This document shows, one piece after another, positions 1 through 64,000 of a DNA stretch of 64,000 nucleotides. The translations under genes were made by a program, and so were the position numbers. The stretch comes from an uncultured Methylophaga sp. GTDB taxonomy: Bacteria; Pseudomonadota; Gammaproteobacteria; Nitrosococcales; Methylophagaceae. Position 1 is the stretch's first letter. Each line of letters opens with the position of its first letter. Where the stretch lies: assembly GCF_947259025.1 (NCBI RefSeq), contig NZ_CAMYKO010000004.1, positions 186,001-250,000 of the forward strand. Direction: 5' to 3'. Under the pieces are notes generated by a model that searched no databases, was not told where the DNA came from, and saw nothing but the letters and a program-made list of their open reading frames with translations.

Positions 1-125
1 ATGGTCATCACAGAAGCTATGGCAAACACCGCTATCACAGCAAGCGAGACTGGGGTTATGCCCGCCATGATAGACGCTACAAACGTCATGACCGACATGA
101 TGGTCGCCGCCATTACCGGCACTGA
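1..125 (+). CDS. C-terminal tail of a His/Arg-rich protein (partial)
   Basis: Reading from base 3, the plus strand gives 40 open codons that end at a TGA (123-125). The peptide is very basic and rich in His, Arg and Tyr (for example RHDRRYKRHDRHDGRRHYRH). The start lies left of the window. A strong plus-strand terminator hairpin follows 10 bases after the stop, which is the main reason for preferring this frame over the longer overlapping ORFs. Such tails occur on small secreted or metal-binding proteins, but the family cannot be named from this fragment. The composition is seen directly; the coding status is inferred. Confidence 0.55.
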   Translation, partial: GHHRSYGKHRYHSKRDWGYARHDRRYKRHDRHDGRRHYRH

Positions 126-135
126 AGCTTCTGAG

Positions 136-172
136 CTCCCTGTCCTGCTTATCGGGACAGGGAGTCATTTTA
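136..172 (+). terminator. Rho-independent terminator
   Basis: A perfect 10-bp stem (CTCCCTGTCC at 136-145 with GGACAGGGAG at 155-164), a 9-base loop and then the T-rich run TCATTTTATT. The T-run is on the plus strand, so it ends the truncated gene at the left edge. It does not look like a terminator for the minus-strand gene that stops at 197. Confidence 0.75.
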
Positions 173-196
173 TTGCGGCAGTCTATTCACCCGATT

Positions 197-577
197 TCAG
201 CGGTTCAACCAGCTCAGCGCCTCAGCAAAGTCATCGAAATAGCGTGCCTCACCGGAAATGAACCAGCTACCTATCTTCGCTGCCCATTGCTGCCAGTACT
301 TATCGCCCACAATCGCGATCTTGTTAAAGTCCGAACCATGTTTGAGCCCCAGCTTGAAGTCATCCCAGGCAGCACGCAGCTCCCACCCTTCAAACTCGGT
401 AGCATCAAGCAGCACATTGGCTTTTGGGTGATCCACCTCATTCAGCGCTGCATCCAACATGGGTGTGATACGGGCATAGTCTTCATGGGTCAGCTTGCCC
501 TGCACCCGCATGCTGATGAAAAAGTCATCTCCAACACGATCTATACCGACGGATAAACCATGACGTTGTATATCCAT
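197..577 (-). CDS. SpoIIAA-like (STAS-fold) protein
   Basis: The product is 126 residues and resembles the SpoIIAA-like family (PF11964), small cytoplasmic single-domain proteins with a STAS-type fold and no settled function. Family-like features are the pattern GKLTHEDYARITPMLDAAL near the N-terminus, the central DATEFEGWELRAAWDDFKLG stretch and the C-terminal SWFISGEARYFDD. I chose the ATG at 577 because AGGAGG sits 4 bases upstream; an ATG 6 codons earlier has no such site. It is followed on the same strand by no close gene. Family assignment is by recalled sequence pattern; the role is unknown. Confidence 0.75.
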   Translation of the reverse strand: MDIQRHGLSVGIDRVGDDFFISMRVQGKLTHEDYARITPMLDAALNEVDHPKANVLLDATEFEGWELRAAWDDFKLGLKHGSDFNKIAIVGDKYWQQWAAKIGSWFISGEARYFDDFAEALSWLNR

Positions 578-629
578 ACGACCTCCTGCCTGCATGTCTG
601 CTGACTAGATGATAAACCTATAAGCATCA

Positions 630-1256
630 CTAATCCTGCAGCAGGCTCATTGCCTGTTCGACTTCTTCCTGCCAGTGACCACTCACTGTTTGATAGCCGC
701 TTTGTCCGGAAAAGGCACTGGAAAACACCACGTCCGGCTCCAGCCTTTGCAGCAGCGTCAGGCTCTCGGCCAGCTTATCAGGATCACTGAAAGACAGGAG
801 GCCCGGCTTCCAGCCATCATCGCTGAGATAGAGCGTATCACCGGTAAACAGGTAGATCTGGCCGGTCGACGACCGGACCTGGAAGCAGCAACTGCCCGGC
901 GTATGACCCGGTGTGGGGATAACTTCGATATCACCCATAACCCGCTCGCGCCTGGTGAACACCAAGTCGGGGACGCAGTAGCGGGCAAAGTCCGCCATTT
1001 CAGATTGATGGCCACCGAGCTGACAGGAAAAGCGCTCACGTAGCGTCAGCAAGGAGTCACCCAGTTCATCACGGTGACTCAGTAACTGCCAGCTGATGCC
1101 GCCCAGCCCGGCCATTTGATCGATATCATCAGGCTGGCTGGTATTGTAAAACAGCACATTGCCGCCTTCTCGCAACAGCAGGTAGGCATGGGTGGTCAAC
1201 CCAGGAAACGGACTTTCCGTTTCGGTTTCCCATAAGTCCTCAAACAGTGCTTTCAT
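630..1256 (-). CDS. MBL-fold metallo-hydrolase-like protein
   Basis: A 208-residue protein with the layout of the metallo-beta-lactamase superfamily. The first metal motif is changed: instead of HxHxDH it reads LSHRDELGD (His61, Asp63, Asp67). A His follows at 83, then the clear GHTPGS motif (His118) and FTGDTLY (Asp140). The last conserved His, expected in the FSSAFSG stretch near the C-terminus, is absent. It may belong to a subfamily with variant ligands, or be a weak or non-enzymatic member. The substrate cannot be predicted. It lies 53 bases upstream of the membrane-protein stop at 1310, so the minus-strand genes here may be co-transcribed. Confidence 0.75.
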   Translation of the reverse strand: MKALFEDLWETETESPFPGLTTHAYLLLREGGNVLFYNTSQPDDIDQMAGLGGISWQLLSHRDELGDSLLTLRERFSCQLGGHQSEMADFARYCVPDLVFTRRERVMGDIEVIPTPGHTPGSCCFQVRSSTGQIYLFTGDTLYLSDDGWKPGLLSFSDPDKLAESLTLLQRLEPDVVFSSAFSGQSGYQTVSGHWQEEVEQAMSLLQD

Positions 1257-1309
1257 CTGTCACCTCATCGGGGCTTTTTATTTTTGACCCTGTATATCGG
1301 ACTTGGTTT

Positions 1310-2305
1310 TCAACTCACCGTCGGCACCCGTGCCTGCAGGGCTGGGGGCAAGCTCGATACCAGTCCCCGTCTGACCCGGTGCCAGAAGCCGGACAACAAC
1401 AACAGAGAAAAGCCAATCACCACGCCCACATAGGCAAAGCTATCGCCGGCCAGACCATAGGTATCTAGCACCTCGGTCAAGGCCACCAGCACATAAATCA
1501 ACGCCGACACCATAAAGGCACGCCGGTCGATGACCAGCGAAATCAGCGTCAACAGCAAATACAGCAGTAGGACAATGCCCAGATCCAGCGCGGCCTGTTG
1601 CCCTTCAAAAATCCCCAGGTTGGAAAACACTGGATGCACAATCAGCGGCGCCGCAGTCAGGTGCAGCCAGAAAGCCACATCGGATTGTCCTGACAAGCGT
1701 TTAAGATCAGCCATATCCCAGCGCATCGCCAGTAAAAACACCAGGACGCCACTGAGCAACATCATCGAATTGAGATAATCCTTGAGCTGCGGCATCAGCG
1801 AAATCAGCGAGGCCACGATAAATACTACCGCGGTCGCTGCACCGGCAGCCACCGTAATCGGCACATGAAAGCGGATCCAGTGCAACCAGGCCGCCAGCGT
1901 GCCGGCAATGGCCGCAAACACAAAAGCCTGCTCGGAAGGAAAGCCTGCCAGCACCAATACCGAGCCGAACACACTACCGACAAAGCTCATTAACAGGACA
2001 ATCGCCGGTAAAGCCATTTTGCGTTTGAGTACAAAAAACTCAGCCAGTCCCCAGGACAACGCTGCGACCACCGCTAATGCCAGTGGCACGCTGACAGCCT
2101 GCACAACCCAACCTGCTGACAACAGCAACAGCAGGCAGGCAATCACCACAAAAATATCATTAAAACTGGTGATCAGCCGGAAGCCTTCCTCATCCTCGTT
2201 ATGGGTCTGATTGCGCCGGGCGATAAATTCACGAAACTGACTGACAGCTGAGGACTGGAAGATGCCTTCATCCACCGCTTGTTGCAAATCATCATCGGTA
2301 TACAT
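1310..2305 (-). CDS. DUF2157-like polytopic membrane protein
   Basis: A 331-residue protein with a soluble acidic N-terminus of about 48 residues (MYTDDDLQQAVDEGIFQSS) followed by about ten hydrophobic segments through to a basic C-terminus. The short N-terminal helical region before the membrane part resembles DUF2157-type inner-membrane proteins, whose function is not known. It is divergent from the DUF819 gene with 77 bases between the starts, so promoters for both must lie there. The membrane topology is clear from the sequence; the family name is tentative. Confidence 0.65.
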   Translation of the reverse strand: MYTDDDLQQAVDEGIFQSSAVSQFREFIARRNQTHNEDEEGFRLITSFNDIFVVIACLLLLLSAGWVVQAVSVPLALAVVAALSWGLAEFFVLKRKMALPAIVLLMSFVGSVFGSVLVLAGFPSEQAFVFAAIAGTLAAWLHWIRFHVPITVAAGAATAVVFIVASLISLMPQLKDYLNSMMLLSGVLVFLLAMRWDMADLKRLSGQSDVAFWLHLTAAPLIVHPVFSNLGIFEGQQAALDLGIVLLLYLLLTLISLVIDRRAFMVSALIYVLVALTEVLDTYGLAGDSFAYVGVVIGFSLLLLSGFWHRVRRGLVSSLPPALQARVPTVS

Positions 2306-2382
2306 GGCGGGCCTTCATTTATTTGGGGACGGTAATCGGGTTATGCTCAACCCAAGCTTTTAATTTCAGACAGGATACAGGC

Positions 2383-3561
2383 ATGAACCCGCTTATCCCA
2401 GCCGAACACAATATTGCCGTTTTTGCCGCCCTGTTTGCTATTGCCCTGTTCGGTTTCTGGGCCGAAAGCAAGCGATGGGGCAAATTGCTGACCGGCGCGG
2501 TGTGGGCAATCCTGCTCTCAATTCTGCTCTCCAACCTTAATATCCTGCCCAAGTCGGCACCGGCCTACAGCGTGGTATTTGGCTATTTTGTACCTTTGTT
2601 ATTACCCCTGTTTCTGATTCATGCCGATGTGCGCCGCATCCTGGCCGAAAGCGGCCGGGTAGGCATGGGCTTTGTTCTCGCCTGCTTTGGTACGGTGCTG
2701 GGGGTGATGATCGGCGCATCACTGGTCGATCTGGGCGAACATGAAGCAGTTCTGGCCGGAATGTTTACCGGCACTTACACCGGCGGCTCGGCCAACTTTG
2801 CCGCGGTGATGCAATCCACCGGTTTTAACGACAGCAATATTATTGCCGCCGCCACTGCCGTGGATAATCTGCTGGGTATCCTGTTTCTGGTGCTGATTAT
2901 CATGATGCCGGCCTCGCGCTTTTTTATGCAGCGCTATATCCAGCGGGATTACGAGTCGGATGAGCAACAGAGCCTGGAGAACGGCGAACAGATCAGCGGC
3001 CTGTCGATAGCCGCCGCCTTGACCTTTGCCCTGGTGGTAGTGGCAGTCTCCGATCTGACGGTTTATCTGCTGAATCAATTAGCCATCGGCTTTGATTTCA
3101 CGCTGCTGCGTTACCTGTTTATTACCCTGTTCTCGGTCATCCCCGCGACCTTGGTACCACGACAAATGCAGAGACTAAAAGGCGGACAAAGCATGGGCTT
3201 TGTACTGGCTTTGGTGTTCTTTGCCACCATCGCTGCCGGCGCTGATATCGCCACCCTGCTCGCTTATGCGCCGATCCTGCTGGTCTTTGTGTTTGTGCTG
3301 TTGCTGGTGCACTGGATTGTGGTGTTTATCGGCGGGCAACTGCTCAACAGTCTGCTGAAACGGATGGGCAAAGACTCGCTGCAACTGTCTTTGCCGGAAC
3401 TGATTATTGCTTCCAATGCCTCGGTGCTGGGCGCGACCACCGCACCCGCGCTGGCTATGGCGCGTGGCTGGAACACCTTGATCACGCCGGGCATCCTGGT
3501 CGGTGTGGCCGGTTATATTATCGGTACGCCCTTAGGTCTGCTCATTGCATCAATATGGTGA
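2383..3561 (+). CDS. DUF819 family membrane protein
   Basis: A 392-residue polytopic inner-membrane protein of the DUF819 (YjcL-like) family. Family signatures seen are LLLPLFLIHADVRRI, the glycine-rich FTGTYTGGSANFAAV with the following AAATAVDNLLGI, and the C-terminal half repeating an ASNASVLGATTAPALA helix. The transport substrate of this family is not established. The ORF is open 20 codons further upstream, but the Met at 2383 starts a natural first membrane segment and matches the usual family length. The gene converges with the reductase-like gene, the stops being only a few bases apart. Confidence 0.8.
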   Translation: MNPLIPAEHNIAVFAALFAIALFGFWAESKRWGKLLTGAVWAILLSILLSNLNILPKSAPAYSVVFGYFVPLLLPLFLIHADVRRILAESGRVGMGFVLACFGTVLGVMIGASLVDLGEHEAVLAGMFTGTYTGGSANFAAVMQSTGFNDSNIIAAATAVDNLLGILFLVLIIMMPASRFFMQRYIQRDYESDEQQSLENGEQISGLSIAAALTFALVVVAVSDLTVYLLNQLAIGFDFTLLRYLFITLFSVIPATLVPRQMQRLKGGQSMGFVLALVFFATIAAGADIATLLAYAPILLVFVFVLLLVHWIVVFIGGQLLNSLLKRMGKDSLQLSLPELIIASNASVLGATTAPALAMARGWNTLITPGILVGVAGYIIGTPLGLLIASIW

Positions 3562-3564
3562 TGA

Positions 3565-4179
3565 CTAGCGAGCGCTGTAAGCGCTATCCGGCTTGCTTTT
3601 AATCATCCTGGTAATGCGCAACCCCATGCCTGCCAGCAACAAGAACACGACTGGTATGTAAGCAGCGTCCTGAAGTGCGCCTTTGCCATAAGTTTCCAGG
3701 AAAATCAGCCAGATCAGATACATGCCGATGGAGTGCAGCCACTGCCAGGCTTTAGACCCAAGCCAGCGTCGTGGCGGATCAAACGAGGTAATGGTCATCG
3801 CCAGAATAAACAGGTAAGTCAGACTGGCCAGCCCGATCTCAATCGGATGCAGCTTGGCAAGCGAACCCTCCGGGTAAAACTTCATCAGCAGGATCAGAAA
3901 CAGCAGGTGCACAAAGTGAGAAAAGGCAAAAGACACGCCGAGATAACGACGGTTTTGTAGGAGGTACCGCGCCCAGCGCGTTTTAAACAAGGCAAAGAGA
4001 CTGGATGCGGTGAACGCCAGCACAAACAGCAACACCGAACTGGCGGCGGTCGCCCGGATCATGCTGCGAAGCGCTTCCTCGCTGAAACCCAGCAGGATAA
4101 AGCTAATGAACGACGTTATCACCAGCACCAGTGCCACCAGCCCGGTTATCCGCCACGCGGAAATAGAGATCATATGCAC
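3565..4179 (-). CDS. Ferric-reductase-like transmembrane protein
   Basis: A 204-residue, six-helix membrane protein of the ferric reductase-like transmembrane family (PF01794; relatives include MsrQ/YedZ). Candidate haem-ligand histidines lie in AFSHFVHLLF and in WQWLHSIGMYLIW, on two helices as expected for a b-type cytochrome. No flavin or NAD domain is attached and no msrP-like molybdoenzyme gene is adjacent, so its electron partner is unknown. It could equally be a small b-haem protein with another role. An in-frame Met two codons downstream is an alternative start. Confidence 0.7.
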   Translation of the reverse strand: MHMISISAWRITGLVALVLVITSFISFILLGFSEEALRSMIRATAASSVLLFVLAFTASSLFALFKTRWARYLLQNRRYLGVSFAFSHFVHLLFLILLMKFYPEGSLAKLHPIEIGLASLTYLFILAMTITSFDPPRRWLGSKAWQWLHSIGMYLIWLIFLETYGKGALQDAAYIPVVFLLLAGMGLRITRMIKSKPDSAYSAR

Positions 4180-4463
4180 CCTGCTATAGCTTGAGACAAC
4201 TAAAATCCAGCATAGAGTTCAGCGTCGGCACTGTAAATACTTACTAAGTAGCGTAAAGAGAAAATACTGTTCGCCTGCCCAACTAATAACCAAAACTTGA
4301 AAGCAGGGCAGACACTTACACTGATTGAAAACCTTGTATGTCCAACTATTTCCTCGCTTACCCTCGTTGCTTTTCATGATGATATGATTGCCTACTTGTG
4401 CGCCATAGTTGATAACTGGTTCACATTTTTACATTCATCAAACCAAATCTACAGGAGGTTGAT
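4180..4463. other. Intergenic region, no gene seen
   Basis: About 280 bases lie between the reductase-like gene (minus) and the lipoprotein (plus). They are AT-richer than the neighbours. I see no tRNA, no convincing hairpin and no clear sigma-70 promoter, although upstream elements for both genes should be here. Confidence 0.5.
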
Positions 4464-4847
4464 TTGAAACTTAAGCTTATTATGGCCGCACTCTCTGCAG
4501 TGGTACTTTCCGGCTGCGCATCTATCGTCAACGACTCTAATATCCCTGTCACCGCCTCATTCTCAGATGGCAGTAACGGTGAGTGCCACTTTCAAAACAA
4601 GCGTGGCGCATGGTCTGCTGATATGCCCGGAACTGTTCTAATCAGACGCTCCGATGATGCCCTGATCTACCGCTGTGAAACCCAAGATGGCAGAAACACG
4701 ACTGGCTCTATTGTCAGTGAAATTGAGGGTGCAAAATTTGGTGCCAGTGTGATTTTTATGGACTTGGGCATCACCGATGCCATTACCGATAAACACCGCA
4801 CCTATCAACACAACATCGTCATCCCTGTCAGAAAAGCCGAAAGCTGA
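4464..4847 (+). CDS. Small putative lipoprotein with TTG start
   Basis: A 127-residue protein with a lipoprotein signal: a short basic start (MKLKLIM), a hydrophobic core and the lipobox LSGC around residue 18. The mature part begins with CASIVNDSN, a motif common in small outer-membrane lipoproteins that resemble the YceK or conjugal TraT type. The start is TTG at 4464, chosen because AGGAGG (4453-4458) sits 5 bases upstream and the next ATG, 6 codons in, would break the signal peptide. Function is unknown. Confidence 0.75.
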   Translation: MKLKLIMAALSAVVLSGCASIVNDSNIPVTASFSDGSNGECHFQNKRGAWSADMPGTVLIRRSDDALIYRCETQDGRNTTGSIVSEIEGAKFGASVIFMDLGITDAITDKHRTYQHNIVIPVRKAES

Positions 4848-4869
4848 TTAATTACTGTGGAATAGCATT

Positions 4870-4893
4870 GGAGATGTCCGCTTGGGCATCTCC
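4870..4893 (+). other. Hairpin between lipoprotein and bacterioferritin genes
   Basis: A 10-bp stem with one G-U pair and a GCTT loop (GGAGATGTCC with GGGCATCTCC) begins 22 bases after the lipoprotein stop. No T-run follows, so it may be an RNA-stabilising stem or a weak terminator. Confidence 0.45.
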
Positions 4894-4993
4894 GCCATCT
4901 CCTAGGCAGTCATTAGGCCGCGTGACAACAACGCTCAGATCATGCAAGCTAATTACATCTAAAAATACAAAATCAACATCAGTAGGCAGCGTT

Positions 4994-5473
4994 ATGAAAG
5001 GTAGTCAGAAAGTTATCGATTTGCTCAACAACCTCTTAGCCGGTGAACTGACCGCCATGGATCAGTACTTCATCCACTCCAGGATGTATGAAGACTTCGG
5101 CCTGACCCGGCTCTACAACCGCATCGCCCACGAAATGCAGGACGAAACCGATCATGCTGACCAGATGATCCGGCGCATTCTGTTTCTGGAAGGCATGCCC
5201 GACCTGGTCACCCGTGAACCGATTCATGTCGGCCACGACGTGCCGCAGATGCTGAAAAACGATCTGGACCTGGAATATCAGGTCGTCGATAACCTGCGCA
5301 AAGGCATTGCCCTGTGTGAGGAAGAAGGCGACTACGACACCCGCAAAATGCTGGTGCAGCAACTGGAAGACACTGAACTTGACCACACTCACTGGCTGGA
5401 ACAGCAACTGGGTCTGATCGAGAAAATGGGTCTGCCCAATTATTTGCAGGCGATGACATTAGCCGAAGCTTAA
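4994..5473 (+). CDS. bfr: Bacterioferritin
   Basis: This 159-residue cytoplasmic iron-storage protein assembles into a 24-subunit shell that oxidises Fe(II) and stores it as a mineral. The ferroxidase-centre pattern is seen in order: Glu in AGELTAMDQYF, ExxH in AHEMQDETDHADQ, and the C-terminal half ExxH in QLEDTELDHTHWLEQQ. The haem-binding Met in the family is matched by the MIRRILFLEGMPD region. The start is the ATG at 4994, which gives the normal family length; the frame is open for 42 further codons upstream but these look non-coding. No bfd gene is adjacent. Confidence 0.93.
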   Translation: MKGSQKVIDLLNNLLAGELTAMDQYFIHSRMYEDFGLTRLYNRIAHEMQDETDHADQMIRRILFLEGMPDLVTREPIHVGHDVPQMLKNDLDLEYQVVDNLRKGIALCEEEGDYDTRKMLVQQLEDTELDHTHWLEQQLGLIEKMGLPNYLQAMTLAEA

Positions 5474-5494
5474 TTTTATTTTTTGCCGTCTTAG

Positions 5495-6375
5495 CTAGCA
5501 GGCCTTGTCGGCACGGTAACCCGGGTCACACCTCTGAATCTGGGACTGGATTGCTTCACTGCGTTCGCAATGACGGTTATAAGCGCTTACAAACTTTTCT
5601 CAGATCCGCAGCTTGGGCTGAATGCAATAAGCAAAACCCGGGCATGGTTTGAAGTGTTGGGCTTCGCGAGCTCAGCACCAACCTAGATTTATCCCGTCAT
5701 TGCGAGCCGGCCATGCCGGCGCGGCAATCCAGGCCTCACCTCTGAACCTGAGACTTGATTGCTTCACTGCGTTCGCAATGACGGTTTCAAGCCCTGACAA
5801 ACTTTTCCTTTGATCCGTAGCTTGGGCTCAATGCAATAAGCAAAACCCCGGCATAGTTTGAAGTGTTGCGCTTCGCGAGCTCAGCACCAACCTACATTTA
5901 TCACGTCATTGCGAGCCGGCTGTGCCGGCGCGGCAATCCAGGCCCCAGTTCTAAACTCGGGACTGGATTGCTTCACTGCGTTCGCAATGACGGTTATAAG
6001 CCCTGACAAACTTTTTTCTCAGATCCGCAGCTTGGGTTGAATGCAATAAGCAAAAGCCCGGCATGTTTTGAGGTGTTGGGCTTCACGAGCTCAGCACCAA
6101 CCTACATTTCTCCCGTCATTGCGAGCCGGCCTGCCGGCGCGGCAATCCAGGCCCCACTTCTGAACTCGGGACTGGATTGCTTCACTGCGTTCGCAATGAC
6201 GGTTATAAGCGCTGACAAACTTTTCTTTTGATCCGTAGCTTGGTTTGAGCCCAACAAAACCCAGGCATGCTTTGAAGCTTTGGGCTTAGCGAGCTCAGCG
6301 CCAACCTACATGTATCCCGTCATTGCGAGCCGGCTGTGCCGGCGCGGCAATCCAGGCCCCAGTTCTGAGAGTGGC
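5495..6375. repeat. Tandem array of a ~208-bp unit (about four copies)
   Basis: The string GCAATGACGG recurs at 5567, 5775, 5984 and 6193, which gives a period of 208-209 bp. Each unit has two modules. The first is an 88-89 bp inverted-repeat core starting CGTCATTGCGAGCCGGC and ending GTTCGCAATGACG (full cores at 5695-5783, 5904-5992, 6114-6201). The second is a spacer of about 120 bp containing the small palindrome TTGGGCTTCGCGAGCTCAGC and ACCAACCTACAT. The first unit has a decayed left arm and the last core (from 6318) is cut at about 6375. Short ORFs inside are by-products of the repeat. Confidence 0.9.
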
Positions 6376-6412
6376 ACTGAATTATGTGCCTGCACTCAGT
6401 TATGTCTTTGCC

Positions 6413-7897
6413 CTATCCAGATCTTACCGCACTGACTTTCCCTGCCCGCTCCCTGGCATCAGCAATATCACCCCACAGTTGTGGCACATGACTTTCCACC
6501 GGCCGCAGGTAACCGGCCACGATCATGATGCTCAGTGTGGTCATAAAGCCATAAACGCCCGGTGTCCAACCATGAGTCTGAATAAAGGCCGGCTCAGTCA
6601 GGGTCAGTCCGAACGACACGGCCATGCCTGATAAAAAGCCAATCACAGCGCCGAACTTGTTGGCTCTTTGCCAGTACAGGCCAAGTAACACCACTGGTGC
6701 CAGCACGATCATGCCCTGATAGGTCATCAGGGCCAGGAACACCAGTTGCCCTTCTTTCAGATAAGCACCGACCAACGCACCGATACTCATCACCACTACC
6801 GTCCAGCGCGCGATCAGCAGGGCTGTTTTCTCACTGATTTTGCGATTGATGACCTGGGCGATATCCCCCGAGATTGCCGTTGACATGGCATTCAGAATGC
6901 CACTGACTGTACCCAGACTGGCCGCCATCACCAGGACGGCAAACAGGGCCAACGGCCAGACACCGGCCTCACTGTGTGCCCAGAACAAGGCTTCTTCCGG
7001 GTTTTCCTGTGCAAAAGGTAATGGGTGCAGCGCCATCGATAAAATAAACAACAGCGCAAAGGATAAAATGCCCAGCACCGGGGCAAACAACACCGACTGC
7101 TTGATTGTGCGAATGCTGTCTGCCGCAAACAATTTGTTATACACCCAAGGCCACATAAAACCGCCCAGACCACTGGTGATAATGATCGCCGTCCAGTAAT
7201 TAGGCGACACATCCCAGCCCGGCCCCGGGAAGGTCATCGCAGCCGGGCTTTCATAGAACAGCCTGTCCATCGCTGCCGACAAACCGCCCAACTCGGTGAA
7301 CAGCACATAAATCAGCACACCTGAGCCCACGATCATCATGTACATCCCCTGCACGATATTCGCGGTGACCACACTGCGCATACCGCCCATGGCGACATAA
7401 AACACCACCACGAAAATACCGATAATCATACCCAGCAACGGGCTGATAAAACCCTCGGTCGCATAGTTAAAGACATAACCAATCGTGTACCACTCCATCA
7501 GCAACCACGGCACCGATAAGGCGACACCGGCAAACCCCGTCAGCACCCGGATAAAGTCACTGCGATAACGCAGGCCCAGCAACTCCGACTGGGTGCGAAG
7601 CTGATACTTCTTGCCCCAGATAAAGGTTTTCTCGGCCACCAGATACATCACCAGCAAAGTGATAATGCCGTAGGGGATCACATACATGCCGATCATGCCG
7701 AAACTCACGGCAAAGCCGGAGAACACGGTATAACCCGCGCCGACATACCAGGTCGCCAGAAAACCGAAGGTAATGCCCAGCACGCCTATGCTGTGATTCG
7801 CCGTGGCATAGTCAGCCATTGTCGACACGCCCAGTTGGCGGCGGTTGATAAAGAGAATCAGCCCCAGAAAGGCCAGTAATGACAGAACCGGAATCAT
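6413..7897 (-). CDS. Sodium:solute symporter family protein
   Basis: A 494-residue inner-membrane protein of the SSS family (PF00474), predicted to use a sodium gradient to import a small solute. Hydrophobic segments run through the whole length, and family patterns include GFLATWYVGAGYTVFSGFAV near residue 50, the MGGMRSVVTANIVQGMYM loop and the late AASLGTVSGILNAMSTAIS helix that matches the conserved sodium site. It follows the DUF3311 gene with a 4-base stop/start overlap, a pairing known for this symporter subgroup. The solute cannot be read from sequence. Confidence 0.85.
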   Translation of the reverse strand: MIPVLSLLAFLGLILFINRRQLGVSTMADYATANHSIGVLGITFGFLATWYVGAGYTVFSGFAVSFGMIGMYVIPYGIITLLVMYLVAEKTFIWGKKYQLRTQSELLGLRYRSDFIRVLTGFAGVALSVPWLLMEWYTIGYVFNYATEGFISPLLGMIIGIFVVVFYVAMGGMRSVVTANIVQGMYMMIVGSGVLIYVLFTELGGLSAAMDRLFYESPAAMTFPGPGWDVSPNYWTAIIITSGLGGFMWPWVYNKLFAADSIRTIKQSVLFAPVLGILSFALLFILSMALHPLPFAQENPEEALFWAHSEAGVWPLALFAVLVMAASLGTVSGILNAMSTAISGDIAQVINRKISEKTALLIARWTVVVMSIGALVGAYLKEGQLVFLALMTYQGMIVLAPVVLLGLYWQRANKFGAVIGFLSGMAVSFGLTLTEPAFIQTHGWTPGVYGFMTTLSIMIVAGYLRPVESHVPQLWGDIADARERAGKVSAVRSG

Positions 7898-8154
7898 CTA
7901 ACTTTCTCCACCTCAACATCCAACTCCATCGCCCCGCTACGGCTCTCCAGCAGATACCAGGAGGCAAAGAACACGGCGGCCACCAATGACAGCCCAATAT
8001 GCCAGACCATGGCAAAAGGCAGTCCCAGCCAGCGCGGTTCTATGGTGTTGGCCCAGAGGAAAACGGGCGGATAGGTGGACAGGAAGGTGGTCGCCAGGAT
8101 CAGCGTTATGAACAAGGCCGACCGGCGGCGGGAATGAGGCCGGGTAAAAGACAT
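7894..8154 (-). CDS. DUF3311-type small membrane protein, symporter partner
   Basis: An 86-residue protein with two predicted membrane helices and the pattern YPPVFLWANTIEPRWLGLPF typical of DUF3311. Such proteins sit directly upstream of SSS symporters and are presumed to be small accessory subunits. Its stop overlaps the symporter start by 4 bases, so translation is probably coupled. A direct role in transport is inferred from position only. Confidence 0.75.
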   Translation of the reverse strand: MSFTRPHSRRRSALFITLILATTFLSTYPPVFLWANTIEPRWLGLPFAMVWHIGLSLVAAVFFASWYLLESRSGAMELDVEVEKVR

Positions 8155-8242
8155 GGACTGCTCCGTTGCAGATTGATCAGTCCTTCACCTTATCAACTGA
8201 TGCCCGGATGTAAACGGGAAATTTGCCCGACCGTTCTAAACG

Positions 8243-8266
8243 TTGGGCTTCGCAGGCTCAGCCCAA
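8243..8266 (-). repeat. Small palindrome at the 3' end of the tautomerase gene
   Basis: TTGGGCT (8243-8249) pairs with AGCCCAA (8260-8266) just past the stop of the tautomerase-like gene. The sequence GTTGGGCTTCGCAGGCTCAG is a relative of the spacer palindrome in the 208-bp array. It could act as a transcript end for the minus-strand gene, though the following T-run is weak. Confidence 0.55.
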
Positions 8267-8274
8267 TCTACTTG

Positions 8275-8661
8275 CTAGACTTTAACCTTGTAGTTAAGGT
8301 CTTTAGCTTCGTCCCCCGTCATGCCTCGAAAGCCCCATTGATAGGGCTGTTGTTCTTTGATGGTGATTTCGACATCAATGGGTGCCAAAGAAAGCTGGCT
8401 TTCCAGCTCGGAGAATAAAGCTTTGATCAGGGCCTTCTGCGTCTCAGCTTTACGGCCTGCCATCATATTAATCTCGATCACGGTGTAGGCATCACTTCTG
8501 CCGCCGGGATAATAAAAATCATCCCTGTCGAGTGGCATAAAACGATGCGCCCGCTTATCTTCCGGCAAACCCAGCACGCTCTGCATGCAGCCATGAATCA
8601 CATCCGAAAGCTGGGCTTTGATGGGATTCAGTTTTTCTTTTATGCCATAAATAACAATCAT
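8275..8661 (-). CDS. Tautomerase family protein
   Basis: A 128-residue protein matching the Tautomerase_2 family (PF14552). Seen features are the start MIVIYGIKEKLNP, then KRAHRFMPLDRDDFYYPGGR, YTVIEINMMAGRKAETQKAL and the C-terminal GFRGMTGDEAKDLNYKVKV. The N-terminal catalytic Pro of classical 4-oxalocrotonate tautomerases is not at position 2 (Ile instead), as is usual in this subfamily, so the chemistry is uncertain. It stands alone between the symporter pair and a repeat-rich gap. Confidence 0.8.
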   Translation of the reverse strand: MIVIYGIKEKLNPIKAQLSDVIHGCMQSVLGLPEDKRAHRFMPLDRDDFYYPGGRSDAYTVIEINMMAGRKAETQKALIKALFSELESQLSLAPIDVEITIKEQQPYQWGFRGMTGDEAKDLNYKVKV

Positions 8662-8897
8662 GGGCTTCCCTGTTTGATTATCTAGATTCGGTGAGAGTCT
8701 AACATCCTGTTGTCGCCTTGATGGCGGGTGAGGAAACCTGCAACGAAAGCCTGAGAAGTAATAAACCAGACATCAATGGTGTCTGCCCCTTTGCTCCACT
8801 GACCTCAATATCACCCGTTGGTTGGGCAAAATGCCATGACTCCCAACAAGCCCCAGGATTGATGAGCTTCGAAGACTCAGCGCCAACCTACCCAACT

Positions 8898-8986
8898 CGT
8901 CATTGCGAGCCGGCCGTGCCGGCGCGGCAATCCAGGCTCCACTTCTGAACTTGGGACTGGATTGCTTCACTGCGTTCGCAATGACG
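8898..8986. repeat. Solitary copy of the array's 89-bp inverted-repeat core
   Basis: It starts CGTCATTGCGAGCCGGCC and ends GTTCGCAATGACG, the same ends and length as the cores at 5695, 5904 and 6114. The inner arms read GGCAATCCAG and CTGGATTGC. A decayed version of the spacer palindrome lies just before it (about 8859-8891). Confidence 0.9.
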
Positions 8987-9064
8987 GTTATTAGCACTTA
9001 GATGCTTTTTGTTAGTTATCAGCTTTGATATGACTCGAAGCATATTTCGCCTTAAGGGCGAGTC

Positions 9065-9088
9065 AGGGATTTGCGCGGCCAAATCCCT
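9065..9088. repeat. Perfect 9-bp palindrome
   Basis: AGGGATTTG (9065-9073) pairs with CAAATCCCT (9080-9088) around the loop CGCGGC. No T-run follows on either strand, so it is not an ordinary terminator. Confidence 0.8.
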
Positions 9089-9142
9089 AACTACCCAAGG
9101 CCGCCCGACTGTGCTGGCCTAACGGCTCCACTGCGTTGCTCA

Positions 9143-9207
9143 ATTTGTCTGGCGGACGGCCAAAACTCGCTGCGCTCAGACACTGCCCGTCCTTCTCCCA
9201 GACAAAT
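9143..9207. repeat. Long two-part hairpin A
   Basis: The outer stem ATTTGTCTGG (9143-9152) pairs with CCAGACAAAT (9198-9207). An inner stem GGACGG (9154-9159) pairs with CCGTCC (9187-9192). The apical part reads AACTCGCTGCGCTCAGACAC, which returns in inverted orientation inside hairpin B (9338-9404). A structured RNA or a mobile palindromic element would both fit. Confidence 0.75.
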
Positions 9208-9270
9208 CTCTGCTACTCGTCAGCACAAACGGGGAGTATTGGGGTTGAAACTCAAATCTGAGTTGTTGCC

Positions 9271-9293
9271 CCCTCTCCCTTGATGGGAGAGGG
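9271..9293. repeat. CCCTCTCCC palindrome
   Basis: CCCTCTCCC (9271-9279), a TTGAT loop and GGGAGAGGG (9285-9293), followed by TTGGGGTGAGGGTG. This is a common dispersed intergenic palindrome in proteobacteria; no gene function is implied. Confidence 0.85.
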
Positions 9294-9337
9294 TTGGGGT
9301 GAGGGTGAAAACGCCCTTTGCGCAGCCGAGCATCGGA

Positions 9338-9404
9338 AATCAGTTTGGATCAAACACGACGAGTGTCTGAGCGTAGCGAGTTTTCGTCGTGTTCCAAACT
9401 GATT
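9338..9404. repeat. Long two-part hairpin B
   Basis: The outer stem AATCAGTTTGGA (9338-9349) pairs with TCCAAACTGATT (9393-9404). An inner stem AACACGACGA (9353-9362) pairs with TCGTCGTGTT (9384-9393). The loop GTGTCTGAGCGTAGCGAG is the inverse complement, with one change, of the loop of hairpin A. The base directly before and after is the GCGCAG direct repeat (near 9320 and 9410). Confidence 0.75.
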
Positions 9405-9460
9405 GAGAAGCGCAGGGAACCCGATAGGGCAAGCTGTGGGCTGCCTTTTTGTTTGGTTCG

Positions 9461-9484
9461 TTTATTTTGGGCATGCAAAATAAA
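9461..9484. repeat. Perfect AT-rich palindrome
   Basis: TTTATTTTG (9461-9469), loop GGCATG and CAAAATAAA (9476-9484). It follows CTGCCTTTTTGTTTGG and precedes GAGCTCGGGC; this order resembles a dispersed intergenic element known from many proteobacteria. It lies about 65 bases past the stop of the minus-strand XRE gene and could serve as its transcript end. Confidence 0.7.
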
Positions 9485-9550
9485 TGAGCTCGGGCTTTAG
9501 TCCGAAATAAACATGAAGCAAGTTAGCTATCAGTATAAGTCTGAGTTCAT

Positions 9551-10657
9551 CTATTTGACTATTCTCAGTGGATTTTTTGGCATGTTTATGTCGGGCAAAA
9601 ACTCTTCAACTGTAGTCTCAGTTAAACCTAGCTTTTGTAACACAGATTTCCATTGAATTAAGCCAATACCATTAATCATTGTTTCAAGTAATGCCGGCTG
9701 CTCAAAAGGAATATCCTTATCCGAGGGCTCTCCTGTCGCCCAACCTTTTTTATTGATGTAAATATAACCAGAGCGCATTTGATCTTCGCTGATCAGCCCC
9801 AGTGATTTAGCCCTATACAGCAAAGCTTTGGAGCTAACTTTAAAATGAAGTTTTAACTTTGTTATATTCACCCAATTTAAGCTTTTCGCGCCCCGGGTTA
9901 TAGGAAAGTTTTCTATCGCTTCAGAAAAACTAATTCTCGGCATCAAGAAGGCACTTGCAAAATAATTAGCTTGCTTTTCAGTAGCTTTACAACCAGTCAC
10001 TACCCCATCATGCATGATTAGATGACCTAACTCGTGTGCTAGGTCAAACCGATATCTGCAAGGATTGTTTTTTGCATTATTTCTGATAATGATCGGTCGA
10101 CCACTTGATAATGAAAACGCATCAACTTTATCGTCAGCACCATCTATTGTGGTCACAATTACACCAGCATTTTCCAAAACAATAGTGATATCAGAAATTG
10201 GACCTAAACCTAACTCCCACTCACGTCGAAGAGACTCAGAGGCTCGCTCAATACTCTCAGTAGTAATGGATTCAAAAGTGTCCTCAAGAGTTATCTGAAA
10301 TTTAGGTAGGTCATAGTAACTTTCAATCTCTGAGATGAGTTCGGACAAGAGTTCCGCCCTTGCCATGACCATATTCGTGATCGCTTTTGTTCTTGCTCTT
10401 ACACTTCTGAAATGACACTTCTCCTCCACAACAGGCAAGATACGCTCGGTATAGAAGAAGCTTTTCTCTACGCCTAACTCAAGGCATAAAGTATCCAACT
10501 GGTAATCTCTCGGTTCTTGGCCTGACTCCATTTTAGAAATATTTTGCCGAGTTACGCCGAGAACCGAACCGACATTCTCCAGAGAAAGCCCCTTTGCTAG
10601 TCTAGCTAAACGGAGCTTATCTCCCCGATATATTTGCAGACTCTTTATTTCTCTCAT
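9551..10657 (-). CDS. XRE-family regulator fused to ImmA/IrrE metallopeptidase
   Basis: A 368-residue protein with an N-terminal XRE helix-turn-helix (about residues 13-68; SLENVGSVLGVTRQNISKME) and a C-terminal ImmA/IrrE zinc peptidase domain (COG2856). The active site HELGH is at 208-212 and the likely third ligand is Glu227 in TEKQANYFASAFLMP. Proteins of this type bind DNA and cleave a repressor or antitoxin partner on a signal, for example in ICEBs1 (ImmA) and Deinococcus (IrrE). It starts 2 bases after the upstream gene, so the two are translated together. The region is AT-rich compared with flanking genes, a sign of transfer. Its target here is unknown. Confidence 0.85.
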   Translation of the reverse strand: MREIKSLQIYRGDKLRLARLAKGLSLENVGSVLGVTRQNISKMESGQEPRDYQLDTLCLELGVEKSFFYTERILPVVEEKCHFRSVRARTKAITNMVMARAELLSELISEIESYYDLPKFQITLEDTFESITTESIERASESLRREWELGLGPISDITIVLENAGVIVTTIDGADDKVDAFSLSSGRPIIIRNNAKNNPCRYRFDLAHELGHLIMHDGVVTGCKATEKQANYFASAFLMPRISFSEAIENFPITRGAKSLNWVNITKLKLHFKVSSKALLYRAKSLGLISEDQMRSGYIYINKKGWATGEPSDKDIPFEQPALLETMINGIGLIQWKSVLQKLGLTETTVEEFLPDINMPKNPLRIVK

Positions 10658-10659
10658 TG

Positions 10660-11322
10660 CTACTCATCCAAATGTTTTGTTCTTTCTTGTTCTTTTGCTT
10701 TTAATATTACTTGTTTTCTTTCTACCGGCTTTTCTTGAATTAATTGCTCGCTAATTGGACGAATCTTGTTGCTGAAATTATCATCCGAATACCAGAGCGA
10801 TACTAGTGAGTTATTTGTTGGGTGATAGCCTGCTAAAGCCACTTTGAAGTCATCTTCAATATCAACAATATCTTCACCAATACTAATATCTGTTGGTGCG
10901 ACAACCATTAGTCGCCAATATAACTCCTGTGTAGCAAAATCAATTTCATCACGATCTTCTAGAAGAAGAATTAGCTGGTCTTTCTCAATTTCGTTCTGAT
11001 TAAAGATCTTCACTCGCTTTTTTGGTGAGCGAGGTTCATCTCTAAAAACACGCAATGGTATGTTGTTGATCCTTGGTACATAATCCATTCCACTACTCGC
11101 TAAAGTCAACCATGGCTTATCAGTATCACGATTAAGCTTTATAAATAGCTGTCTAAGACGTCCATGAAGTGTAGTCTCAAATGTGTAACGATCATCATAC
11201 TCACCCGTATTCGAGAGCCTTGTCTGCTCTGCTACCTCTAAGATTTCTCTGGAGAGTATATTCAGATGGTCTTCATCAAAAGCTGAGCAAACTTCAAAAG
11301 GTGATTCAAAATCTGTTGACAT
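10660..11322 (-). CDS. Unknown 220-residue protein, first gene of the XRE-peptidase cassette
   Basis: I do not recognise this protein. It is soluble (no signal peptide, no membrane segment), acidic in the first half, with a helical N-terminal part containing TTLHGRLRQLFIKLNRDTDK, a mixed middle (VPRINNIPLRVFRDEPR, RVKIFNQNEIEK) and a charged, probably helical tail (EQERTKHLDE). AGAGGT sits 5 bases upstream of the ATG. The close spacing to the XRE-ImmA gene suggests they act together. It could be the substrate of the peptidase, a toxin or antitoxin, or an effector; nothing in the sequence decides this. Confidence 0.7.
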   Translation of the reverse strand: MSTDFESPFEVCSAFDEDHLNILSREILEVAEQTRLSNTGEYDDRYTFETTLHGRLRQLFIKLNRDTDKPWLTLASSGMDYVPRINNIPLRVFRDEPRSPKKRVKIFNQNEIEKDQLILLLEDRDEIDFATQELYWRLMVVAPTDISIGEDIVDIEDDFKVALAGYHPTNNSLVSLWYSDDNFSNKIRPISEQLIQEKPVERKQVILKAKEQERTKHLDE

Positions 11323-11354
11323 AAGAGACCTCTAATCATGGGAAAATCGCAGTA

Positions 11355-11394
11355 TGTCAACCAGATTAGTGCTATATCTGTCTTTTGTCAACCA
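11355..11394 (-). promoter_or_regulatory. Direct-repeat operator/promoter of the XRE cassette
   Basis: The 9-mer TGTCAACCA occurs twice on the plus strand (11355-11363 and 11386-11394), 31 bases apart, or about three helical turns. On the minus strand each copy gives TTGACA, a perfect -35 hexamer. The upstream one is followed after 17 bases by TAATCT as a possible -10. The second copy would then lie just past the -10, where a repressor would block transcription. An XRE protein binding its own promoter here is inferred. Confidence 0.5.
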
Positions 11395-11423
11395 AAAAGG
11401 TGGGTTATTTTTATTTTGTAAAC

Positions 11424-12788
11424 TTATTTTTTCTTAACCGGCCTCTTCCATCCCTCAACCGTCTTCTGCTTAGAGACAGTCAAAGTCAAAGCCTCACCTG
11501 GTGCGGTCTTCCGAATCGTAGACCCAGCCCCAATCGTCGCCCCATCCTCAACCGTAACAGGCGCCACCAACTGTGTATCAGACCCCACAAACACCCGATC
11601 CCCAATCACAGTGCGGTGCTTATTGGCCCCATCATAGTTACAGGTAATCGTCCCGGCCCCAATATTCACATCCGCCCCCATATCGGTATCACCGATATAG
11701 CTCAGGTGATTCACCTTGGAACCCAGGCCGATATTGGCATTTTTGACTTCGACAAAGTTACCCACCTTGGCCTTGGCTGCCAGAACGGAACCGGGACGCA
11801 AACGAGCATAAGGACCAACCGCACAGTCGGGGCCAACCTCGGCATTTTCGATAATGCTGTGGGGCAGGATGTCGGCACCTTCATGAATCACGCTGTTGAT
11901 AATGATGCAATTGGCACCGATGCTGACGTTATCAGCAATGGTGTTGCTGCCTTCGAAGATCACGTTGATATCCACCGTGATATCTTGACCGGCATTGATA
12001 GGACCGCGGATATCAATCCGTGCCGGGTCACGCATGGTGACACCGGCCATCATCAGATCGGTGGCGGTTTTCTGCTGGTAGTAGCTTTCCAGTTCGGCGA
12101 GTTGGACGCGGTTATTAACGCCGGCGACTTCCATCTCGTCATCACAGACCACGGAGCTGATCTCGATGCCCTGCTCGACAGCATTGGCGATCAGGTCGGT
12201 CAGGTAATACTCGCCCTGGGCATTGTTGTTATCGAGTTGAGACAAAGCCTCGTCCAGCCATTTGGCCGGGATGCACATGATGCCGGTGTTGATCTCGTTG
12301 ATCAGTTTGGTTTCTTCGTCAGCATCTTTTTCTTCGGTGATTCGCAACATTTTGTCATCGAAGTCGCGGACAATACGGCCATAGCCGGTCGGGTTATCCA
12401 ATAAGGCCGTCAGCACCTTCAAGCTGTTCTGATCACCGGAATCAATCAGTGCTTCCAGCGTGTCGGTTTCTATCATCGGCACATCGCCATAGAGCACCAG
12501 TACCTGATCCGATTTCTGAAAGAAGGCTTTGGCCTGCTCCACCGCATGGCCGGTGCCTTTTTGCTCATGCTGCATCACGGTGTTGATGCCCTGCTGCTCC
12601 AGATAGGGCACCACTTCATCGGCACCATTGCCACAGACCACGGCCATTTCGGTTGGGTTAAGCATGTTGGCGGTGTCGATAACATGCTGCAGTAATGGCT
12701 TGCCGCCCAGGGTATGCATGACCTTGGGCTTGTTGGATTTCATGCGGGTGCCTTTACCGGCGGCGAGGATGATGATGGATAGTGACAT
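11424..12788 (-). CDS. glmU: Bifunctional UDP-GlcNAc pyrophosphorylase / GlcN-1-P acetyltransferase
   Basis: A 454-residue cytoplasmic enzyme that acetylates glucosamine-1-phosphate and then joins it to UTP, giving UDP-GlcNAc for peptidoglycan and LPS. The N-terminal nucleotidyltransferase motif LAAGKGTRMKSNKPKVMH is at residues 8-25, VLYGDVPMIE near 100, and the C-terminal half is a left-handed beta-helix of hexapeptide repeats ending in GDRVFVGSDTQLVAPV and GAGSTIRKTAPG. The length is that of the family. A TAAAAT box about 45 bases before the start may be its -10. In this lineage glmU normally follows atpC; here a repeat insertion separates them. Confidence 0.96.
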   Translation of the reverse strand: MSLSIIILAAGKGTRMKSNKPKVMHTLGGKPLLQHVIDTANMLNPTEMAVVCGNGADEVVPYLEQQGINTVMQHEQKGTGHAVEQAKAFFQKSDQVLVLYGDVPMIETDTLEALIDSGDQNSLKVLTALLDNPTGYGRIVRDFDDKMLRITEEKDADEETKLINEINTGIMCIPAKWLDEALSQLDNNNAQGEYYLTDLIANAVEQGIEISSVVCDDEMEVAGVNNRVQLAELESYYQQKTATDLMMAGVTMRDPARIDIRGPINAGQDITVDINVIFEGSNTIADNVSIGANCIIINSVIHEGADILPHSIIENAEVGPDCAVGPYARLRPGSVLAAKAKVGNFVEVKNANIGLGSKVNHLSYIGDTDMGADVNIGAGTITCNYDGANKHRTVIGDRVFVGSDTQLVAPVTVEDGATIGAGSTIRKTAPGEALTLTVSKQKTVEGWKRPVKKK

Positions 12789-12852
12789 AGGGTTTTCGGC
12801 TGTTAATTCAAATTGGGCATTTTAGCAGATTGGCTTTATTGATCAGAAAATG

Positions 12853-13213
12853 AACCACAGAGGCACTGAGGGCACAGAGTTAACAACTGTCATTTCGGGA
12901 GCTGCCGTGACATGCCTGATGCCTCCACTGCGGTCGGCATGACAATATCCTCCAGCCTTTTTCATTCATAGACACGGCAATTCACTGACGTCATTTTATT
13001 GAGTACTGGGCCTGGATCGCTTCGGCTTCGGGCCTCGCGATGACTAGGTCGTTCTCCCGTGGGTTTTCGTGATTACCTGTATCCAGAAGTGCACTGTCAT
13101 TGTGAGGAGCTTGCGACGGAGTAATCTATTTCAGTACTGGGACTGGATTGCTTCGTCGTGCCTCCTCGCAATGACAAATTATTTATCTCTGTGTCCTCTG
13201 TGCCTCTGTGGTT
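12853..13213. repeat. Inverted-repeat-bounded insertion between glmU and atpC
   Basis: The ends are imperfect inverted copies of a 27-base sequence: AACCACAGAGGCACTGAGGG on the left (12853 on) and the complement ending CTCTGTGCCTCTGTGGTT on the right (13187-13213). Inside are at least two further elements, a complete one at 13095-13176 and a partial one near 12990-13046. There is no ORF of note. The layout suggests small non-coding elements inserted in one another rather than an IS. Confidence 0.75.
13095..13176. repeat. Nested GTCATTG-type inverted repeat
   Basis: The ends are TGTCATTGTGAGGAGC (13095 on) and CCTCCTCGCAATGACA (to 13176), with inner arms AGTAATC and CTGGATTGC. It is 82 bp and is related to, but distinct from, the 89-bp core of the array at 5495-6375. 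It is a copy of a widely dispersed proteobacterial palindrome. Confidence 0.75.
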
Positions 13214-13233
13214 AGCTTTCAAAAGGGCAAAAA

Positions 13234-13262
13234 AAAAGGCCGTCCGAGGACAGCCTTTTTTC
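13234..13262 (-). terminator. Terminator of the ATP synthase operon
   Basis: AAGGCCGTCC pairs with GGACAGCCTT around GAG (one mismatch). T-runs border it on both strands. On the minus strand it falls about 20 bases after the atpC stop, so it ends the atp transcript; the poly-A on the other side is also compatible with a bidirectional terminator. Confidence 0.8.
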
Positions 13263-13279
13263 TTTCCAGCAAAGCGCTG

Positions 13280-13705
13280 TTAGCGTTTTGTGGTTTTTCT
13301 TGCACGCTCGATAGCACGCAGTTGCGCCATTGCTTCGGCCAGCTCTTTCTGGGCTTCCGCAAAGTCACGCTTGGCAGATGAATCAGACAGCGCACGCTCT
13401 GCGTCGGCCTTGGCCTGCAAGGCTGCGGCTTCATCAACATCGGCAGCACGTGACGCGGTGTCAGCCAGAACGGTGACAACGTGTGGCTGAACTTCCAGCA
13501 TACCGCCCGAGACATAGAACTGCTCTTCCGAGCCGTTGTCTCTCAAAACGCGTACTTCACCTGGCTTGAGTCGAGTCAGCAACGGGGTGTGACGTGGGTA
13601 AATACCCACTTCACCTTCCACTGCCGAGGCAAAAACCGCTTCCGCCAGACCTGAGAAGATCTCATTTTCGGCGCTAACGATGTCGACATGAATAGTCATA
13701 GCCAT
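13280..13705 (-). CDS. atpC: F-type ATP synthase subunit epsilon
   Basis: A 141-residue subunit of the F1 central stalk that links the gamma subunit to the c-ring and can inhibit ATP hydrolysis. The N-terminal beta-sandwich carries [11 protein letters not shown] and [17 protein letters not shown], and the C-terminal helical hairpin is Ala- and Glu-rich (about residues 90-141). GGGAGGT precedes the ATG. It is the last gene of the operon, 18 bases after atpD, and the terminator at 13234-13262 follows. Confidence 0.95.
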
Positions 13706-13723
13706 GCTTTACCTCCCAGGGGA

Positions 13724-15124
<1,401 letters not shown>

Positions 15125-15128
15125 TCAG

Positions 15129-15995
15129 TTATACCGCAGCGGCACCTGCAACAATCTCGGAGATCTCTTGCGTAATCGCAGCTTGTCGAGCCTTGTTGTA
15201 AACCAGTTGCAAGTCATCGATGAGGTTACCGGCGTTGTCAGTCGCGTTTTTCATCGCGAGCATACGAGAAGCCTGTTCACAGGCAATGTTCTCGACTACG
15301 CCCTGGTACACCAGTGACTCGATATAACGGACCAGCAGGTCGTCCAAAACTTCTTTTGCATCCGGTTCGTAAATATAGTCCCAGTGGTGGGACAGCTCTT
15401 CGCTCGGCTTTTCCGGCGTTGCCGGCAACAGGCGCATCAGCTTGTCGTCCTGAGTCATGGTGTTCACAAACTCGTTATAGACAAGATAGAGGCTGTCGAT
15501 GCGACCTTCGTTGTAGGCATCCAGCATGACCTTGACTGTGCCGATCAGCTCTTTTAGCTGAGGGGCGTCACCCAGTTGGGTGGCTTGGCTGACAAGGTTG
15601 ACCGGCAGTCTGGCAAAGAAACTGGAAGCTTTCTGACCGATGGTGCAGATATCCACTTCCAGACCTTTGTCTGACTTGTCCTTAATATCATTCAGGACTG
15701 TCTTGAACAGGTTGTTGTTCAGACCGCCACAAAGTCCACGATCAGACGAGACAACGATGTAACCGACGCGTTTGGTTTCTTCGCGATCCATCAGGTACGG
15801 ATGTTTGTACTCAGGATGGGCGAAGGCCAGATGCTGGATGACGTTGTAAATCTTGTCTGAATAAGGACGTGTCGCTGCCATGCGATCTTGAGCCTTACGC
15901 ATTTTACTCGCGGCAACCATCTCCATCGCAGAGGTGATCTTCTGCGTATTTTTGATGCTGCCAATTTGAGTCCGTATCTCTTTACCGCTAGCCAT
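15129..15995 (-). CDS. atpG: F-type ATP synthase subunit gamma
   Basis: The 288-residue central-stalk subunit that rotates within the alpha3beta3 ring. The two conserved ends form the coiled-coil shaft: N-terminal [20 protein letters not shown] and C-terminal [20 protein letters not shown]. The middle contains the Rossmann-like body with [11 protein letters not shown]. The length equals that of the E. coli protein to within one residue. It is 14 bases downstream of atpA. Confidence 0.96.
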
Positions 15996-16009
15996 GACTT
16001 ATGCTCCGA

Positions 16010-17551
16010 TTACCAGCTACCGGTTTTTTTAAAGCTCTCGATTGCTGTGCGCATTTCGCCAGCAATGTCGTCATTAAAGTCACCGGTGTCGTTAATTTTC
16101 GCCATCAAGTCAGCTTGGTTTGATTTCATGTTAGACAGCAGGGCCGCTTCGAATGAACCGACTTTATCTACTTCTACGTCGTCAATGAAACCTTCGTTAG
16201 CTGCGAACAGCGAAATCGCCATTTCAGCTACTGACAGAGGTTGATACTGAGGCTGCTTCATCAGCTCGGTCACGCGTTGACCACGGCTGATTTGAGCGCG
16301 TGTGGCTTCGTCCAGGTCAGAAGCAAACTGAGCAAATGCCGCCAGCTCACGATACTGAGCCAGGTCAAGACGAATACCGCCACCCAGTTTCTTGATGATC
16401 TTGGTTTGTGCAGAACCACCCACACGCGATACCGACAGACCGGCGTTAATCGCAGGACGGATACCGGAGTTGAACAGGTCAGTTTCCAGGAAGATCTGAC
16501 CGTCAGTGATGGAAATAACGTTGGTTGGTACGAAGGCCGATACGTCACCCGCCTGGGTTTCGATGATTGGCAGTGCAGTCAAAGAACCGGTCTGGCCTTT
16601 CACTTTACCGTCGGTGATTTGTTCAACGTAGTCAGCATTAACACGGGCAGCACGTTCCAGCAGGCGTGAGTGCAGGTAGAAAACGTCACCCGGATACGCT
16701 TCACGACCCGGTGGACGACGCAGCAGCAGTGATACCTGACGGTAAGCCCAGGCTTGTTTAGTCAGGTCATCATAGATGATCAGCGCGTCTTCACCTTTGT
16801 CACGGAAGTACTCACCCATGGAGCAACCCGCGTATGGTGCGATGTACTGCAGCGCAGCAGAGTCAGAAGCAGAAGCGGCAACGATGATTGTGTGTTCCAA
16901 AGCGCCGTGTTCTTCCAGCTTGCGAACCACGTTAGCAATAGAAGAAGCTTTCTGACCGATAGCGACGTAGATACATTTAACGCCGGTACCTTTCTGGTTA
17001 ATGATGGCGTCAATCGCAATCGCTGTTTTACCAGTCTGGCGGTCACCGATGATCAGCTCACGCTGGCCACGGCCAACGGGGATCATGGCGTCAATCGATT
17101 TCAGACCAGTCTGGATTGGTTGGTCGACTGATTGACGGGCGATAACGCCGGGCGCGACTTTCTCGATTGGAGAAGTGCTTTCGGCCTGGATGTCGCCTTT
17201 ACCATCAATCGGTGTACCCAGTGAGTTCACAACACGACCCAGCATGGCTTCGCCAGTTGGGACTTCCAGAATACGACCAGTACATTTAACTTTGTCGCCT
17301 TCGGAAATGTGTGTGTATTCACCCAGGATAACGGCACCGACCGAGTCACGTTCCAGGTTAAGCGCCATACCAAAGGTGTTGCCCGGGAATTCCAGCATTT
17401 CCCCTGACATGACATCGGCTAAGCCGTGAATACGTACGATACCGTCGGTCACACCGACTACGGTACCTTCTGTGCGCGCTTCAGTGGCCCCTTCAAAGCT
17501 TTCGATACGCTTTTTGATCAGGTCACTGATTTCTGCTGAATTCAGTTGCAT
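16010..17551 (-). CDS. atpA: F-type ATP synthase subunit alpha
   Basis: The 513-residue non-catalytic nucleotide-binding subunit of F1. The P-loop [15 protein letters not shown] is at about residues 169-183 and [19 protein letters not shown] carries the Walker [21 protein letters not shown] is the family signature, with the arginine finger region at [10 protein letters not shown]. It starts normally with [16 protein letters not shown], whose N-terminal helix docks on the delta subunit. Confidence 0.97.
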
Positions 17552-17576
17552 CTCTGTTTCCTCTATAACGGGCCGC

Positions 17577-18110
17577 TTAATTAATAGCGTTGGCCAGTCT
17601 GTTCAGTTTACCCAAGGCAGATCCATCAATTACCAGATCCCCTGCACGAATAATTGCGCCGCCCAGCAGACTTTCATCGATGCTGGTGTTGAGCGTGATA
17701 TCACGACCCAGGCGCTGTTTCAGCGCAGCAGAAATTTTATCTGCCTGTTCCGGGCTGAGCTCACGCGCTGAGATGACATCGGCTGTCATCTGTTTCTCAG
17801 CTTCTGCGCGCAATGCTTCGAAGAGAACGGTGATCTCTGTCATCAACAACAGACGATCATTTTCTGCCAGTAACGCCAGGAAGTGTTTTGCATCGGTTGT
17901 CATGCTGTCACCGGCGATATCCGCCAGCACATCAACAACCTGCTCATCACTGACGGCAGGGCTAGTGATTATGGATTGCATTTCTGGTTCACTAACGCAT
18001 TGCGCCAGAACCGCAAGCAGGTCAGACCACGCCTTCAACTCACCTTTTTCCTGTGCCAGCGAAAATACCGCATTGGCATAGGGACGAGCGATGGTTATTG
18101 CTTCTGCCAT
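17577..18110 (-). CDS. atpH: F-type ATP synthase subunit delta
   Basis: The 177-residue peripheral-stalk subunit that joins F1 to the b subunits. The N-terminal helical domain starts with the typical [20 protein letters not shown], and the C-terminal part has [20 protein letters not shown], the conserved family end. The ATG at 18110 lies 11 bases after the atpF stop. Confidence 0.95.
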
Positions 18111-18121
18111 CCTTAATTCCT

Positions 18122-18592
18122 CTAGATTCGGCTTACCAATTCGTCAAGCAAATCGGTATGGGCCTTTTCATCAATTTCACGGCCAAGAATTTTGCCGGCA
18201 CCTGCCAGAGCAATACCGCCGACCTGTGATTTCAGTTCATCACGGGCACGGTTGGCTTCCTGGTCAATCTCTGCTTTGGCAGAGTTCAGGATGCGCTCAC
18301 CTTCAACACGGGCATTATTTTTGGACTCGTCCACAATTTCGTTACCACGCTTTTGCGCCTGAGAAACGATTTCGCTCGCTTGCTCTTTGGCTTCGTGAAT
18401 CACTTGTTGCGCACGCTTTTCCGCCAGTTCCTGCTCATGTCTGCCTCGTTCGGCAGCAGCCAGACCATCGGCAATTTTCTTTTTGCGCTCTTCCAGCGCT
18501 TGCATGATGGGCGGCCATACATATTTCATGCAGAAGGCGACAAAAACCGCGAAAGCGATAATCTGGCCTATGATGGTTGCATTGATATTCAT
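18122..18592 (-). CDS. atpF: F-type ATP synthase subunit b
   Basis: A 156-residue stator subunit. One N-terminal membrane helix (about residues 5-25; [19 protein letters not shown]) is followed by [19 protein letters not shown] and a long right-handed coiled coil rich in Ala, Glu and Arg. The length equals that of the E. coli b subunit. A homodimer is expected, as only one b-type gene is present. Confidence 0.96.
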
Positions 18593-18637
18593 GCCTGTAC
18601 CTCTGTTTTTACCGCAATTGGGGTCGGATTATGATTA

Positions 18638-18880
<243 letters not shown>

Positions 18881-18927
18881 CTACAAAAAGTAAAGACTAA
18901 AAATAAAAAGTTAAAACCCAACAAACA

Positions 18928-20206
<1,279 letters not shown>

Positions 20207-20248
20207 TTTTACCCGTGGTTTTGGAATTTGCCTTAAGCAAATCAGGGC

Positions 20249-20278
20249 ATTATAAAGACACCGCGCAAAGGCGGTCAA
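20249..20278 (-). promoter_or_regulatory. Sigma-70 promoter of the atp operon
   Basis: On the minus strand TTGACC (20278-20273), an 18-base spacer and TATAAT (20254-20249). Five of six and six of six consensus bases match. Transcription should start near 20242, leaving a leader of about 36 bases to the atpI ATG. The box lies in the 85 bases between the parB stop and atpI. Confidence 0.75.
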
Positions 20279-20291
20279 TGAAATTCTTGCC

Positions 20292-21152
20292 TTACTTGAT
20301 GCGCTTGATCAGTTTTTTCAGCTCATCCACATTGCGATAGTTGATGACCAGGCGACCCTTGCCGCTGGCGTTATGCTTGATACTGAAGGCCGAATCCAGT
20401 TTTTGCTTGATACTGTCTTCCAACTGACTGATTTCTTCAAGCTCGCTTTGTGATTGTTTTTGCGCCGGTTTTTTCGGACTCTGCAAACGCCGAATCAGTT
20501 GCTCGGCTTCGCGGACAGATAAACCTTTTTCAATGATCTGGCCGGCGGCTTCACTTTGCTGATCACTTTCCAGTGCCAACAAGGCACGGGCATGCCCCAT
20601 TTCCAGATCACAATTTTCCACCAGTTTTTTGACATCTTCGTTAAGATTGCGCAAACGCAACAGATTCGTCACGGCAGCCCGGGATTTCCCCACTGCTTCG
20701 GCAGCCTGCTGATGAGTCATTTCAAATTCTTCACGCAGACGGAATAAAGCGTTGGCCTCTTCCATCGGGTTGAGATTTTCGCGCTGGATGTTCTCTATCA
20801 GTGCCATCGCAATGGCGCTGCGATCAGAGACATCACGCACCAATACTGGCACTTCCACCAGCCCGGCCATGCGCGAGGCACGCCAGCGACGCTCACCGGC
20901 CACGATTTCGTATTTGTCTTCAGCAATCGGCCGCACCACGATAGGCTGAACCAGTCCCTGGGCTCGGATAGAGTCAGCAAGCTCTTCCAGAGACTCCTGC
21001 GACATATCGACACGCGGCTGGTATTTACCAGGCTGGATCATATCCAGCGGGAAATGTTGCAGGCTGTCATCCAGGTTGGCTTTTTCTTCCTGGTTCACAT
21101 CCGCCAGCAATGCATCCAAGCCTCTGCCCAAACCTCTCTTCTTTGTTGCCAT
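20292..21152 (-). CDS. parB: Chromosome partitioning protein ParB
   Basis: A 286-residue CTPase and DNA-binding protein that loads at parS sites near the origin and works with ParA to segregate chromosomes. KKRGLGRGLDALL is the usual N-terminus. The CTP-binding ParB/Srx domain shows PGKYQPRV and VAGERRWRASRMAGL, then the helix-turn-helix with MTHQQAAEAVGKSRAAVTNL. I prefer the ATG at 21152, which has AGGA upstream; ATGs at 21176 and 21206 would overlap parA. No parS site (TGTTTCACGTGAAACA) was noticed in the window. Confidence 0.93.
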   Translation of the reverse strand: MATKKRGLGRGLDALLADVNQEEKANLDDSLQHFPLDMIQPGKYQPRVDMSQESLEELADSIRAQGLVQPIVVRPIAEDKYEIVAGERRWRASRMAGLVEVPVLVRDVSDRSAIAMALIENIQRENLNPMEEANALFRLREEFEMTHQQAAEAVGKSRAAVTNLLRLRNLNEDVKKLVENCDLEMGHARALLALESDQQSEAAGQIIEKGLSVREAEQLIRRLQSPKKPAQKQSQSELEEISQLEDSIKQKLDSAFSIKHNASGKGRLVINYRNVDELKKLIKRIK

Positions 21153-21168
21153 GCCAGTATCCTGTTGT

Positions 21169-21945
21169 TCAGCCATTTGCTTTTTGCTGTCGTCGCATAA
21201 ATTCACTTGCCAGCGCCATGTAGGCTATCGAGCCCCTTGACCCCCGATCGTAAGCCAAGACCGGCATTCCGTGACTGGGCGCTTCAGCCAACCGGACATT
21301 ACGGGGGATGATGGAATGAAACACCTTGCCCTCGAAATGATTGATCAATTGACGCGACACCTGGTTGGCCAGATTATTTCGGGCATCAAACATGGTGCGC
21401 AGCAGGCCGGTGATATCAAGCTTGGGATTGGCCCGTTGCTTGACCCGTTCTATGGTGCGAAGCAGCGATGACAGGCCCTCCAAAGCGTAGTATTCGCACT
21501 GGATCGGGATCAGAATGCCCTGTGATGCGACCAAAGCATTAACAGTAAGCATACTTAATGAAGGGGGGCAGTCAATGAGAACGTAGTCATATTTCTCACG
21601 GGTTGATTCCAGCGCGATCCTCAGACGGTGCTCACGCAGCTTGATTTCCAGTAGCTCAACTTCGGCCGCAGTCAGATCAGAATTGGTGGGCATCACATCA
21701 AAGCCCAGGCCTTCTGGTGTAATGATGGTATCAGCCGCTCGAGCCTCGGCCATGATGACTTCATAGCTGCTGTTATCAATCTCGTTTTTGTCGAGACCGC
21801 AACCGGTGGTGGCATTACCCTGAGGGTCAAGGTCGATAAGCAGGACTTTTTTACCATATTCCGACAGCGCGGCTGCCAAGTTGACGGTGGTCGTGGTTTT
21901 ACCCACACCCCCTTTCTGGTTGGTCACTGCGAATACGTTTCCCAT
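21169..21945 (-). CDS. parA: Chromosome partitioning ATPase ParA (Soj)
   Basis: A 258-residue ATPase of the MinD/ParA family. The deviant Walker A NQKGGVGKTTTTVNLA is at residues 9-24, the DLDPQGNATTG motif follows, and Walker B is DYVLIDCPPSLS. It drives movement of ParB-bound origins on the nucleoid. It follows rsmG with only one base between, so the cluster mnmG-rsmG-parA-parB is likely one transcript. Confidence 0.95.
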   Translation of the reverse strand: MGNVFAVTNQKGGVGKTTTTVNLAAALSEYGKKVLLIDLDPQGNATTGCGLDKNEIDNSSYEVIMAEARAADTIITPEGLGFDVMPTNSDLTAAEVELLEIKLREHRLRIALESTREKYDYVLIDCPPSLSMLTVNALVASQGILIPIQCEYYALEGLSSLLRTIERVKQRANPKLDITGLLRTMFDARNNLANQVSRQLINHFEGKVFHSIIPRNVRLAEAPSHGMPVLAYDRGSRGSIAYMALASEFMRRQQKANG

Positions 21946-21946
21946 C

Positions 21947-22579
21947 TCAACCCTGATCTTTGATTAGTCTCACCAGATGTCGCTCGCCATCACAGGCGGG
22001 CACGTTCAGCGACACCACATCCAGCAGCCGGAACTGATCAGAATCAAACTGCAATTCCTGTTCGGGGTAGACCCCTTTCATCAGCACCAGGCGACCGCCC
22101 TGCTCACAATGCTGCCCGGCCAGATCGAGAATATCGTCGATGCTGGCAAAGGCACGAGCAGTGATAATAGCAAATTGAGGTAAAGATACCTGTTCCACGC
22201 GGCCATGCACAACCGTGACGTTGCTAAGGCCCAGCTCGGCCTTGACCTGCTGCAGAAAACGGGTTTTTTTGGAATTACTGTCAAGTAAGGTCACCGCGCA
22301 GTCAGGATAGGCAATGGCTGCCGGGATACCGGGCAGACCACCGCCGGTGCCCACATCGAGCAAGCTGGACGCCTCCAGATAAGGCAATACCGACAGGCTG
22401 TCGATAATATGGCGGGACAGCATTTGTGCCGGGTCACGCACCGAGGTCAGGTTATAGACCTTGTTCCATTTGACCAGCAGCGCAACATAATCGAGCAACT
22501 GCTGTTTTTGAATATCACTCAGATCAATCGATAAAGCAGCACAGCCCTCGTCGAGCTTTGCTCTGAGATCCGCCGCCAT
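21947..22579 (-). CDS. rsmG: 16S rRNA (guanine-527-N7)-methyltransferase
   Basis: A 210-residue S-adenosylmethionine-dependent enzyme that methylates G527 of 16S rRNA in the small-subunit head. The N-terminal NLTSVRDPAQMLSRHIIDSL and the SAM loop LLDVGTGGGLPGIPAAIA are family signatures, as is ITARAFASIDDI. The start overlaps the mnmG stop by one base (22579), consistent with coupling. Confidence 0.95.
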   Translation of the reverse strand: MAADLRAKLDEGCAALSIDLSDIQKQQLLDYVALLVKWNKVYNLTSVRDPAQMLSRHIIDSLSVLPYLEASSLLDVGTGGGLPGIPAAIAYPDCAVTLLDSNSKKTRFLQQVKAELGLSNVTVVHGRVEQVSLPQFAIITARAFASIDDILDLAGQHCEQGGRLVLMKGVYPEQELQFDSDQFRLLDVVSLNVPACDGERHLVRLIKDQG

Positions 22580-24462
22580 TAACTGGCTTCGCTCAGGCCG
22601 CTGCGTTTCAGATGCACCAACAGTAGCGAGACGGCTGCCGGGGTCACGCCGGAAATCCGCGCTGCCTGACCCAGGTTGCCGGGTCGGGCCTGTTCCAGTT
22701 TTTCACGGACTTCATTGGACAGCCCCCGGACGTTTTTATAATCCATATCCGCCGGCAATGCGGTGTTTTCATTGCGCTGCAAACGCTCAATCTCGTTTTG
22801 CTGGCGATTGATATAGCCGGAATATTTAGCCTGAATCACGACCTGTTCAGCGACTTCGTCGGTCACATCCTGCTCACGCTCCATCATTGCCAACAGGGCG
22901 GCATAATCAACTTTGGGCCGGCGTAGTAGATCCTTGGCCGTAGTAACCTTGCTCAGCTTTTCACCGAGGATGGTTTCGGCCCTGGCCTGATCCATTTTTT
23001 CCGGCACAAACTTGTAGCTATCAAGGTAGGCGTTTTCTTTTTCCACCGCTTCCTGCTTGGCATTGAATACCGTCCAGCGCAGGTCATCAATCAGGCCCAG
23101 TTCACGGGCAACCGGTGTCAGGCGGATATCGGCATTGTCCTCACGCAGCATCAGCCGATATTCGGCGCGGCTGGTGAACATGCGGTAAGGCTCGCGGGTG
23201 CCGGAAGTGATCAGATCGTCGATCAGTACGCCAATATAAGCTTCGTCACGGCGTGGATACCAGGTGTCCAGTCCACGCGCCTGCAGACCGGCATTCAAAC
23301 CGGCAATTAGGCCCTGGGCCCCGGCTTCTTCATAACCGGTGGTGCCGTTGATTTGACCGGCGAAGAACAGGCCCCCCATATGCTTGGTTTCCAGCCACGG
23401 GTTCAGATCACGCGGGTCGAAAAAGTCATATTCAATGGCATAACCCGGACGGGTGATATGGGCATTTTCCAGGCCTTTCATTGAACGCACGATCTCGTAC
23501 TGAACATCGAAAGGCAGACTGGTGGAGATGCCGTTGGGATAAACTTCACCACATTCCAGTCCTTCCGGTTCCAGGAAGATCTGATGCGAGGCGCGGTCAG
23601 CAAAGCGCACCACCTTGTCTTCAATCGACGGACAGTAACGCGGACCGATACCTTCGATTTCACCCCCATACATCGGCGAGCGATCCAGGTTATTGCGAAT
23701 CACATCATGGGTCTGCTCATTGGTGTGAGTGATATAGCAGGAGATTTGCTCAGGGTGATGTTCGCGTTTACCCAGGAAAGAAAACACCGGTGTCGGATCA
23801 TCACCCGGCTGTTCGGTCAGCTCTGAGAAATCAATGCTGCTGGTCGCAATCCGTGGCGGTGTGCCGGTTTTCAGGCGATCAACCCGGAATGGCAAGGCGC
23901 GCAGACGCTGCGCCAGCGCATTCGATGCCGGATCACCAGCGCGACCACCCTGATGATTCTGCATACCGATATGAATCAAACCACCGAGGAAAGTCCCAAC
24001 GGTCAGCACCACGGACTTGGCAGAGAAACGCAAACCGGCCTGGGTCACGACACCGACCACACGGTCATTTTCCACCACCAGATCATCGACCGCCTGCTGG
24101 AAGATATAGAGATTGGGCTGATTTTCCAGATAAGCCCGCACTGCCGCTTTATAGCGAACCCGATCCGCCTGGGCACGGGTAGCACGCACGGCCGGGCCCT
24201 TACTGGAATTCAAGGTACGGAACTGAATACCGGCGCGATCGGTAGCCTGGGCCATAATGCCGCCCAATGCATCGATCTCTTTAACCAGATGTCCCTTACC
24301 GATACCGCCAACCGCCGGGTTACAGCTCATCTGCCCCAGGGTGTCGATATTCTGGGTCAGCAGCAGGGTTTTAACGCCCTGACGCGCCGAAGCGAGGGCC
24401 GCTTCGGTACCGGCATGACCGCCGCCGACAACAATGACATCATAGTGATCCTGGTAACTCAT
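22579..24462 (-). CDS. mnmG: tRNA uridine-34 carboxymethylaminomethyl-modifying enzyme
   Basis: The 627-residue FAD-dependent partner of MnmE, which adds the carboxymethylaminomethyl group to U34 of several tRNAs. The dinucleotide fold [17 protein letters not shown] is at residues 11-27; [18 protein letters not shown], the GTPPRI region and the C-terminal [13 protein letters not shown] helix bundle are standard. It is the first gene of the minus-strand partition/ATP synthase run. No cluster of DnaA boxes was seen upstream (24463-24568), so the origin is not obviously here. Confidence 0.96.
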
Positions 24463-24568
24463 AGCGCACCAATAACAATTTGATTAGCGAAAAGACGATA
24501 ATTTTAACATGCCGTTAATAATGTTTGCCTAATATTCAAACATTTATCTTTCATCAGACAGGAAAAAT

Positions 24569-24925
24569 ATGGAAAAAAATCGTGGCATCAAGCGTCTTGT
24601 TTTCGCCCTGCTGTATTCCTGGCAGGGACTCCGGTCAGCACTCAAGCACGAGGAAGCTTTTCGCCAGGAATTCATCGGTTTTGTGGCGCTGACGACCTAT
24701 AGCTTTTTCCTTGATGTCACGCCGATGGAACGGCTGATGATGATCAGCACACTGGTGTTGGTGATGATCGTCGAAGTGCTCAACTCGGCGATTGAAACCA
24801 CCATTGACCGGGTCAGCTATGACAAACATAAGCTTTCCGGCCGGGCTAAGGACTACGGTTCTTTTGCCGTTCTGATGACGATCCTGATCGCCACCGCCAC
24901 CTGGCTGACTATCCTGTTTGCCTAG
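24569..24925 (+). CDS. dgkA: Diacylglycerol kinase
   Basis: A 118-residue membrane enzyme that phosphorylates diacylglycerol in the lipid turnover cycle. It has the short amphipathic N-terminus, three membrane helices and the family signature [15 protein letters not shown] with the catalytic Glu and Asn. [10 protein letters not shown] corresponds to the KDMGSAAV helix of E. coli. The stop overlaps the end of lgt, which is transcribed toward it. Confidence 0.92.
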
Positions 24926-25691
24926 CGCGGCGGTAAGCCCAGACCATCATCCAGCCGCCACCGATGATCATGGGTAGGCACAAAACCTGCCCCATGGTCA
25001 GCCAGCCAAAGGCCAGATAGCCATACTGTGGATCGGGAATACGCACAAACTCGACAATAAAGCGGAATACGCCATAGCCCAGCAAGAATAGCCCCGAGAC
25101 AGCAGCCCTGGGTTTTGGACTGGCCGAATATAGCCAGAGGATAATAAACAGCAGCAGCCCTTCCAGCGCTGCCTGATAGAGCTGGGAAGGATGCCTGGGT
25201 AAGGTCCCGGCTCCAGGGAAAACCATCGCCCAGGGCACATCACTGACCCGGCCCCAGAGTTCACCATTAATAAAGTTACCGATGCGGCCCAGCATCAGAC
25301 CGATTGGCACCAGCGGTGCAATAAAGTCACTGATCTCAAAAAATGTTTTGCCGGTCTTGCGACTGAAATACCAGAAAGCGGCCAGAACACCGAGCAGGCC
25401 ACCATGGAAAGACATGCCCCCTTGCCAGATCTTGAGCAGATTGAGCGGATTATCGAGGTTGGCAGGCAAGTCATAGAAAAGCGCATAACCCAGGCGACCA
25501 CCAATAATGACGCCTAATGCCCCATAGAACAGCAAATCCTCTAGCTGATTATGCTGCCAGTCATATCGTGCAGCCCGATAGCGACCCAGCAACCAGACCA
25601 AAGTGAAGGCGAGCAGGTACATCAGCCCGTACCAGTGGATATCCAAAGGCCCGACACTGATGGCGATCGGGTCGATTTGTGGGTAGGTCAT
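24909..25691 (-). CDS. lgt: Prolipoprotein diacylglyceryl transferase
   Basis: A 260-residue inner-membrane enzyme with about seven helices that transfers diacylglycerol from phosphatidylglycerol to the lipobox Cys of prolipoproteins. The signature [14 protein letters not shown] is at about residues 139-152, with [13 protein letters not shown] at the N-terminus and [12 protein letters not shown] after it. This fits the lipoprotein genes elsewhere in the window. It overlaps the dgkA end by 17 bases, tail to tail. Confidence 0.95.
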
Positions 25692-25768
25692 GGCTTTCCC
25701 TTAAGAATGATGTGGCGGCTATGTTAGCAACATAACGTGAGCAAATCTAAGACTTGAAGCACTGTTTC

Positions 25769-25815
25769 GCACCAGTTTGGCTCAGAGATGGTTTTTGACC
25801 GCACCAAAATGATCC
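25769..25815 (+). promoter_or_regulatory. Possible NtrC-like binding sites
   Basis: Two partial matches to the NtrC half-site pattern GCACY-N5-GGTGC are seen: GCACCAGTTTGGCTC (25769-25783) and GCACCAAAATGATCC (25801-25815). They lie 32 bases apart and about 70-110 bases upstream of the sigma-54 promoter, the usual place for an enhancer. The right half-sites match poorly, so this is tentative. Confidence 0.3.
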
Positions 25816-25879
25816 TGCAGGGTGAACCAGTGAATAGCAACTGTGCGCTAGTTCACTGTTTTTTCAAGGTTTTACGAAG

Positions 25880-25896
25880 TTGGCATGCTATCTGCT
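25880..25896 (+). promoter_or_regulatory. Sigma-54 (RpoN) promoter of the porin-glnK-amtB operon
   Basis: The sequence TTGGCATGCTATCTGCT has the invariant GG (25882-25883) and GC (25894-25895) with exactly 10 bases between them and agrees well with the YTGGCACG-N4-TTGCW consensus. Transcription would start near 25907, about 85 bases before the porin gene. This fits nitrogen control of glnK-amtB. Confidence 0.7.
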
Positions 25897-25990
25897 CAAC
25901 TTGTTGCAGTCTGAATACAGATGTTGCAAAAAATCAACGCTGACATTCGAACGACTAAACAACTAAAAATGTTAAACCGAGGAGTAAACC

Positions 25991-26698
25991 ATGAAATTGA
26001 GTAAACTTTCAGCACTTTGCTTTGCAGCAACCACTATGTTCGCTGCTTCATCAGCAATGGCTTGGGAAAGTGAAGACGGCCAGCACTCAACCAGTGCCAG
26101 CGTAGCCGTTTCATCTGAATATATCTGGCGTGGTATTTCACAAACTGATGGCGACCCTGCAATCTCAGGTAGCCTTGATTATTCACACAGCAGCGGTTTC
26201 TACGCTGGTGTATGGGGTTCAAACGTCGACTACGGTGATGACGCCAGTGCTGAATTCGATGCTTACTTTGGTTACGGCGGTGAGTTCGGTGACTCTGGCA
26301 TTGGTTACGATGTTGGTTTCCTGCGCTACATGTTCCCAGGCGAAGATTACAACTTCAATGAAGTATACGGCTCTTTGAGCTACAGCATCTTCTCTGCAGG
26401 TGTTGCTTACTCAAGTGATACGCTGGGTTCTGGTGAAGATGGCTATTACTACTACATCGATGCCGGTTATGACTTGCCAATGGGTCTGAATCTGTACGGT
26501 GGTTTTGGTGTTTATGATGCCGACGAAGATACCTTCGGTCCTGAAGATTCTTATAACCACTACTGGGTTGGTGTTTCTAAAGACGTTGCCGGCTTCACTC
26601 TGGACCTGTCTTATCAGGACGCAGACAGCGATGCTGAAGACATCTACGGTGATCTGGCTGAGGAAACATTCCTGTTCTCAGTTTCTAAATCATTCTAA
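25991..26698 (+). CDS. TorF-family putative porin
   Basis: A 235-residue outer-membrane protein with a signal peptide cleaved after AMA (about residue 24). The mature part has VAVSSEYIWRGISQTDGDPA, typical of the TIGR02001 family, then alternating strands rich in Tyr, Gly, Asp, ending in FLFSVSKSF with a C-terminal Phe. It lies in front of glnK with a terminator-like hairpin between, behind a sigma-54 promoter. A role in uptake of a nitrogen source such as ammonium, an amine or urea is inferred from context only. Confidence 0.85.
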   Translation: MKLSKLSALCFAATTMFAASSAMAWESEDGQHSTSASVAVSSEYIWRGISQTDGDPAISGSLDYSHSSGFYAGVWGSNVDYGDDASAEFDAYFGYGGEFGDSGIGYDVGFLRYMFPGEDYNFNEVYGSLSYSIFSAGVAYSSDTLGSGEDGYYYYIDAGYDLPMGLNLYGGFGVYDADEDTFGPEDSYNHYWVGVSKDVAGFTLDLSYQDADSDAEDIYGDLAEETFLFSVSKSF

Positions 26699-26710
26699 AA
26701 CTTCTCTCAG

Positions 26711-27099
<389 letters not shown>

Positions 27100-27118
27100 G
27101 CTTGAGGAGTAGATAACA

Positions 27119-28357
27119 ATGGAAAACGAAATCTTCCAACTCCAATATGCACTGGACACCTTCTATTTCCTGATTAGTGGTGCCTTTGTTATGTGGATGG
27201 CCGCCGGCTTCGCCATGCTGGAAGCGGGTCTGGTCCGTGCGAAAAATACAACTGAAATCTTAACCAAGAACGTGATGCTGTTTGCGATTGCGTGTACTGC
27301 CTATCTCGTTGTTGGTTATGACATCATGTACGACGGCGGTGTGTTCCTGGCCGGTATTGTTGGCGACGGCGTTGCCGGTGCTGATGAGCCAGCGACTTAT
27401 GCCCCTTCTGCTGACTTCTTCTTCCAGGTCGTGTTCGTGGCTACCGCCATGTCTATCGTCTCTGGTGCGGTTGCAGAGCGCATGAAACTGTGGGCTTTTG
27501 CTGCCTTCGCTATTGTGATGACTGCGTTCATCTACCCACTGGAAGGTTCCTGGACCTGGGGTGGCGCTGATGTATTCGGTCTGTACAACCTGGGCGACCT
27601 GGGCTTCTCTGACTTTGCCGGTTCCGGTATCGTTCACATGGCGGGTGCCGCTGCAGCTCTGGCTGGTGTTATCCTGCTGGGCGCTCGTAAAGGCAAATAC
27701 GGCCCTAACGGTGAAATTCACCCGATTCCAGGTGGCAACCTGCCGCTGGCAACTCTGGGTACTTTCATCCTGTGGTTGGGCTGGTTCGGCTTTAACGGTG
27801 GTTCGGTTCTGGCTACTGCCTCAGTCGAAAGCGCCAACGCCGTTGCTGTTGTCTTCATGAACACTAACGCTGCTGCGGCAGGTGGTGTCCTGGCTGCACT
27901 GATTGTCGCCAAACTGATGTTTGGTAAAGCTGACCTGACCATGATCCTGAACGGTGCATTGGCTGGTCTGGTTGCCATCACTGCCGGTCCTGACACTCCG
28001 ACTCCGCTGATGGCCACTATCATCGGTGCAATCGGTGGCGTTATCGTTGTGTTCTCCATCGTGTTCCTGGACAAAATCAAAATCGACGACCCAGTCGGTG
28101 CGATTTCAGTCCACGGTACCGTTGGTCTGTGGGGTCTGTTAGCAGTGCCTCTGACTAACGATGGTGTTAGCTTCTCTGGTCAGCTGATCGGTGCAGCCAC
28201 TATCTTTGTCTGGGTATTTGTTGCCAGCTTCATCGTCTGGTCTATCCTCAAAGTGGTCATGGGTATCCGTGTCACCGAGGAAGAAGAGTATGAAGGTGTT
28301 GACTACGTGGAATGTGGTATGGAAGCATACCCAGAATTCACTAACTCTGGTAAATAA
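27119..28357 (+). CDS. amtB: Ammonium transporter
   Basis: A 412-residue membrane protein of the Amt family, conducting ammonium through a trimer. The early GFAMLEAGLVRAKNTTEILTKN, the DFAGSGIVHMAGAAAALAG helix and the HGTVGLWGLLAV helix with the pore His contain the family signatures. It lacks a long cleaved signal peptide in the sequence given, unlike E. coli AmtB. A strong terminator follows at 28376. Confidence 0.95.
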   Translation: MENEIFQLQYALDTFYFLISGAFVMWMAAGFAMLEAGLVRAKNTTEILTKNVMLFAIACTAYLVVGYDIMYDGGVFLAGIVGDGVAGADEPATYAPSADFFFQVVFVATAMSIVSGAVAERMKLWAFAAFAIVMTAFIYPLEGSWTWGGADVFGLYNLGDLGFSDFAGSGIVHMAGAAAALAGVILLGARKGKYGPNGEIHPIPGGNLPLATLGTFILWLGWFGFNGGSVLATASVESANAVAVVFMNTNAAAAGGVLAALIVAKLMFGKADLTMILNGALAGLVAITAGPDTPTPLMATIIGAIGGVIVVFSIVFLDKIKIDDPVGAISVHGTVGLWGLLAVPLTNDGVSFSGQLIGAATIFVWVFVASFIVWSILKVVMGIRVTEEEEYEGVDYVECGMEAYPEFTNSGK

Positions 28358-28375
28358 TCGAGAGTCATACTCCGT

Positions 28376-28410
28376 AAAAGGGGACAGGTTTCGGCCTGTC
28401 CCCTTTTTTT
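28376..28410 (+). terminator. Terminator after amtB (bidirectional)
   Basis: AAAAGGGGACAGG pairs with CCTGTCCCCTTTT around TTTCGG, a perfect 13-bp stem followed by more T. It also ends on the minus strand in TTTT, so it can close the hemE transcript from the other side. Confidence 0.9.
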
Positions 28411-28443
28411 ATGCGCTGAACAAAAGCAGCGCAAAGGCTTCAA

Positions 28444-29511
28444 TCAGGACTGATGATACTGCGCGCTATGCTTATGCACAGCGTCAACAAGACGCGCCAT
28501 ATTGTCCGGGTTCACGGTCGGATGAATACCATGACCGAGATTAAACACATGGCCTTCGCCACGGCCGAAGTCGGCCAGAATACGGGCAACTTCCTGTTCC
28601 ACCCGATCACCTGACGCATAGAGCACACACGGGTCCATATTGCCTTGCAAGGTGACCTTATCACCGACACGCTTACGCGCCTGGCTGATATCAGTGGTCC
28701 AGTCCAGGCCCACACCGTTCACGCCGGTTTCAGCCATCCACTCCAGCCATTGACCGCCCCCCTTGGTGAACATCGTGATCGGCACTTCACGGCCATCAGC
28801 TTTGCGGGTCAGGCCGTTGACGATCTTTTCCATGTAGGTAAGTGAGAATTCGCGGTAATTCGCCGGGCTCAGACTGCCGCCCCAGGTATCAAACAACATC
28901 AGCGCTTGCGCGCCAGCTTCAATCTGGGCATTCAAATAGGCAATGACTGAATCAGCCAGAATATCCAGCAAAGCGTGCATCTGATCGGGGGCATCAAACA
29001 ACATGCCTTTGACCTTGGCAAAGTCTTTACTTGTGCCGCCTTCCACCATGTAACAGGCCAAAGTCCACGGGCTGCCACTGAAACCAATCAAGGGCACTTT
29101 ACCGTCGAGTTCTCGGCGGGTCAGGCTGATGGCATCCATCACATAACCCAGTTTATCCGCCATATCGGGCACGGCCAGTTGTTTGATATCGGCTGCTGAG
29201 CGAATGGTGCTGGAAAACTTGGGCCCTTCGCCGGTAACAAAATGCAGCCCCAGCCCCATGGCATCAGGAATGGTCAGAATATCGGAAAAGATGATGGCGG
29301 CATCCAGATCAAAGCGACGCAGTGGCTGCAATGTCACTTCACAGGCGAGATCGGGCGTACTGCACAGGGTCATAAAACTGCCTGCTTCTGCCCGCACTTC
29401 ACGGTACTCTGGGAGATAGCGTCCAGCCTGGCGCATTACCCATACCGGGGTGCGATCTACCGGTTGTCTGAGCAAGGCTCGCAGATAACGATCGTTTTTT
29501 AATTCCGCCAC
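28444..29511 (-). CDS. hemE: Uroporphyrinogen decarboxylase
   Basis: A 355-residue cytoplasmic haem-pathway enzyme that removes four carboxyl groups from uroporphyrinogen [23 protein letters not shown] and [14 protein letters not shown] are the N-terminal signatures, [15 protein letters not shown] and [17 protein letters not shown] follow. I take the GTG at 29511 as the start because [14 protein letters not shown] aligns to the usual N-terminus and AGGATGAA lies upstream. An ATG at 29559 with GGGAGG 11 bases before it would add 16 residues and is a real alternative. It is downstream of gltD. Confidence 0.93.
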
Positions 29512-29625
29512 AACTTCATCCTGGTTTTGGGTCTGCAGATACAAAAAAGGCTTGATCATACAGGAATGCGCCTCCCGTGATGAACAAGCCTTTAGTGTCT
29601 GGCTGAGTCGTTTAGTTCAGATCAA

Positions 29626-31044
<1,419 letters not shown>

Positions 31045-31057
31045 CTACGCTGAGTCC

Positions 31058-34000
31058 TTAAGCTGCCTTGGTGGCCATTTTGAGCAGACCGTCCATTGCA
31101 GCGGCTTTGGGTTTGACCAACCAGAACTCCTTGAGGCGTTGTTCAAACGCGTCCAGCAGTTGGTGGCCCCAGGCACTACCTGTTTCCCGCACATGATCTT
31201 CAATCATGCCTTTCAGGAACAGGGCAATTTCGGACATCTCGTCGCTGTCGAGTTTTACCAGCTCGACCAGTTCATCGTTGTAGCGATCAGCGAAGCTGTT
31301 ATCACTATCCAGCACGAAAGCCAGGCCGCCGGTCATACCGGCACCGAAATTGAGACCAGTCTGACCCAGTACTGCAACCACACCACCGGTCATATATTCA
31401 CAACCGTGGTCGCCTACGCCTTCAACGACGGCAGTGGCGCCCGAGTTACGCACTGCAAACCGTTCACCAGCGTTACCGGCCGCATACAAAGTGCCGCCGG
31501 TGGCACCGTAAAGACAGGTGTTACCGAGGATGCTGGCTTCGTTGGTCTGGAACTCACTGTCGGCCGGCGGGTACACAACCAGTTTGCCATCAGCCATGCT
31601 CTTACCAACATAGTCGTTGGCATCGCCTTCCAGGTACATTTCCAGACCGCCGGCATTGAACACACCGAAGCTCTGGCCGACCGAACCTTTGAGGCGCAGG
31701 CGAATCGGCTTGTCGATCATGCCGTAGTTACCATGAACCTTGGCAATTTCACCCGACAGACGGGCACCGATCGAGCGATTGATATTGCGTACATCGTAGC
31801 TGAATTCACCACCGGTCTTATTGACGATAGTGTCTTTAATATCAGCCACCATCTGCTCAGCCAGCTCACCTTTATCATAAGGCTCGTTTTTCGGCTCAAT
31901 GCAGAACTTGGGCTTATCAGCAGGCACACCGGCATCTGACAGCAGTGGCGCCAGATTCAGTTTCTGCTGCTTGGTGGTTTCACCCGGCAGGACTTCCAGC
32001 AGATCAGTACGACCAATCAGATCCTGCAGACTGGATACGCCCAGCGCAGCCAGCCATTCCTGCGTTTCGCGGGCCACGAACTGGAAGTAGTTCATGACCA
32101 TTTGCGGCAGCCCGATAAAGTGCTGCGTACGCAGTTTTTCGTTCTGAGTCGCGACACCGGTTGCACAGTTGTTCAGGTGACAGATCCGCAGGTATTTACA
32201 ACCCAGCGCGACCATCGGACCGGTACCGAAGCCAAAGCTTTCAGCGCCCAGAATCGCGGCTTTGACCACGTCCAGGCCGGTCTTCAGACCGCCATCCGTT
32301 TGCAGGCGGACTTTGTCACGCAGGTCATTCGCACGCAACGTTTGATGCGCTTCTGACAGACCCAGCTCCCATGGACCACCGGCATACTTCACTGAAGTCA
32401 GCGGACTGGCACCGGTACCACCGTCGTAACCGGAGATGGTAATCAGATCGGCGTAAGCCTTGGCCACACCGGCGGCAACTGTACCGACACCGGCTTGAGA
32501 CACCAGCTTGACCGAAACCAGCGCCTGCGGGTTGACCTGCTTGAGGTCGAAAATCAGCTGCGCCAGATCTTCAATCGAGTAAATGTCGTGATGCGGCGGC
32601 GGTGAAATCAGCGTGACACCCGGCACCGAGTGGCGCAGGCTGGCAATCATCTGATTCACTTTCTTACCCGGCAACTGACCGCCTTCGCCCGGTTTCGCAC
32701 CCTGTGCCACTTTAATCTGCAGCACTTCAGCGTTGACCAGGTAATGCGGGGTCACACCGAAACGGCCGGAAGCGATCTGTTTGATCTTGGAGACACGCTC
32801 GTTACCGAAGCGATCCGGGTCTTCACCACCCTCACCCGAGTTAGAACGACCACCCAGGCGGTTCATCGCTACTGCCAGCGCTTCGTGTGCTTCCGGCGAC
32901 AAGGCGCCCAGCGACATACCGGCACTGTCAAAGCGTTTAAGGATGTGACTGACATCTTCTACCTGATCCATGGTCAGTGGCTGATCGGCCAGTTTAGGCT
33001 TCATCAGATCACGCAGCACCATCGGATCACGGTCATTGACCAGAGAGGCGTAAGCCTTGTAGTCATCGTAGCTGCCGCCCTGTACGGCTTTTTGCAGCGT
33101 GGCAATCACATCCGGGTTATAGGCGTGATACTCACCGCCATGGATAAATTTCAGCAGGCCGCCCTGACCGCGTTTCTTACGCTGATTCCAGGCCACTTTG
33201 GCCAGCTTTTTGTCATCCGCCTGGATATCATCAAAGTCAGTACCACTAACACGGCTGGTGGTGGATTTAAAGCACTTGTCGACAACGCTGTCATTGAGCC
33301 CCACGATCTCGAACAACTGCGCACCACGGTAGCTGGCAATAGTAGAGATACCCATTTTCGAAGTGATCTTGAACAGGCCCTTGTTGATACCTTTACGGTA
33401 ACGACGGCACAGTTCCGGACGATCCAGATCCTTGATTTCACCGGTCTCAATCATGTTGTTGAGGCTGGCGTAAGCCAGGTAAGGATAGATACCGGTAGCA
33501 CCATAGCCCAGCAAGGTGCCGAAGTGATGCGGGTCACGGGCAGTACCGGTTTCCACAATCAGGTTGGCGTCACAGCGCAGACCGGCCTTGATCAAGCGGT
33601 GGTGCACGGCACCGGTGGCCAGCAAGGCATGAATCGGCAGTTTGTCTTTGGCGATATCGCGGTCAGACAGCACAACCACCACATGACCTGCAGCGACGGC
33701 TTTTTCCGCCTGGTCGCACAAATTATCCAGTGCCTGCTCCAGGCCGGTAGCCGCATCATAGTTCAGTGACAACGTCACGGCGTCGTATTCAGGGTTGTGT
33801 TCACCCATTGCCAGCAATTGGCGGAATTGGCTTTCGGAGAGCACCGGCGAATCAACAACAACGCGCTGGGCGTGGTCTTCGCCTTCCTCGAACATGTTGC
33901 GCTCTTCACCGAAACAGGTTTCCAGTGACATCACGATGTTTTCGCGCAGCGGATCAATCGGCGGGTTGGTGACCTGGGCAAATTGCTGACGGAAATAGTC

Positions 34001-35545
34001 GTAAACCGAACGCACTTGTGTCGACATTACCGGGAACGGCGTATCATCACCCATGGAACCGACCGCTTCCTGACCGGCTTCACCCAATACGCGGATTACC
34101 TGGTCACGCTCTTCAAAGGTAATGTTGAACAGCTTTTCATAGGTGTCGTAATCATCACCGTCAATGGTCGGACCGGTTTCATCATCGTCAGCGACTTTCA
34201 GGCGCTGCAGATTATTGTCCAGCCACTCGCGGTATGGTTGACCGGCTTTCAGCTTGTTGTCGATATCTTCCGGCATCAGCAGATCACCGGTATGAGTATC
34301 AACGGCCAGCATTTGACCAGGCTTCAGACGACCTTTGGCGACCACATCCTGGGGCTGGTATTTCCAGACACCGACTTCAGACGCCAGCGTGATATGACGA
34401 TCCTTGGTAATGATGTAACGCGCCGGACGCAGACCGTTACGGTCCAGAGAACAGGCGGCATAACGACCATCAGTCATCACCACACCAGCCGGGCCATCCC
34501 AGGGCTCCATGTGCATGGAGTTATAGTCGTAGAAGGCTTTCAGGTCATCATCAATAGTGGGGTCGTTCTGCCAGGCTGGCGGAATCACCAGACGCATGGC
34601 GCGGAACAGACTAACGCCGCCAGCCAGCAGCGCTTCCAGCATGTTATCCATGCTCGATGAGTCAGAGCCCGTGGTGCCCACCAGCGGACGGATTTCGTCC
34701 ATATCCTCAATCAGCGAGGTAGCAAACTTGGCACCGCGAGCCAGAGCCCAGTTACGGTTGCCCTGGATGGTGTTGATTTCACCGTTATGGGCCAGCATGC
34801 GGAAAGGCTGAGCGAGGCGCCACTGGGGCATGGTATTGGTGGAGAAGCGTTGGTGAAAAATGACCACCGAGGTTGCCATACGCTCGTCATAAAGGTCTTT
34901 ATAAAATACCGGCAGGTAAGTCGGCATGACCAAACCTTTGTAGGAAACGACATGCGACGACAAACTGGCAATATAAAAGTCGGCATCATCAGTGACTGCT
35001 TTTTCCACCAGACGACGAGCAATGTAGAGTTGGCGCTCAAAGTCGGCTTCATCCATGCCTTTAGCGGCGTTCACAAATACCTGACGCATGACTGGCAGGG
35101 ACTCCAGCGCCTGATCACCACAGGCATCAGCCGGATTAACCGGCACATCACGCCAACCCAGCACTTCCAGTCCTTTGCTGGTCAGTTTTTCATCAACGAT
35201 AGCCTGAGCCGCTTTGGCTTTGGCTTCATCATTGGATAGAAAAACCATGCCTACCGCATACAACGGTGCCAGTGCGTAGCCCTTTTCTTCAGCAATAGCC
35301 TTGAAAAAGCTGTCGGGTTTTTTCAGCAACAGACCACAGCCGTCACCGGTTTTACCATCAGCGCCAATCGCGCCACGGTGGGTCAGATTACCCAGCGCCT
35401 CGATCGCCGTATTCACCAGCCAGTGGCTGGCCTTATCATCCATTTGGGCGATCAGGCCGAAACCACAGTTATCCTTTTCAAATTGTGGTCTGTAAAGACC
35501 TTGATTCATTTCTGTTGGCAGACTCACGTCAAGTACCTTCGTCAA
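31058..35545 (-). CDS. gltB: Glutamate synthase [NADPH] large subunit
   Basis: The 1495-residue alpha subunit that turns glutamine and 2-oxoglutarate into two glutamates. The N-terminal glutaminase domain matures at Cys27 ([15 protein letters not shown]); the 26 residues before it are the propeptide. The central FMN domain includes [20 protein letters not shown] and [13 protein letters not shown], and the C-terminal beta-helix has GGDTVV-like glycine-rich turns (GGVVAVLG). The ATG at 35509 (Met13) is an alternative start. A near-consensus promoter lies upstream. Confidence 0.97.
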
Positions 35546-35640
35546 TTGTTTAGTGCCGTCATTGCTCCCCCGGCGGATGTCCGGCGCTTTATCGTCAGCG
35601 TTGAGGAGCGTTCGCCAAAATACGGCAGAAAGGATCGTCT

Positions 35641-35669
35641 ATTATAGCGATCCACGGCGTTGCATTCAA
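35641..35669 (-). promoter_or_regulatory. Sigma-70 promoter of gltB
   Basis: On the minus strand TTGAAT (35669-35664), a 17-base spacer and a perfect TATAAT (35646-35641). Transcription should start near 35634, giving a leader of about 90 bases. Confidence 0.7.
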
Positions 35670-35681
35670 TTCTGGCGTGCG

Positions 35682-35710
35682 TTGATTGGACAGGATCAGC
35701 AGCGTTAAAT
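35682..35710 (+). promoter_or_regulatory. Possible promoter of purEK
   Basis: TTGATT (35682-35687), 17 bases, TTAAAT (35705-35710), about 63 bases before the purE ATG. A TAAAAT at 35734-35739 lacks a good -35 and is the alternative. Confidence 0.4.
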
Positions 35711-35772
35711 TTTCCTATTTTCAATAAAATAGCTAAAATGCACTGTTTTTCTATCGAAGCATTGGATCCGTT

Positions 35773-36267
35773 ATGGAAAAACCACTCGTTGGTGTGGTGA
35801 TGGGCAGCAACAGTGACTGGCCCGTCATGGAAAAAGCCGTCGAACAACTGGAAGCCTTTGGCGTCGCTTATGAAGCCAAAGTCGTGTCCGCCCACCGGAC
35901 GCCGGACTTGCTGACCGAATACGCAGACACCGCTAAAGAGCGCGGTTTGGCCTGCATTATCGCCGGTGCCGGCGGTGCGGCGCATCTGCCTGGTATGCTG
36001 GCAGCCGGCACGACCGTGCCTGTTCTGGGCGTTCCGGTGCCATCGCGCTATCTCAAAGGTCAGGACTCATTATTGTCTATAGTGCAAATGCCCAAAGGCA
36101 TCCCGGTGGCGACCTTTGCTATCGGCGAGGCCGGTGCCGCCAATGCCGCGCTGTTCGCCATTGCCCAGCTAGCCACAAACGATCAGGCGCTGAGCGACAA
36201 ACTGGAAGAGTTCCGCCGTGACCAGCATCAGAAGGTGCTGGATATGACGCTTCCACCCAAGGCATAA
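35773..36267 (+). CDS. purE: N5-carboxyaminoimidazole ribonucleotide mutase
   Basis: A 164-residue class I PurE that moves the carboxyl group in the purine pathway. [20 protein letters not shown] is the substrate-binding N-terminus, then [19 protein letters not shown] with the catalytic His, and [14 protein letters not shown]. The enzyme works with PurK, whose gene follows 82 bases later. Confidence 0.95.
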
Positions 36268-36349
36268 ACCCCGTCGCACGTTACATGACGTGCCCGGTTG
36301 AAACAGTCAAAGCGCCGTTATCAGGCGCTGCAACAGAATGAGGTTGATG

Positions 36350-37489
36350 ATGAATTCACAGATTTTACCTGGTGCAACCTTAGGCATGCTTGGTGGCGGC
36401 CAGCTGGGCCGCATGTTTACCGTAGCCGCCCAGACCATGGGCTACAAAGTGTTGGTGCTGGATCCCGATCCAGGCAGCCCGGCCGGTATCATTGCCGATA
36501 AACACCTCTGCGCTGCCTACGATGATGAACAGGCGCTGGCCGAGATGGCAGAAATATGTGCTGCCGTCACCACCGAGTTTGAAAATATTCCGGCTCAGAC
36601 GCTGGCATTCCTGGAAGACAAAACCACGGTGCGTCCGTCATCAAAAGCATTGGCACAAACCCAGAACCGCAATGTGGAGAAAAACTTTATTGCCTCGCTG
36701 GGTATTGCCACCGCCCCTTATGTGCCGATTCAGCGCCGCGAGGATATTGCCGAGGTGGAAAAAACCATCCAATTTCCGGCGATTCTGAAGGTGGCGACCT
36801 TCGGTTATGACGGTAAGGGCCAGGTGCCCTGTGACAACTTGGATGATGTTTACAAAGCCTTTGAGTCGCTGGGCGAGAAAGAATGTGTGCTGGAACAGAA
36901 AATCCAGCTCGAGCGCGAAATCTCGGTGGTGCTGGCGCGCAGCGAAACCGGCAGTATGACCAACTTCCCGGTGGCCGAGAATGCGCACGTCAACGGCATT
37001 CTGCATTCCACTACCGTACCCGCCAATGTTAGCGCCGAACAATCCCAGGCTGCGATTCAGATGGCCGATGATATTGCCCGTGGTCTGGGTTATATCGGCA
37101 CCATGGCGGTGGAATTCTTTGTCTCCACCGACGGCGACATTATCGCTAATGAAATCGCCCCGCGGCCACACAACTCCGGCCACTACACGCTGGATGCCTG
37201 TCATACATCACAATTCGAGCAGCAGGTACGCATGCTCTGCGGTCTGCCGGCCGGTGACTGTGACCTGGTGAGCCCGGTGGTGATGATCAACACTCTGGGT
37301 GATGTCTGGGGCAACAGCGAACCTAAATGGGATCAACTGCTGGCCGAGCCCAATGTCAAATTACATCTTTACGGTAAAAAAGAAGCCCGGGTAGGACGCA
37401 AGATGGGCCACTTCAATGTACTGGCCGCCAACACCGACGACGCAATGGCGCAGGCCAGCCGTCTGTTTGATGCCATTCACGGCGAGTAA
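36350..37489 (+). CDS. purK: N5-carboxyaminoimidazole ribonucleotide synthase
   Basis: A 379-residue ATP-grasp enzyme that carboxylates aminoimidazole ribonucleotide using bicarbonate and ATP. LGMLGGGQLGRMFTVAA is the N-terminal nucleotide-fold motif; ATP-grasp residues lie in VATFGYDGKGQ and in FFVSTDGDIIANEIAPRPHN. Three in-frame ATGs are possible; I prefer 36350 because GAGGT lies 5 bases before it. Confidence 0.94.
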   Translation: MNSQILPGATLGMLGGGQLGRMFTVAAQTMGYKVLVLDPDPGSPAGIIADKHLCAAYDDEQALAEMAEICAAVTTEFENIPAQTLAFLEDKTTVRPSSKALAQTQNRNVEKNFIASLGIATAPYVPIQRREDIAEVEKTIQFPAILKVATFGYDGKGQVPCDNLDDVYKAFESLGEKECVLEQKIQLEREISVVLARSETGSMTNFPVAENAHVNGILHSTTVPANVSAEQSQAAIQMADDIARGLGYIGTMAVEFFVSTDGDIIANEIAPRPHNSGHYTLDACHTSQFEQQVRMLCGLPAGDCDLVSPVVMINTLGDVWGNSEPKWDQLLAEPNVKLHLYGKKEARVGRKMGHFNVLAANTDDAMAQASRLFDAIHGE

Positions 37490-37492
37490 ACC

Positions 37493-37774
37493 ATGGCTGG
37501 CAAGGTCACTATTGTTTACTGCACCCAGTGCCGCTGGCTGCTGCGCGCCGGCTGGATGGCGCAGGAGTTGTTGTCGACCTTTGATGAAGAATTGGAAGCA
37601 CTGACTTTAAAGCCCGGCACCGGCGGCATTTTTGAGGTCTATGCCAATGAGGAGCGGGTCTGGTCGCGTAAAGAGGAAGGCCGCTTTCCGGAGATCACCG
37701 AGCTCAAACAACGGGTTCGGGACCAGATTGCCCCGGAGCGGGATTTAGGCCATATCGACCGTAACAAAAGCTAA
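37493..37774 (+). CDS. SelT/SelW/SelH (Rdx) family protein
   Basis: A 93-residue thioredoxin-like protein with the redox motif C10-T-Q-C13 (VTIVYCTQCRWLLRAGWMAQ) and the GTGGIFEVYANEERVWSRK body of the Rdx family. In other organisms the motif is CxxU; here both positions are Cys, so no selenium is needed. It starts 3 bases after purK and probably shares its transcript, though no link to purines is known. Confidence 0.88.
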   Translation: MAGKVTIVYCTQCRWLLRAGWMAQELLSTFDEELEALTLKPGTGGIFEVYANEERVWSRKEEGRFPEITELKQRVRDQIAPERDLGHIDRNKS

Positions 37775-37778
37775 AGCT

Positions 37779-37806
37779 AAAACGGCGCCTGAGGCGCCGT
37801 TTTTAT
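37779..37806 (+). terminator. Bidirectional terminator between SelW-like gene and topA
   Basis: AAAACGGCGCC pairs with GGCGCCGTTTT around TGA, a perfect 11-bp stem with T-runs on both strands. It closes purEK-selW from the left and topA from the right. Confidence 0.9.
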
Positions 37807-37808
37807 TT

Positions 37809-40094
37809 CTATTCAGCCGATTCGACCTTCTCGGTGAAGTCACACTCACGCTGCGGACAGACTTTCTCGGTGCCGCGGCTCTTGGTGGTTTTCAAAGTCA
37901 GAATGGGCCAGTGACATTGCGGACAGGCTTCCTTCAAAGGCTCATTCCAAATCGCGTAATCACAATCCGGATACTCCGAGCAGGAATAAAACACTTTGCC
38001 GCGACGTGATTTACGGGTCAGGATCTCACCTTTCTCACACTTGGGACAGCCCACGCCGGTATTCTTCGGTTGCTCCAAGGACTCAATGTGCTTGCACTTG
38101 GGATAGCTGGAACAGCCAATAAACTTGCCATAGCGCCCGGTGCGGATCCACAGATCAGATTCACACTTGGGACATTTGCGACCTTCCACCACTTCCGGCT
38201 CATTGCTAGTTTCTTCGCCGTTGATATTTCGGGTGTAGTCGCATTCTGGGTAACCGGTACAGCCAATAAAGCGGCCACTACGACCCAACCGGCTGGACAG
38301 TTTCTTGCCACACTTGGGGCAGTCCTCATCCAGGATTTCCTGGGTCACATCACTGCGCTGAACTTCCTTATCCTTGGTTTCTACCTGTTCTTTGAACGGC
38401 GCCCAGAATTTGGTCAGCAGCGGGATCCACTCTTCCTCACCCCGTGCTACCGCATCCAGTTCATCTTCCAGTTCAGCAGTGAAGTTGTAATCCACGTACT
38501 TGGTGAAGTGTTCGACCAGGAATTTGCCCACCACGCGGCCGACATCGGTCGGGTGAAAGCGTTTCTTGACCAGCTCGACATATTCACGCTGCAGCAGGGT
38601 GGAAATGATGCTGGCATAAGTGGATGGACGACCGATATCGTGTTCTTCCAGCGCCCGCACCAGGCTGGCTTCGCTGTAACGCGGAGGCGGCTCGGTAAAG
38701 TGCTGCTCGGGGCGGATGGCTTTTAGTTCCACCACCTCGCCGACTTCCATCGGTGGTAGCAGGTTTTCATCCTTATCTGACTTACCGCTGTCATCCTTGC
38801 CTTCCAGGTACACGCTCATAAAGCCGGGATTGACCACGGTGGAGCCATTGGCACGGAAAGTGTTGCCTTTGCCACAGCCCAGATCGACGGCCACCGTGTT
38901 GAGTGTTGCATGCACCATCTGACAGGCCATGGTGCGCTGCCAGATCAGAGTATAGAGCTTGAGCTGATCACTGGTCAGGTAAGCTTTCATGTCCTCCGGT
39001 GATCGCAAAACCGAAGTGGGACGAATGGCCTCGTGGGCCTCCTGCGCATTTTTAGACTTGGTTTTGTATTCCTGCGGCTTACCCGGCACCATTTTCTTGC
39101 CGTATTTATCCGCAATAAAACCGCGGATTTCATTAACCGCTTCGTCGGCCAGAGTCACCGAGTCGGTACGCATATAGGTGATCAGACCCACAGCGCCTTC
39201 GCCGGTATCGACGCCTTCATAGAGCTGCTGGGCAATGCTCATGGTGCGCTGGGCACCAAAGCCGAGCTTGCGCGAAGCTTCCTGTTGCAATGTCGAAGTG
39301 GTGAACGGCGCAGCCGGATTACGGCGACGCTGCTTCTTCTCGACATTGGTCACCAGCAGTTTGCCTTCGGCCGCCTTGTTAAGGGTTTTAACGACCTCTC
39401 CAGACTGCTTTTCATTATCGATGCTGAACTGGCTCAGCTTGTCACCATCAAAGTGCGTCAGCTTGGCCTGAAATGCTTTTTTATCGGCTACCGCATCCGC
39501 TTCGATGGTCCAGTATTCTTTGGGGTTGAAGGCTTCAATTTCCAGCTCGCGTTCAACGATCATGCGCAGAGCCGGACTCTGCACCCGACCCGCTGACAGG
39601 CCGCGGCGCACCTTTTTCCAGAGCAGTGGTGACAGTGTAAAACCCACCAGGTAATCCAGCGCCCGCCGTGCCTGCTGGGCATTGACCAGATGCATCGACA
39701 GGTCGCGTGGATGATCAACGGCGTCGTTAACCGCTTGCTGGGTAATTTCGTGGAATACCACCCGGTGGGTTTCCTTATCCTTGAGCGCACCGCGTTTTTT
39801 CAGCAGTTCATACAAGTGCCAGGAAATGGCTTCCCCCTCACGATCCGGGTCAGTCGCGAGATAAAGCGCATCGGCTTTTTTCATCGCCTTGGCAATGGCA
39901 TCAACATGCTTACTGTTGCGGTCGATCACCTGGTATTTCATGGCAAAGTCATTCGCCGGGTCAACAGCCCCTTCCTTGGGCAGAAGATCACGGACGTGGC
40001 CGTAGGAAGCCAGTACTTCGACATCTTTACCCAGGTATTTTTTAATGGTCTTGGCCTTGGCAGGCGACTCGACGATAACTAGTTTTTTTCCCAT
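37809..40094 (-). CDS. topA: DNA topoisomerase I
   Basis: A 761-residue type IA topoisomerase that relaxes negative supercoils. The Toprim domain starts MGKKLVIVESPAKAKTIKKY and has DPDREGEAISWHL. The active Tyr lies in GLITYMRTDSVTLADEAV. Four C-terminal zinc ribbons are seen, three with CPKC...C and one with CPQC. The ATG at 40094 matches the usual N-terminus; an in-frame Met 10 codons earlier is less likely. The terminator at 37779 follows the stop directly. Confidence 0.95.
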   Translation of the reverse strand: MGKKLVIVESPAKAKTIKKYLGKDVEVLASYGHVRDLLPKEGAVDPANDFAMKYQVIDRNSKHVDAIAKAMKKADALYLATDPDREGEAISWHLYELLKKRGALKDKETHRVVFHEITQQAVNDAVDHPRDLSMHLVNAQQARRALDYLVGFTLSPLLWKKVRRGLSAGRVQSPALRMIVERELEIEAFNPKEYWTIEADAVADKKAFQAKLTHFDGDKLSQFSIDNEKQSGEVVKTLNKAAEGKLLVTNVEKKQRRRNPAAPFTTSTLQQEASRKLGFGAQRTMSIAQQLYEGVDTGEGAVGLITYMRTDSVTLADEAVNEIRGFIADKYGKKMVPGKPQEYKTKSKNAQEAHEAIRPTSVLRSPEDMKAYLTSDQLKLYTLIWQRTMACQMVHATLNTVAVDLGCGKGNTFRANGSTVVNPGFMSVYLEGKDDSGKSDKDENLLPPMEVGEVVELKAIRPEQHFTEPPPRYSEASLVRALEEHDIGRPSTYASIISTLLQREYVELVKKRFHPTDVGRVVGKFLVEHFTKYVDYNFTAELEDELDAVARGEEEWIPLLTKFWAPFKEQVETKDKEVQRSDVTQEILDEDCPKCGKKLSSRLGRSGRFIGCTGYPECDYTRNINGEETSNEPEVVEGRKCPKCESDLWIRTGRYGKFIGCSSYPKCKHIESLEQPKNTGVGCPKCEKGEILTRKSRRGKVFYSCSEYPDCDYAIWNEPLKEACPQCHWPILTLKTTKSRGTEKVCPQRECDFTEKVESAE

Positions 40095-40130
40095 ATTACC
40101 TTTCGCAGGCGCTCCCTTTTTCAAAAAGCA

Positions 40131-40162
40131 GCAGATAAAACAAAGCCCGCTGTGTCGCGGGC
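40131..40162 (-). terminator. Terminator of the lysM-dprA-smg operon
   Basis: On the minus strand GCCCGC, the loop GACACA and GCGGGC (40162-40145), followed by TTTGTTTT. It lies about 35 bases after the smg stop and before topA. Confidence 0.75.
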
Positions 40163-40195
40163 AGAGTTGAATTAGATTTGTGATTCACCTTGGTT

Positions 40196-40663
40196 TTAGT
40201 GAATGACAGCCTCCACGTCCTCAAACACCAGATCTTCCATCCAGGCAAAAGCCACTTCTCTGCCGGGTTGGTAGAACAAGACCATCAGCACGACCCATTT
40301 CAACTGGTCCAGATCAATATCTTCACTGTCCAGGGCCAGTACGCGCTCAATGACCACTTCACGGGTTTCGACATCAAGCACACCGACCTGTTCCAGGAAC
40401 AGCAGATAGCCGCGGCATTCCACGTCCAGGCGTTCCAATTCATTATCGTTGTACAGACGTATGCTGGCATCGCGGTTGACAGGCCGCTCGGCGACGACGG
40501 TCATATTTTCCAGCCAGTCCAGGGCTTTATGGATTTCCAGTTCCTGGAAGCCAACGCGTTCCAGTTCCAGTTCGATGGTGTCTTTATCGGGTTTTTGACT
40601 TTCTTCAGTGTCGATGTAGTTTTCAAACAAATACAGCAACACATCAATGATATTTTCTTTCAT
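40196..40663 (-). CDS. smg: Smg family protein (DUF494)
   Basis: A 155-residue acidic cytoplasmic protein of the Smg/DUF494 family. The start MKENIIDVLLYLFENYID and DREVVIERVLALD-like part at the C-terminus are conserved. Function is unknown, but the gene neighbours dprA and topA in many gammaproteobacteria, as here. Confidence 0.9.
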   Translation of the reverse strand: MKENIIDVLLYLFENYIDTEESQKPDKDTIELELERVGFQELEIHKALDWLENMTVVAERPVNRDASIRLYNDNELERLDVECRGYLLFLEQVGVLDVETREVVIERVLALDSEDIDLDQLKWVVLMVLFYQPGREVAFAWMEDLVFEDVEAVIH

Positions 40664-40700
40664 TCGATTCTCTGTTGAAGAAGGATGATGCTTCTCTCAA

Positions 40701-41804
40701 TCAACCCGTACGCACGTATCGTCCGCCCGGCAATGACTCTACCTCGCCTTCTAATTCCAGTAATAACAGCATGGATGAAACCGCATCGGCCGTCAATCCA
40801 CTATTTTCTATCAACTTGTCAATAGGTATGGGGTCAAATCCCAGAGTTTCAAACAAAATCTGATAATCGCCGTCTTTTTTGTGTGAAACTTGGCTTTCTG
40901 TGACCGGCTCAATTTCCGGCGCGCTCACACCGGCCAGTGCGCCCAATTCTTCCAGGATGTCATCCGCCGTTTCGACCAGCTTGGCACCTTCACGAATCAA
41001 CTGATGACAGCCCCGCGACAAGGGGTTATGTATCGATCCGGGAATCGCAAACACTTCTCGAGCCTGCTCCATTGCCATCCTGGCTGTGATCAAAGAGCCG
41101 CTTTTCAAAGCCGCCTCCACAATCAGGGTGCCCAGTGACAAACCACTGATTATCCGGTTACGCCGGGGAAACAATTCGGCCCGGGGTGAGGTGCCCAATG
41201 GAGATTCGGAAACGATCACGCCCTGTTCGCTAATCTGGTGAGCCAGATCCCTGTGTTTGGCCGGATATACCCGATCCAGGCCGGTGGCGACCACCGCGAT
41301 AGTCTTACCGCCAGCCGCAAGGGCACCCTGATGTGCTGCGCCGTCTATGCCTGCAGCCAGTCCTGAAGTGATGGTCAAACCACCACTGGCCAGGTAACGG
41401 GAAAAATCAAAGGCGGTCTGGCGACCGGATGCCGACGGATTGCGGCTGCCTACAATGGCCAGTTGCCATTGTGACAGTAAGGACAAATCGCCCTGAACGT
41501 AAAGCAAAGGCGGCGGATCGGAAATTTCTCTGAGCAGCGCCGGATAACGCTGATCATCGATTGGCAAAAGATAACGATGGTCGGCTTCCAGCCAGGCCAG
41601 GTCGGCCTCGACCTGCTGCCAGTCAGGCCGGCGCAGACCGTCCATCACCGACGCGCTGAGACCTTGTGCCAGATTCGGGTTATCAAGGATCTGCTGCGGA
41701 CTTTCAAACTGCTGCAGCAATCGGCTCAGGGTTGCCGGCCCCAGTCCAGGCACCCGTTGCAGCGCGATCCAACAAGCGAGCTCATTGTGCTTGTCGGCAG
41801 ACAT
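40701..41804 (-). CDS. dprA: DNA-processing protein DprA
   Basis: A 367-residue protein that loads RecA on incoming single-stranded DNA during transformation. Motifs include LQRVPGLGPATLSRLLQQF in the N-terminal SAM-like part, the Rossmann-like core with VGSRNPSASGRQTAFDFSRY and SGLAAGIDGAAHQGALAAGG, and the C-terminal winged helix ending at DAVSSMLLLLELEGEVESLP. It follows the LysM gene and precedes smg. Confidence 0.94.
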   Translation of the reverse strand: MSADKHNELACWIALQRVPGLGPATLSRLLQQFESPQQILDNPNLAQGLSASVMDGLRRPDWQQVEADLAWLEADHRYLLPIDDQRYPALLREISDPPPLLYVQGDLSLLSQWQLAIVGSRNPSASGRQTAFDFSRYLASGGLTITSGLAAGIDGAAHQGALAAGGKTIAVVATGLDRVYPAKHRDLAHQISEQGVIVSESPLGTSPRAELFPRRNRIISGLSLGTLIVEAALKSGSLITARMAMEQAREVFAIPGSIHNPLSRGCHQLIREGAKLVETADDILEELGALAGVSAPEIEPVTESQVSHKKDGDYQILFETLGFDPIPIDKLIENSGLTADAVSSMLLLLELEGEVESLPGGRYVRTG

Positions 41805-41817
41805 CAGCCAACGGCCC

Positions 41818-42849
41818 TCAGGGTGCGCTTTTAACCTTGTCCAGCAAGTGAATGGCCTGGCTTGCTTTCATTACGATGGCGTAGCTGACTTTTTCGTAGG
41901 TTTTAAACACCATGGCCTCGCCAGCATGTTCATCAGGTAATGTGACCTTGTCATTTCGATCCGCAGTGACCTGATCGGGGATGGTCTCACCGGCAGCGAA
42001 CACCGACAGGACATGACCGGTTTCCAGTCCATCGCGGGCGCCGAGGTTAAGTACCACGATCTGATACTGGCCTACCTGCGACACACCATCGAAGACAGAG
42101 ATGATGTAGCCGTTCATTTCATTACCCGGTGAGCGCGGAATGAAGTTCAAATCAAAGTCGTCTTCTTCTATTTCCAGCAGACGGTCACCGATTTGCACCT
42201 CACGGTTGGTGTAGGTCAGATCAACTCTGGCCGGATCACCATGGGCCGACACGACGGCATCGCCGGTATATATGGCTTCATAGCCGAGTACTTCTCCACT
42301 ATCCGGATCGGTATAAACCTTGCCACCACGGAAAATGCTGTAATCATCGGCATCTTCCTGCTTAACACCGCGGGCATAAACAAAGTCACCGGAACCGGAG
42401 ATCAGGCGTTCATCAGCACTGGCAACGACATAGGGCGCATTGTCCAGCACTTCCTCACCCACCACTTTAGGCTTGCTCAGGAAGGGGCCAATTGCCGACA
42501 GCGGGATAGTTGGAATGGGTTTGTCTATCAGGGTCTCCCGCACTTCAGGGCCCAGTTTCACGGTGCGCTGGCCACGATTAATCTCCAGCACCGGGCGACC
42601 ATCACGCCACACCAGCGACAATTCATCACCGGGATAAATCAGATGGGGGTTTTCAACCTGCGGGTTGGCATACCAGATATCCGGCCAGTGCCAGGGAAAT
42701 TTGAGGAACATGCCGGAAATATCCCACAGCGTGTCACCTTTTTTGACGACATAACGCTGTGGATAGTCAGGGTTGAGTTCAACATCGTTCGCTATCAGCG
42801 GTAAGCTTATTAAAACGAAAAACAGGCTTAAGACAATGCGTCGTATCAT
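41818..42849 (-). CDS. LysM-domain peptidoglycan-binding protein
   Basis: A 343-residue secreted protein with a signal peptide (MIRRIVLSLFFVLISLPLIA) and one LysM domain starting at YVVKKGDTLWDISGMFLKFP with PHLIYPGDELSL at its end. The rest (about 250 residues) is a conserved extension of the LysM proteins beside dprA in gammaproteobacteria. I chose the ATG at 42849, which has GAGGA before it and gives a clean signal peptide, over an earlier Met. The cell wall is the likely site of action. Confidence 0.88.
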   Translation of the reverse strand: MIRRIVLSLFFVLISLPLIANDVELNPDYPQRYVVKKGDTLWDISGMFLKFPWHWPDIWYANPQVENPHLIYPGDELSLVWRDGRPVLEINRGQRTVKLGPEVRETLIDKPIPTIPLSAIGPFLSKPKVVGEEVLDNAPYVVASADERLISGSGDFVYARGVKQEDADDYSIFRGGKVYTDPDSGEVLGYEAIYTGDAVVSAHGDPARVDLTYTNREVQIGDRLLEIEEDDFDLNFIPRSPGNEMNGYIISVFDGVSQVGQYQIVVLNLGARDGLETGHVLSVFAAGETIPDQVTADRNDKVTLPDEHAGEAMVFKTYEKVSYAIVMKASQAIHLLDKVKSAP

Positions 42850-43031
42850 TGAGCTATCCTCATGGATGTGAACGTTACCCTGATCCATTATTCGAGTAAC
42901 AACGGTCATAGTGTGTTATAAGCGTAAACAGTAATCAAGCAATCAGGCAACTTTGCGACGCTGTGACAGTCTGTTAGCTGTTAATTAACGTGACCGGGTT
43001 CATAATTCCGGCATAAAAATCGGAGCCTACT

Positions 43032-43349
43032 ATGAAAGCATTTCTTTTAACTTTGCTGGGTCTGTTTCCGCTTTTTGTCACCACCACTGCCACTGCAGCC
43101 GGTGACCCCGAGGCCGGTAAGGCAAAAGCTGCTGTCTGTGCCAGTTGTCATGGTGCTGACGGCAAAGCATTGATCCCCACCTATCCTAACCTCGCCGGTC
43201 AGAATCAGGAATATCTGGTCATTGCGCTGAAAGCCTATCGCAGCAAGGAACGCCAGGGGGGTAATTCAGCACTGATGCACGCCATGGCCGCCAATTTGTC
43301 GGATGAAGACATCAACAACCTGGCGGCTTATTACGCCAGCCTCAAGTAA
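43032..43349 (+). CDS. Class I cytochrome c
   Basis: A 105-residue periplasmic electron carrier with a signal peptide (about 22 residues ending in TATA-AG). The haem site is CASCH ([13 protein letters not shown]), and Met in [10 protein letters not shown] is the likely sixth ligand. The size fits a cytochrome c5/c553-type single-haem protein. A strong terminator follows. Confidence 0.9.
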
Positions 43350-43371
43350 TCTAGCCGATCACTCGGGCTTC

Positions 43372-43395
43372 AAGGCGGCTGCGGCCGCCTTTTTT
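43372..43395 (+). terminator. Terminator after cytochrome c gene
   Basis: AAGGCGGC pairs with GCCGCCTT around TGCG, followed by TTTT. It lies 23 bases after the stop. Confidence 0.9.
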
Positions 43396-43486
43396 GCTCA
43401 AGCTTTAATTTTTCAACTGGCCCCGGACAGACTAAAATAGAAGAAATGAATTTAGTTCTGCTAAACAGAACGCAACAGGTACAACC

Positions 43487-43990
43487 ATGGCTATTTTGAA
43501 TATTTTGCATTACCCCGACCCGCGGCTTCGCAACCAGGCTGAGCCGGTCAACGAGGTCAACGACGAGATCCGCCAGCTGGCCGACGATATGCTGGAAACC
43601 ATGTACGATGCGCCCGGTATTGGTCTGGCTGCGATCCAGGTCAACGTTAAAAAGCGAGTGATTGTGATCGATATTTCGGAAGACAACAGCGACCCGCTGG
43701 TGTTGATTAACCCGGAAGTTATCGAGGCTGATGGTGAGCGTGAATTCGAAGAAGGCTGCCTGTCAGTGCCCGAAGCCTATGAGGCCGTAACCCGTGCCGA
43801 CAAAATCAAGGTTAAAGCCCTGAATTTTGACAATGAAAGCTACGAGTTCACCGCAGATGGCCTGCTCGCGACCTGCATTCAGCATGAGATCGATCATCTC
43901 GATGGCAAGTTATTTGTTGATTACCTGAGTAATCTTAAACGCCAGCGGATCCGCAAAAAACTGGAAAAACACCAGAAACAAAAACTATAA
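43487..43990 (+). CDS. def: Peptide deformylase
   Basis: A 167-residue iron-dependent enzyme that removes the formyl group from new proteins. The three motifs are in place: [21 protein letters not shown] (metal Cys) and [12 protein letters not shown] (two His and catalytic Glu). It starts the def-fmt-rsmB run and lies 17 bases before fmt. Confidence 0.96.
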
Positions 43991-44007
43991 GGACAAGCTC
44001 ACCCACA

Positions 44008-44937
44008 ATGCGCATCATTTTTGCCGGTACGCCGGATTTTGCCGCTGAAAGCCTCAAAGCCCTGCTACAGACTGAACACACGGTCTGCGCTGTTTACACG
44101 CAACCTGACCGACCCGCCGGACGTGGCCGCAAACTGACGCCAAGCCCGGTCAAACAGATTGCGCTGGAACACGCTATCCCGGTGGAACAACCACTGAACT
44201 TCAAATCCGAGGACAGTTTAGCAACGCTGGACAGCTACCAGGCTGACTTAATGGTCGTGGTCGCTTACGGCCTGCTGTTACCACAAGCCGTGCTGGATAC
44301 ACCGCGACTGGGCTGTATTAATGTGCATGCTTCATTGTTGCCACGCTGGCGGGGTGCTGCGCCGATTCAGCGGGCGATTCTGGCCGGCGACACAGAGACC
44401 GGCGTCGGCATTATGAAAATGGAAGCGGGCCTGGATACCGGACCGGTCTTGCTGGAAAAGCGCTGTCCCATCGACAACGACGATACCGCCCAGGTGCTGC
44501 ATGATCGTCTGGCCACGCTGGGTGCTGAAGCACTGGTGAGTAGCCTGGCGGAAATTGAAAACCGCCTTGCTCAGGCCCGGCCACAGGATGAGGCCCACAA
44601 AACCTATGCGCACAAGCTGGAAAAGCAGGAAGCACTGATCGACTGGCAGCACACTGCCGAGCAAATCCTGCGCCAGGTGAACGCCTTCAACCCTTGGCCG
44701 GTCGCGCAGACTCAGTGGCAAGGCGACACCATGCGGATCTGGCTGGCGCAACTGGCCGACACTCGTCAAAGCGGCCAGCCCGGTGAAGTACTGACAGTGG
44801 ATAAACAGGGAATCGATATTGCCTGTGGCAGCGGCGCATTACGCATTACCCAGTTGCAGGTGCCGGGCAAACGGGCGATGACCGTGCGCGATTTTCTCAA
44901 TGCCAATCAACTAAAGGTCGGCGAACAGCTTGGCTAA
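44008..44937 (+). CDS. fmt: Methionyl-tRNA formyltransferase
   Basis: A 309-residue enzyme that formylates initiator Met-tRNA. The folate-binding region contains MRIIFAGTPDFAAESLKAL and INVHASLLPRWRGAAPIQRA with the catalytic Asn/His/Asp pattern. The C-terminal tRNA-binding domain ends GKRAMTVRDFLNANQLKVG. Its stop overlaps the start of rsmB. Confidence 0.96.
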   Translation: MRIIFAGTPDFAAESLKALLQTEHTVCAVYTQPDRPAGRGRKLTPSPVKQIALEHAIPVEQPLNFKSEDSLATLDSYQADLMVVVAYGLLLPQAVLDTPRLGCINVHASLLPRWRGAAPIQRAILAGDTETGVGIMKMEAGLDTGPVLLEKRCPIDNDDTAQVLHDRLATLGAEALVSSLAEIENRLAQARPQDEAHKTYAHKLEKQEALIDWQHTAEQILRQVNAFNPWPVAQTQWQGDTMRIWLAQLADTRQSGQPGEVLTVDKQGIDIACGSGALRITQLQVPGKRAMTVRDFLNANQLKVGEQLG

Positions 44938-46240
44938 GTCCTCAACCCTTTCCGCCCGCAGCGCTGCCGCTGAAGTGGTGGCCGCCGTTATCGGCGATCA
45001 GCGTTCGCTGACTGCCTGCTTGTCACAATGTCTGGATAAGGTCGATGAACGCGATCGCGGATTCTGCCAGCAGCTTTGTTACGGTGTATTGCGTTGCTAC
45101 CCGGCTTTGGCTTTTCTCGCTGAACGCTTATTGAAGAAACCATTCAGAAATAAAGACAAGGATATTAATGCGCTGCTGCTGATGGGCCTCTACCAGCTTC
45201 GGGAATTGCGCACCCCGGCACACGCCGCTATTTCAGAAACCGTCAATGCGGCCAAACAACGCCGCAAGCAATGGGCCGGCGGCCTGCTCAATGCCTGTCT
45301 GCGCAATTATCAGCGTCAGTCTGCTGAACTGGAAGCAGCCCTCGCCGAACATGCTGAGGCACGTTATGGCCATGCTGACTGGTGGCTCAAACATTATCAG
45401 CAGGACTGGCCTGAAAACTGGCAGCAAATCTGCGAAGCCAACAACCAGCAACCGCCGATGATGCTGCGGGTCAACCGTCAACGGCTGAACCGGCAGGCAT
45501 ACCTCGACAAGCTGGCCGAGGCCGGTGTTGATGCACAGATCCTGCAAGACACGGATGACGGCATTCTGTTATCCACACCCTGTGATGTAGGGCGCCTGCC
45601 CGGCTTTTTTGATGGCGAAGCCTCGGTACAGGATGGCGCCGCACAGAAAGTGGCGGCATTACTGGATATCCGGCCCGAACAGCGCATTCTTGATGCTTGC
45701 GCCGCGCCCGGTGGTAAAACCGGTCATATGCTTGAGGTCGAGCCGGGCAACACGGTGGTCGCCCTGGATATCGCCCCTCAGCGACTGAGCCAGATCGACG
45801 ACAATCTGACGCGGCTGAAATTAGCGGCACAACTCAAGGCGGCTGATGCCGCTGACACGGCCAGCTGGTGGGATGGCGAAAAGTTCGATCGCATCCTTAT
45901 TGATGCCCCCTGTACCGGCAGCGGCGTGATTCGCCGCCATCCCGATATCAAACTGCTGCGCAGGCCCGAAGATATCCCGGCACTGGCCCGGCAACAGCAA
46001 CAACTGCTGGATAATCTGTGGCCACTGCTGAAAGCCGATGGTCTGATGGTTTACACTACCTGCTCTGCTTTCAAACAAGAGAACGAGCAGCAAATTGAAG
46101 CGTTTCTGCAAAGACATCCGGACGCCGAGGAGCTCAGACCGGCAACGCCACCGGCCCGGTCACGACCATTTGGCTACCAGCACCTGCCCGGCAGCGATGT
46201 CATGGACGGTTTTTATTATGCCTGCCTGCGACGCCGTTAA
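44930..46240 (+). CDS. rsmB: 16S rRNA (cytosine-967-C5)-methyltransferase, TTG start
   Basis: A 436-residue SAM-dependent enzyme (Sun). An N-terminal NusB-like domain (about 1-150) precedes the methyltransferase with DACAAPGGKTGHML, IDAPCTGSGVIRRHPDIK and the catalytic Cys of YTTCSAFKQENEQQIEAFL. The frame opens with a TTG at 44930, overlapping fmt by 8 bases; AAAGG lies upstream, and no closer ATG or GTG gives a full domain, so TTG is the best start. Confidence 0.93.
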   Translation: MAKSSTLSARSAAAEVVAAVIGDQRSLTACLSQCLDKVDERDRGFCQQLCYGVLRCYPALAFLAERLLKKPFRNKDKDINALLLMGLYQLRELRTPAHAAISETVNAAKQRRKQWAGGLLNACLRNYQRQSAELEAALAEHAEARYGHADWWLKHYQQDWPENWQQICEANNQQPPMMLRVNRQRLNRQAYLDKLAEAGVDAQILQDTDDGILLSTPCDVGRLPGFFDGEASVQDGAAQKVAALLDIRPEQRILDACAAPGGKTGHMLEVEPGNTVVALDIAPQRLSQIDDNLTRLKLAAQLKAADAADTASWWDGEKFDRILIDAPCTGSGVIRRHPDIKLLRRPEDIPALARQQQQLLDNLWPLLKADGLMVYTTCSAFKQENEQQIEAFLQRHPDAEELRPATPPARSRPFGYQHLPGSDVMDGFYYACLRRR

Positions 46241-46796
46241 ACGTTTCCTGCCCATCCTGATGCTGCTCGCCCTGGCCTACAGCGGCATTGCAGCAGCGAC
46301 TATCTTCAGTGTTAATAATCCCAAGGTTCATCAAATCGGCAATGGTTATGTATTGTCAGCACAAATCGACTACCCACTGACCCCGCGGGTCATTGAAGCG
46401 CTGCAAAACGGCGTGCCCATCACCTTTTTCCAGGAATTAAAGCTGGTCGAGAGTTTCCCTTTGCTGGGTAAGTTCTGGCAGTGGGAAACCGACCTCTGGC
46501 AGAGCCGCTTGTATTACGAACTCCGTTATCACGCCTTGTCGGAACAGTATGTGCTCAAATCTCTGGATACCGGCGCCCAGCAGAACTTTCCCCATATTGA
46601 TGGCGCGTTGGCTGCCTTGGGCCAGATTGAAGATTTGAGTCTGCCGCCGGAGTTTACCCAGCAGCCTGATAATTTACTGTTACTGATTCGCAGCGGCCTC
46701 GATCTGAATGCATTACCGACACCGATGCGTCCCGGTGCCATGCTCTCCAGCAAATGGCAATTGACCAGCCCCTGGGTGCGAGCAGTATGGCAATAG
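46218..46796 (+). CDS. DUF4390 domain protein
   Basis: A 192-residue protein with an N-terminal signal or anchor (RFLPILMLLALAYSGIAAA) and the DUF4390 body (SAQIDYPLTPRVIEALQNGV, FPHIDGALAALGQIEDLSL). The usual neighbours are rsmB upstream and an NtrY-like kinase downstream, exactly as here. It overlaps rsmB by 23 bases and the kinase by 10. It probably acts at the periplasmic face; function unknown. Confidence 0.85.
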   Translation: MPACDAVKRFLPILMLLALAYSGIAAATIFSVNNPKVHQIGNGYVLSAQIDYPLTPRVIEALQNGVPITFFQELKLVESFPLLGKFWQWETDLWQSRLYYELRYHALSEQYVLKSLDTGAQQNFPHIDGALAALGQIEDLSLPPEFTQQPDNLLLLIRSGLDLNALPTPMRPGAMLSSKWQLTSPWVRAVWQ

Positions 46797-48952
46797 CTTT
46801 AATCAAACGCCTCAGCACCGGCACCGCACCCTATTTGTCCCTGGCCTTGCTGTTGCTGGTCATGGCTTTGCTGCTGAGCGCAGCGACTCAGGACAAGTCT
46901 CGCCTCAATGACCTGTTTCTGGTGATCTTTGGCATCGGTGTGGTCTGCCTGTTGTTGCTGGCCGGGATCCTGATCCGCAGCATGATCCGGCTTTACCGCG
47001 ACTTCCAGCGACACGAGGCGGGGTCGAGGCTCACCGTCAGACTGGTCAGCCTGTTTGTGTTATTGATCCTGGTCGCCACTACCATGGTCTATGGCTTTTC
47101 AATGCACTTCCTGCACCGCGGCATCAACAGTTGGTTTGACGTCAAGATAGAGCAGGCTTTGAATGACTCGCTGGAACTGAGCCGCACCTCTTTCGGCATC
47201 CGTATGCGTACTCTGTTAAGGCAGACCCGGATGATGGCCGGGGTGCTCAGTGAGCTACCTGAATCCGAGCTGTCCCACAGCCTGCGGGATCTGAATAACC
47301 TCAGCGGCGCACTGGAAGTCAGTATCTGGGGCATGGACGGCACACCCGTCGCTTCCAGTATAGAAACCCCGACCATTATGGTGCCGGACCGGCCCAATGA
47401 CAGCATTCTGGGCCAGTTACGCCAGGGTGAAGATTATATCGGCCTGGATCCCACCGAGGATGACAAGCTGCGACTGCGCGCCACGGTGCGTATCCCTACC
47501 CAGTCGGTACTGGCCGAGGAAAGGCTGTTAAACGTCCTGTTCCCAATCAATGACCGGCTCAGCGAACTGGGTGATGTGGTGCAGGATGCCTACACCGATT
47601 ACAAGGAGCTCAGTTACCTGCGTAAACCGCTGATCACGGTGTTTACCCTCAGTCTGAGCCTGATTGTATTTCTGACCATCCTGCTGTCGATCTGGTTTGC
47701 GGTGTGGATATCCAGACGCATTGTCGAACCGCTGCAGGGTCTGGCCGAAGGCACCCAGGCGGTGGCCTCGGGTAACTTCAATATGCAATTGACCGCTTCC
47801 GGTCATGATGAAATCGGCTTTCTGGTGCGCTCATTCAACCAGATGACCCAGCGCCTGACTCAGGCCCGCAATGCCTCACAGCGCAGTCACCGCTTGCTGG
47901 AACAACAGACCAGCTACCTGACCACGGTACTGGGCAGCCTCTCCAGCGGTGTGGTGACCATCGACAAGCGCTTGTATCTGCACACCGCCAATAATGCCAG
48001 CAGCAAAATCCTCGGCGTCAACCTGCAGCAACGCCTGGAAAGTCCGCTGTCACGGCTGGCACAGCTTAATAACAATATGCAGACCTTCTGCCAGATGATC
48101 GAAAGTTGTGCTGACAAAGGCAAAAACTGGGAACAACAGATTGAACTGCATCAGTCCAAAGGCAAGCAGACCCTGATTTGCCATGGCACTGAACTGCCTA
48201 ACAATGCCGGCTGGGTGGTGGTGTTCGAAGATATCACCGCCCTGCTTCAGGCCCAGCGCAATGCGGCCTGGGGCGAGGTAGCCCGGCGGCTGGCACATGA
48301 AATCAAGAACCCGTTAACCCCGATTCAGTTATCGGCAGAACGGCTGCAGCGCAAATACAGTGCGCTGGTGCCGGAGGAACAGACCGACACCGTCAACAAG
48401 CTGACCGGCACCATCGTGCAGCAGGTTGAAGCGATGAAAGAAATGGTCAATGAATTCTCCGAATATGCCCGCACCCCGGCTTTGCAATTGCAGCCCCACA
48501 ACATTGGCCCCCTGATCCGTGAAGTGCTGACGCTGTACCAGAGTAATCCGCGCCACCAGTTCACCTTGCTGAACTGTCCGCAACCAATCCAGGTTCGCAT
48601 AGATGCCAACCGCTTGCGCCAGGTCATGCATAACCTGTTGAAAAACGCTATTGAAGCTTGCGAAGATGCCAATATCCCGGTTGATATCGTGATCAGTTAT
48701 CATCCGCTTGAATTTGCTCAGCGCCAGTGGCTGGAAATCAGCGTCCGCGATCATGGCCCCGGCATTCCCGATAGCATCATCGACAAGCTGTTCGAGCCCT
48801 ATGCCACCACCAAGCACAAAGGTACCGGACTGGGGCTGGCCATCGTCAAGAAAATCGTTGAAGAACACGGTGGCGATGTGTGGGCGGAGAATCACGACGG
48901 ACAGGGAACCAGTATAATTATCAGATTACCTCTGGAGGACATGCATTCGTGA
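46787..48952 (+). CDS. NtrY-like sensor histidine kinase
   Basis: A 721-residue membrane kinase. Two N-terminal membrane helices and a further pair enclose a periplasmic region of about 150 residues; a HAMP domain follows (RRIVEPLQGLAEGTQAVASG), then PAS, then HisKA with His504 in RRLAHEIKNPLTPIQL and the ATPase with NLLKNAIEACED and GTGLGLAIVKKIVEEHGG. It shares this layout with NtrY. The stop overlaps the regulator start by 4 bases. Confidence 0.92.
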   Translation: MAIALIKRLSTGTAPYLSLALLLLVMALLLSAATQDKSRLNDLFLVIFGIGVVCLLLLAGILIRSMIRLYRDFQRHEAGSRLTVRLVSLFVLLILVATTMVYGFSMHFLHRGINSWFDVKIEQALNDSLELSRTSFGIRMRTLLRQTRMMAGVLSELPESELSHSLRDLNNLSGALEVSIWGMDGTPVASSIETPTIMVPDRPNDSILGQLRQGEDYIGLDPTEDDKLRLRATVRIPTQSVLAEERLLNVLFPINDRLSELGDVVQDAYTDYKELSYLRKPLITVFTLSLSLIVFLTILLSIWFAVWISRRIVEPLQGLAEGTQAVASGNFNMQLTASGHDEIGFLVRSFNQMTQRLTQARNASQRSHRLLEQQTSYLTTVLGSLSSGVVTIDKRLYLHTANNASSKILGVNLQQRLESPLSRLAQLNNNMQTFCQMIESCADKGKNWEQQIELHQSKGKQTLICHGTELPNNAGWVVVFEDITALLQAQRNAAWGEVARRLAHEIKNPLTPIQLSAERLQRKYSALVPEEQTDTVNKLTGTIVQQVEAMKEMVNEFSEYARTPALQLQPHNIGPLIREVLTLYQSNPRHQFTLLNCPQPIQVRIDANRLRQVMHNLLKNAIEACEDANIPVDIVISYHPLEFAQRQWLEISVRDHGPGIPDSIIDKLFEPYATTKHKGTGLGLAIVKKIVEEHGGDVWAENHDGQGTSIIIRLPLEDMHS

Positions 48953-50223
48953 GTGCTGATAAACCGCTTATCCTGGTTGTTGATGACGAGCCCGATATTC
49001 GCGAGCTGATCAAAGACATCCTGGAAGATGAAAACTACCAGGTCACTATCGCCGCCAACGGCGAAGAGGCCCGGGCTGAATTCGATAAACAGATGCCCGA
49101 TCTGGTGCTGCTGGATATCTGGATGCCGGATATCGACGGCATCACCCTGCTTAAGGAATTCAAACAACAGAATAAAGCCGTCACCATCGTCATGATGTCG
49201 GGTCACGGCACTATCGAAACCGCAGTGGAAGCGACCCGGCTGGGTGCGGTCGACTTTATCGAAAAGCCCTTGTCGATGGCCAAGCTGCTGCGCGGCGTGG
49301 AGATGGCGCTGGAAAACAGGGCCAAGCAGGCCGCTATTCAACGCGAGCTGTCACAGGAGCCAGTCGGCAAGAGCAGCCAGATGAATCTCCTGCGTGAGCA
49401 GGTAGAGCGTATCGCCGGCCATGATATGCCTATCCTGCTGGTTGGCGAAGCCGGTGTTGGCAAGCATTGTTTCGCCCACTACCTGCAGAGCCTGGGACAG
49501 TTTGCCGATGGTAAATTTGTCGAACTCAGTCCGGAAAGTTTTCCGCTCGATAGCGCCAAGATCAAATCTTTGGCCGAAAATAACTGCCTTTATATCAACG
49601 ATCTGGCGCTGCTCAGTGATGAAGCTCAGGCGCTGCTGCTGCACCTGCTGGAAAGCAAGCAACTGGAACATAGCCAGTTGATCTGTGCCACCCAGTATTC
49701 GCTGCAGAAAGCCGTTGATAACGGCGACTTTCTCGACAGCCTGCTCTACCAGCTCAACAGCATTACGCTGATGATTCCGCCACTCAGAGACCATATCGAG
49801 GATATCCCCGAACTGGTGCATCACTTTGTCGATCTACAGACCACACAGGCCGGCCTGCCTTACCGCCGCTTTACCGTGGCCGCCCAAAACCGGCTGCGCA
49901 ATCACAGCTGGCAAGGCAATGTGCTGGAACTAAAAAATGTTATTCAGCGCTTGCTGGTACTCGGTGATGGTGATGATATTGACGTTGATGATGTCGAACA
50001 CGCGCTGGAAACCGAAGCGGAAGCCACCGCCGAGGGCGATGAAACCATCAACTATGATTTACCGCTGAGAGAAGCGCGGGAGCAATTTGAAAGGCTCTAT
50101 CTGTTGCGTAAACTGCAGGAAACCGACGGCAATGTCGGCAAGGCCGCCAAACTCGCCGGCATGGAAAGAACGCACCTCTACCGTAAACTGCGTTCTTTGG
50201 GCATCGACACCAAGCAAATTTAA
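48949..50223 (+). CDS. NtrX-like response regulator lacking the sigma-54 contact loop
   Basis: A 424-residue regulator. The receiver has Asp12, Asp13, phosphorylated Asp56 and Lys106. A P-loop remnant [15 protein letters not shown] follows, but the GAFTGA loop is absent. The Walker B site reads [10 protein letters not shown] rather than LFLDEI, and the sensor 2 Arg of GNVREL is Leu (QGNVLELKN). The C-terminal Fis-type helix-turn-helix is intact ([20 protein letters not shown]). It should bind DNA but not drive sigma-54. GTG at 48949 is chosen as start, with GGAGG upstream. Confidence 0.9.
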
Positions 50224-50237
50224 ATAGCGAGACGATA

Positions 50238-51620
50238 ATGAAGATTCTGATTCTGGGCGCCGGCCAAGTCGGCTCATCGGTTGCCGCTACGCTGGCACGC
50301 GAAGATGATGACATTACGCTGGTCGACAGTGATAACACCAATCTGCTCAAATTACAGGATCACTATGACATCCGCACCATTCAGGGCGAGGCCTCGCATC
50401 CCGATGTGCTGGCGCGGGCCGGTGCTGAAGATGCCGATCTGATTCTGGCGGTCACCAACAGTGACGAGACCAATATGATCGCCTGCCAGATCTGCCACAC
50501 CCTGTATCACACGCCGACCAAAATCGCCCGCATCCGCACCACCGGTTATCTGACTACGCCGGAGCTGTTCGAAAAAGATAATCCGCAGGCGATTGCCATC
50601 GATATGCTGATCAGCCCCGAGCAGATCGTGACCGAATATATCCAGCGCCTGATCAGCCAACCTAATGCACTGCAGGTACTGGACTTCTCCGATGGCAAAA
50701 TCCAGTTGGTTGCGGTGAAAGCGGTACATGGCGGGCCACTGGTAGGCCATCCGCTGCGCGATTTGCGTAAACATATTCCCAAGACCGAAACCCGGGTGGC
50801 GGCGATTTTCCGTGAAGGCCGGCCGATTACGCCCACCGGCGATACCGAGATCGAGGCTGATGACGAAGTGTTTTTTATCGCCGCCAGCAAGGATATTCGC
50901 GCGGTCATGGGCGAACTGTGCCGGCTGGAAAAACCCTACCGCCGCATTATGCTGGCCGGTGGCGGTAATATCGGCGCGCGCCTGGCCACGGCACTGGAAA
51001 ATGATTATCAGGTCAAACTGATTGAGGCTAACCCCAAACGCGCGGAATACCTGTCGGAAGAGCTGGCCAACAGCATCGTGCTGCTGGGCGATGTCGCCAA
51101 CGAAGAGCTGTTGCTGGAAGAAGAAATCGACAAGGTCGACCTGTTCTGTGCCCTGACCAACGACGACGAAGCCAATATCCTGTCAGCGATGCTGGCCAAA
51201 CGCCTCGGTGCCACCAAAGTGCTGTCGCTGATTAACCGTGCTGCCTACGTGGATCTGGTGGAAAGTGGCACCATCGATATTGCCCTGTCACCACAACAGG
51301 CCACCATCGGCAGCCTGCTGGCGCATATCCGCCGCGGTGATATTGTGGCGGTTCACTCTTTGCGCCGCGGCGCCGCCGAAGCGCTGGAAGCGATTGCCCA
51401 TGGTGACAGCAGCTCATCCATGGTGGTTGGTCGCCGCATTGATGAAATTGACCTGCCGCCGGGCACCACCATCGGCGCTATCGTGCGCGGCGAAGAAGTC
51501 ATCATCGCCCATCATGATACGATCATAGAAAGTGAAGACCATGTGATCCTGTTTTTGGTCAATAAACGCTATATTAAAGAAGTAGAACGCTTGTTCCAGG
51601 TCGGCTTTTCATTCTTCTAG
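50238..51620 (+). CDS. trkA: Trk potassium uptake protein TrkA
   Basis: A 460-residue peripheral membrane regulator of potassium uptake, with two copies of an RCK domain, each with NAD-binding [14 protein letters not shown] (N-terminal) and [14 protein letters not shown] (central) folds, plus TrkA-C domains. It needs TrkH or TrkI, not present in this window. It starts 15 bases after the regulator. Confidence 0.95.
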
Positions 51621-51627
51621 GAGCGTC

Positions 51628-52188
51628 ATGGAATCGACTTTGCAAAATCATTTTCTGGTCGCCATGCCGGCCCTGATCGATTCCTTTTTTTATCGGTCAG
51701 TGGTCTATGTCTGCGAACACGACAGCAACGGCGCAATGGGATTGATTATTAACCGGCCCACCAAGGTGATGCTGGAAGAACTGCTGTCACACCTGAAAAT
51801 CGACAACCACACCGACTATATTAAAACCACGCCGGTCCTGTTCGGCGGCCCGGTTCAGAAAGGCCAGGGCATGGTGATTCATGATCAGCATGAGGCCGAA
51901 TGGAAATCCAGCCTCAAACTGGCTGAGGATGTATTTCTGACGACTTCCACCGATATTCTGGAAGCCATCGGCACCGAGCAAGGGCCGGAACATTCTCTGG
52001 TCACCCTGGGGTATGCCGGCTGGGGCGCCGGTCAACTGGAAAAGGAACTGGCAGAGAATAGCTGGCTGACCGTGCCGGCCACTCATGATCTGATGTTTGA
52101 TACCCCCGCCGATGAACGCTGGCAGGAAGCCGCCAAATTGCTGGGCGTCGATATCAACCTGATGTCCAACAGTTCAGGACACGCATGA
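51628..52188 (+). CDS. YqgE/AlgH family protein
   Basis: A 186-residue cytoplasmic protein of the UPF0301 (YqgE/AlgH) family, with LQNHFLVAMPALIDSFF, SNGAMGLIINRPTK, FGGPVQKGQGMVIHDQ and GYAGWGAGQLEKELAENSWL. Function is not firmly known. TAGGAG lies just before the ATG. It overlaps ruvX by 4 bases (ATGA), the usual pairing. Confidence 0.93.
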   Translation: MESTLQNHFLVAMPALIDSFFYRSVVYVCEHDSNGAMGLIINRPTKVMLEELLSHLKIDNHTDYIKTTPVLFGGPVQKGQGMVIHDQHEAEWKSSLKLAEDVFLTTSTDILEAIGTEQGPEHSLVTLGYAGWGAGQLEKELAENSWLTVPATHDLMFDTPADERWQEAAKLLGVDINLMSNSSGHA

Positions 52189-52604
52189 CCACGACCAGAA
52201 CCCTGCTGGGCTTCGATTTCGGCATGAAGAACATCGGCATTGCGGTGGGCCAGGAGCTGACCCGCACGGCCAATCCGCTCACCGCCATTAAGGCCCGTGA
52301 CGGTATTCCCGACTGGGAGCTAATTGCTCGACTGTTACAGGAATGGCAACCGGCACTGCTCGTCGTGGGTTTGCCGCTCAATATGGACGGCACCGAACAA
52401 ACAATGACCGCCGCCGCCCGCCGCTTTGGTAACCGCCTGCATGGCCGCTTCGGACTGCCGGTAGAATGGCAGGATGAAAGACTCACCACCTACGAGGCAC
52501 TGGATCAAATGGGGATCCGCAGTAAAATGGATTCCCGTCAGCGTAGCGACGTCGATCAGTTATCGGCACAACTCATACTTCAATCATGGCTGAATCAACA
52601 ATGA
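52185..52604 (+). CDS. ruvX: Putative pre-16S rRNA nuclease / Holliday junction resolvase
   Basis: A 139-residue RNase H-fold nuclease (YqgF). [20 protein letters not shown] is the first acidic motif, [18 protein letters not shown] the middle, and [11 protein letters not shown] with [13 protein letters not shown] the last. It overlaps the pyrR start by 4 bases. Confidence 0.93.
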
Positions 52605-53131
52605 CCACCGCACTCTCACAAACGCAGATAGACGCTTTGCTGCAAAGCATGGCAGCCGATATCCGTGATCGCCTTGGCGACAGTAAACCTTTGCTTATTG
52701 GCATACACACCGGCGGCGTCTGGGTCGCCAAGGCACTGCAGAACATTCTGGGTGCGGAATTTTTCGATGCGCCGCTGGGCACGTTGAATATCGCCTACTA
52801 CCGTGATGACTTCACCCGCATCGGCATGCATCCACAGGTCACGCCCACCGATCTGCCATTCAGCGTTGATGGCCGCCATCTGCTGCTGGTTGATGATGTC
52901 TTGCTCAGTGGCCGCACCACCCGCGCTGCGCTTAATGAAATCTTCGATTACGGCCGACCGGCCAGTGTCACCCTCGCCGTGCTGGTGGAACGCAATGGCC
53001 GTGAGCTGCCGATTCAGCCCGATATTATCGGTGAGTCGATTGAGCTGGCCCGCGACAAGCACGTCAAACTGGTCAACAATAATGGCCTGCAGCTCGAATA
53101 CCGCACCAAGGGAGTGGTGAATGAAGAATAA
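52601..53131 (+). CDS. pyrR: PyrR bifunctional protein
   Basis: A 176-residue phosphoribosyltransferase-fold protein. The PRPP motif is [20 protein letters not shown], and the start is [20 protein letters not shown]. In Pseudomonas-type clusters PyrR precedes pyrB and regulates pyrimidine genes or acts as a uracil phosphoribosyltransferase. The ATG at 52601, overlapping the ruvX TGA, is preferred over an ATG 5 codons earlier. No pyr RNA attenuator was seen. Confidence 0.9.
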
Positions 53132-54095
53132 CCAACTGACCGAAACCGGCCAGCTGCGACATTTCCTGACTATTGAAGGGCTGAAAAAGCCGCTGCTGAC
53201 CGAAATCATGGATCGAGCCGAACAGTTTTCCGGCATCACCAGCCGTCAGGTCAAAAAAGTCCCGATCCTGCGCGGTAAAACTATCGTTAATCTGTTTTTC
53301 GAAAATTCGACCCGCACCCGTTCCACCTTTGAGCTCGCCGCCAAGCGACTTTCTGCTGATGTGATGAACTTCAACATCAGCACCTCGGCTACCTCTAAGG
53401 GGGAAAGCCTGCTCGATACCCTGCACAATCTGGAATCCATGCACACTGATATGTTTGTGGTGCGCCATAATCAGAGCGGTGCCGCCGAGTTTATTGCCCA
53501 GCACGTGGCGCCACATGTCAGTGTGATCAATGCCGGTGACGGCTGTCATGCCCACCCCACTCAGGCGATGCTGGATATGTTTACCATCCGCCGTCACAAG
53601 CAGGAATTTCACAACCTGCGGGTCGCCATCGTCGGCGATATTCTGCATTCGCGGGTAGCGCGCTCGCAAATCCAGGCGCTGGCAACTTTAGGAGTCGGCG
53701 AAATCCGCGTGATCGGCCCTCAGACATTACTGCCTTCTGACTGCCAGACATTGGGCGTACACGTCTATCACGATATGGAAGCCGGCCTGGAAGGCGTGGA
53801 CGTGGTCATTATGCTGCGACTGCAACTGGAACGCATGCAGGGCGCGCTGCTGCCCAGTGCCCGTGAATACTTCCACTGCTACGGACTGACCGAAGACAAA
53901 CTCAAACTGGCCAAACCTGATGCCATTGTCATGCACCCCGGCCCTATCAACCGCGGCGTCGAAATCGCTTCCAGCGTGGCCGACGGGCCGCAATCAGTGA
54001 TTCTGGAACAGGTGACACACGGCATTGCCGTCAGAATGGCGGTAATGTCGATGGCACTCGGCTCCCAGTCAGAACAACACGAGATACATGCATGA
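53121..54095 (+). CDS. pyrB: Aspartate carbamoyltransferase catalytic subunit
   Basis: A 324-residue enzyme joining carbamoyl phosphate and aspartate. The carbamoyl-phosphate loop [18 protein letters not shown] is at residues 57-74, [12 protein letters not shown] is in the middle and [13 protein letters not shown] near the C-terminus. There is no pyrI; the pyrC'-type gene follows with a 4-base overlap, as in the pseudomonad dodecameric complex. Confidence 0.96.
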
Positions 54096-55369
54096 AGATC
54101 CGCATACAAAATGGCCGTGTGATTGATCCGGCCAGTCAGCTTGATGCCCGCCAGGATGTGTTTATTGACGATGGACGCATTGTGGCGATAGGCGAAGCCC
54201 CCGCTGGATTTAGCCCCGATAAGATCATTGATGCCACTGGCCTGCTGGTATTACCGGGGCTGGTTGATCTCAGTGCCCGTCTGCGAGAACCCGGACAGGA
54301 ACACACCGCGACCATTCTCAGTGAAACCTCGGCTGCTGCCGCGGGCGGCGTGACCACATTGTGCGTGCCACCCGACACCGACCCGGTAATCGATAACCCC
54401 GCTGTGGTGGAACTAATTGAAGATCGGGCCAAGAAATCGGCTCAGGCCATGGTGCTGACCATTGGCGCCATGAGCCAAAACCTGGACTCTGAACTACTGG
54501 CAGAAATGGCCCGGCTTAAAGCCGCCGGCTGCGTCGGTATCAGTAATGGCCTGTCGGCGATTAAAAACAGTGTGATTCTGCAACGGGCGATGGCCTATGC
54601 GGCCACATTGGATATGACTGTGTTTCTTAATGCCGCCGATCCCTGGTTGCAGCATCAGGGCTGTGTGCATGAAGGCACGGTCAGTGCCCGGCTGGGACTG
54701 GGCGGCATTCCTGAAAGCGCCGAAACTGTTGCTGTCAGCCGCGATTTAATCCTGATTGAACAAACCGGAGTACGCGCTCACTTTCATAATTTATCATGTG
54801 GTAAAGCGGTGAAATTGATTCGCGATGCACAAAATCGCGGGCTGCCGGTCACCGCCGATGTCAGTGCCCATCATCTACACCTATCGGAACATGATCTGGG
54901 CAATTACGATGCACTCAGCCATGTGCTGCCACCACTGCGCAGCATCCGTGACCGCGAACAGCTACAACAGGGCGTGCGTGATGGCGTGATCGCGGCGATT
55001 GCCTCACATCATCAACCGCTGGATCGGGATGACAAGCTGGGGCCGTTTGCTGAAACCCAACCAGGTATCTCCGGGCTGGAAACCTTGTTGTCATTAACGC
55101 TGAAACTGGTCGAAGATGATGAAATCGAGTTGCAGCGTGCAGTAGCCACTTTAACCTGTAATCCGGCTGATATTCTGGGCATTGATGCGGGTCAGCTTAA
55201 AGTCGGCGCGCGGGCGGATATCTGCCTGGTCGATCCCGATTCGGAGTTTGAGTGCCAGCCACTCAATTTTGTCAGCGCTGGCAAGAACAGCCCCTTTGCC
55301 GGCTGGCTGTTCAATCACCAGGTAAGCCATACCCTGTTCCAGGGCCGGCTGGTTTTTGAACGCGATTAA
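54092..55369 (+). CDS. Dihydroorotase-like protein PyrC', probably inactive
   Basis: A 425-residue amidohydrolase-fold protein of the pyrC' type. The metal motif DxHxH of active dihydroorotases is replaced by D59-L-S61-A-R63 ([13 protein letters not shown]), and the late catalytic Asp of the DHAPH motif is His (ASHHQPLDR). Loss of three metal and catalytic residues implies no activity. In Pseudomonas such a protein is a structural partner of PyrB, and an active PyrC should be elsewhere on the chromosome. Confidence 0.92.
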
Positions 55370-55390
55370 CTTAAATTGAAGGACAGCAAC

Positions 55391-55576
55391 ATGCCAAAAC
55401 CTTTGTTAAGCCTCTTTATCGCTGCAGCCCTGTTACTGGGCCTCGCAGCCTGCAGCCCCGAAGTCGGCAGCGAGAAATGGTGCCAGCAGATGGAAAACAA
55501 AGCCAAAGGTGACTGGACAGCAAACCAGGCCGCCGATTACACCCAACATTGTATTTTCCGCACTGATGAGTCATAA
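55391..55576 (+). CDS. DUF3012 small lipoprotein
   Basis: A 61-residue lipoprotein. The signal ends at the lipobox GLAAC and the mature part begins CSPEVGSEKWCQQMENKAKG, with DWTANQAADYTQHC, all typical of DUF3012. Two further Cys may form a disulphide. The stop overlaps the HAD gene start by 11 bases. Its function is unknown. Confidence 0.88.
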   Translation: MPKPLLSLFIAAALLLGLAACSPEVGSEKWCQQMENKAKGDWTANQAADYTQHCIFRTDES

Positions 55577-56315
55577 GCTTTACGCGCTCGATTTCGACGG
55601 GGTGATCTGTGACAGCGCGGTCGAAACCGGCATGGCCGGCTGGCTGGTCGCGCGCAAGCTGTGGACCGATATGCCGGATGCCCCGCCTGCGGAAATGATG
55701 CAAGCCTTCCGCCAAGTGCGGCCGGTGATGGAAACCGGCTATGAAGCGGTACTCATTATGCGCCTGCTGTTTGAGGGCATGCAGCCGGACAGCTTGATGG
55801 CCGCCTTTCATCATCAGATTGAAGCTTTAATGATTCGTGATGAACTTGGCGTTGATGAACTCAAGCAATTATTTGGTACGACCCGTGACCAGTGGATTGC
55901 CGACGACTTTGACAGCTGGATCGAGATGAACCCGCTTTTCGACGGCATTGCTGACAAATTAAAACAGATCGACACAGATAGCAGCTATATCATCACCACT
56001 AAACAGGAACGCTTTGTCGATCATATTCTCAAAGCCAACCAGATTTCTTTCCCCCTGGCACAAATTTATGGGCTAGAGCGCAATCTGAGTAAACCACAGA
56101 TCCTCACTGATTTGAGCCTGGAACGGCCAGATGATGAGATTCTGTTTGTGGAAGATCGCCTGCCCACATTAATCAATGTGATTACTGATGACCGATTGGA
56201 CAAGATCCGGCTGTTTCTGGCCGACTGGGGTTATAACACCCGCCAGGATCGTGACAGCGCCGCCGATATCAAACGCATCAATACGCTCAGCCTGAAAGAC
56301 ATGCAGCAGCTCTGA
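55566..56315 (+). CDS. HAD-family hydrolase
   Basis: A 249-residue HAD phosphatase-like protein. The nucleophile motif is YALDFDGVICDSA at residues 6-18, and the acidic metal motif near the C-terminus is ILFVEDRLPTL. A large helical cap is predicted between about residues 20 and 110. The substrate is unknown. The ATG at 55566 gives the usual N-terminus. It converges with the 5-oxoprolinase gene, with almost no gap. Confidence 0.85.
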   Translation: MSHKLYALDFDGVICDSAVETGMAGWLVARKLWTDMPDAPPAEMMQAFRQVRPVMETGYEAVLIMRLLFEGMQPDSLMAAFHHQIEALMIRDELGVDELKQLFGTTRDQWIADDFDSWIEMNPLFDGIADKLKQIDTDSSYIITTKQERFVDHILKANQISFPLAQIYGLERNLSKPQILTDLSLERPDDEILFVEDRLPTLINVITDDRLDKIRLFLADWGYNTRQDRDSAADIKRINTLSLKDMQQL

Positions 56316-56316
56316 T

Positions 56317-59300
56317 TCAGCCTTTTAGCATGGCGCCGAAACCGCCGCCACCCGGTGTCAGAATCTCGATCTGATCACCCGCCGCCAGTTCCACCTGGGC
56401 ACAGGCAGTCAAGTCCTCCACCTCGCCTGTCCCACGAATGACGCGGTTACAGCCGGGCTGCCCGGCTTCACCGCCGTGCAGTCCGAAAGCCGGATACAAA
56501 CGGCCATTGGAGAGTATGCTGACGGTAACCGGCTCGGTAAACAATAAACGCCTGACTGCCCCCTCTCCACCCTGCCAGCGTCCTTGCCCGCCGGAGTTGG
56601 AGCGAATCGCATGGGCCACAATGCGAACCGGATAACGTGATTCCAGCACCTCCGGATCAGTCAGCCTGGAATTGGTCATCAGGCTCTGTATCACCGCAGT
56701 TCCGTCAAAGCCCCCTGTTAACTGGCCATTGTCATCATAATCACCGCCGGCACCACTGCCGCCCGCCAGGGTTTCGTAATACTGGTGTTGCTGATTACCA
56801 AAGGTCAGGTTATTCATGGTCGGCTGCGCCGAAGCCATCATGCCCAGCGCGCCATAAAGCGCATTGGTAATACAGGTTGAGGTTTCAACATTGCCGGCTA
56901 CTACCGATGCCGGGTAAAGCGGGTTGAGCATACTGCCTTCGGGGATGATCAGGCTGAGCGGTTTCAGACAGCCCGCGTTCAATGGGATCTCATCGTCCAC
57001 CAGCGTACGGAATACATAAAGCACGGCAGCAATCGCCACTGCCCGCGGTGCATTGAAATTATTCTGCTGCTGCTCACTGGTGCCAGTGAAATCAATCTCC
57101 GTTGTCGCTGCCGCCCTGTTAACGCGGATTGCTACCTGGATTTGACTGCCATTATCCAGGCTGACTTTGAACTGGCCGTCTCTGAGTCGGTGAATGACGC
57201 GGCGCACCGCCTGCTCAGCATTATCCTGCACATGTTGCATATAGGCCTGCACCACGGACAGGCCGTAATCGGCGCACATTTTCCGCAAAGCCTGCACCCC
57301 GTTTTCATTGGCGGCAATCTGCGCCCGCAGATCAGCAAGGTTCTGGGCAATATTGCGTGCCGGATAGCGGCCCTGTTGCAATAAATCCGTTAACGCCTGC
57401 TCAAGAAACTGCCCTTTGCTAACCAGCTTAAAATTCGCTATTCGAACGCCTTCTTCGTCGATATGCGTCGAAAATGGCGGAATTGAACCAGGCGTCATGC
57501 CACCTACATCAGCATGATGGCCGCGACTGCCAACATAAAATGCCGGCTCTGAATGGCCCGGCAGAAACACCGGCGTGATTACCGTCATATCCGGCAGGTG
57601 GGTGCCGCCGTGGTAGGGATCATTGAGTAAAAACACGTCACCGGCTGCTATCGTGCCGCGATTGGCTTCGATCACCGACTTTATGCTTTCCCCCATCGAG
57701 CCCAGATGCACCGGCACATGGGGTGCGTTGGCAATCAGCTGGCCTTCTGCATCAAACAAGGCACAGGAAAAGTCGAGCCGCTCTTTAATATTGACCGACA
57801 GGGCTGTGTTTTGCAGTTGCAGGCCCATCTGCTCGGCAATATTCATAAACAGGTTATTGAAGACCTCCAGCATCACCGGATCAGCCTCGGTACTGACCGC
57901 CGCGTGACCAACCTCGCTGACCTGAGTCAACAGTAGATGCTGGTATTCGTTCACCTCGGCCTGCCAGCCGGGTTCAATCACCGTGGTGGCATTTTTTTCC
58001 ACCAAGATCGCAGGGCCGTTAATCTTATCGCCTGCTTGCAGTTTGTCGCGTGCTATCAAGGCGGCCTGATACCAGTCACCATTGCTGTAAAACTGCACGG
58101 TTTTTCCACTCGGCAACGCGCGCCCGGCTTGCACGGTTTGTTTTTGCTCTTCGTCTGCGGCCGACTTTAACAAGGCTTCGACGGAAATCGCATCAACAAT
58201 CAGGCGCTTGTCGGGGAGCAGGAAAGAGAAGCGCTGCTGGTAAGCCTCATTAAAGGCATCGCTTATCTGCTGCAAGCTGCCATAAGGCACGATCATCGCG
58301 GTATCACTGTCCTGGTAGCGCACATGCAGGCGCTGTTTCAGCTGCAGGTCTCCGCCATCCACATACTGCATTTTCAACTCGGATTCCGCCTGTTGACTGA
58401 GTTCACTCAGTTCGGTCTCAAGCTGCGGCAAGGTCGCCTTATTCAGTTCATAGTCGAGCGTTTTTTCACGGATCAGGCTTTGATCAGCGAGGCCCATGCC
58501 ATAGGCACTGAGCACACCGGCAAAGGGATGAATCAGAATTTGTTTGATGCCCAATGCCTGGGCGACCAGGCAGGCATGCTGGGCACCGGCACCGCCAAAA
58601 CACTGCATCAGATAGCGGGTGACATCATAGCCGCGTGCCACCGAAATCTTTTTGATCGCATTGGCCATCTGCTGCACGGCAATACGAATAAAGCCCTCGG
58701 CCACCGCTTCGGCGGCCAGCCCGGTGTCAGTGGCCAGCTTCGTGAATTTCGTTTCCACCACCGACTTATCCAGCGGCTGGTTGGCTTCCGGCCCGAATAC
58801 CGCGGGGAAAAATTCAGGCTGAATTTTACCCAGCATCAGGTTGGCATCGGTGACGGTCAGCGGTCCGCCACGACGGTAACTGGCCGGACCCGGGTTGGCA
58901 CCGGCACTTTCCGGCCCCACTCGTAAGCGGGCACCGTCATAGTGCAGAATCGAGCCGCCACCAGCAGCGACAGTATGGATCCGCATCATCGGTGCCCGCA
59001 TCCGCACCCCGGCCACTTGGGTTTCAAACTCGCGCTCAAACTCACCGGCATAATGCGAGACATCGGTCGAGGTGCCGCCCATATCAAAGCCGATAACCCG
59101 GTCAAAGCAGGCGGTTTCTGCGGTACGCGCCATGCCCACGATACCACCCGCCGGCCCTGACAGAATCGCATCCTTGCCCTGGAACTGATGAGCATCCGTC
59201 AAACCGCCCGAGGACTGCATAAAAAACAAAGGCACGCCCGGCATCTGCTCTGCCAGTTGATCAACGTAACGGCGCAGAATCGGCGACAGGTAGGCATCGA

Positions 59301-59940
59301 CCACGGCCGTATCACCACGGCTAACCATTTTGATCATCGGACTGACCTGGTGCGAACAACTGATCTGACTGAAACCGATAGCCTGCGCCAGCTCTCGCGC
59401 CTGCCGCTCATGCTGGTGATAGCGATAGCCATGCATAAACACAATCGCCAGCGAGCGATAACCCTGCTGGTACAAAGCCTTTAACTGCTGGTCCAGTGCC
59501 CCTTTATCAAGCGCTTTCAGCACCTCTCCCTGGGCACTGATCCGCTCATCAGCTTCAACCACGGAATGGTAGAGCAACTCGGGACGCTGGATATGCCGGT
59601 CAAACAGACGCGGCCGGTTCTGATAGGCAATCTGCAATGCATCGCGGAAACCTTTTGTGGTCAGCAGCGCGGTTTTCTCGCCTTTGCGTTCCAGCAGGGC
59701 ATTGGTGGCCACGGTAGTGCCCATTTTGACCGAGCTGACCCGCTCGGCCGGGATCAGTTCATCCTTAGCTAAGCCCAGCAGAAAGCGAATACCAGCCACA
59801 GCAGCATCAGGGTATTGCTCGGGATTCTCGGATAGCAGTTTATGGGTGATGAGATCACCATCAGGCCGGCGGGCAACAATATCGGTAAATGTGCCGCCGC
59901 GATCAATCCAGAACTGCCATTTCGGTGTTGAAGCTGTCAT
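56317..59940 (-). CDS. Fused 5-oxoprolinase / hydantoinase (HyuA-HyuB type)
   Basis: A 1207-residue ATP-dependent amidohydrolase with HyuA (about residues 1-670) and HyuB (about 690-1207) in one chain, as in eukaryotic OPLAH. The N-terminus has [19 protein letters not shown] and the ATP motif [13 protein letters not shown] with HTVAAGGGS. HyuB begins [20 protein letters not shown] and has [16 protein letters not shown]. It probably opens the ring of 5-oxoproline, or a related hydantoin. The ATG at 59940 gives a standard N-terminus; another is 6 codons upstream. Confidence 0.92.
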
Positions 59941-60056
59941 GCCACAAGGATAATGCAAAAGCCGGATTATAACGGCTATTCAGCAGCAGACCTATCCAGA
60001 ACCTGAAGCAGCTTCAGAAAAGCGTTGAGCGCTTAATTTAAATCAGGCCGTCAGGC

Positions 60057-62969
60057 TTACCATTGATAGCGATAGCCAGCCCTGATTTGCTGATCCTGCT
60101 CCGTGCCGGAAAACTCGCCCTCATAGGCAACACTCAGCGAAGCGCGCTCGCCCAGTGCCATAGCCACGCCGGTGCCGAGTAACAACCGGTCGCGATCCAG
60201 ATCCGCGCCATCCACCTCGAAACTAGCCACGCGGTTATTGACAAACCCCGCCTGGGTTCGGGCCTTATCATCGCCAAACTCATGCAGCCAGGCAGCATTA
60301 AGGTGCCAGACCAATGAGCGGTTTTCTGCGCTGCTTAAGAACTGCTCAAAACGCAGCCCTGCCCGTGACTGAATTGACTCCAGCGACTCACTGGACACAT
60401 CCAGATTGGCGGCGCCGGCACCGGACTCGCTGAATGACTCGCGGTCACTGTAGGCATAATCCAGCCCGATGTAGGGCGTCAGCATTATCTTATGCTTAAG
60501 CAAAAAGCTGTGACCGCCTTCGATACCGGCGAAAAAAGCCGTGGTATCGTAATCCGACTCTGCAGTCTGGCGGCCGCCCACATTAATCCGTCTCTCACTG
60601 TCACTGCCATACCAGCCCAGACCGCTGTAGCCTTGCATGTAATAGGCGTCTTTATCCCAGCGGGAATAGAGGGCTGCCTCGACCCCGTCCATATCGGTCG
60701 AGCCTGCCGCAAAACGGGCGTCAGACTGGGTATAACTGAGCGCGGCACCCAGCAGCCAGTCAGCATTTAACTGTTGATCCAGACCCAGCGATAGACCGGC
60801 ATAGTGATAATCCATACCGCTGGCATTGCCGTCACCATCGACATCACCTTCACCGTAAACCGGGGTAAACCAGTATTGGCTGCCTTGTTGCGCTTGCGTA
60901 TCGACGGCGTTCAACGCGGCTATGGGCGTATCCAGGCTCGCCAACTGCAGCGATGAGCCAGCGTCAAGGCCTGCCACACGGGTCGCCGGGTGTTGACTGC
61001 GCTGCACACTACGACTACTGAGCAGGCGGCCAAAGCGCTGCTGACTCTGTCGGGACAGTAACAGGCTGTTTCCGAGGCCCACGCCCGAGAGCTGGTCAAA
61101 GGCATCACGGGCCGCCGCACGACTGAGCACCGTGATTTCGCCCAGCAAATCCTGCATGCCGTTGGAAGCGCCACCGTCACTCAGCGTTTGCAAGGTCTGA
61201 CCCACGGCAAGCTGGTTGGGCGTCCCGGCCACAGCAGTAAAATCATTAGCGTTACGCACCAGACTCAATGTGACATCGGTGGCGCTATAACTGAGGCTGG
61301 CATCGAGAAAGGCAAAGTTCACATTATCCACGCTGACACCTGTAAAGCTGTTGCTGATACTGCCTGCCTGCAGAATGGTGTAATCGGTAGAATCGGCATA
61401 GCTGCCCGCCTCCGGCAGAACCGATACCCGCGCGCCGCTGAGATCGGCATTACCGCTGGCAACAATCCTGTCGCTGTTACCGGCGTCAGCCACTTCCACC
61501 TCATAGACACCGCTGCTGAAATCCACATTGCCGGACACAGTCATGGTGCCGATGGAATTACCCGGTGCCAGGGTACCGCCGTTCAGAGTGATATCGCCCA
61601 GCGTACCGCTGCCACCAAGACTGCCGCCGGTGTTAACGGTAGTGGCGCCGACTAGGGTGCCGTTCACCGCGAGCAGCCCGCTGTTAACAGTTGTGGTGCC
61701 GGTGTAGCTGTTATTGCCTGTCAGCGTCAGTGTGCCGCTGCCGGATTTGGTGACATCAACCGCGGTCGCACTTTCCGCCAGGCTTCCACTAAAAATAGCG
61801 CTATCGCTACCTTGCACATCAAATGTGAAGCCCGGAAAACTGTCAGGGAAAGTAACCGTTTCATTATTGGTCTCGCCATCGCCCAGTGTGACCTGGGTGC
61901 GGAAACTATCGGCTACCACATCGTTACCGTCACCGGCATCCAGCGAGACAACAGAAAAGAGCTCGCCATCACTGCCCAGGCTGCCTGTACCCGGGGTAAA
62001 GCTGCCGGCGTTGCCGTCACCACCATCATTGCTGATCAGAATATGCTGCGTTTGGATCGGCAGATCATCGAGATCGCCAAGGGCAACCACATCCAGCGTG
62101 ACATCATCCAGCGTCATATTGCCGTTCACATTGATGGTATCGGAAACGCCGCTGCTATCCACTTCAAAAAGCAACGTTGAGCCGGAATTTGCAAGCAGAT
62201 CAGCGGTATTAATACTATCAATCGAGTTACCCGGTGCCAGGGTGGCGCCACTCATCAGGGTTACTGACCCCAGCGTGCCACTACCTCCCAGCGTTGCGCC
62301 GCTGTTAACGGTGGTGGCTGAGTTAGCGATAGAGCCATTCACTAACAAGGTGCCGTCATTGATGGTGGTATCCCCTCGATAGTCGTTATTCGCAGTTAGG
62401 GTTAAAGTGCCACTGCCGTTTTTTATAAGCCCCAGTTTATTGTTGGCAATAGCATCACTTATTTGACCCGTCACTCTGGTATCGCCTGCACCGGTAAAAG
62501 TCAGTTCACTCGCACTAAAACCTACATAAGCAAGCGTCGTTCCAATATCAAGCCCGCCGGTGCCGGCATCCCAAGTTAGGGATTGAAAGAACGCAATTTG
62601 GTATAAATTGAGCGTTTGTCGCTGACCGGACTGGTTATTCACACCGGAATCCAGACCCAGCCCATTCGACCCCGACAACTCAAATGCTCCAGCGCCAGCA
62701 TCAAAACTAAGATTGTTGATATTATTAAAACCGGCACTGTCCGTATCCGGATTAATGATTTCTCCTGCCCCCGTAAATACCAGATCATCTCCATCCACTG
62801 GTACGGTGTCGGTATCCCAGTTGGCTGCCGTTGACCAGTTATTATCCGCCCCGCCGCTATCCCAGGTCACGGTATCGGCCTGAGCTGCCGAACATAACAA
62901 TAAAGAAGTGGAGAAAACGGTTACGGATAAACGTTTCAGTTCGTTGTGAGGCGTTGATTTGGAGGACAT
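60057..62969 (-). CDS. Autotransporter with PATR repeats and beta-barrel
   Basis: A 970-residue type V secreted outer-membrane protein. The signal (about 31 residues, ending in AQA) precedes a passenger with two autotransporter-associated strand repeats, GSGTLTLTANNDYRGDTTIN and GSGTLTLTGNNSYTGTTTVN, plus GATLGGSGTLG units. The C-terminal ~270 residues form the barrel, with MDYHYAGLSLGLDQQL and the final YRYQW (Trp end). Passenger function is not recognisable; adhesion is a common role. A decayed copy of barrel sequence lies directly upstream. Confidence 0.93.
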   Translation of the reverse strand: MSSKSTPHNELKRLSVTVFSTSLLLCSAAQADTVTWDSGGADNNWSTAANWDTDTVPVDGDDLVFTGAGEIINPDTDSAGFNNINNLSFDAGAGAFELSGSNGLGLDSGVNNQSGQRQTLNLYQIAFFQSLTWDAGTGGLDIGTTLAYVGFSASELTFTGAGDTRVTGQISDAIANNKLGLIKNGSGTLTLTANNDYRGDTTINDGTLLVNGSIANSATTVNSGATLGGSGTLGSVTLMSGATLAPGNSIDSINTADLLANSGSTLLFEVDSSGVSDTINVNGNMTLDDVTLDVVALGDLDDLPIQTQHILISNDGGDGNAGSFTPGTGSLGSDGELFSVVSLDAGDGNDVVADSFRTQVTLGDGETNNETVTFPDSFPGFTFDVQGSDSAIFSGSLAESATAVDVTKSGSGTLTLTGNNSYTGTTTVNSGLLAVNGTLVGATTVNTGGSLGGSGTLGDITLNGGTLAPGNSIGTMTVSGNVDFSSGVYEVEVADAGNSDRIVASGNADLSGARVSVLPEAGSYADSTDYTILQAGSISNSFTGVSVDNVNFAFLDASLSYSATDVTLSLVRNANDFTAVAGTPNQLAVGQTLQTLSDGGASNGMQDLLGEITVLSRAAARDAFDQLSGVGLGNSLLLSRQSQQRFGRLLSSRSVQRSQHPATRVAGLDAGSSLQLASLDTPIAALNAVDTQAQQGSQYWFTPVYGEGDVDGDGNASGMDYHYAGLSLGLDQQLNADWLLGAALSYTQSDARFAAGSTDMDGVEAALYSRWDKDAYYMQGYSGLGWYGSDSERRINVGGRQTAESDYDTTAFFAGIEGGHSFLLKHKIMLTPYIGLDYAYSDRESFSESGAGAANLDVSSESLESIQSRAGLRFEQFLSSAENRSLVWHLNAAWLHEFGDDKARTQAGFVNNRVASFEVDGADLDRDRLLLGTGVAMALGERASLSVAYEGEFSGTEQDQQIRAGYRYQW

Positions 62970-63126
62970 ACTGACAATAACCGTGCAAGAAAAAGCAATG
63001 GCTCATGATAGGCGGCCCCGTTGCGCTGTGATAGTCTCTGATCAGTGACACTTTTGCCCGCAATATCGCAGTAAGCTCATGGAAGACTCTCAAAAACAGG
63101 CCATTCACCGGCTCTGGGATAAGATG

Positions 63127-63361
63127 ACCGCCAAACTCATGCGGCCAGGCGGCATTAAGATGCCAGACTAGTGATCGGTTTTCTGCGCTGTTTAAGAACT
63201 GCTCGAAACGCAGCCCTGTCCGTGACTGAGTTGACTCAAGCGACTCACTGGACACATCCAGATTGGCAGCACTGGCACCGGATTCGCTGAATGACTCGGG
63301 GTCACTACAGGCATAACCCAGCCCGATATCGGGCTCAGCATTATCATTTTCTTAAGTACAA
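63127..63361 (-). pseudogene. Decayed duplicate of the autotransporter barrel
   Basis: This stretch matches positions 60271-60494 of the intact autotransporter gene at high identity, on the same strand. The reading MSSESLESTQSRTGLRFEQF aligns with the SSESLESIQSRAGLRFEQF of the intact protein, with changes in the next residues (NSAENRSLVWHLNAAWPHEF). Upstream parts (VMPVVTPSHSANPVPVLP) have lost the frame. It has no start, barrel end or neighbouring passenger and is a remnant. Confidence 0.85.
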
Positions 63362-63469
63362 AGCATAAGCGCATGAACCTATGCTTCTAAAACATCAATT
63401 GCTTGTTTGTCCGAGTAGTCGGGGGTATCGAATAAACATGCGATTTCAGTACACAACAAGGCTATTTTC

Positions 63470-64000
63470 TCAAGGGCAGCTGATATTGCCATTGGTTTCA
63501 ATTGAGCCTGTAATGGAGCCGCCGACAGGAATATAACAATTGACGAGGTTTGATGTATTACCTGTACCCGAGAGGTTATTGATCGTCACACCGCCAGTGA
63601 GCATGTATGTACGCAAAGTTGGGGCTGTGCCGCCTATGTTCAGGCTATTATTAGAAAAGTCGATATTAGCGTTATTACCGACAAAGGCTATGACATGAGC
63701 AGTTGAGCCATTGGCGATAATGTTCATAGTGTTATTGCGTATGCTGACATTGCCGCTATTCTCTACATGTAGAATACTGGCTGTACTGCTACTCACCTCG
63801 GTGGTGAGCATGTTGTTCAGAATCTTGACGTTGTCTTTGCCCTCGATTCTGGCGATTGTTGTTGACAATGAAGTTGTTATTTTGGCTTTCATACCGATAA
63901 GACTGCTGTTATCAGCCATATCAAAAAACCGGGCTGCGCCATAGCCACTGCCACTCATGCCTGCACCTGAGAGACTGGCTGATGGTGTGGTAATGTTGAC
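63470..64000 (-). CDS. C-terminal part of a beta-helix-like protein (partial)
   Basis: The frame is open to the right edge of the window, so at least 176 residues of the C-terminus are seen and the start lies outside. The protein is rich in Asn, Ser, Thr and Gly with a recurring pattern of short turns (VENSGNVSIRNNTMNI, VGNNANIDFSNNSLNI), which suggests a right-handed parallel beta-helix. The end is NGNISCP. A secreted or surface adhesin-like protein would fit. No family is named with confidence. Confidence 0.7.
   Translation of the reverse strand, partial: VNITTPSASLSGAGMSGSGYGAARFFDMADNSSLIGMKAKITTSLSTTIARIEGKDNVKILNNMLTTEVSSSTASILHVENSGNVSIRNNTMNIIANGSTAHVIAFVGNNANIDFSNNSLNIGGTAPTLRTYMLTGGVTINNLSGTGNTSNLVNCYIPVGGSITGSIETNGNISCP

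Follow-up and report, generated by a model that had tools for sequence, protein, structure and literature searches.

In CBASS, an HTH repressor (CapH) is paired with an M78 peptidase (CapP), and SocAB of Caulobacter targets the sliding clamp. RosmerTA, which goes back to Millman et al. 2022 (as cited in PMC10440598 and PMC12795458), is a defence-associated family with diverse toxins, two of which have proposed modes of action in the literature that we found, one at the membrane and the other at the sliding clamp. Kita RmrT_D5 depolarises membranes (PMC10440598), and targets therefore differ within the Rosmer family. The Streptococcus pneumoniae Rosmer toxin RipA is reported to act on DnaN, whose hydrophobic pocket is the site of the suppressor changes H183, L185, Y249, Y333 and L371, and its antitoxin RipB is an XRE-ImmA protein (PMC12795458, where SocB is also named). 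In streptococci, two RosmerTA homologs showed narrow activity and gave no protection from the majority of the tested phages (PMC12322248). PMC12795458 was the only paper in the open-access literature that we found to tie a Rosmer toxin to DnaN, and its main text has 0 occurrences of either "motif" or "clamp-binding motif"; no account of RosmerTA together with the sliding clamp was found in that literature, an absence that is weak evidence in itself.

Here we analyse a two-gene cassette in a 64,000-nucleotide stretch of DNA (the window) from an uncultured Methylophaga species, whose features are collected in the table. A sequence-only reading had placed at 9551-11394 an AT-rich, possibly mobile pair comprised of an XRE-ImmA gene and a partner of unknown family. 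The pair is indeed present, as two minus-strand ORFs separated by a gap of 2 bases with the 220-aa gene first, though the coding part ends at 11322 and the proposed end takes in leader sequence. As described there, it lies between glmU and, on its other flank, a repeat-rich gap at about 8700-9550, and its GC content is lower than that of its surroundings: 0.394 (39.4%) versus 0.535 (53.5%) in the remaining window. Among 1772-bp windows taken at 250-bp steps, the one at 9501-11272, lying over the cassette, is the only one to be equally AT-rich. No promoter-like site is listed in the rmrT leader and hence we claim no promoter there. The repeat of 8880-9010 also occurs as five copies in series at window positions 5487-6383.

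Table. Features of the rmrT-rmrA cassette and its flanks (positions in the window)
Feature	Position	Strand	Basis
rmrT, putative RosmerTA toxin, 220 aa	10660-11322	-	PADLOC RmrT, PHROG 5786
rmrA, XRE-HTH / ImmA-IrrE (M78) antitoxin-repressor, 368 aa	9551-10657	-	PADLOC RmrA, Pfam
QLILL, putative beta-clamp-binding motif, RmrT residues 116-120	10963-10977	-	strict published motif
HELGH metallopeptidase signature, RmrA residues 208-212	10022-10036	-	conserved in RmrA alignments
Leader, glmU stop to rmrT start; glmU-side end of variable slot	11323-11423		congener homology boundary
Palindromic repeat, other end of slot	9439-9508		homology to congeners resumes there
glmU	11424-12788		name from sequence, not from family scan

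The second gene product matches the PADLOC RmrA profile PDLC03943 (E 3.4e-99), and Pfam recognizes in it HTH_3 (PF01381, E 6e-7) and Peptidase_M78 (PF06114, E 2e-18), i.e. an N-terminal XRE HTH and an M78 metallopeptidase with the HExxH signature, as a RosmerTA antitoxin requires. It shares 36-46% identity with the other aligned members, and H208, E209 and H212 are invariant in 12/12 aligned RmrA proteins and in 17/17 of a second alignment. While the HTH-HELGH peptidase had thus been correctly recognized from the sequence, the idea that it acts on a separate repressor gene did not hold, since the metallopeptidase of RmrA is fused to its own HTH in one protein. RmrA also matches the NCBIfam model NF052239 (spr1629/RipB) with E 2e-49 over most of its length, at 168.5 bits, under the curated equivalog cut-off of 335. 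Foldseek searches with its structural model (pLDDT 83) recovered CapP (7t5t, E 1.7e-5) and IrrE (3dti, E 2e-4), and its HTH resembles that of CapH (7t5u, E 6.6e-7). The M78 part further resembles a transcriptional regulator of M. tuberculosis (6d2s, presumably RamB; Z 11.8, rmsd 2.8, 157 residues aligned), which would fit a pair of XRE-ImmA regulators with a non-toxic role. Such a role, or the alternative that the pair is a decaying remnant, appears quite improbable given that both frames are open, that HELGH is kept and that the slot occupied by this AT-rich cassette holds toxin- and defence-like genes elsewhere (see below).

The first gene product, far from being of an unknown family, matches the PADLOC RmrT profile PDLC03929 (E 2.2e-29, residues 7-216) and PHROG 5786 (E 6.9e-26); no Pfam or NCBIfam family was matched at E <= 1. 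As PADLOC names the partner RmrT beside an RmrA, the cassette is, by its profile matches, a RosmerTA toxin-antitoxin system, in keeping with the defence-type module lacking a housekeeping role that had been proposed. RmrT is 14-29% identical to the other aligned members, and L20 and W177 are the only invariant residues in the 11-member alignment. Sequence searches of the PDB returned nothing, or only matches with E about 1; neither single-protein scans of genome and viral contigs nor a tblastn search of phages with RmrT gave a relative, and hence the family was reached through plasmid matches and alignments. Viral single-protein scans with four other toxins (those of loci L010, L012, L015 and L132; L and G numbers denote loci and genomes of this study) likewise found none.

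The association of this toxin with an XRE-ImmA gene recurs elsewhere. A tblastn search of plasmids with RmrT gave 6 records, all six of which also match RmrA and carry the RmrA gene directly downstream of that for RmrT, the toxin frame being interrupted in one (L008, Providencia). Among viral-contig loci, a gene with HExxH directly follows the toxin in 12/14, the exceptions being L018, which ends with the toxin, and L029, which has a short toxin frame. A second count gave 43/45, with the two misses, L029 and L042, both having short toxin frames; this count repeats L029, and 31 of its 45 loci are near copies from one query. Five loci that were first reached via RmrA (L012-L016) all encode an upstream partner from this same toxin family, and the alignment that includes them has 11/11 members matching PDLC03929. 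Partners of the more divergent RmrA genes in L128, L129, L131, L132 and L133 match other RmrT profiles. In Paenibacillus phage Dash (L130:1929-3763) no RmrT-like gene lies upstream of the RmrA-like one; the gene next downstream is, by eye, SocA/Panacea-like.

Among genomes the cassette is sparsely distributed. RmrT was found in the source genome alone among the 58 searched, and its profile matched in 2/369 genomes of a sample of the class, namely the source and one other. RmrA-like genes are present in 3/24 genomes of the genus, and the pair is found at none of 18 congeneric glmU loci (0/18), so that its absence between the palindromes and glmU in relatives is borne out and the cassette is accessory. 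In one congener, G004 (L116, contig 193, about 8090-9860), there is a RosmerTA pair that appears by eye to be nearly identical to one from Proteus mirabilis (L013) and has the same upstream neighbour; this is a sign of transfer and suggests a shared transferable element. Another genome, G003, has an XRE-ImmA gene followed by a gene that looks PIN-like by eye (L117:3988-5536), i.e. a different pairing of the same type of antitoxin.

To place the cassette in its genomic context, we compared the region downstream of glmU across the genus. The gene was found in 19/23 congeners, and the survey covered the downstream stretch from 18 of them (18 of 20 regions; L098-L115), with the glmU of G004 lying at a contig end and the stretches of L109 and L110 shortened by contig ends. 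On the glmU side, the homology of the window to these 18 loci ends at 11406-11431; it resumes at window positions 9506-9508 in four loci (L098, L103, L104 and L109) and further in elsewhere. The first ORF of at least 90 aa after glmU has a GC content of 0.33-0.42 in 15/18 loci, the exceptions being L106, L111 and L115. Family scans, which covered all of these loci but L106 and L115 and included PADLOC for 9 of the proteins, recovered a diverse set of occupants: a PDC-S31 protein by PADLOC (L098), HNH with SRA (L103 and L113, the SRA of L103 being under the cut-off), a PemK-like match (L104, E 5e-5), FRG/PDC-S15 (L107), T5orf172 (L108), and a SocA/Panacea antitoxin next to which a 146-aa protein is encoded on the opposite strand (L112). 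Matches in L100 and L111 were under the cut-off, and no Pfam family was matched by the occupants of L098, L099, L101, L102, L105, L109, L110 and L114. In L115 the slot looks empty, as the repeat starts 91 bp past the glmU stop, though the glmU match of that genome has internal stops. On contig 74 of G011 (L094, L095) the glmU match is split and has internal stops (2 TAG, 1 TGA), perhaps an assembly error. Taken together, the region after glmU looks like an exchangeable slot holding mostly AT-rich, varied genes, several of them defence- or toxin-antitoxin-like. Hence, the suggestion of a mobile module stands in part: mobility is inferred from the patchy distribution and the exchangeable slot, while the pair itself holds no mobility gene.

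The palindromic repeat that bounds the slot follows glmU in 16/18 congeneric loci, L099 and L110 being the ones without it; its pattern, with at most 2 mismatches, occurs 0-7 times per genome, with 7 occurrences in the source genome. The arms of the repeat (window 9439-9487 and copies L120-L127) covary by eye, with TTTAT/ATAAA and TTTCT/AGAAA. In the source genome 3 of the 8 other long copies adjoin an AT-rich gene (GC 0.38-0.42). One of these three genes is a CAP12/Pycsar TIR-domain gene (L126:2296-3069; PF10137, E 3e-33; GC 0.39). We considered integron attC sites as an identity for the repeat and dropped this by eye against the attC motif. A mobilising role of the repeat was also considered, but that it recurs after glmU (16/18) shows a conserved boundary and not a mechanism. 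Near another gene, glmS, lies attTn7, the site of Tn7. No description of a hotspot downstream of glmU was found in the open-access literature (open papers only, and thus weak evidence). The slot beside glmU offers a compact place in which to seek new defence candidates in this genus.

We then turned to what the toxin might do. The RmrT model has a mean pLDDT of 73 and is confident through residue 100 (73-96 in 10-residue blocks), where it forms a core of two helices and strands; the blocks 101-110, 111-120 and 121-130 have a pLDDT of 57, 54 and 49, with 111-122 drawn as a helix. Fold searches gave nothing significant. Restriction enzymes do appear among weak VIA-align matches (3ndh, Z 4.7, rmsd 4.6, 135 aligned; 9y1l, Z 4.5, rmsd 4.5, 96 aligned), with HincII, SSO0001, CinB and MGME1 lower in the list, the last three of which we take to be PD-(D/E)XK proteins, and a PD-(D/E)XK-like protein from a phage tops the BFVD matches (E 0.19, prob 0.08). 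These matches raise the alternative that this RosmerTA has another kind of toxin, such as a nuclease-like enzyme, with QLILL being incidental. However, the nuclease rows are tied with or below the unrelated phosphatase CysQ (5djg; Z 5.0, rmsd 4.9, 119 aligned), Foldseek has no match for RmrT at E <= 0.001, the acidic residues D80 and D95 vary within the 11-member alignment, which shows no conserved acidic set, and a nuclease would leave unexplained the motif excess described below; we therefore regard this alternative as unlikely. Far less probable still is a toxin acting on the membrane: an RmrA-paired toxin, Kita RmrT_D5, is reported to do so (PMC10440598), but RmrT is without a hydrophobic stretch, its maximum 19-residue Kyte-Doolittle mean being 0.9, an index that does not separate it from the toxin of Gordonia phage Eyes (0.92).

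The low-confidence stretch of RmrT at residues 101-130 contains IEKDQLILLLEDRDE, in which QLILL fits the canonical beta-clamp-binding motif and is followed by acidic residues. Such motifs have the form Q-aliphatic-x-[L/M]-[F/L], or the same with one extra residue before the last, and are found in loops or tails, flanked mostly by acidic residues (PMC11139829); our strict pattern, Q[AVLIM]x[LM](x)[FL], follows this source. We examined it in 37 toxins, reduced to 29 by removing redundancy at 60% identity, which came from the six RmrT plasmids, from 12/222 plasmid and 8/25 phage-collection records with an RmrA match, from one plasmid reached via a toxin search, from one class genome and from contig scans. 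Excluded before this count were L130 (no partner), L152, the interrupted or short L008, L029 and L042, and the near copies L135-L142; also left out were L018, L019, L022, L025-L027, L031, L033, L035-L037, L039-L041 and L044-L074, most of which are close to counted loci. Nine of the 29 (L143-L151) were assigned by their position upstream of an RmrA gene and not by profile; six of these join profile-checked clusters by BLAST, and L147, L149 and L151 do not.

The strict motif is present in 11/29 toxins as against 1.79 expected, and 0/2000 shuffles reach 11, a set that is not one of independent sequences as 18 of the 29 form one BLAST cluster, whose first members suggested the motif idea. A relaxed motif is present in 18/29 versus 6.03 expected by shuffling. 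The RmrA proteins of the same loci show no such excess (strict 3/29, 4.68 expected; relaxed 14/29, 13.06 expected). When the first residue of the motif is replaced by N, E, K, S or D as a control, 0-3 of the 29 match, and the reversed motif matches 2/29; the E and N matches include EISLF and NLELF at this same site, which are perhaps variants. The position is also shared, with the strict motif starting in 10 full-length toxins at residues 104, 108, 112, 113, 113, 113, 116, 125, 126 and 129 (in L011, the remaining carrier, the frame as annotated is short), and with the relaxed motif at the site in 17 of its 18 carriers, L149 having it at residue 192. The strict-motif toxins span four clusters without BLAST linkage, one of which is L147 alone. 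Conversely, the strict motif is absent from 18/29 toxins and the relaxed one from 11/29; an enterobacterial branch of this same RmrT family has DQLF instead, with neither the strict nor the relaxed motif. The helix drawn at RmrT residues 111-122, although of low confidence, also speaks against the clamp reading. Two toxins outside the 29 may be added: the Eyes partner (L152) has no strict motif, and that of G004 has QMELF, though being almost the L013 toxin it is hardly independent.

The motif statistics, together with the experiment on another Rosmer toxin, make a sliding-clamp mechanism likely for RmrT. Our preferred reading is that this is a RosmerTA in an exchangeable slot, the toxin of which blocks the sliding clamp via QLILL and is restrained by RmrA, and on balance we hold this to be probable. 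What is observed is the family, the pairing in an operon, the patchy distribution, and the presence and position of the motif; from these we infer a toxic, clamp-binding RmrT, an RmrA that represses and neutralises, and a phage trigger. RmrA, by way of its HTH and M78 metallopeptidase, would repress the operon and hold RmrT in check. If RmrA were lost or switched, for instance upon phage infection, the freed RmrT might dock QLILL in the hydrophobic pocket with which the clamp (DnaN) binds proteins, where it would block access of the polymerase, and replication would stop.

A wider version of this proposal is that most soluble RosmerTA toxins, across several RmrT groups dissimilar by BLAST, are sliding-clamp inhibitors sharing a clamp-binding peptide at a similar position in a protein that otherwise varies, which we advance tentatively and regard as a little short of probable. 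A single target for all Rosmer toxins is not required, given the membrane depolarisation by Kita RmrT_D5 and the Eyes partner without the strict motif. Were the wider version true, RosmerTA would serve generally as a defence by shutting down replication at the clamp; the shared motif would provide one testable mechanism for many Rosmer toxins, link the pneumococcal RipA result to phage and plasmid systems, and help explain how dissimilar toxins are paired with one antitoxin family. What appears to be new here is the occurrence of a canonical clamp-binding motif in RmrT and in several groups of Rosmer toxins.

In comparison with known systems, RmrA has both domains of CapH-CapP, its HTH resembling CapH and its M78 part CapP; it differs in joining them in one protein, and no cyclase gene was detected by the family scans made of the neighbours at 6413-12788. 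SocAB of Caulobacter shares the target proposed for RmrT, namely the sliding clamp, but uses a SocA/Panacea antitoxin. RipAB (Spr1630/Spr1629) resembles the cassette in that RmrA matches the spr1629 model and that the DnaN pocket is the proposed target of RipA, itself a Rosmer toxin, the comparison being one of antitoxin sequences; the differences are that RmrA falls far below the equivalog cut-off and that the action of RipB depends on ClpX (PMC12795458). With RosmerTA the cassette shares the toxin-first two-gene operon, the HTH-M78 antitoxin and matches to both PADLOC profiles, while its toxin and antitoxin differ from the other aligned members as the identities given above show; the locus is new, and the system is of a known kind.
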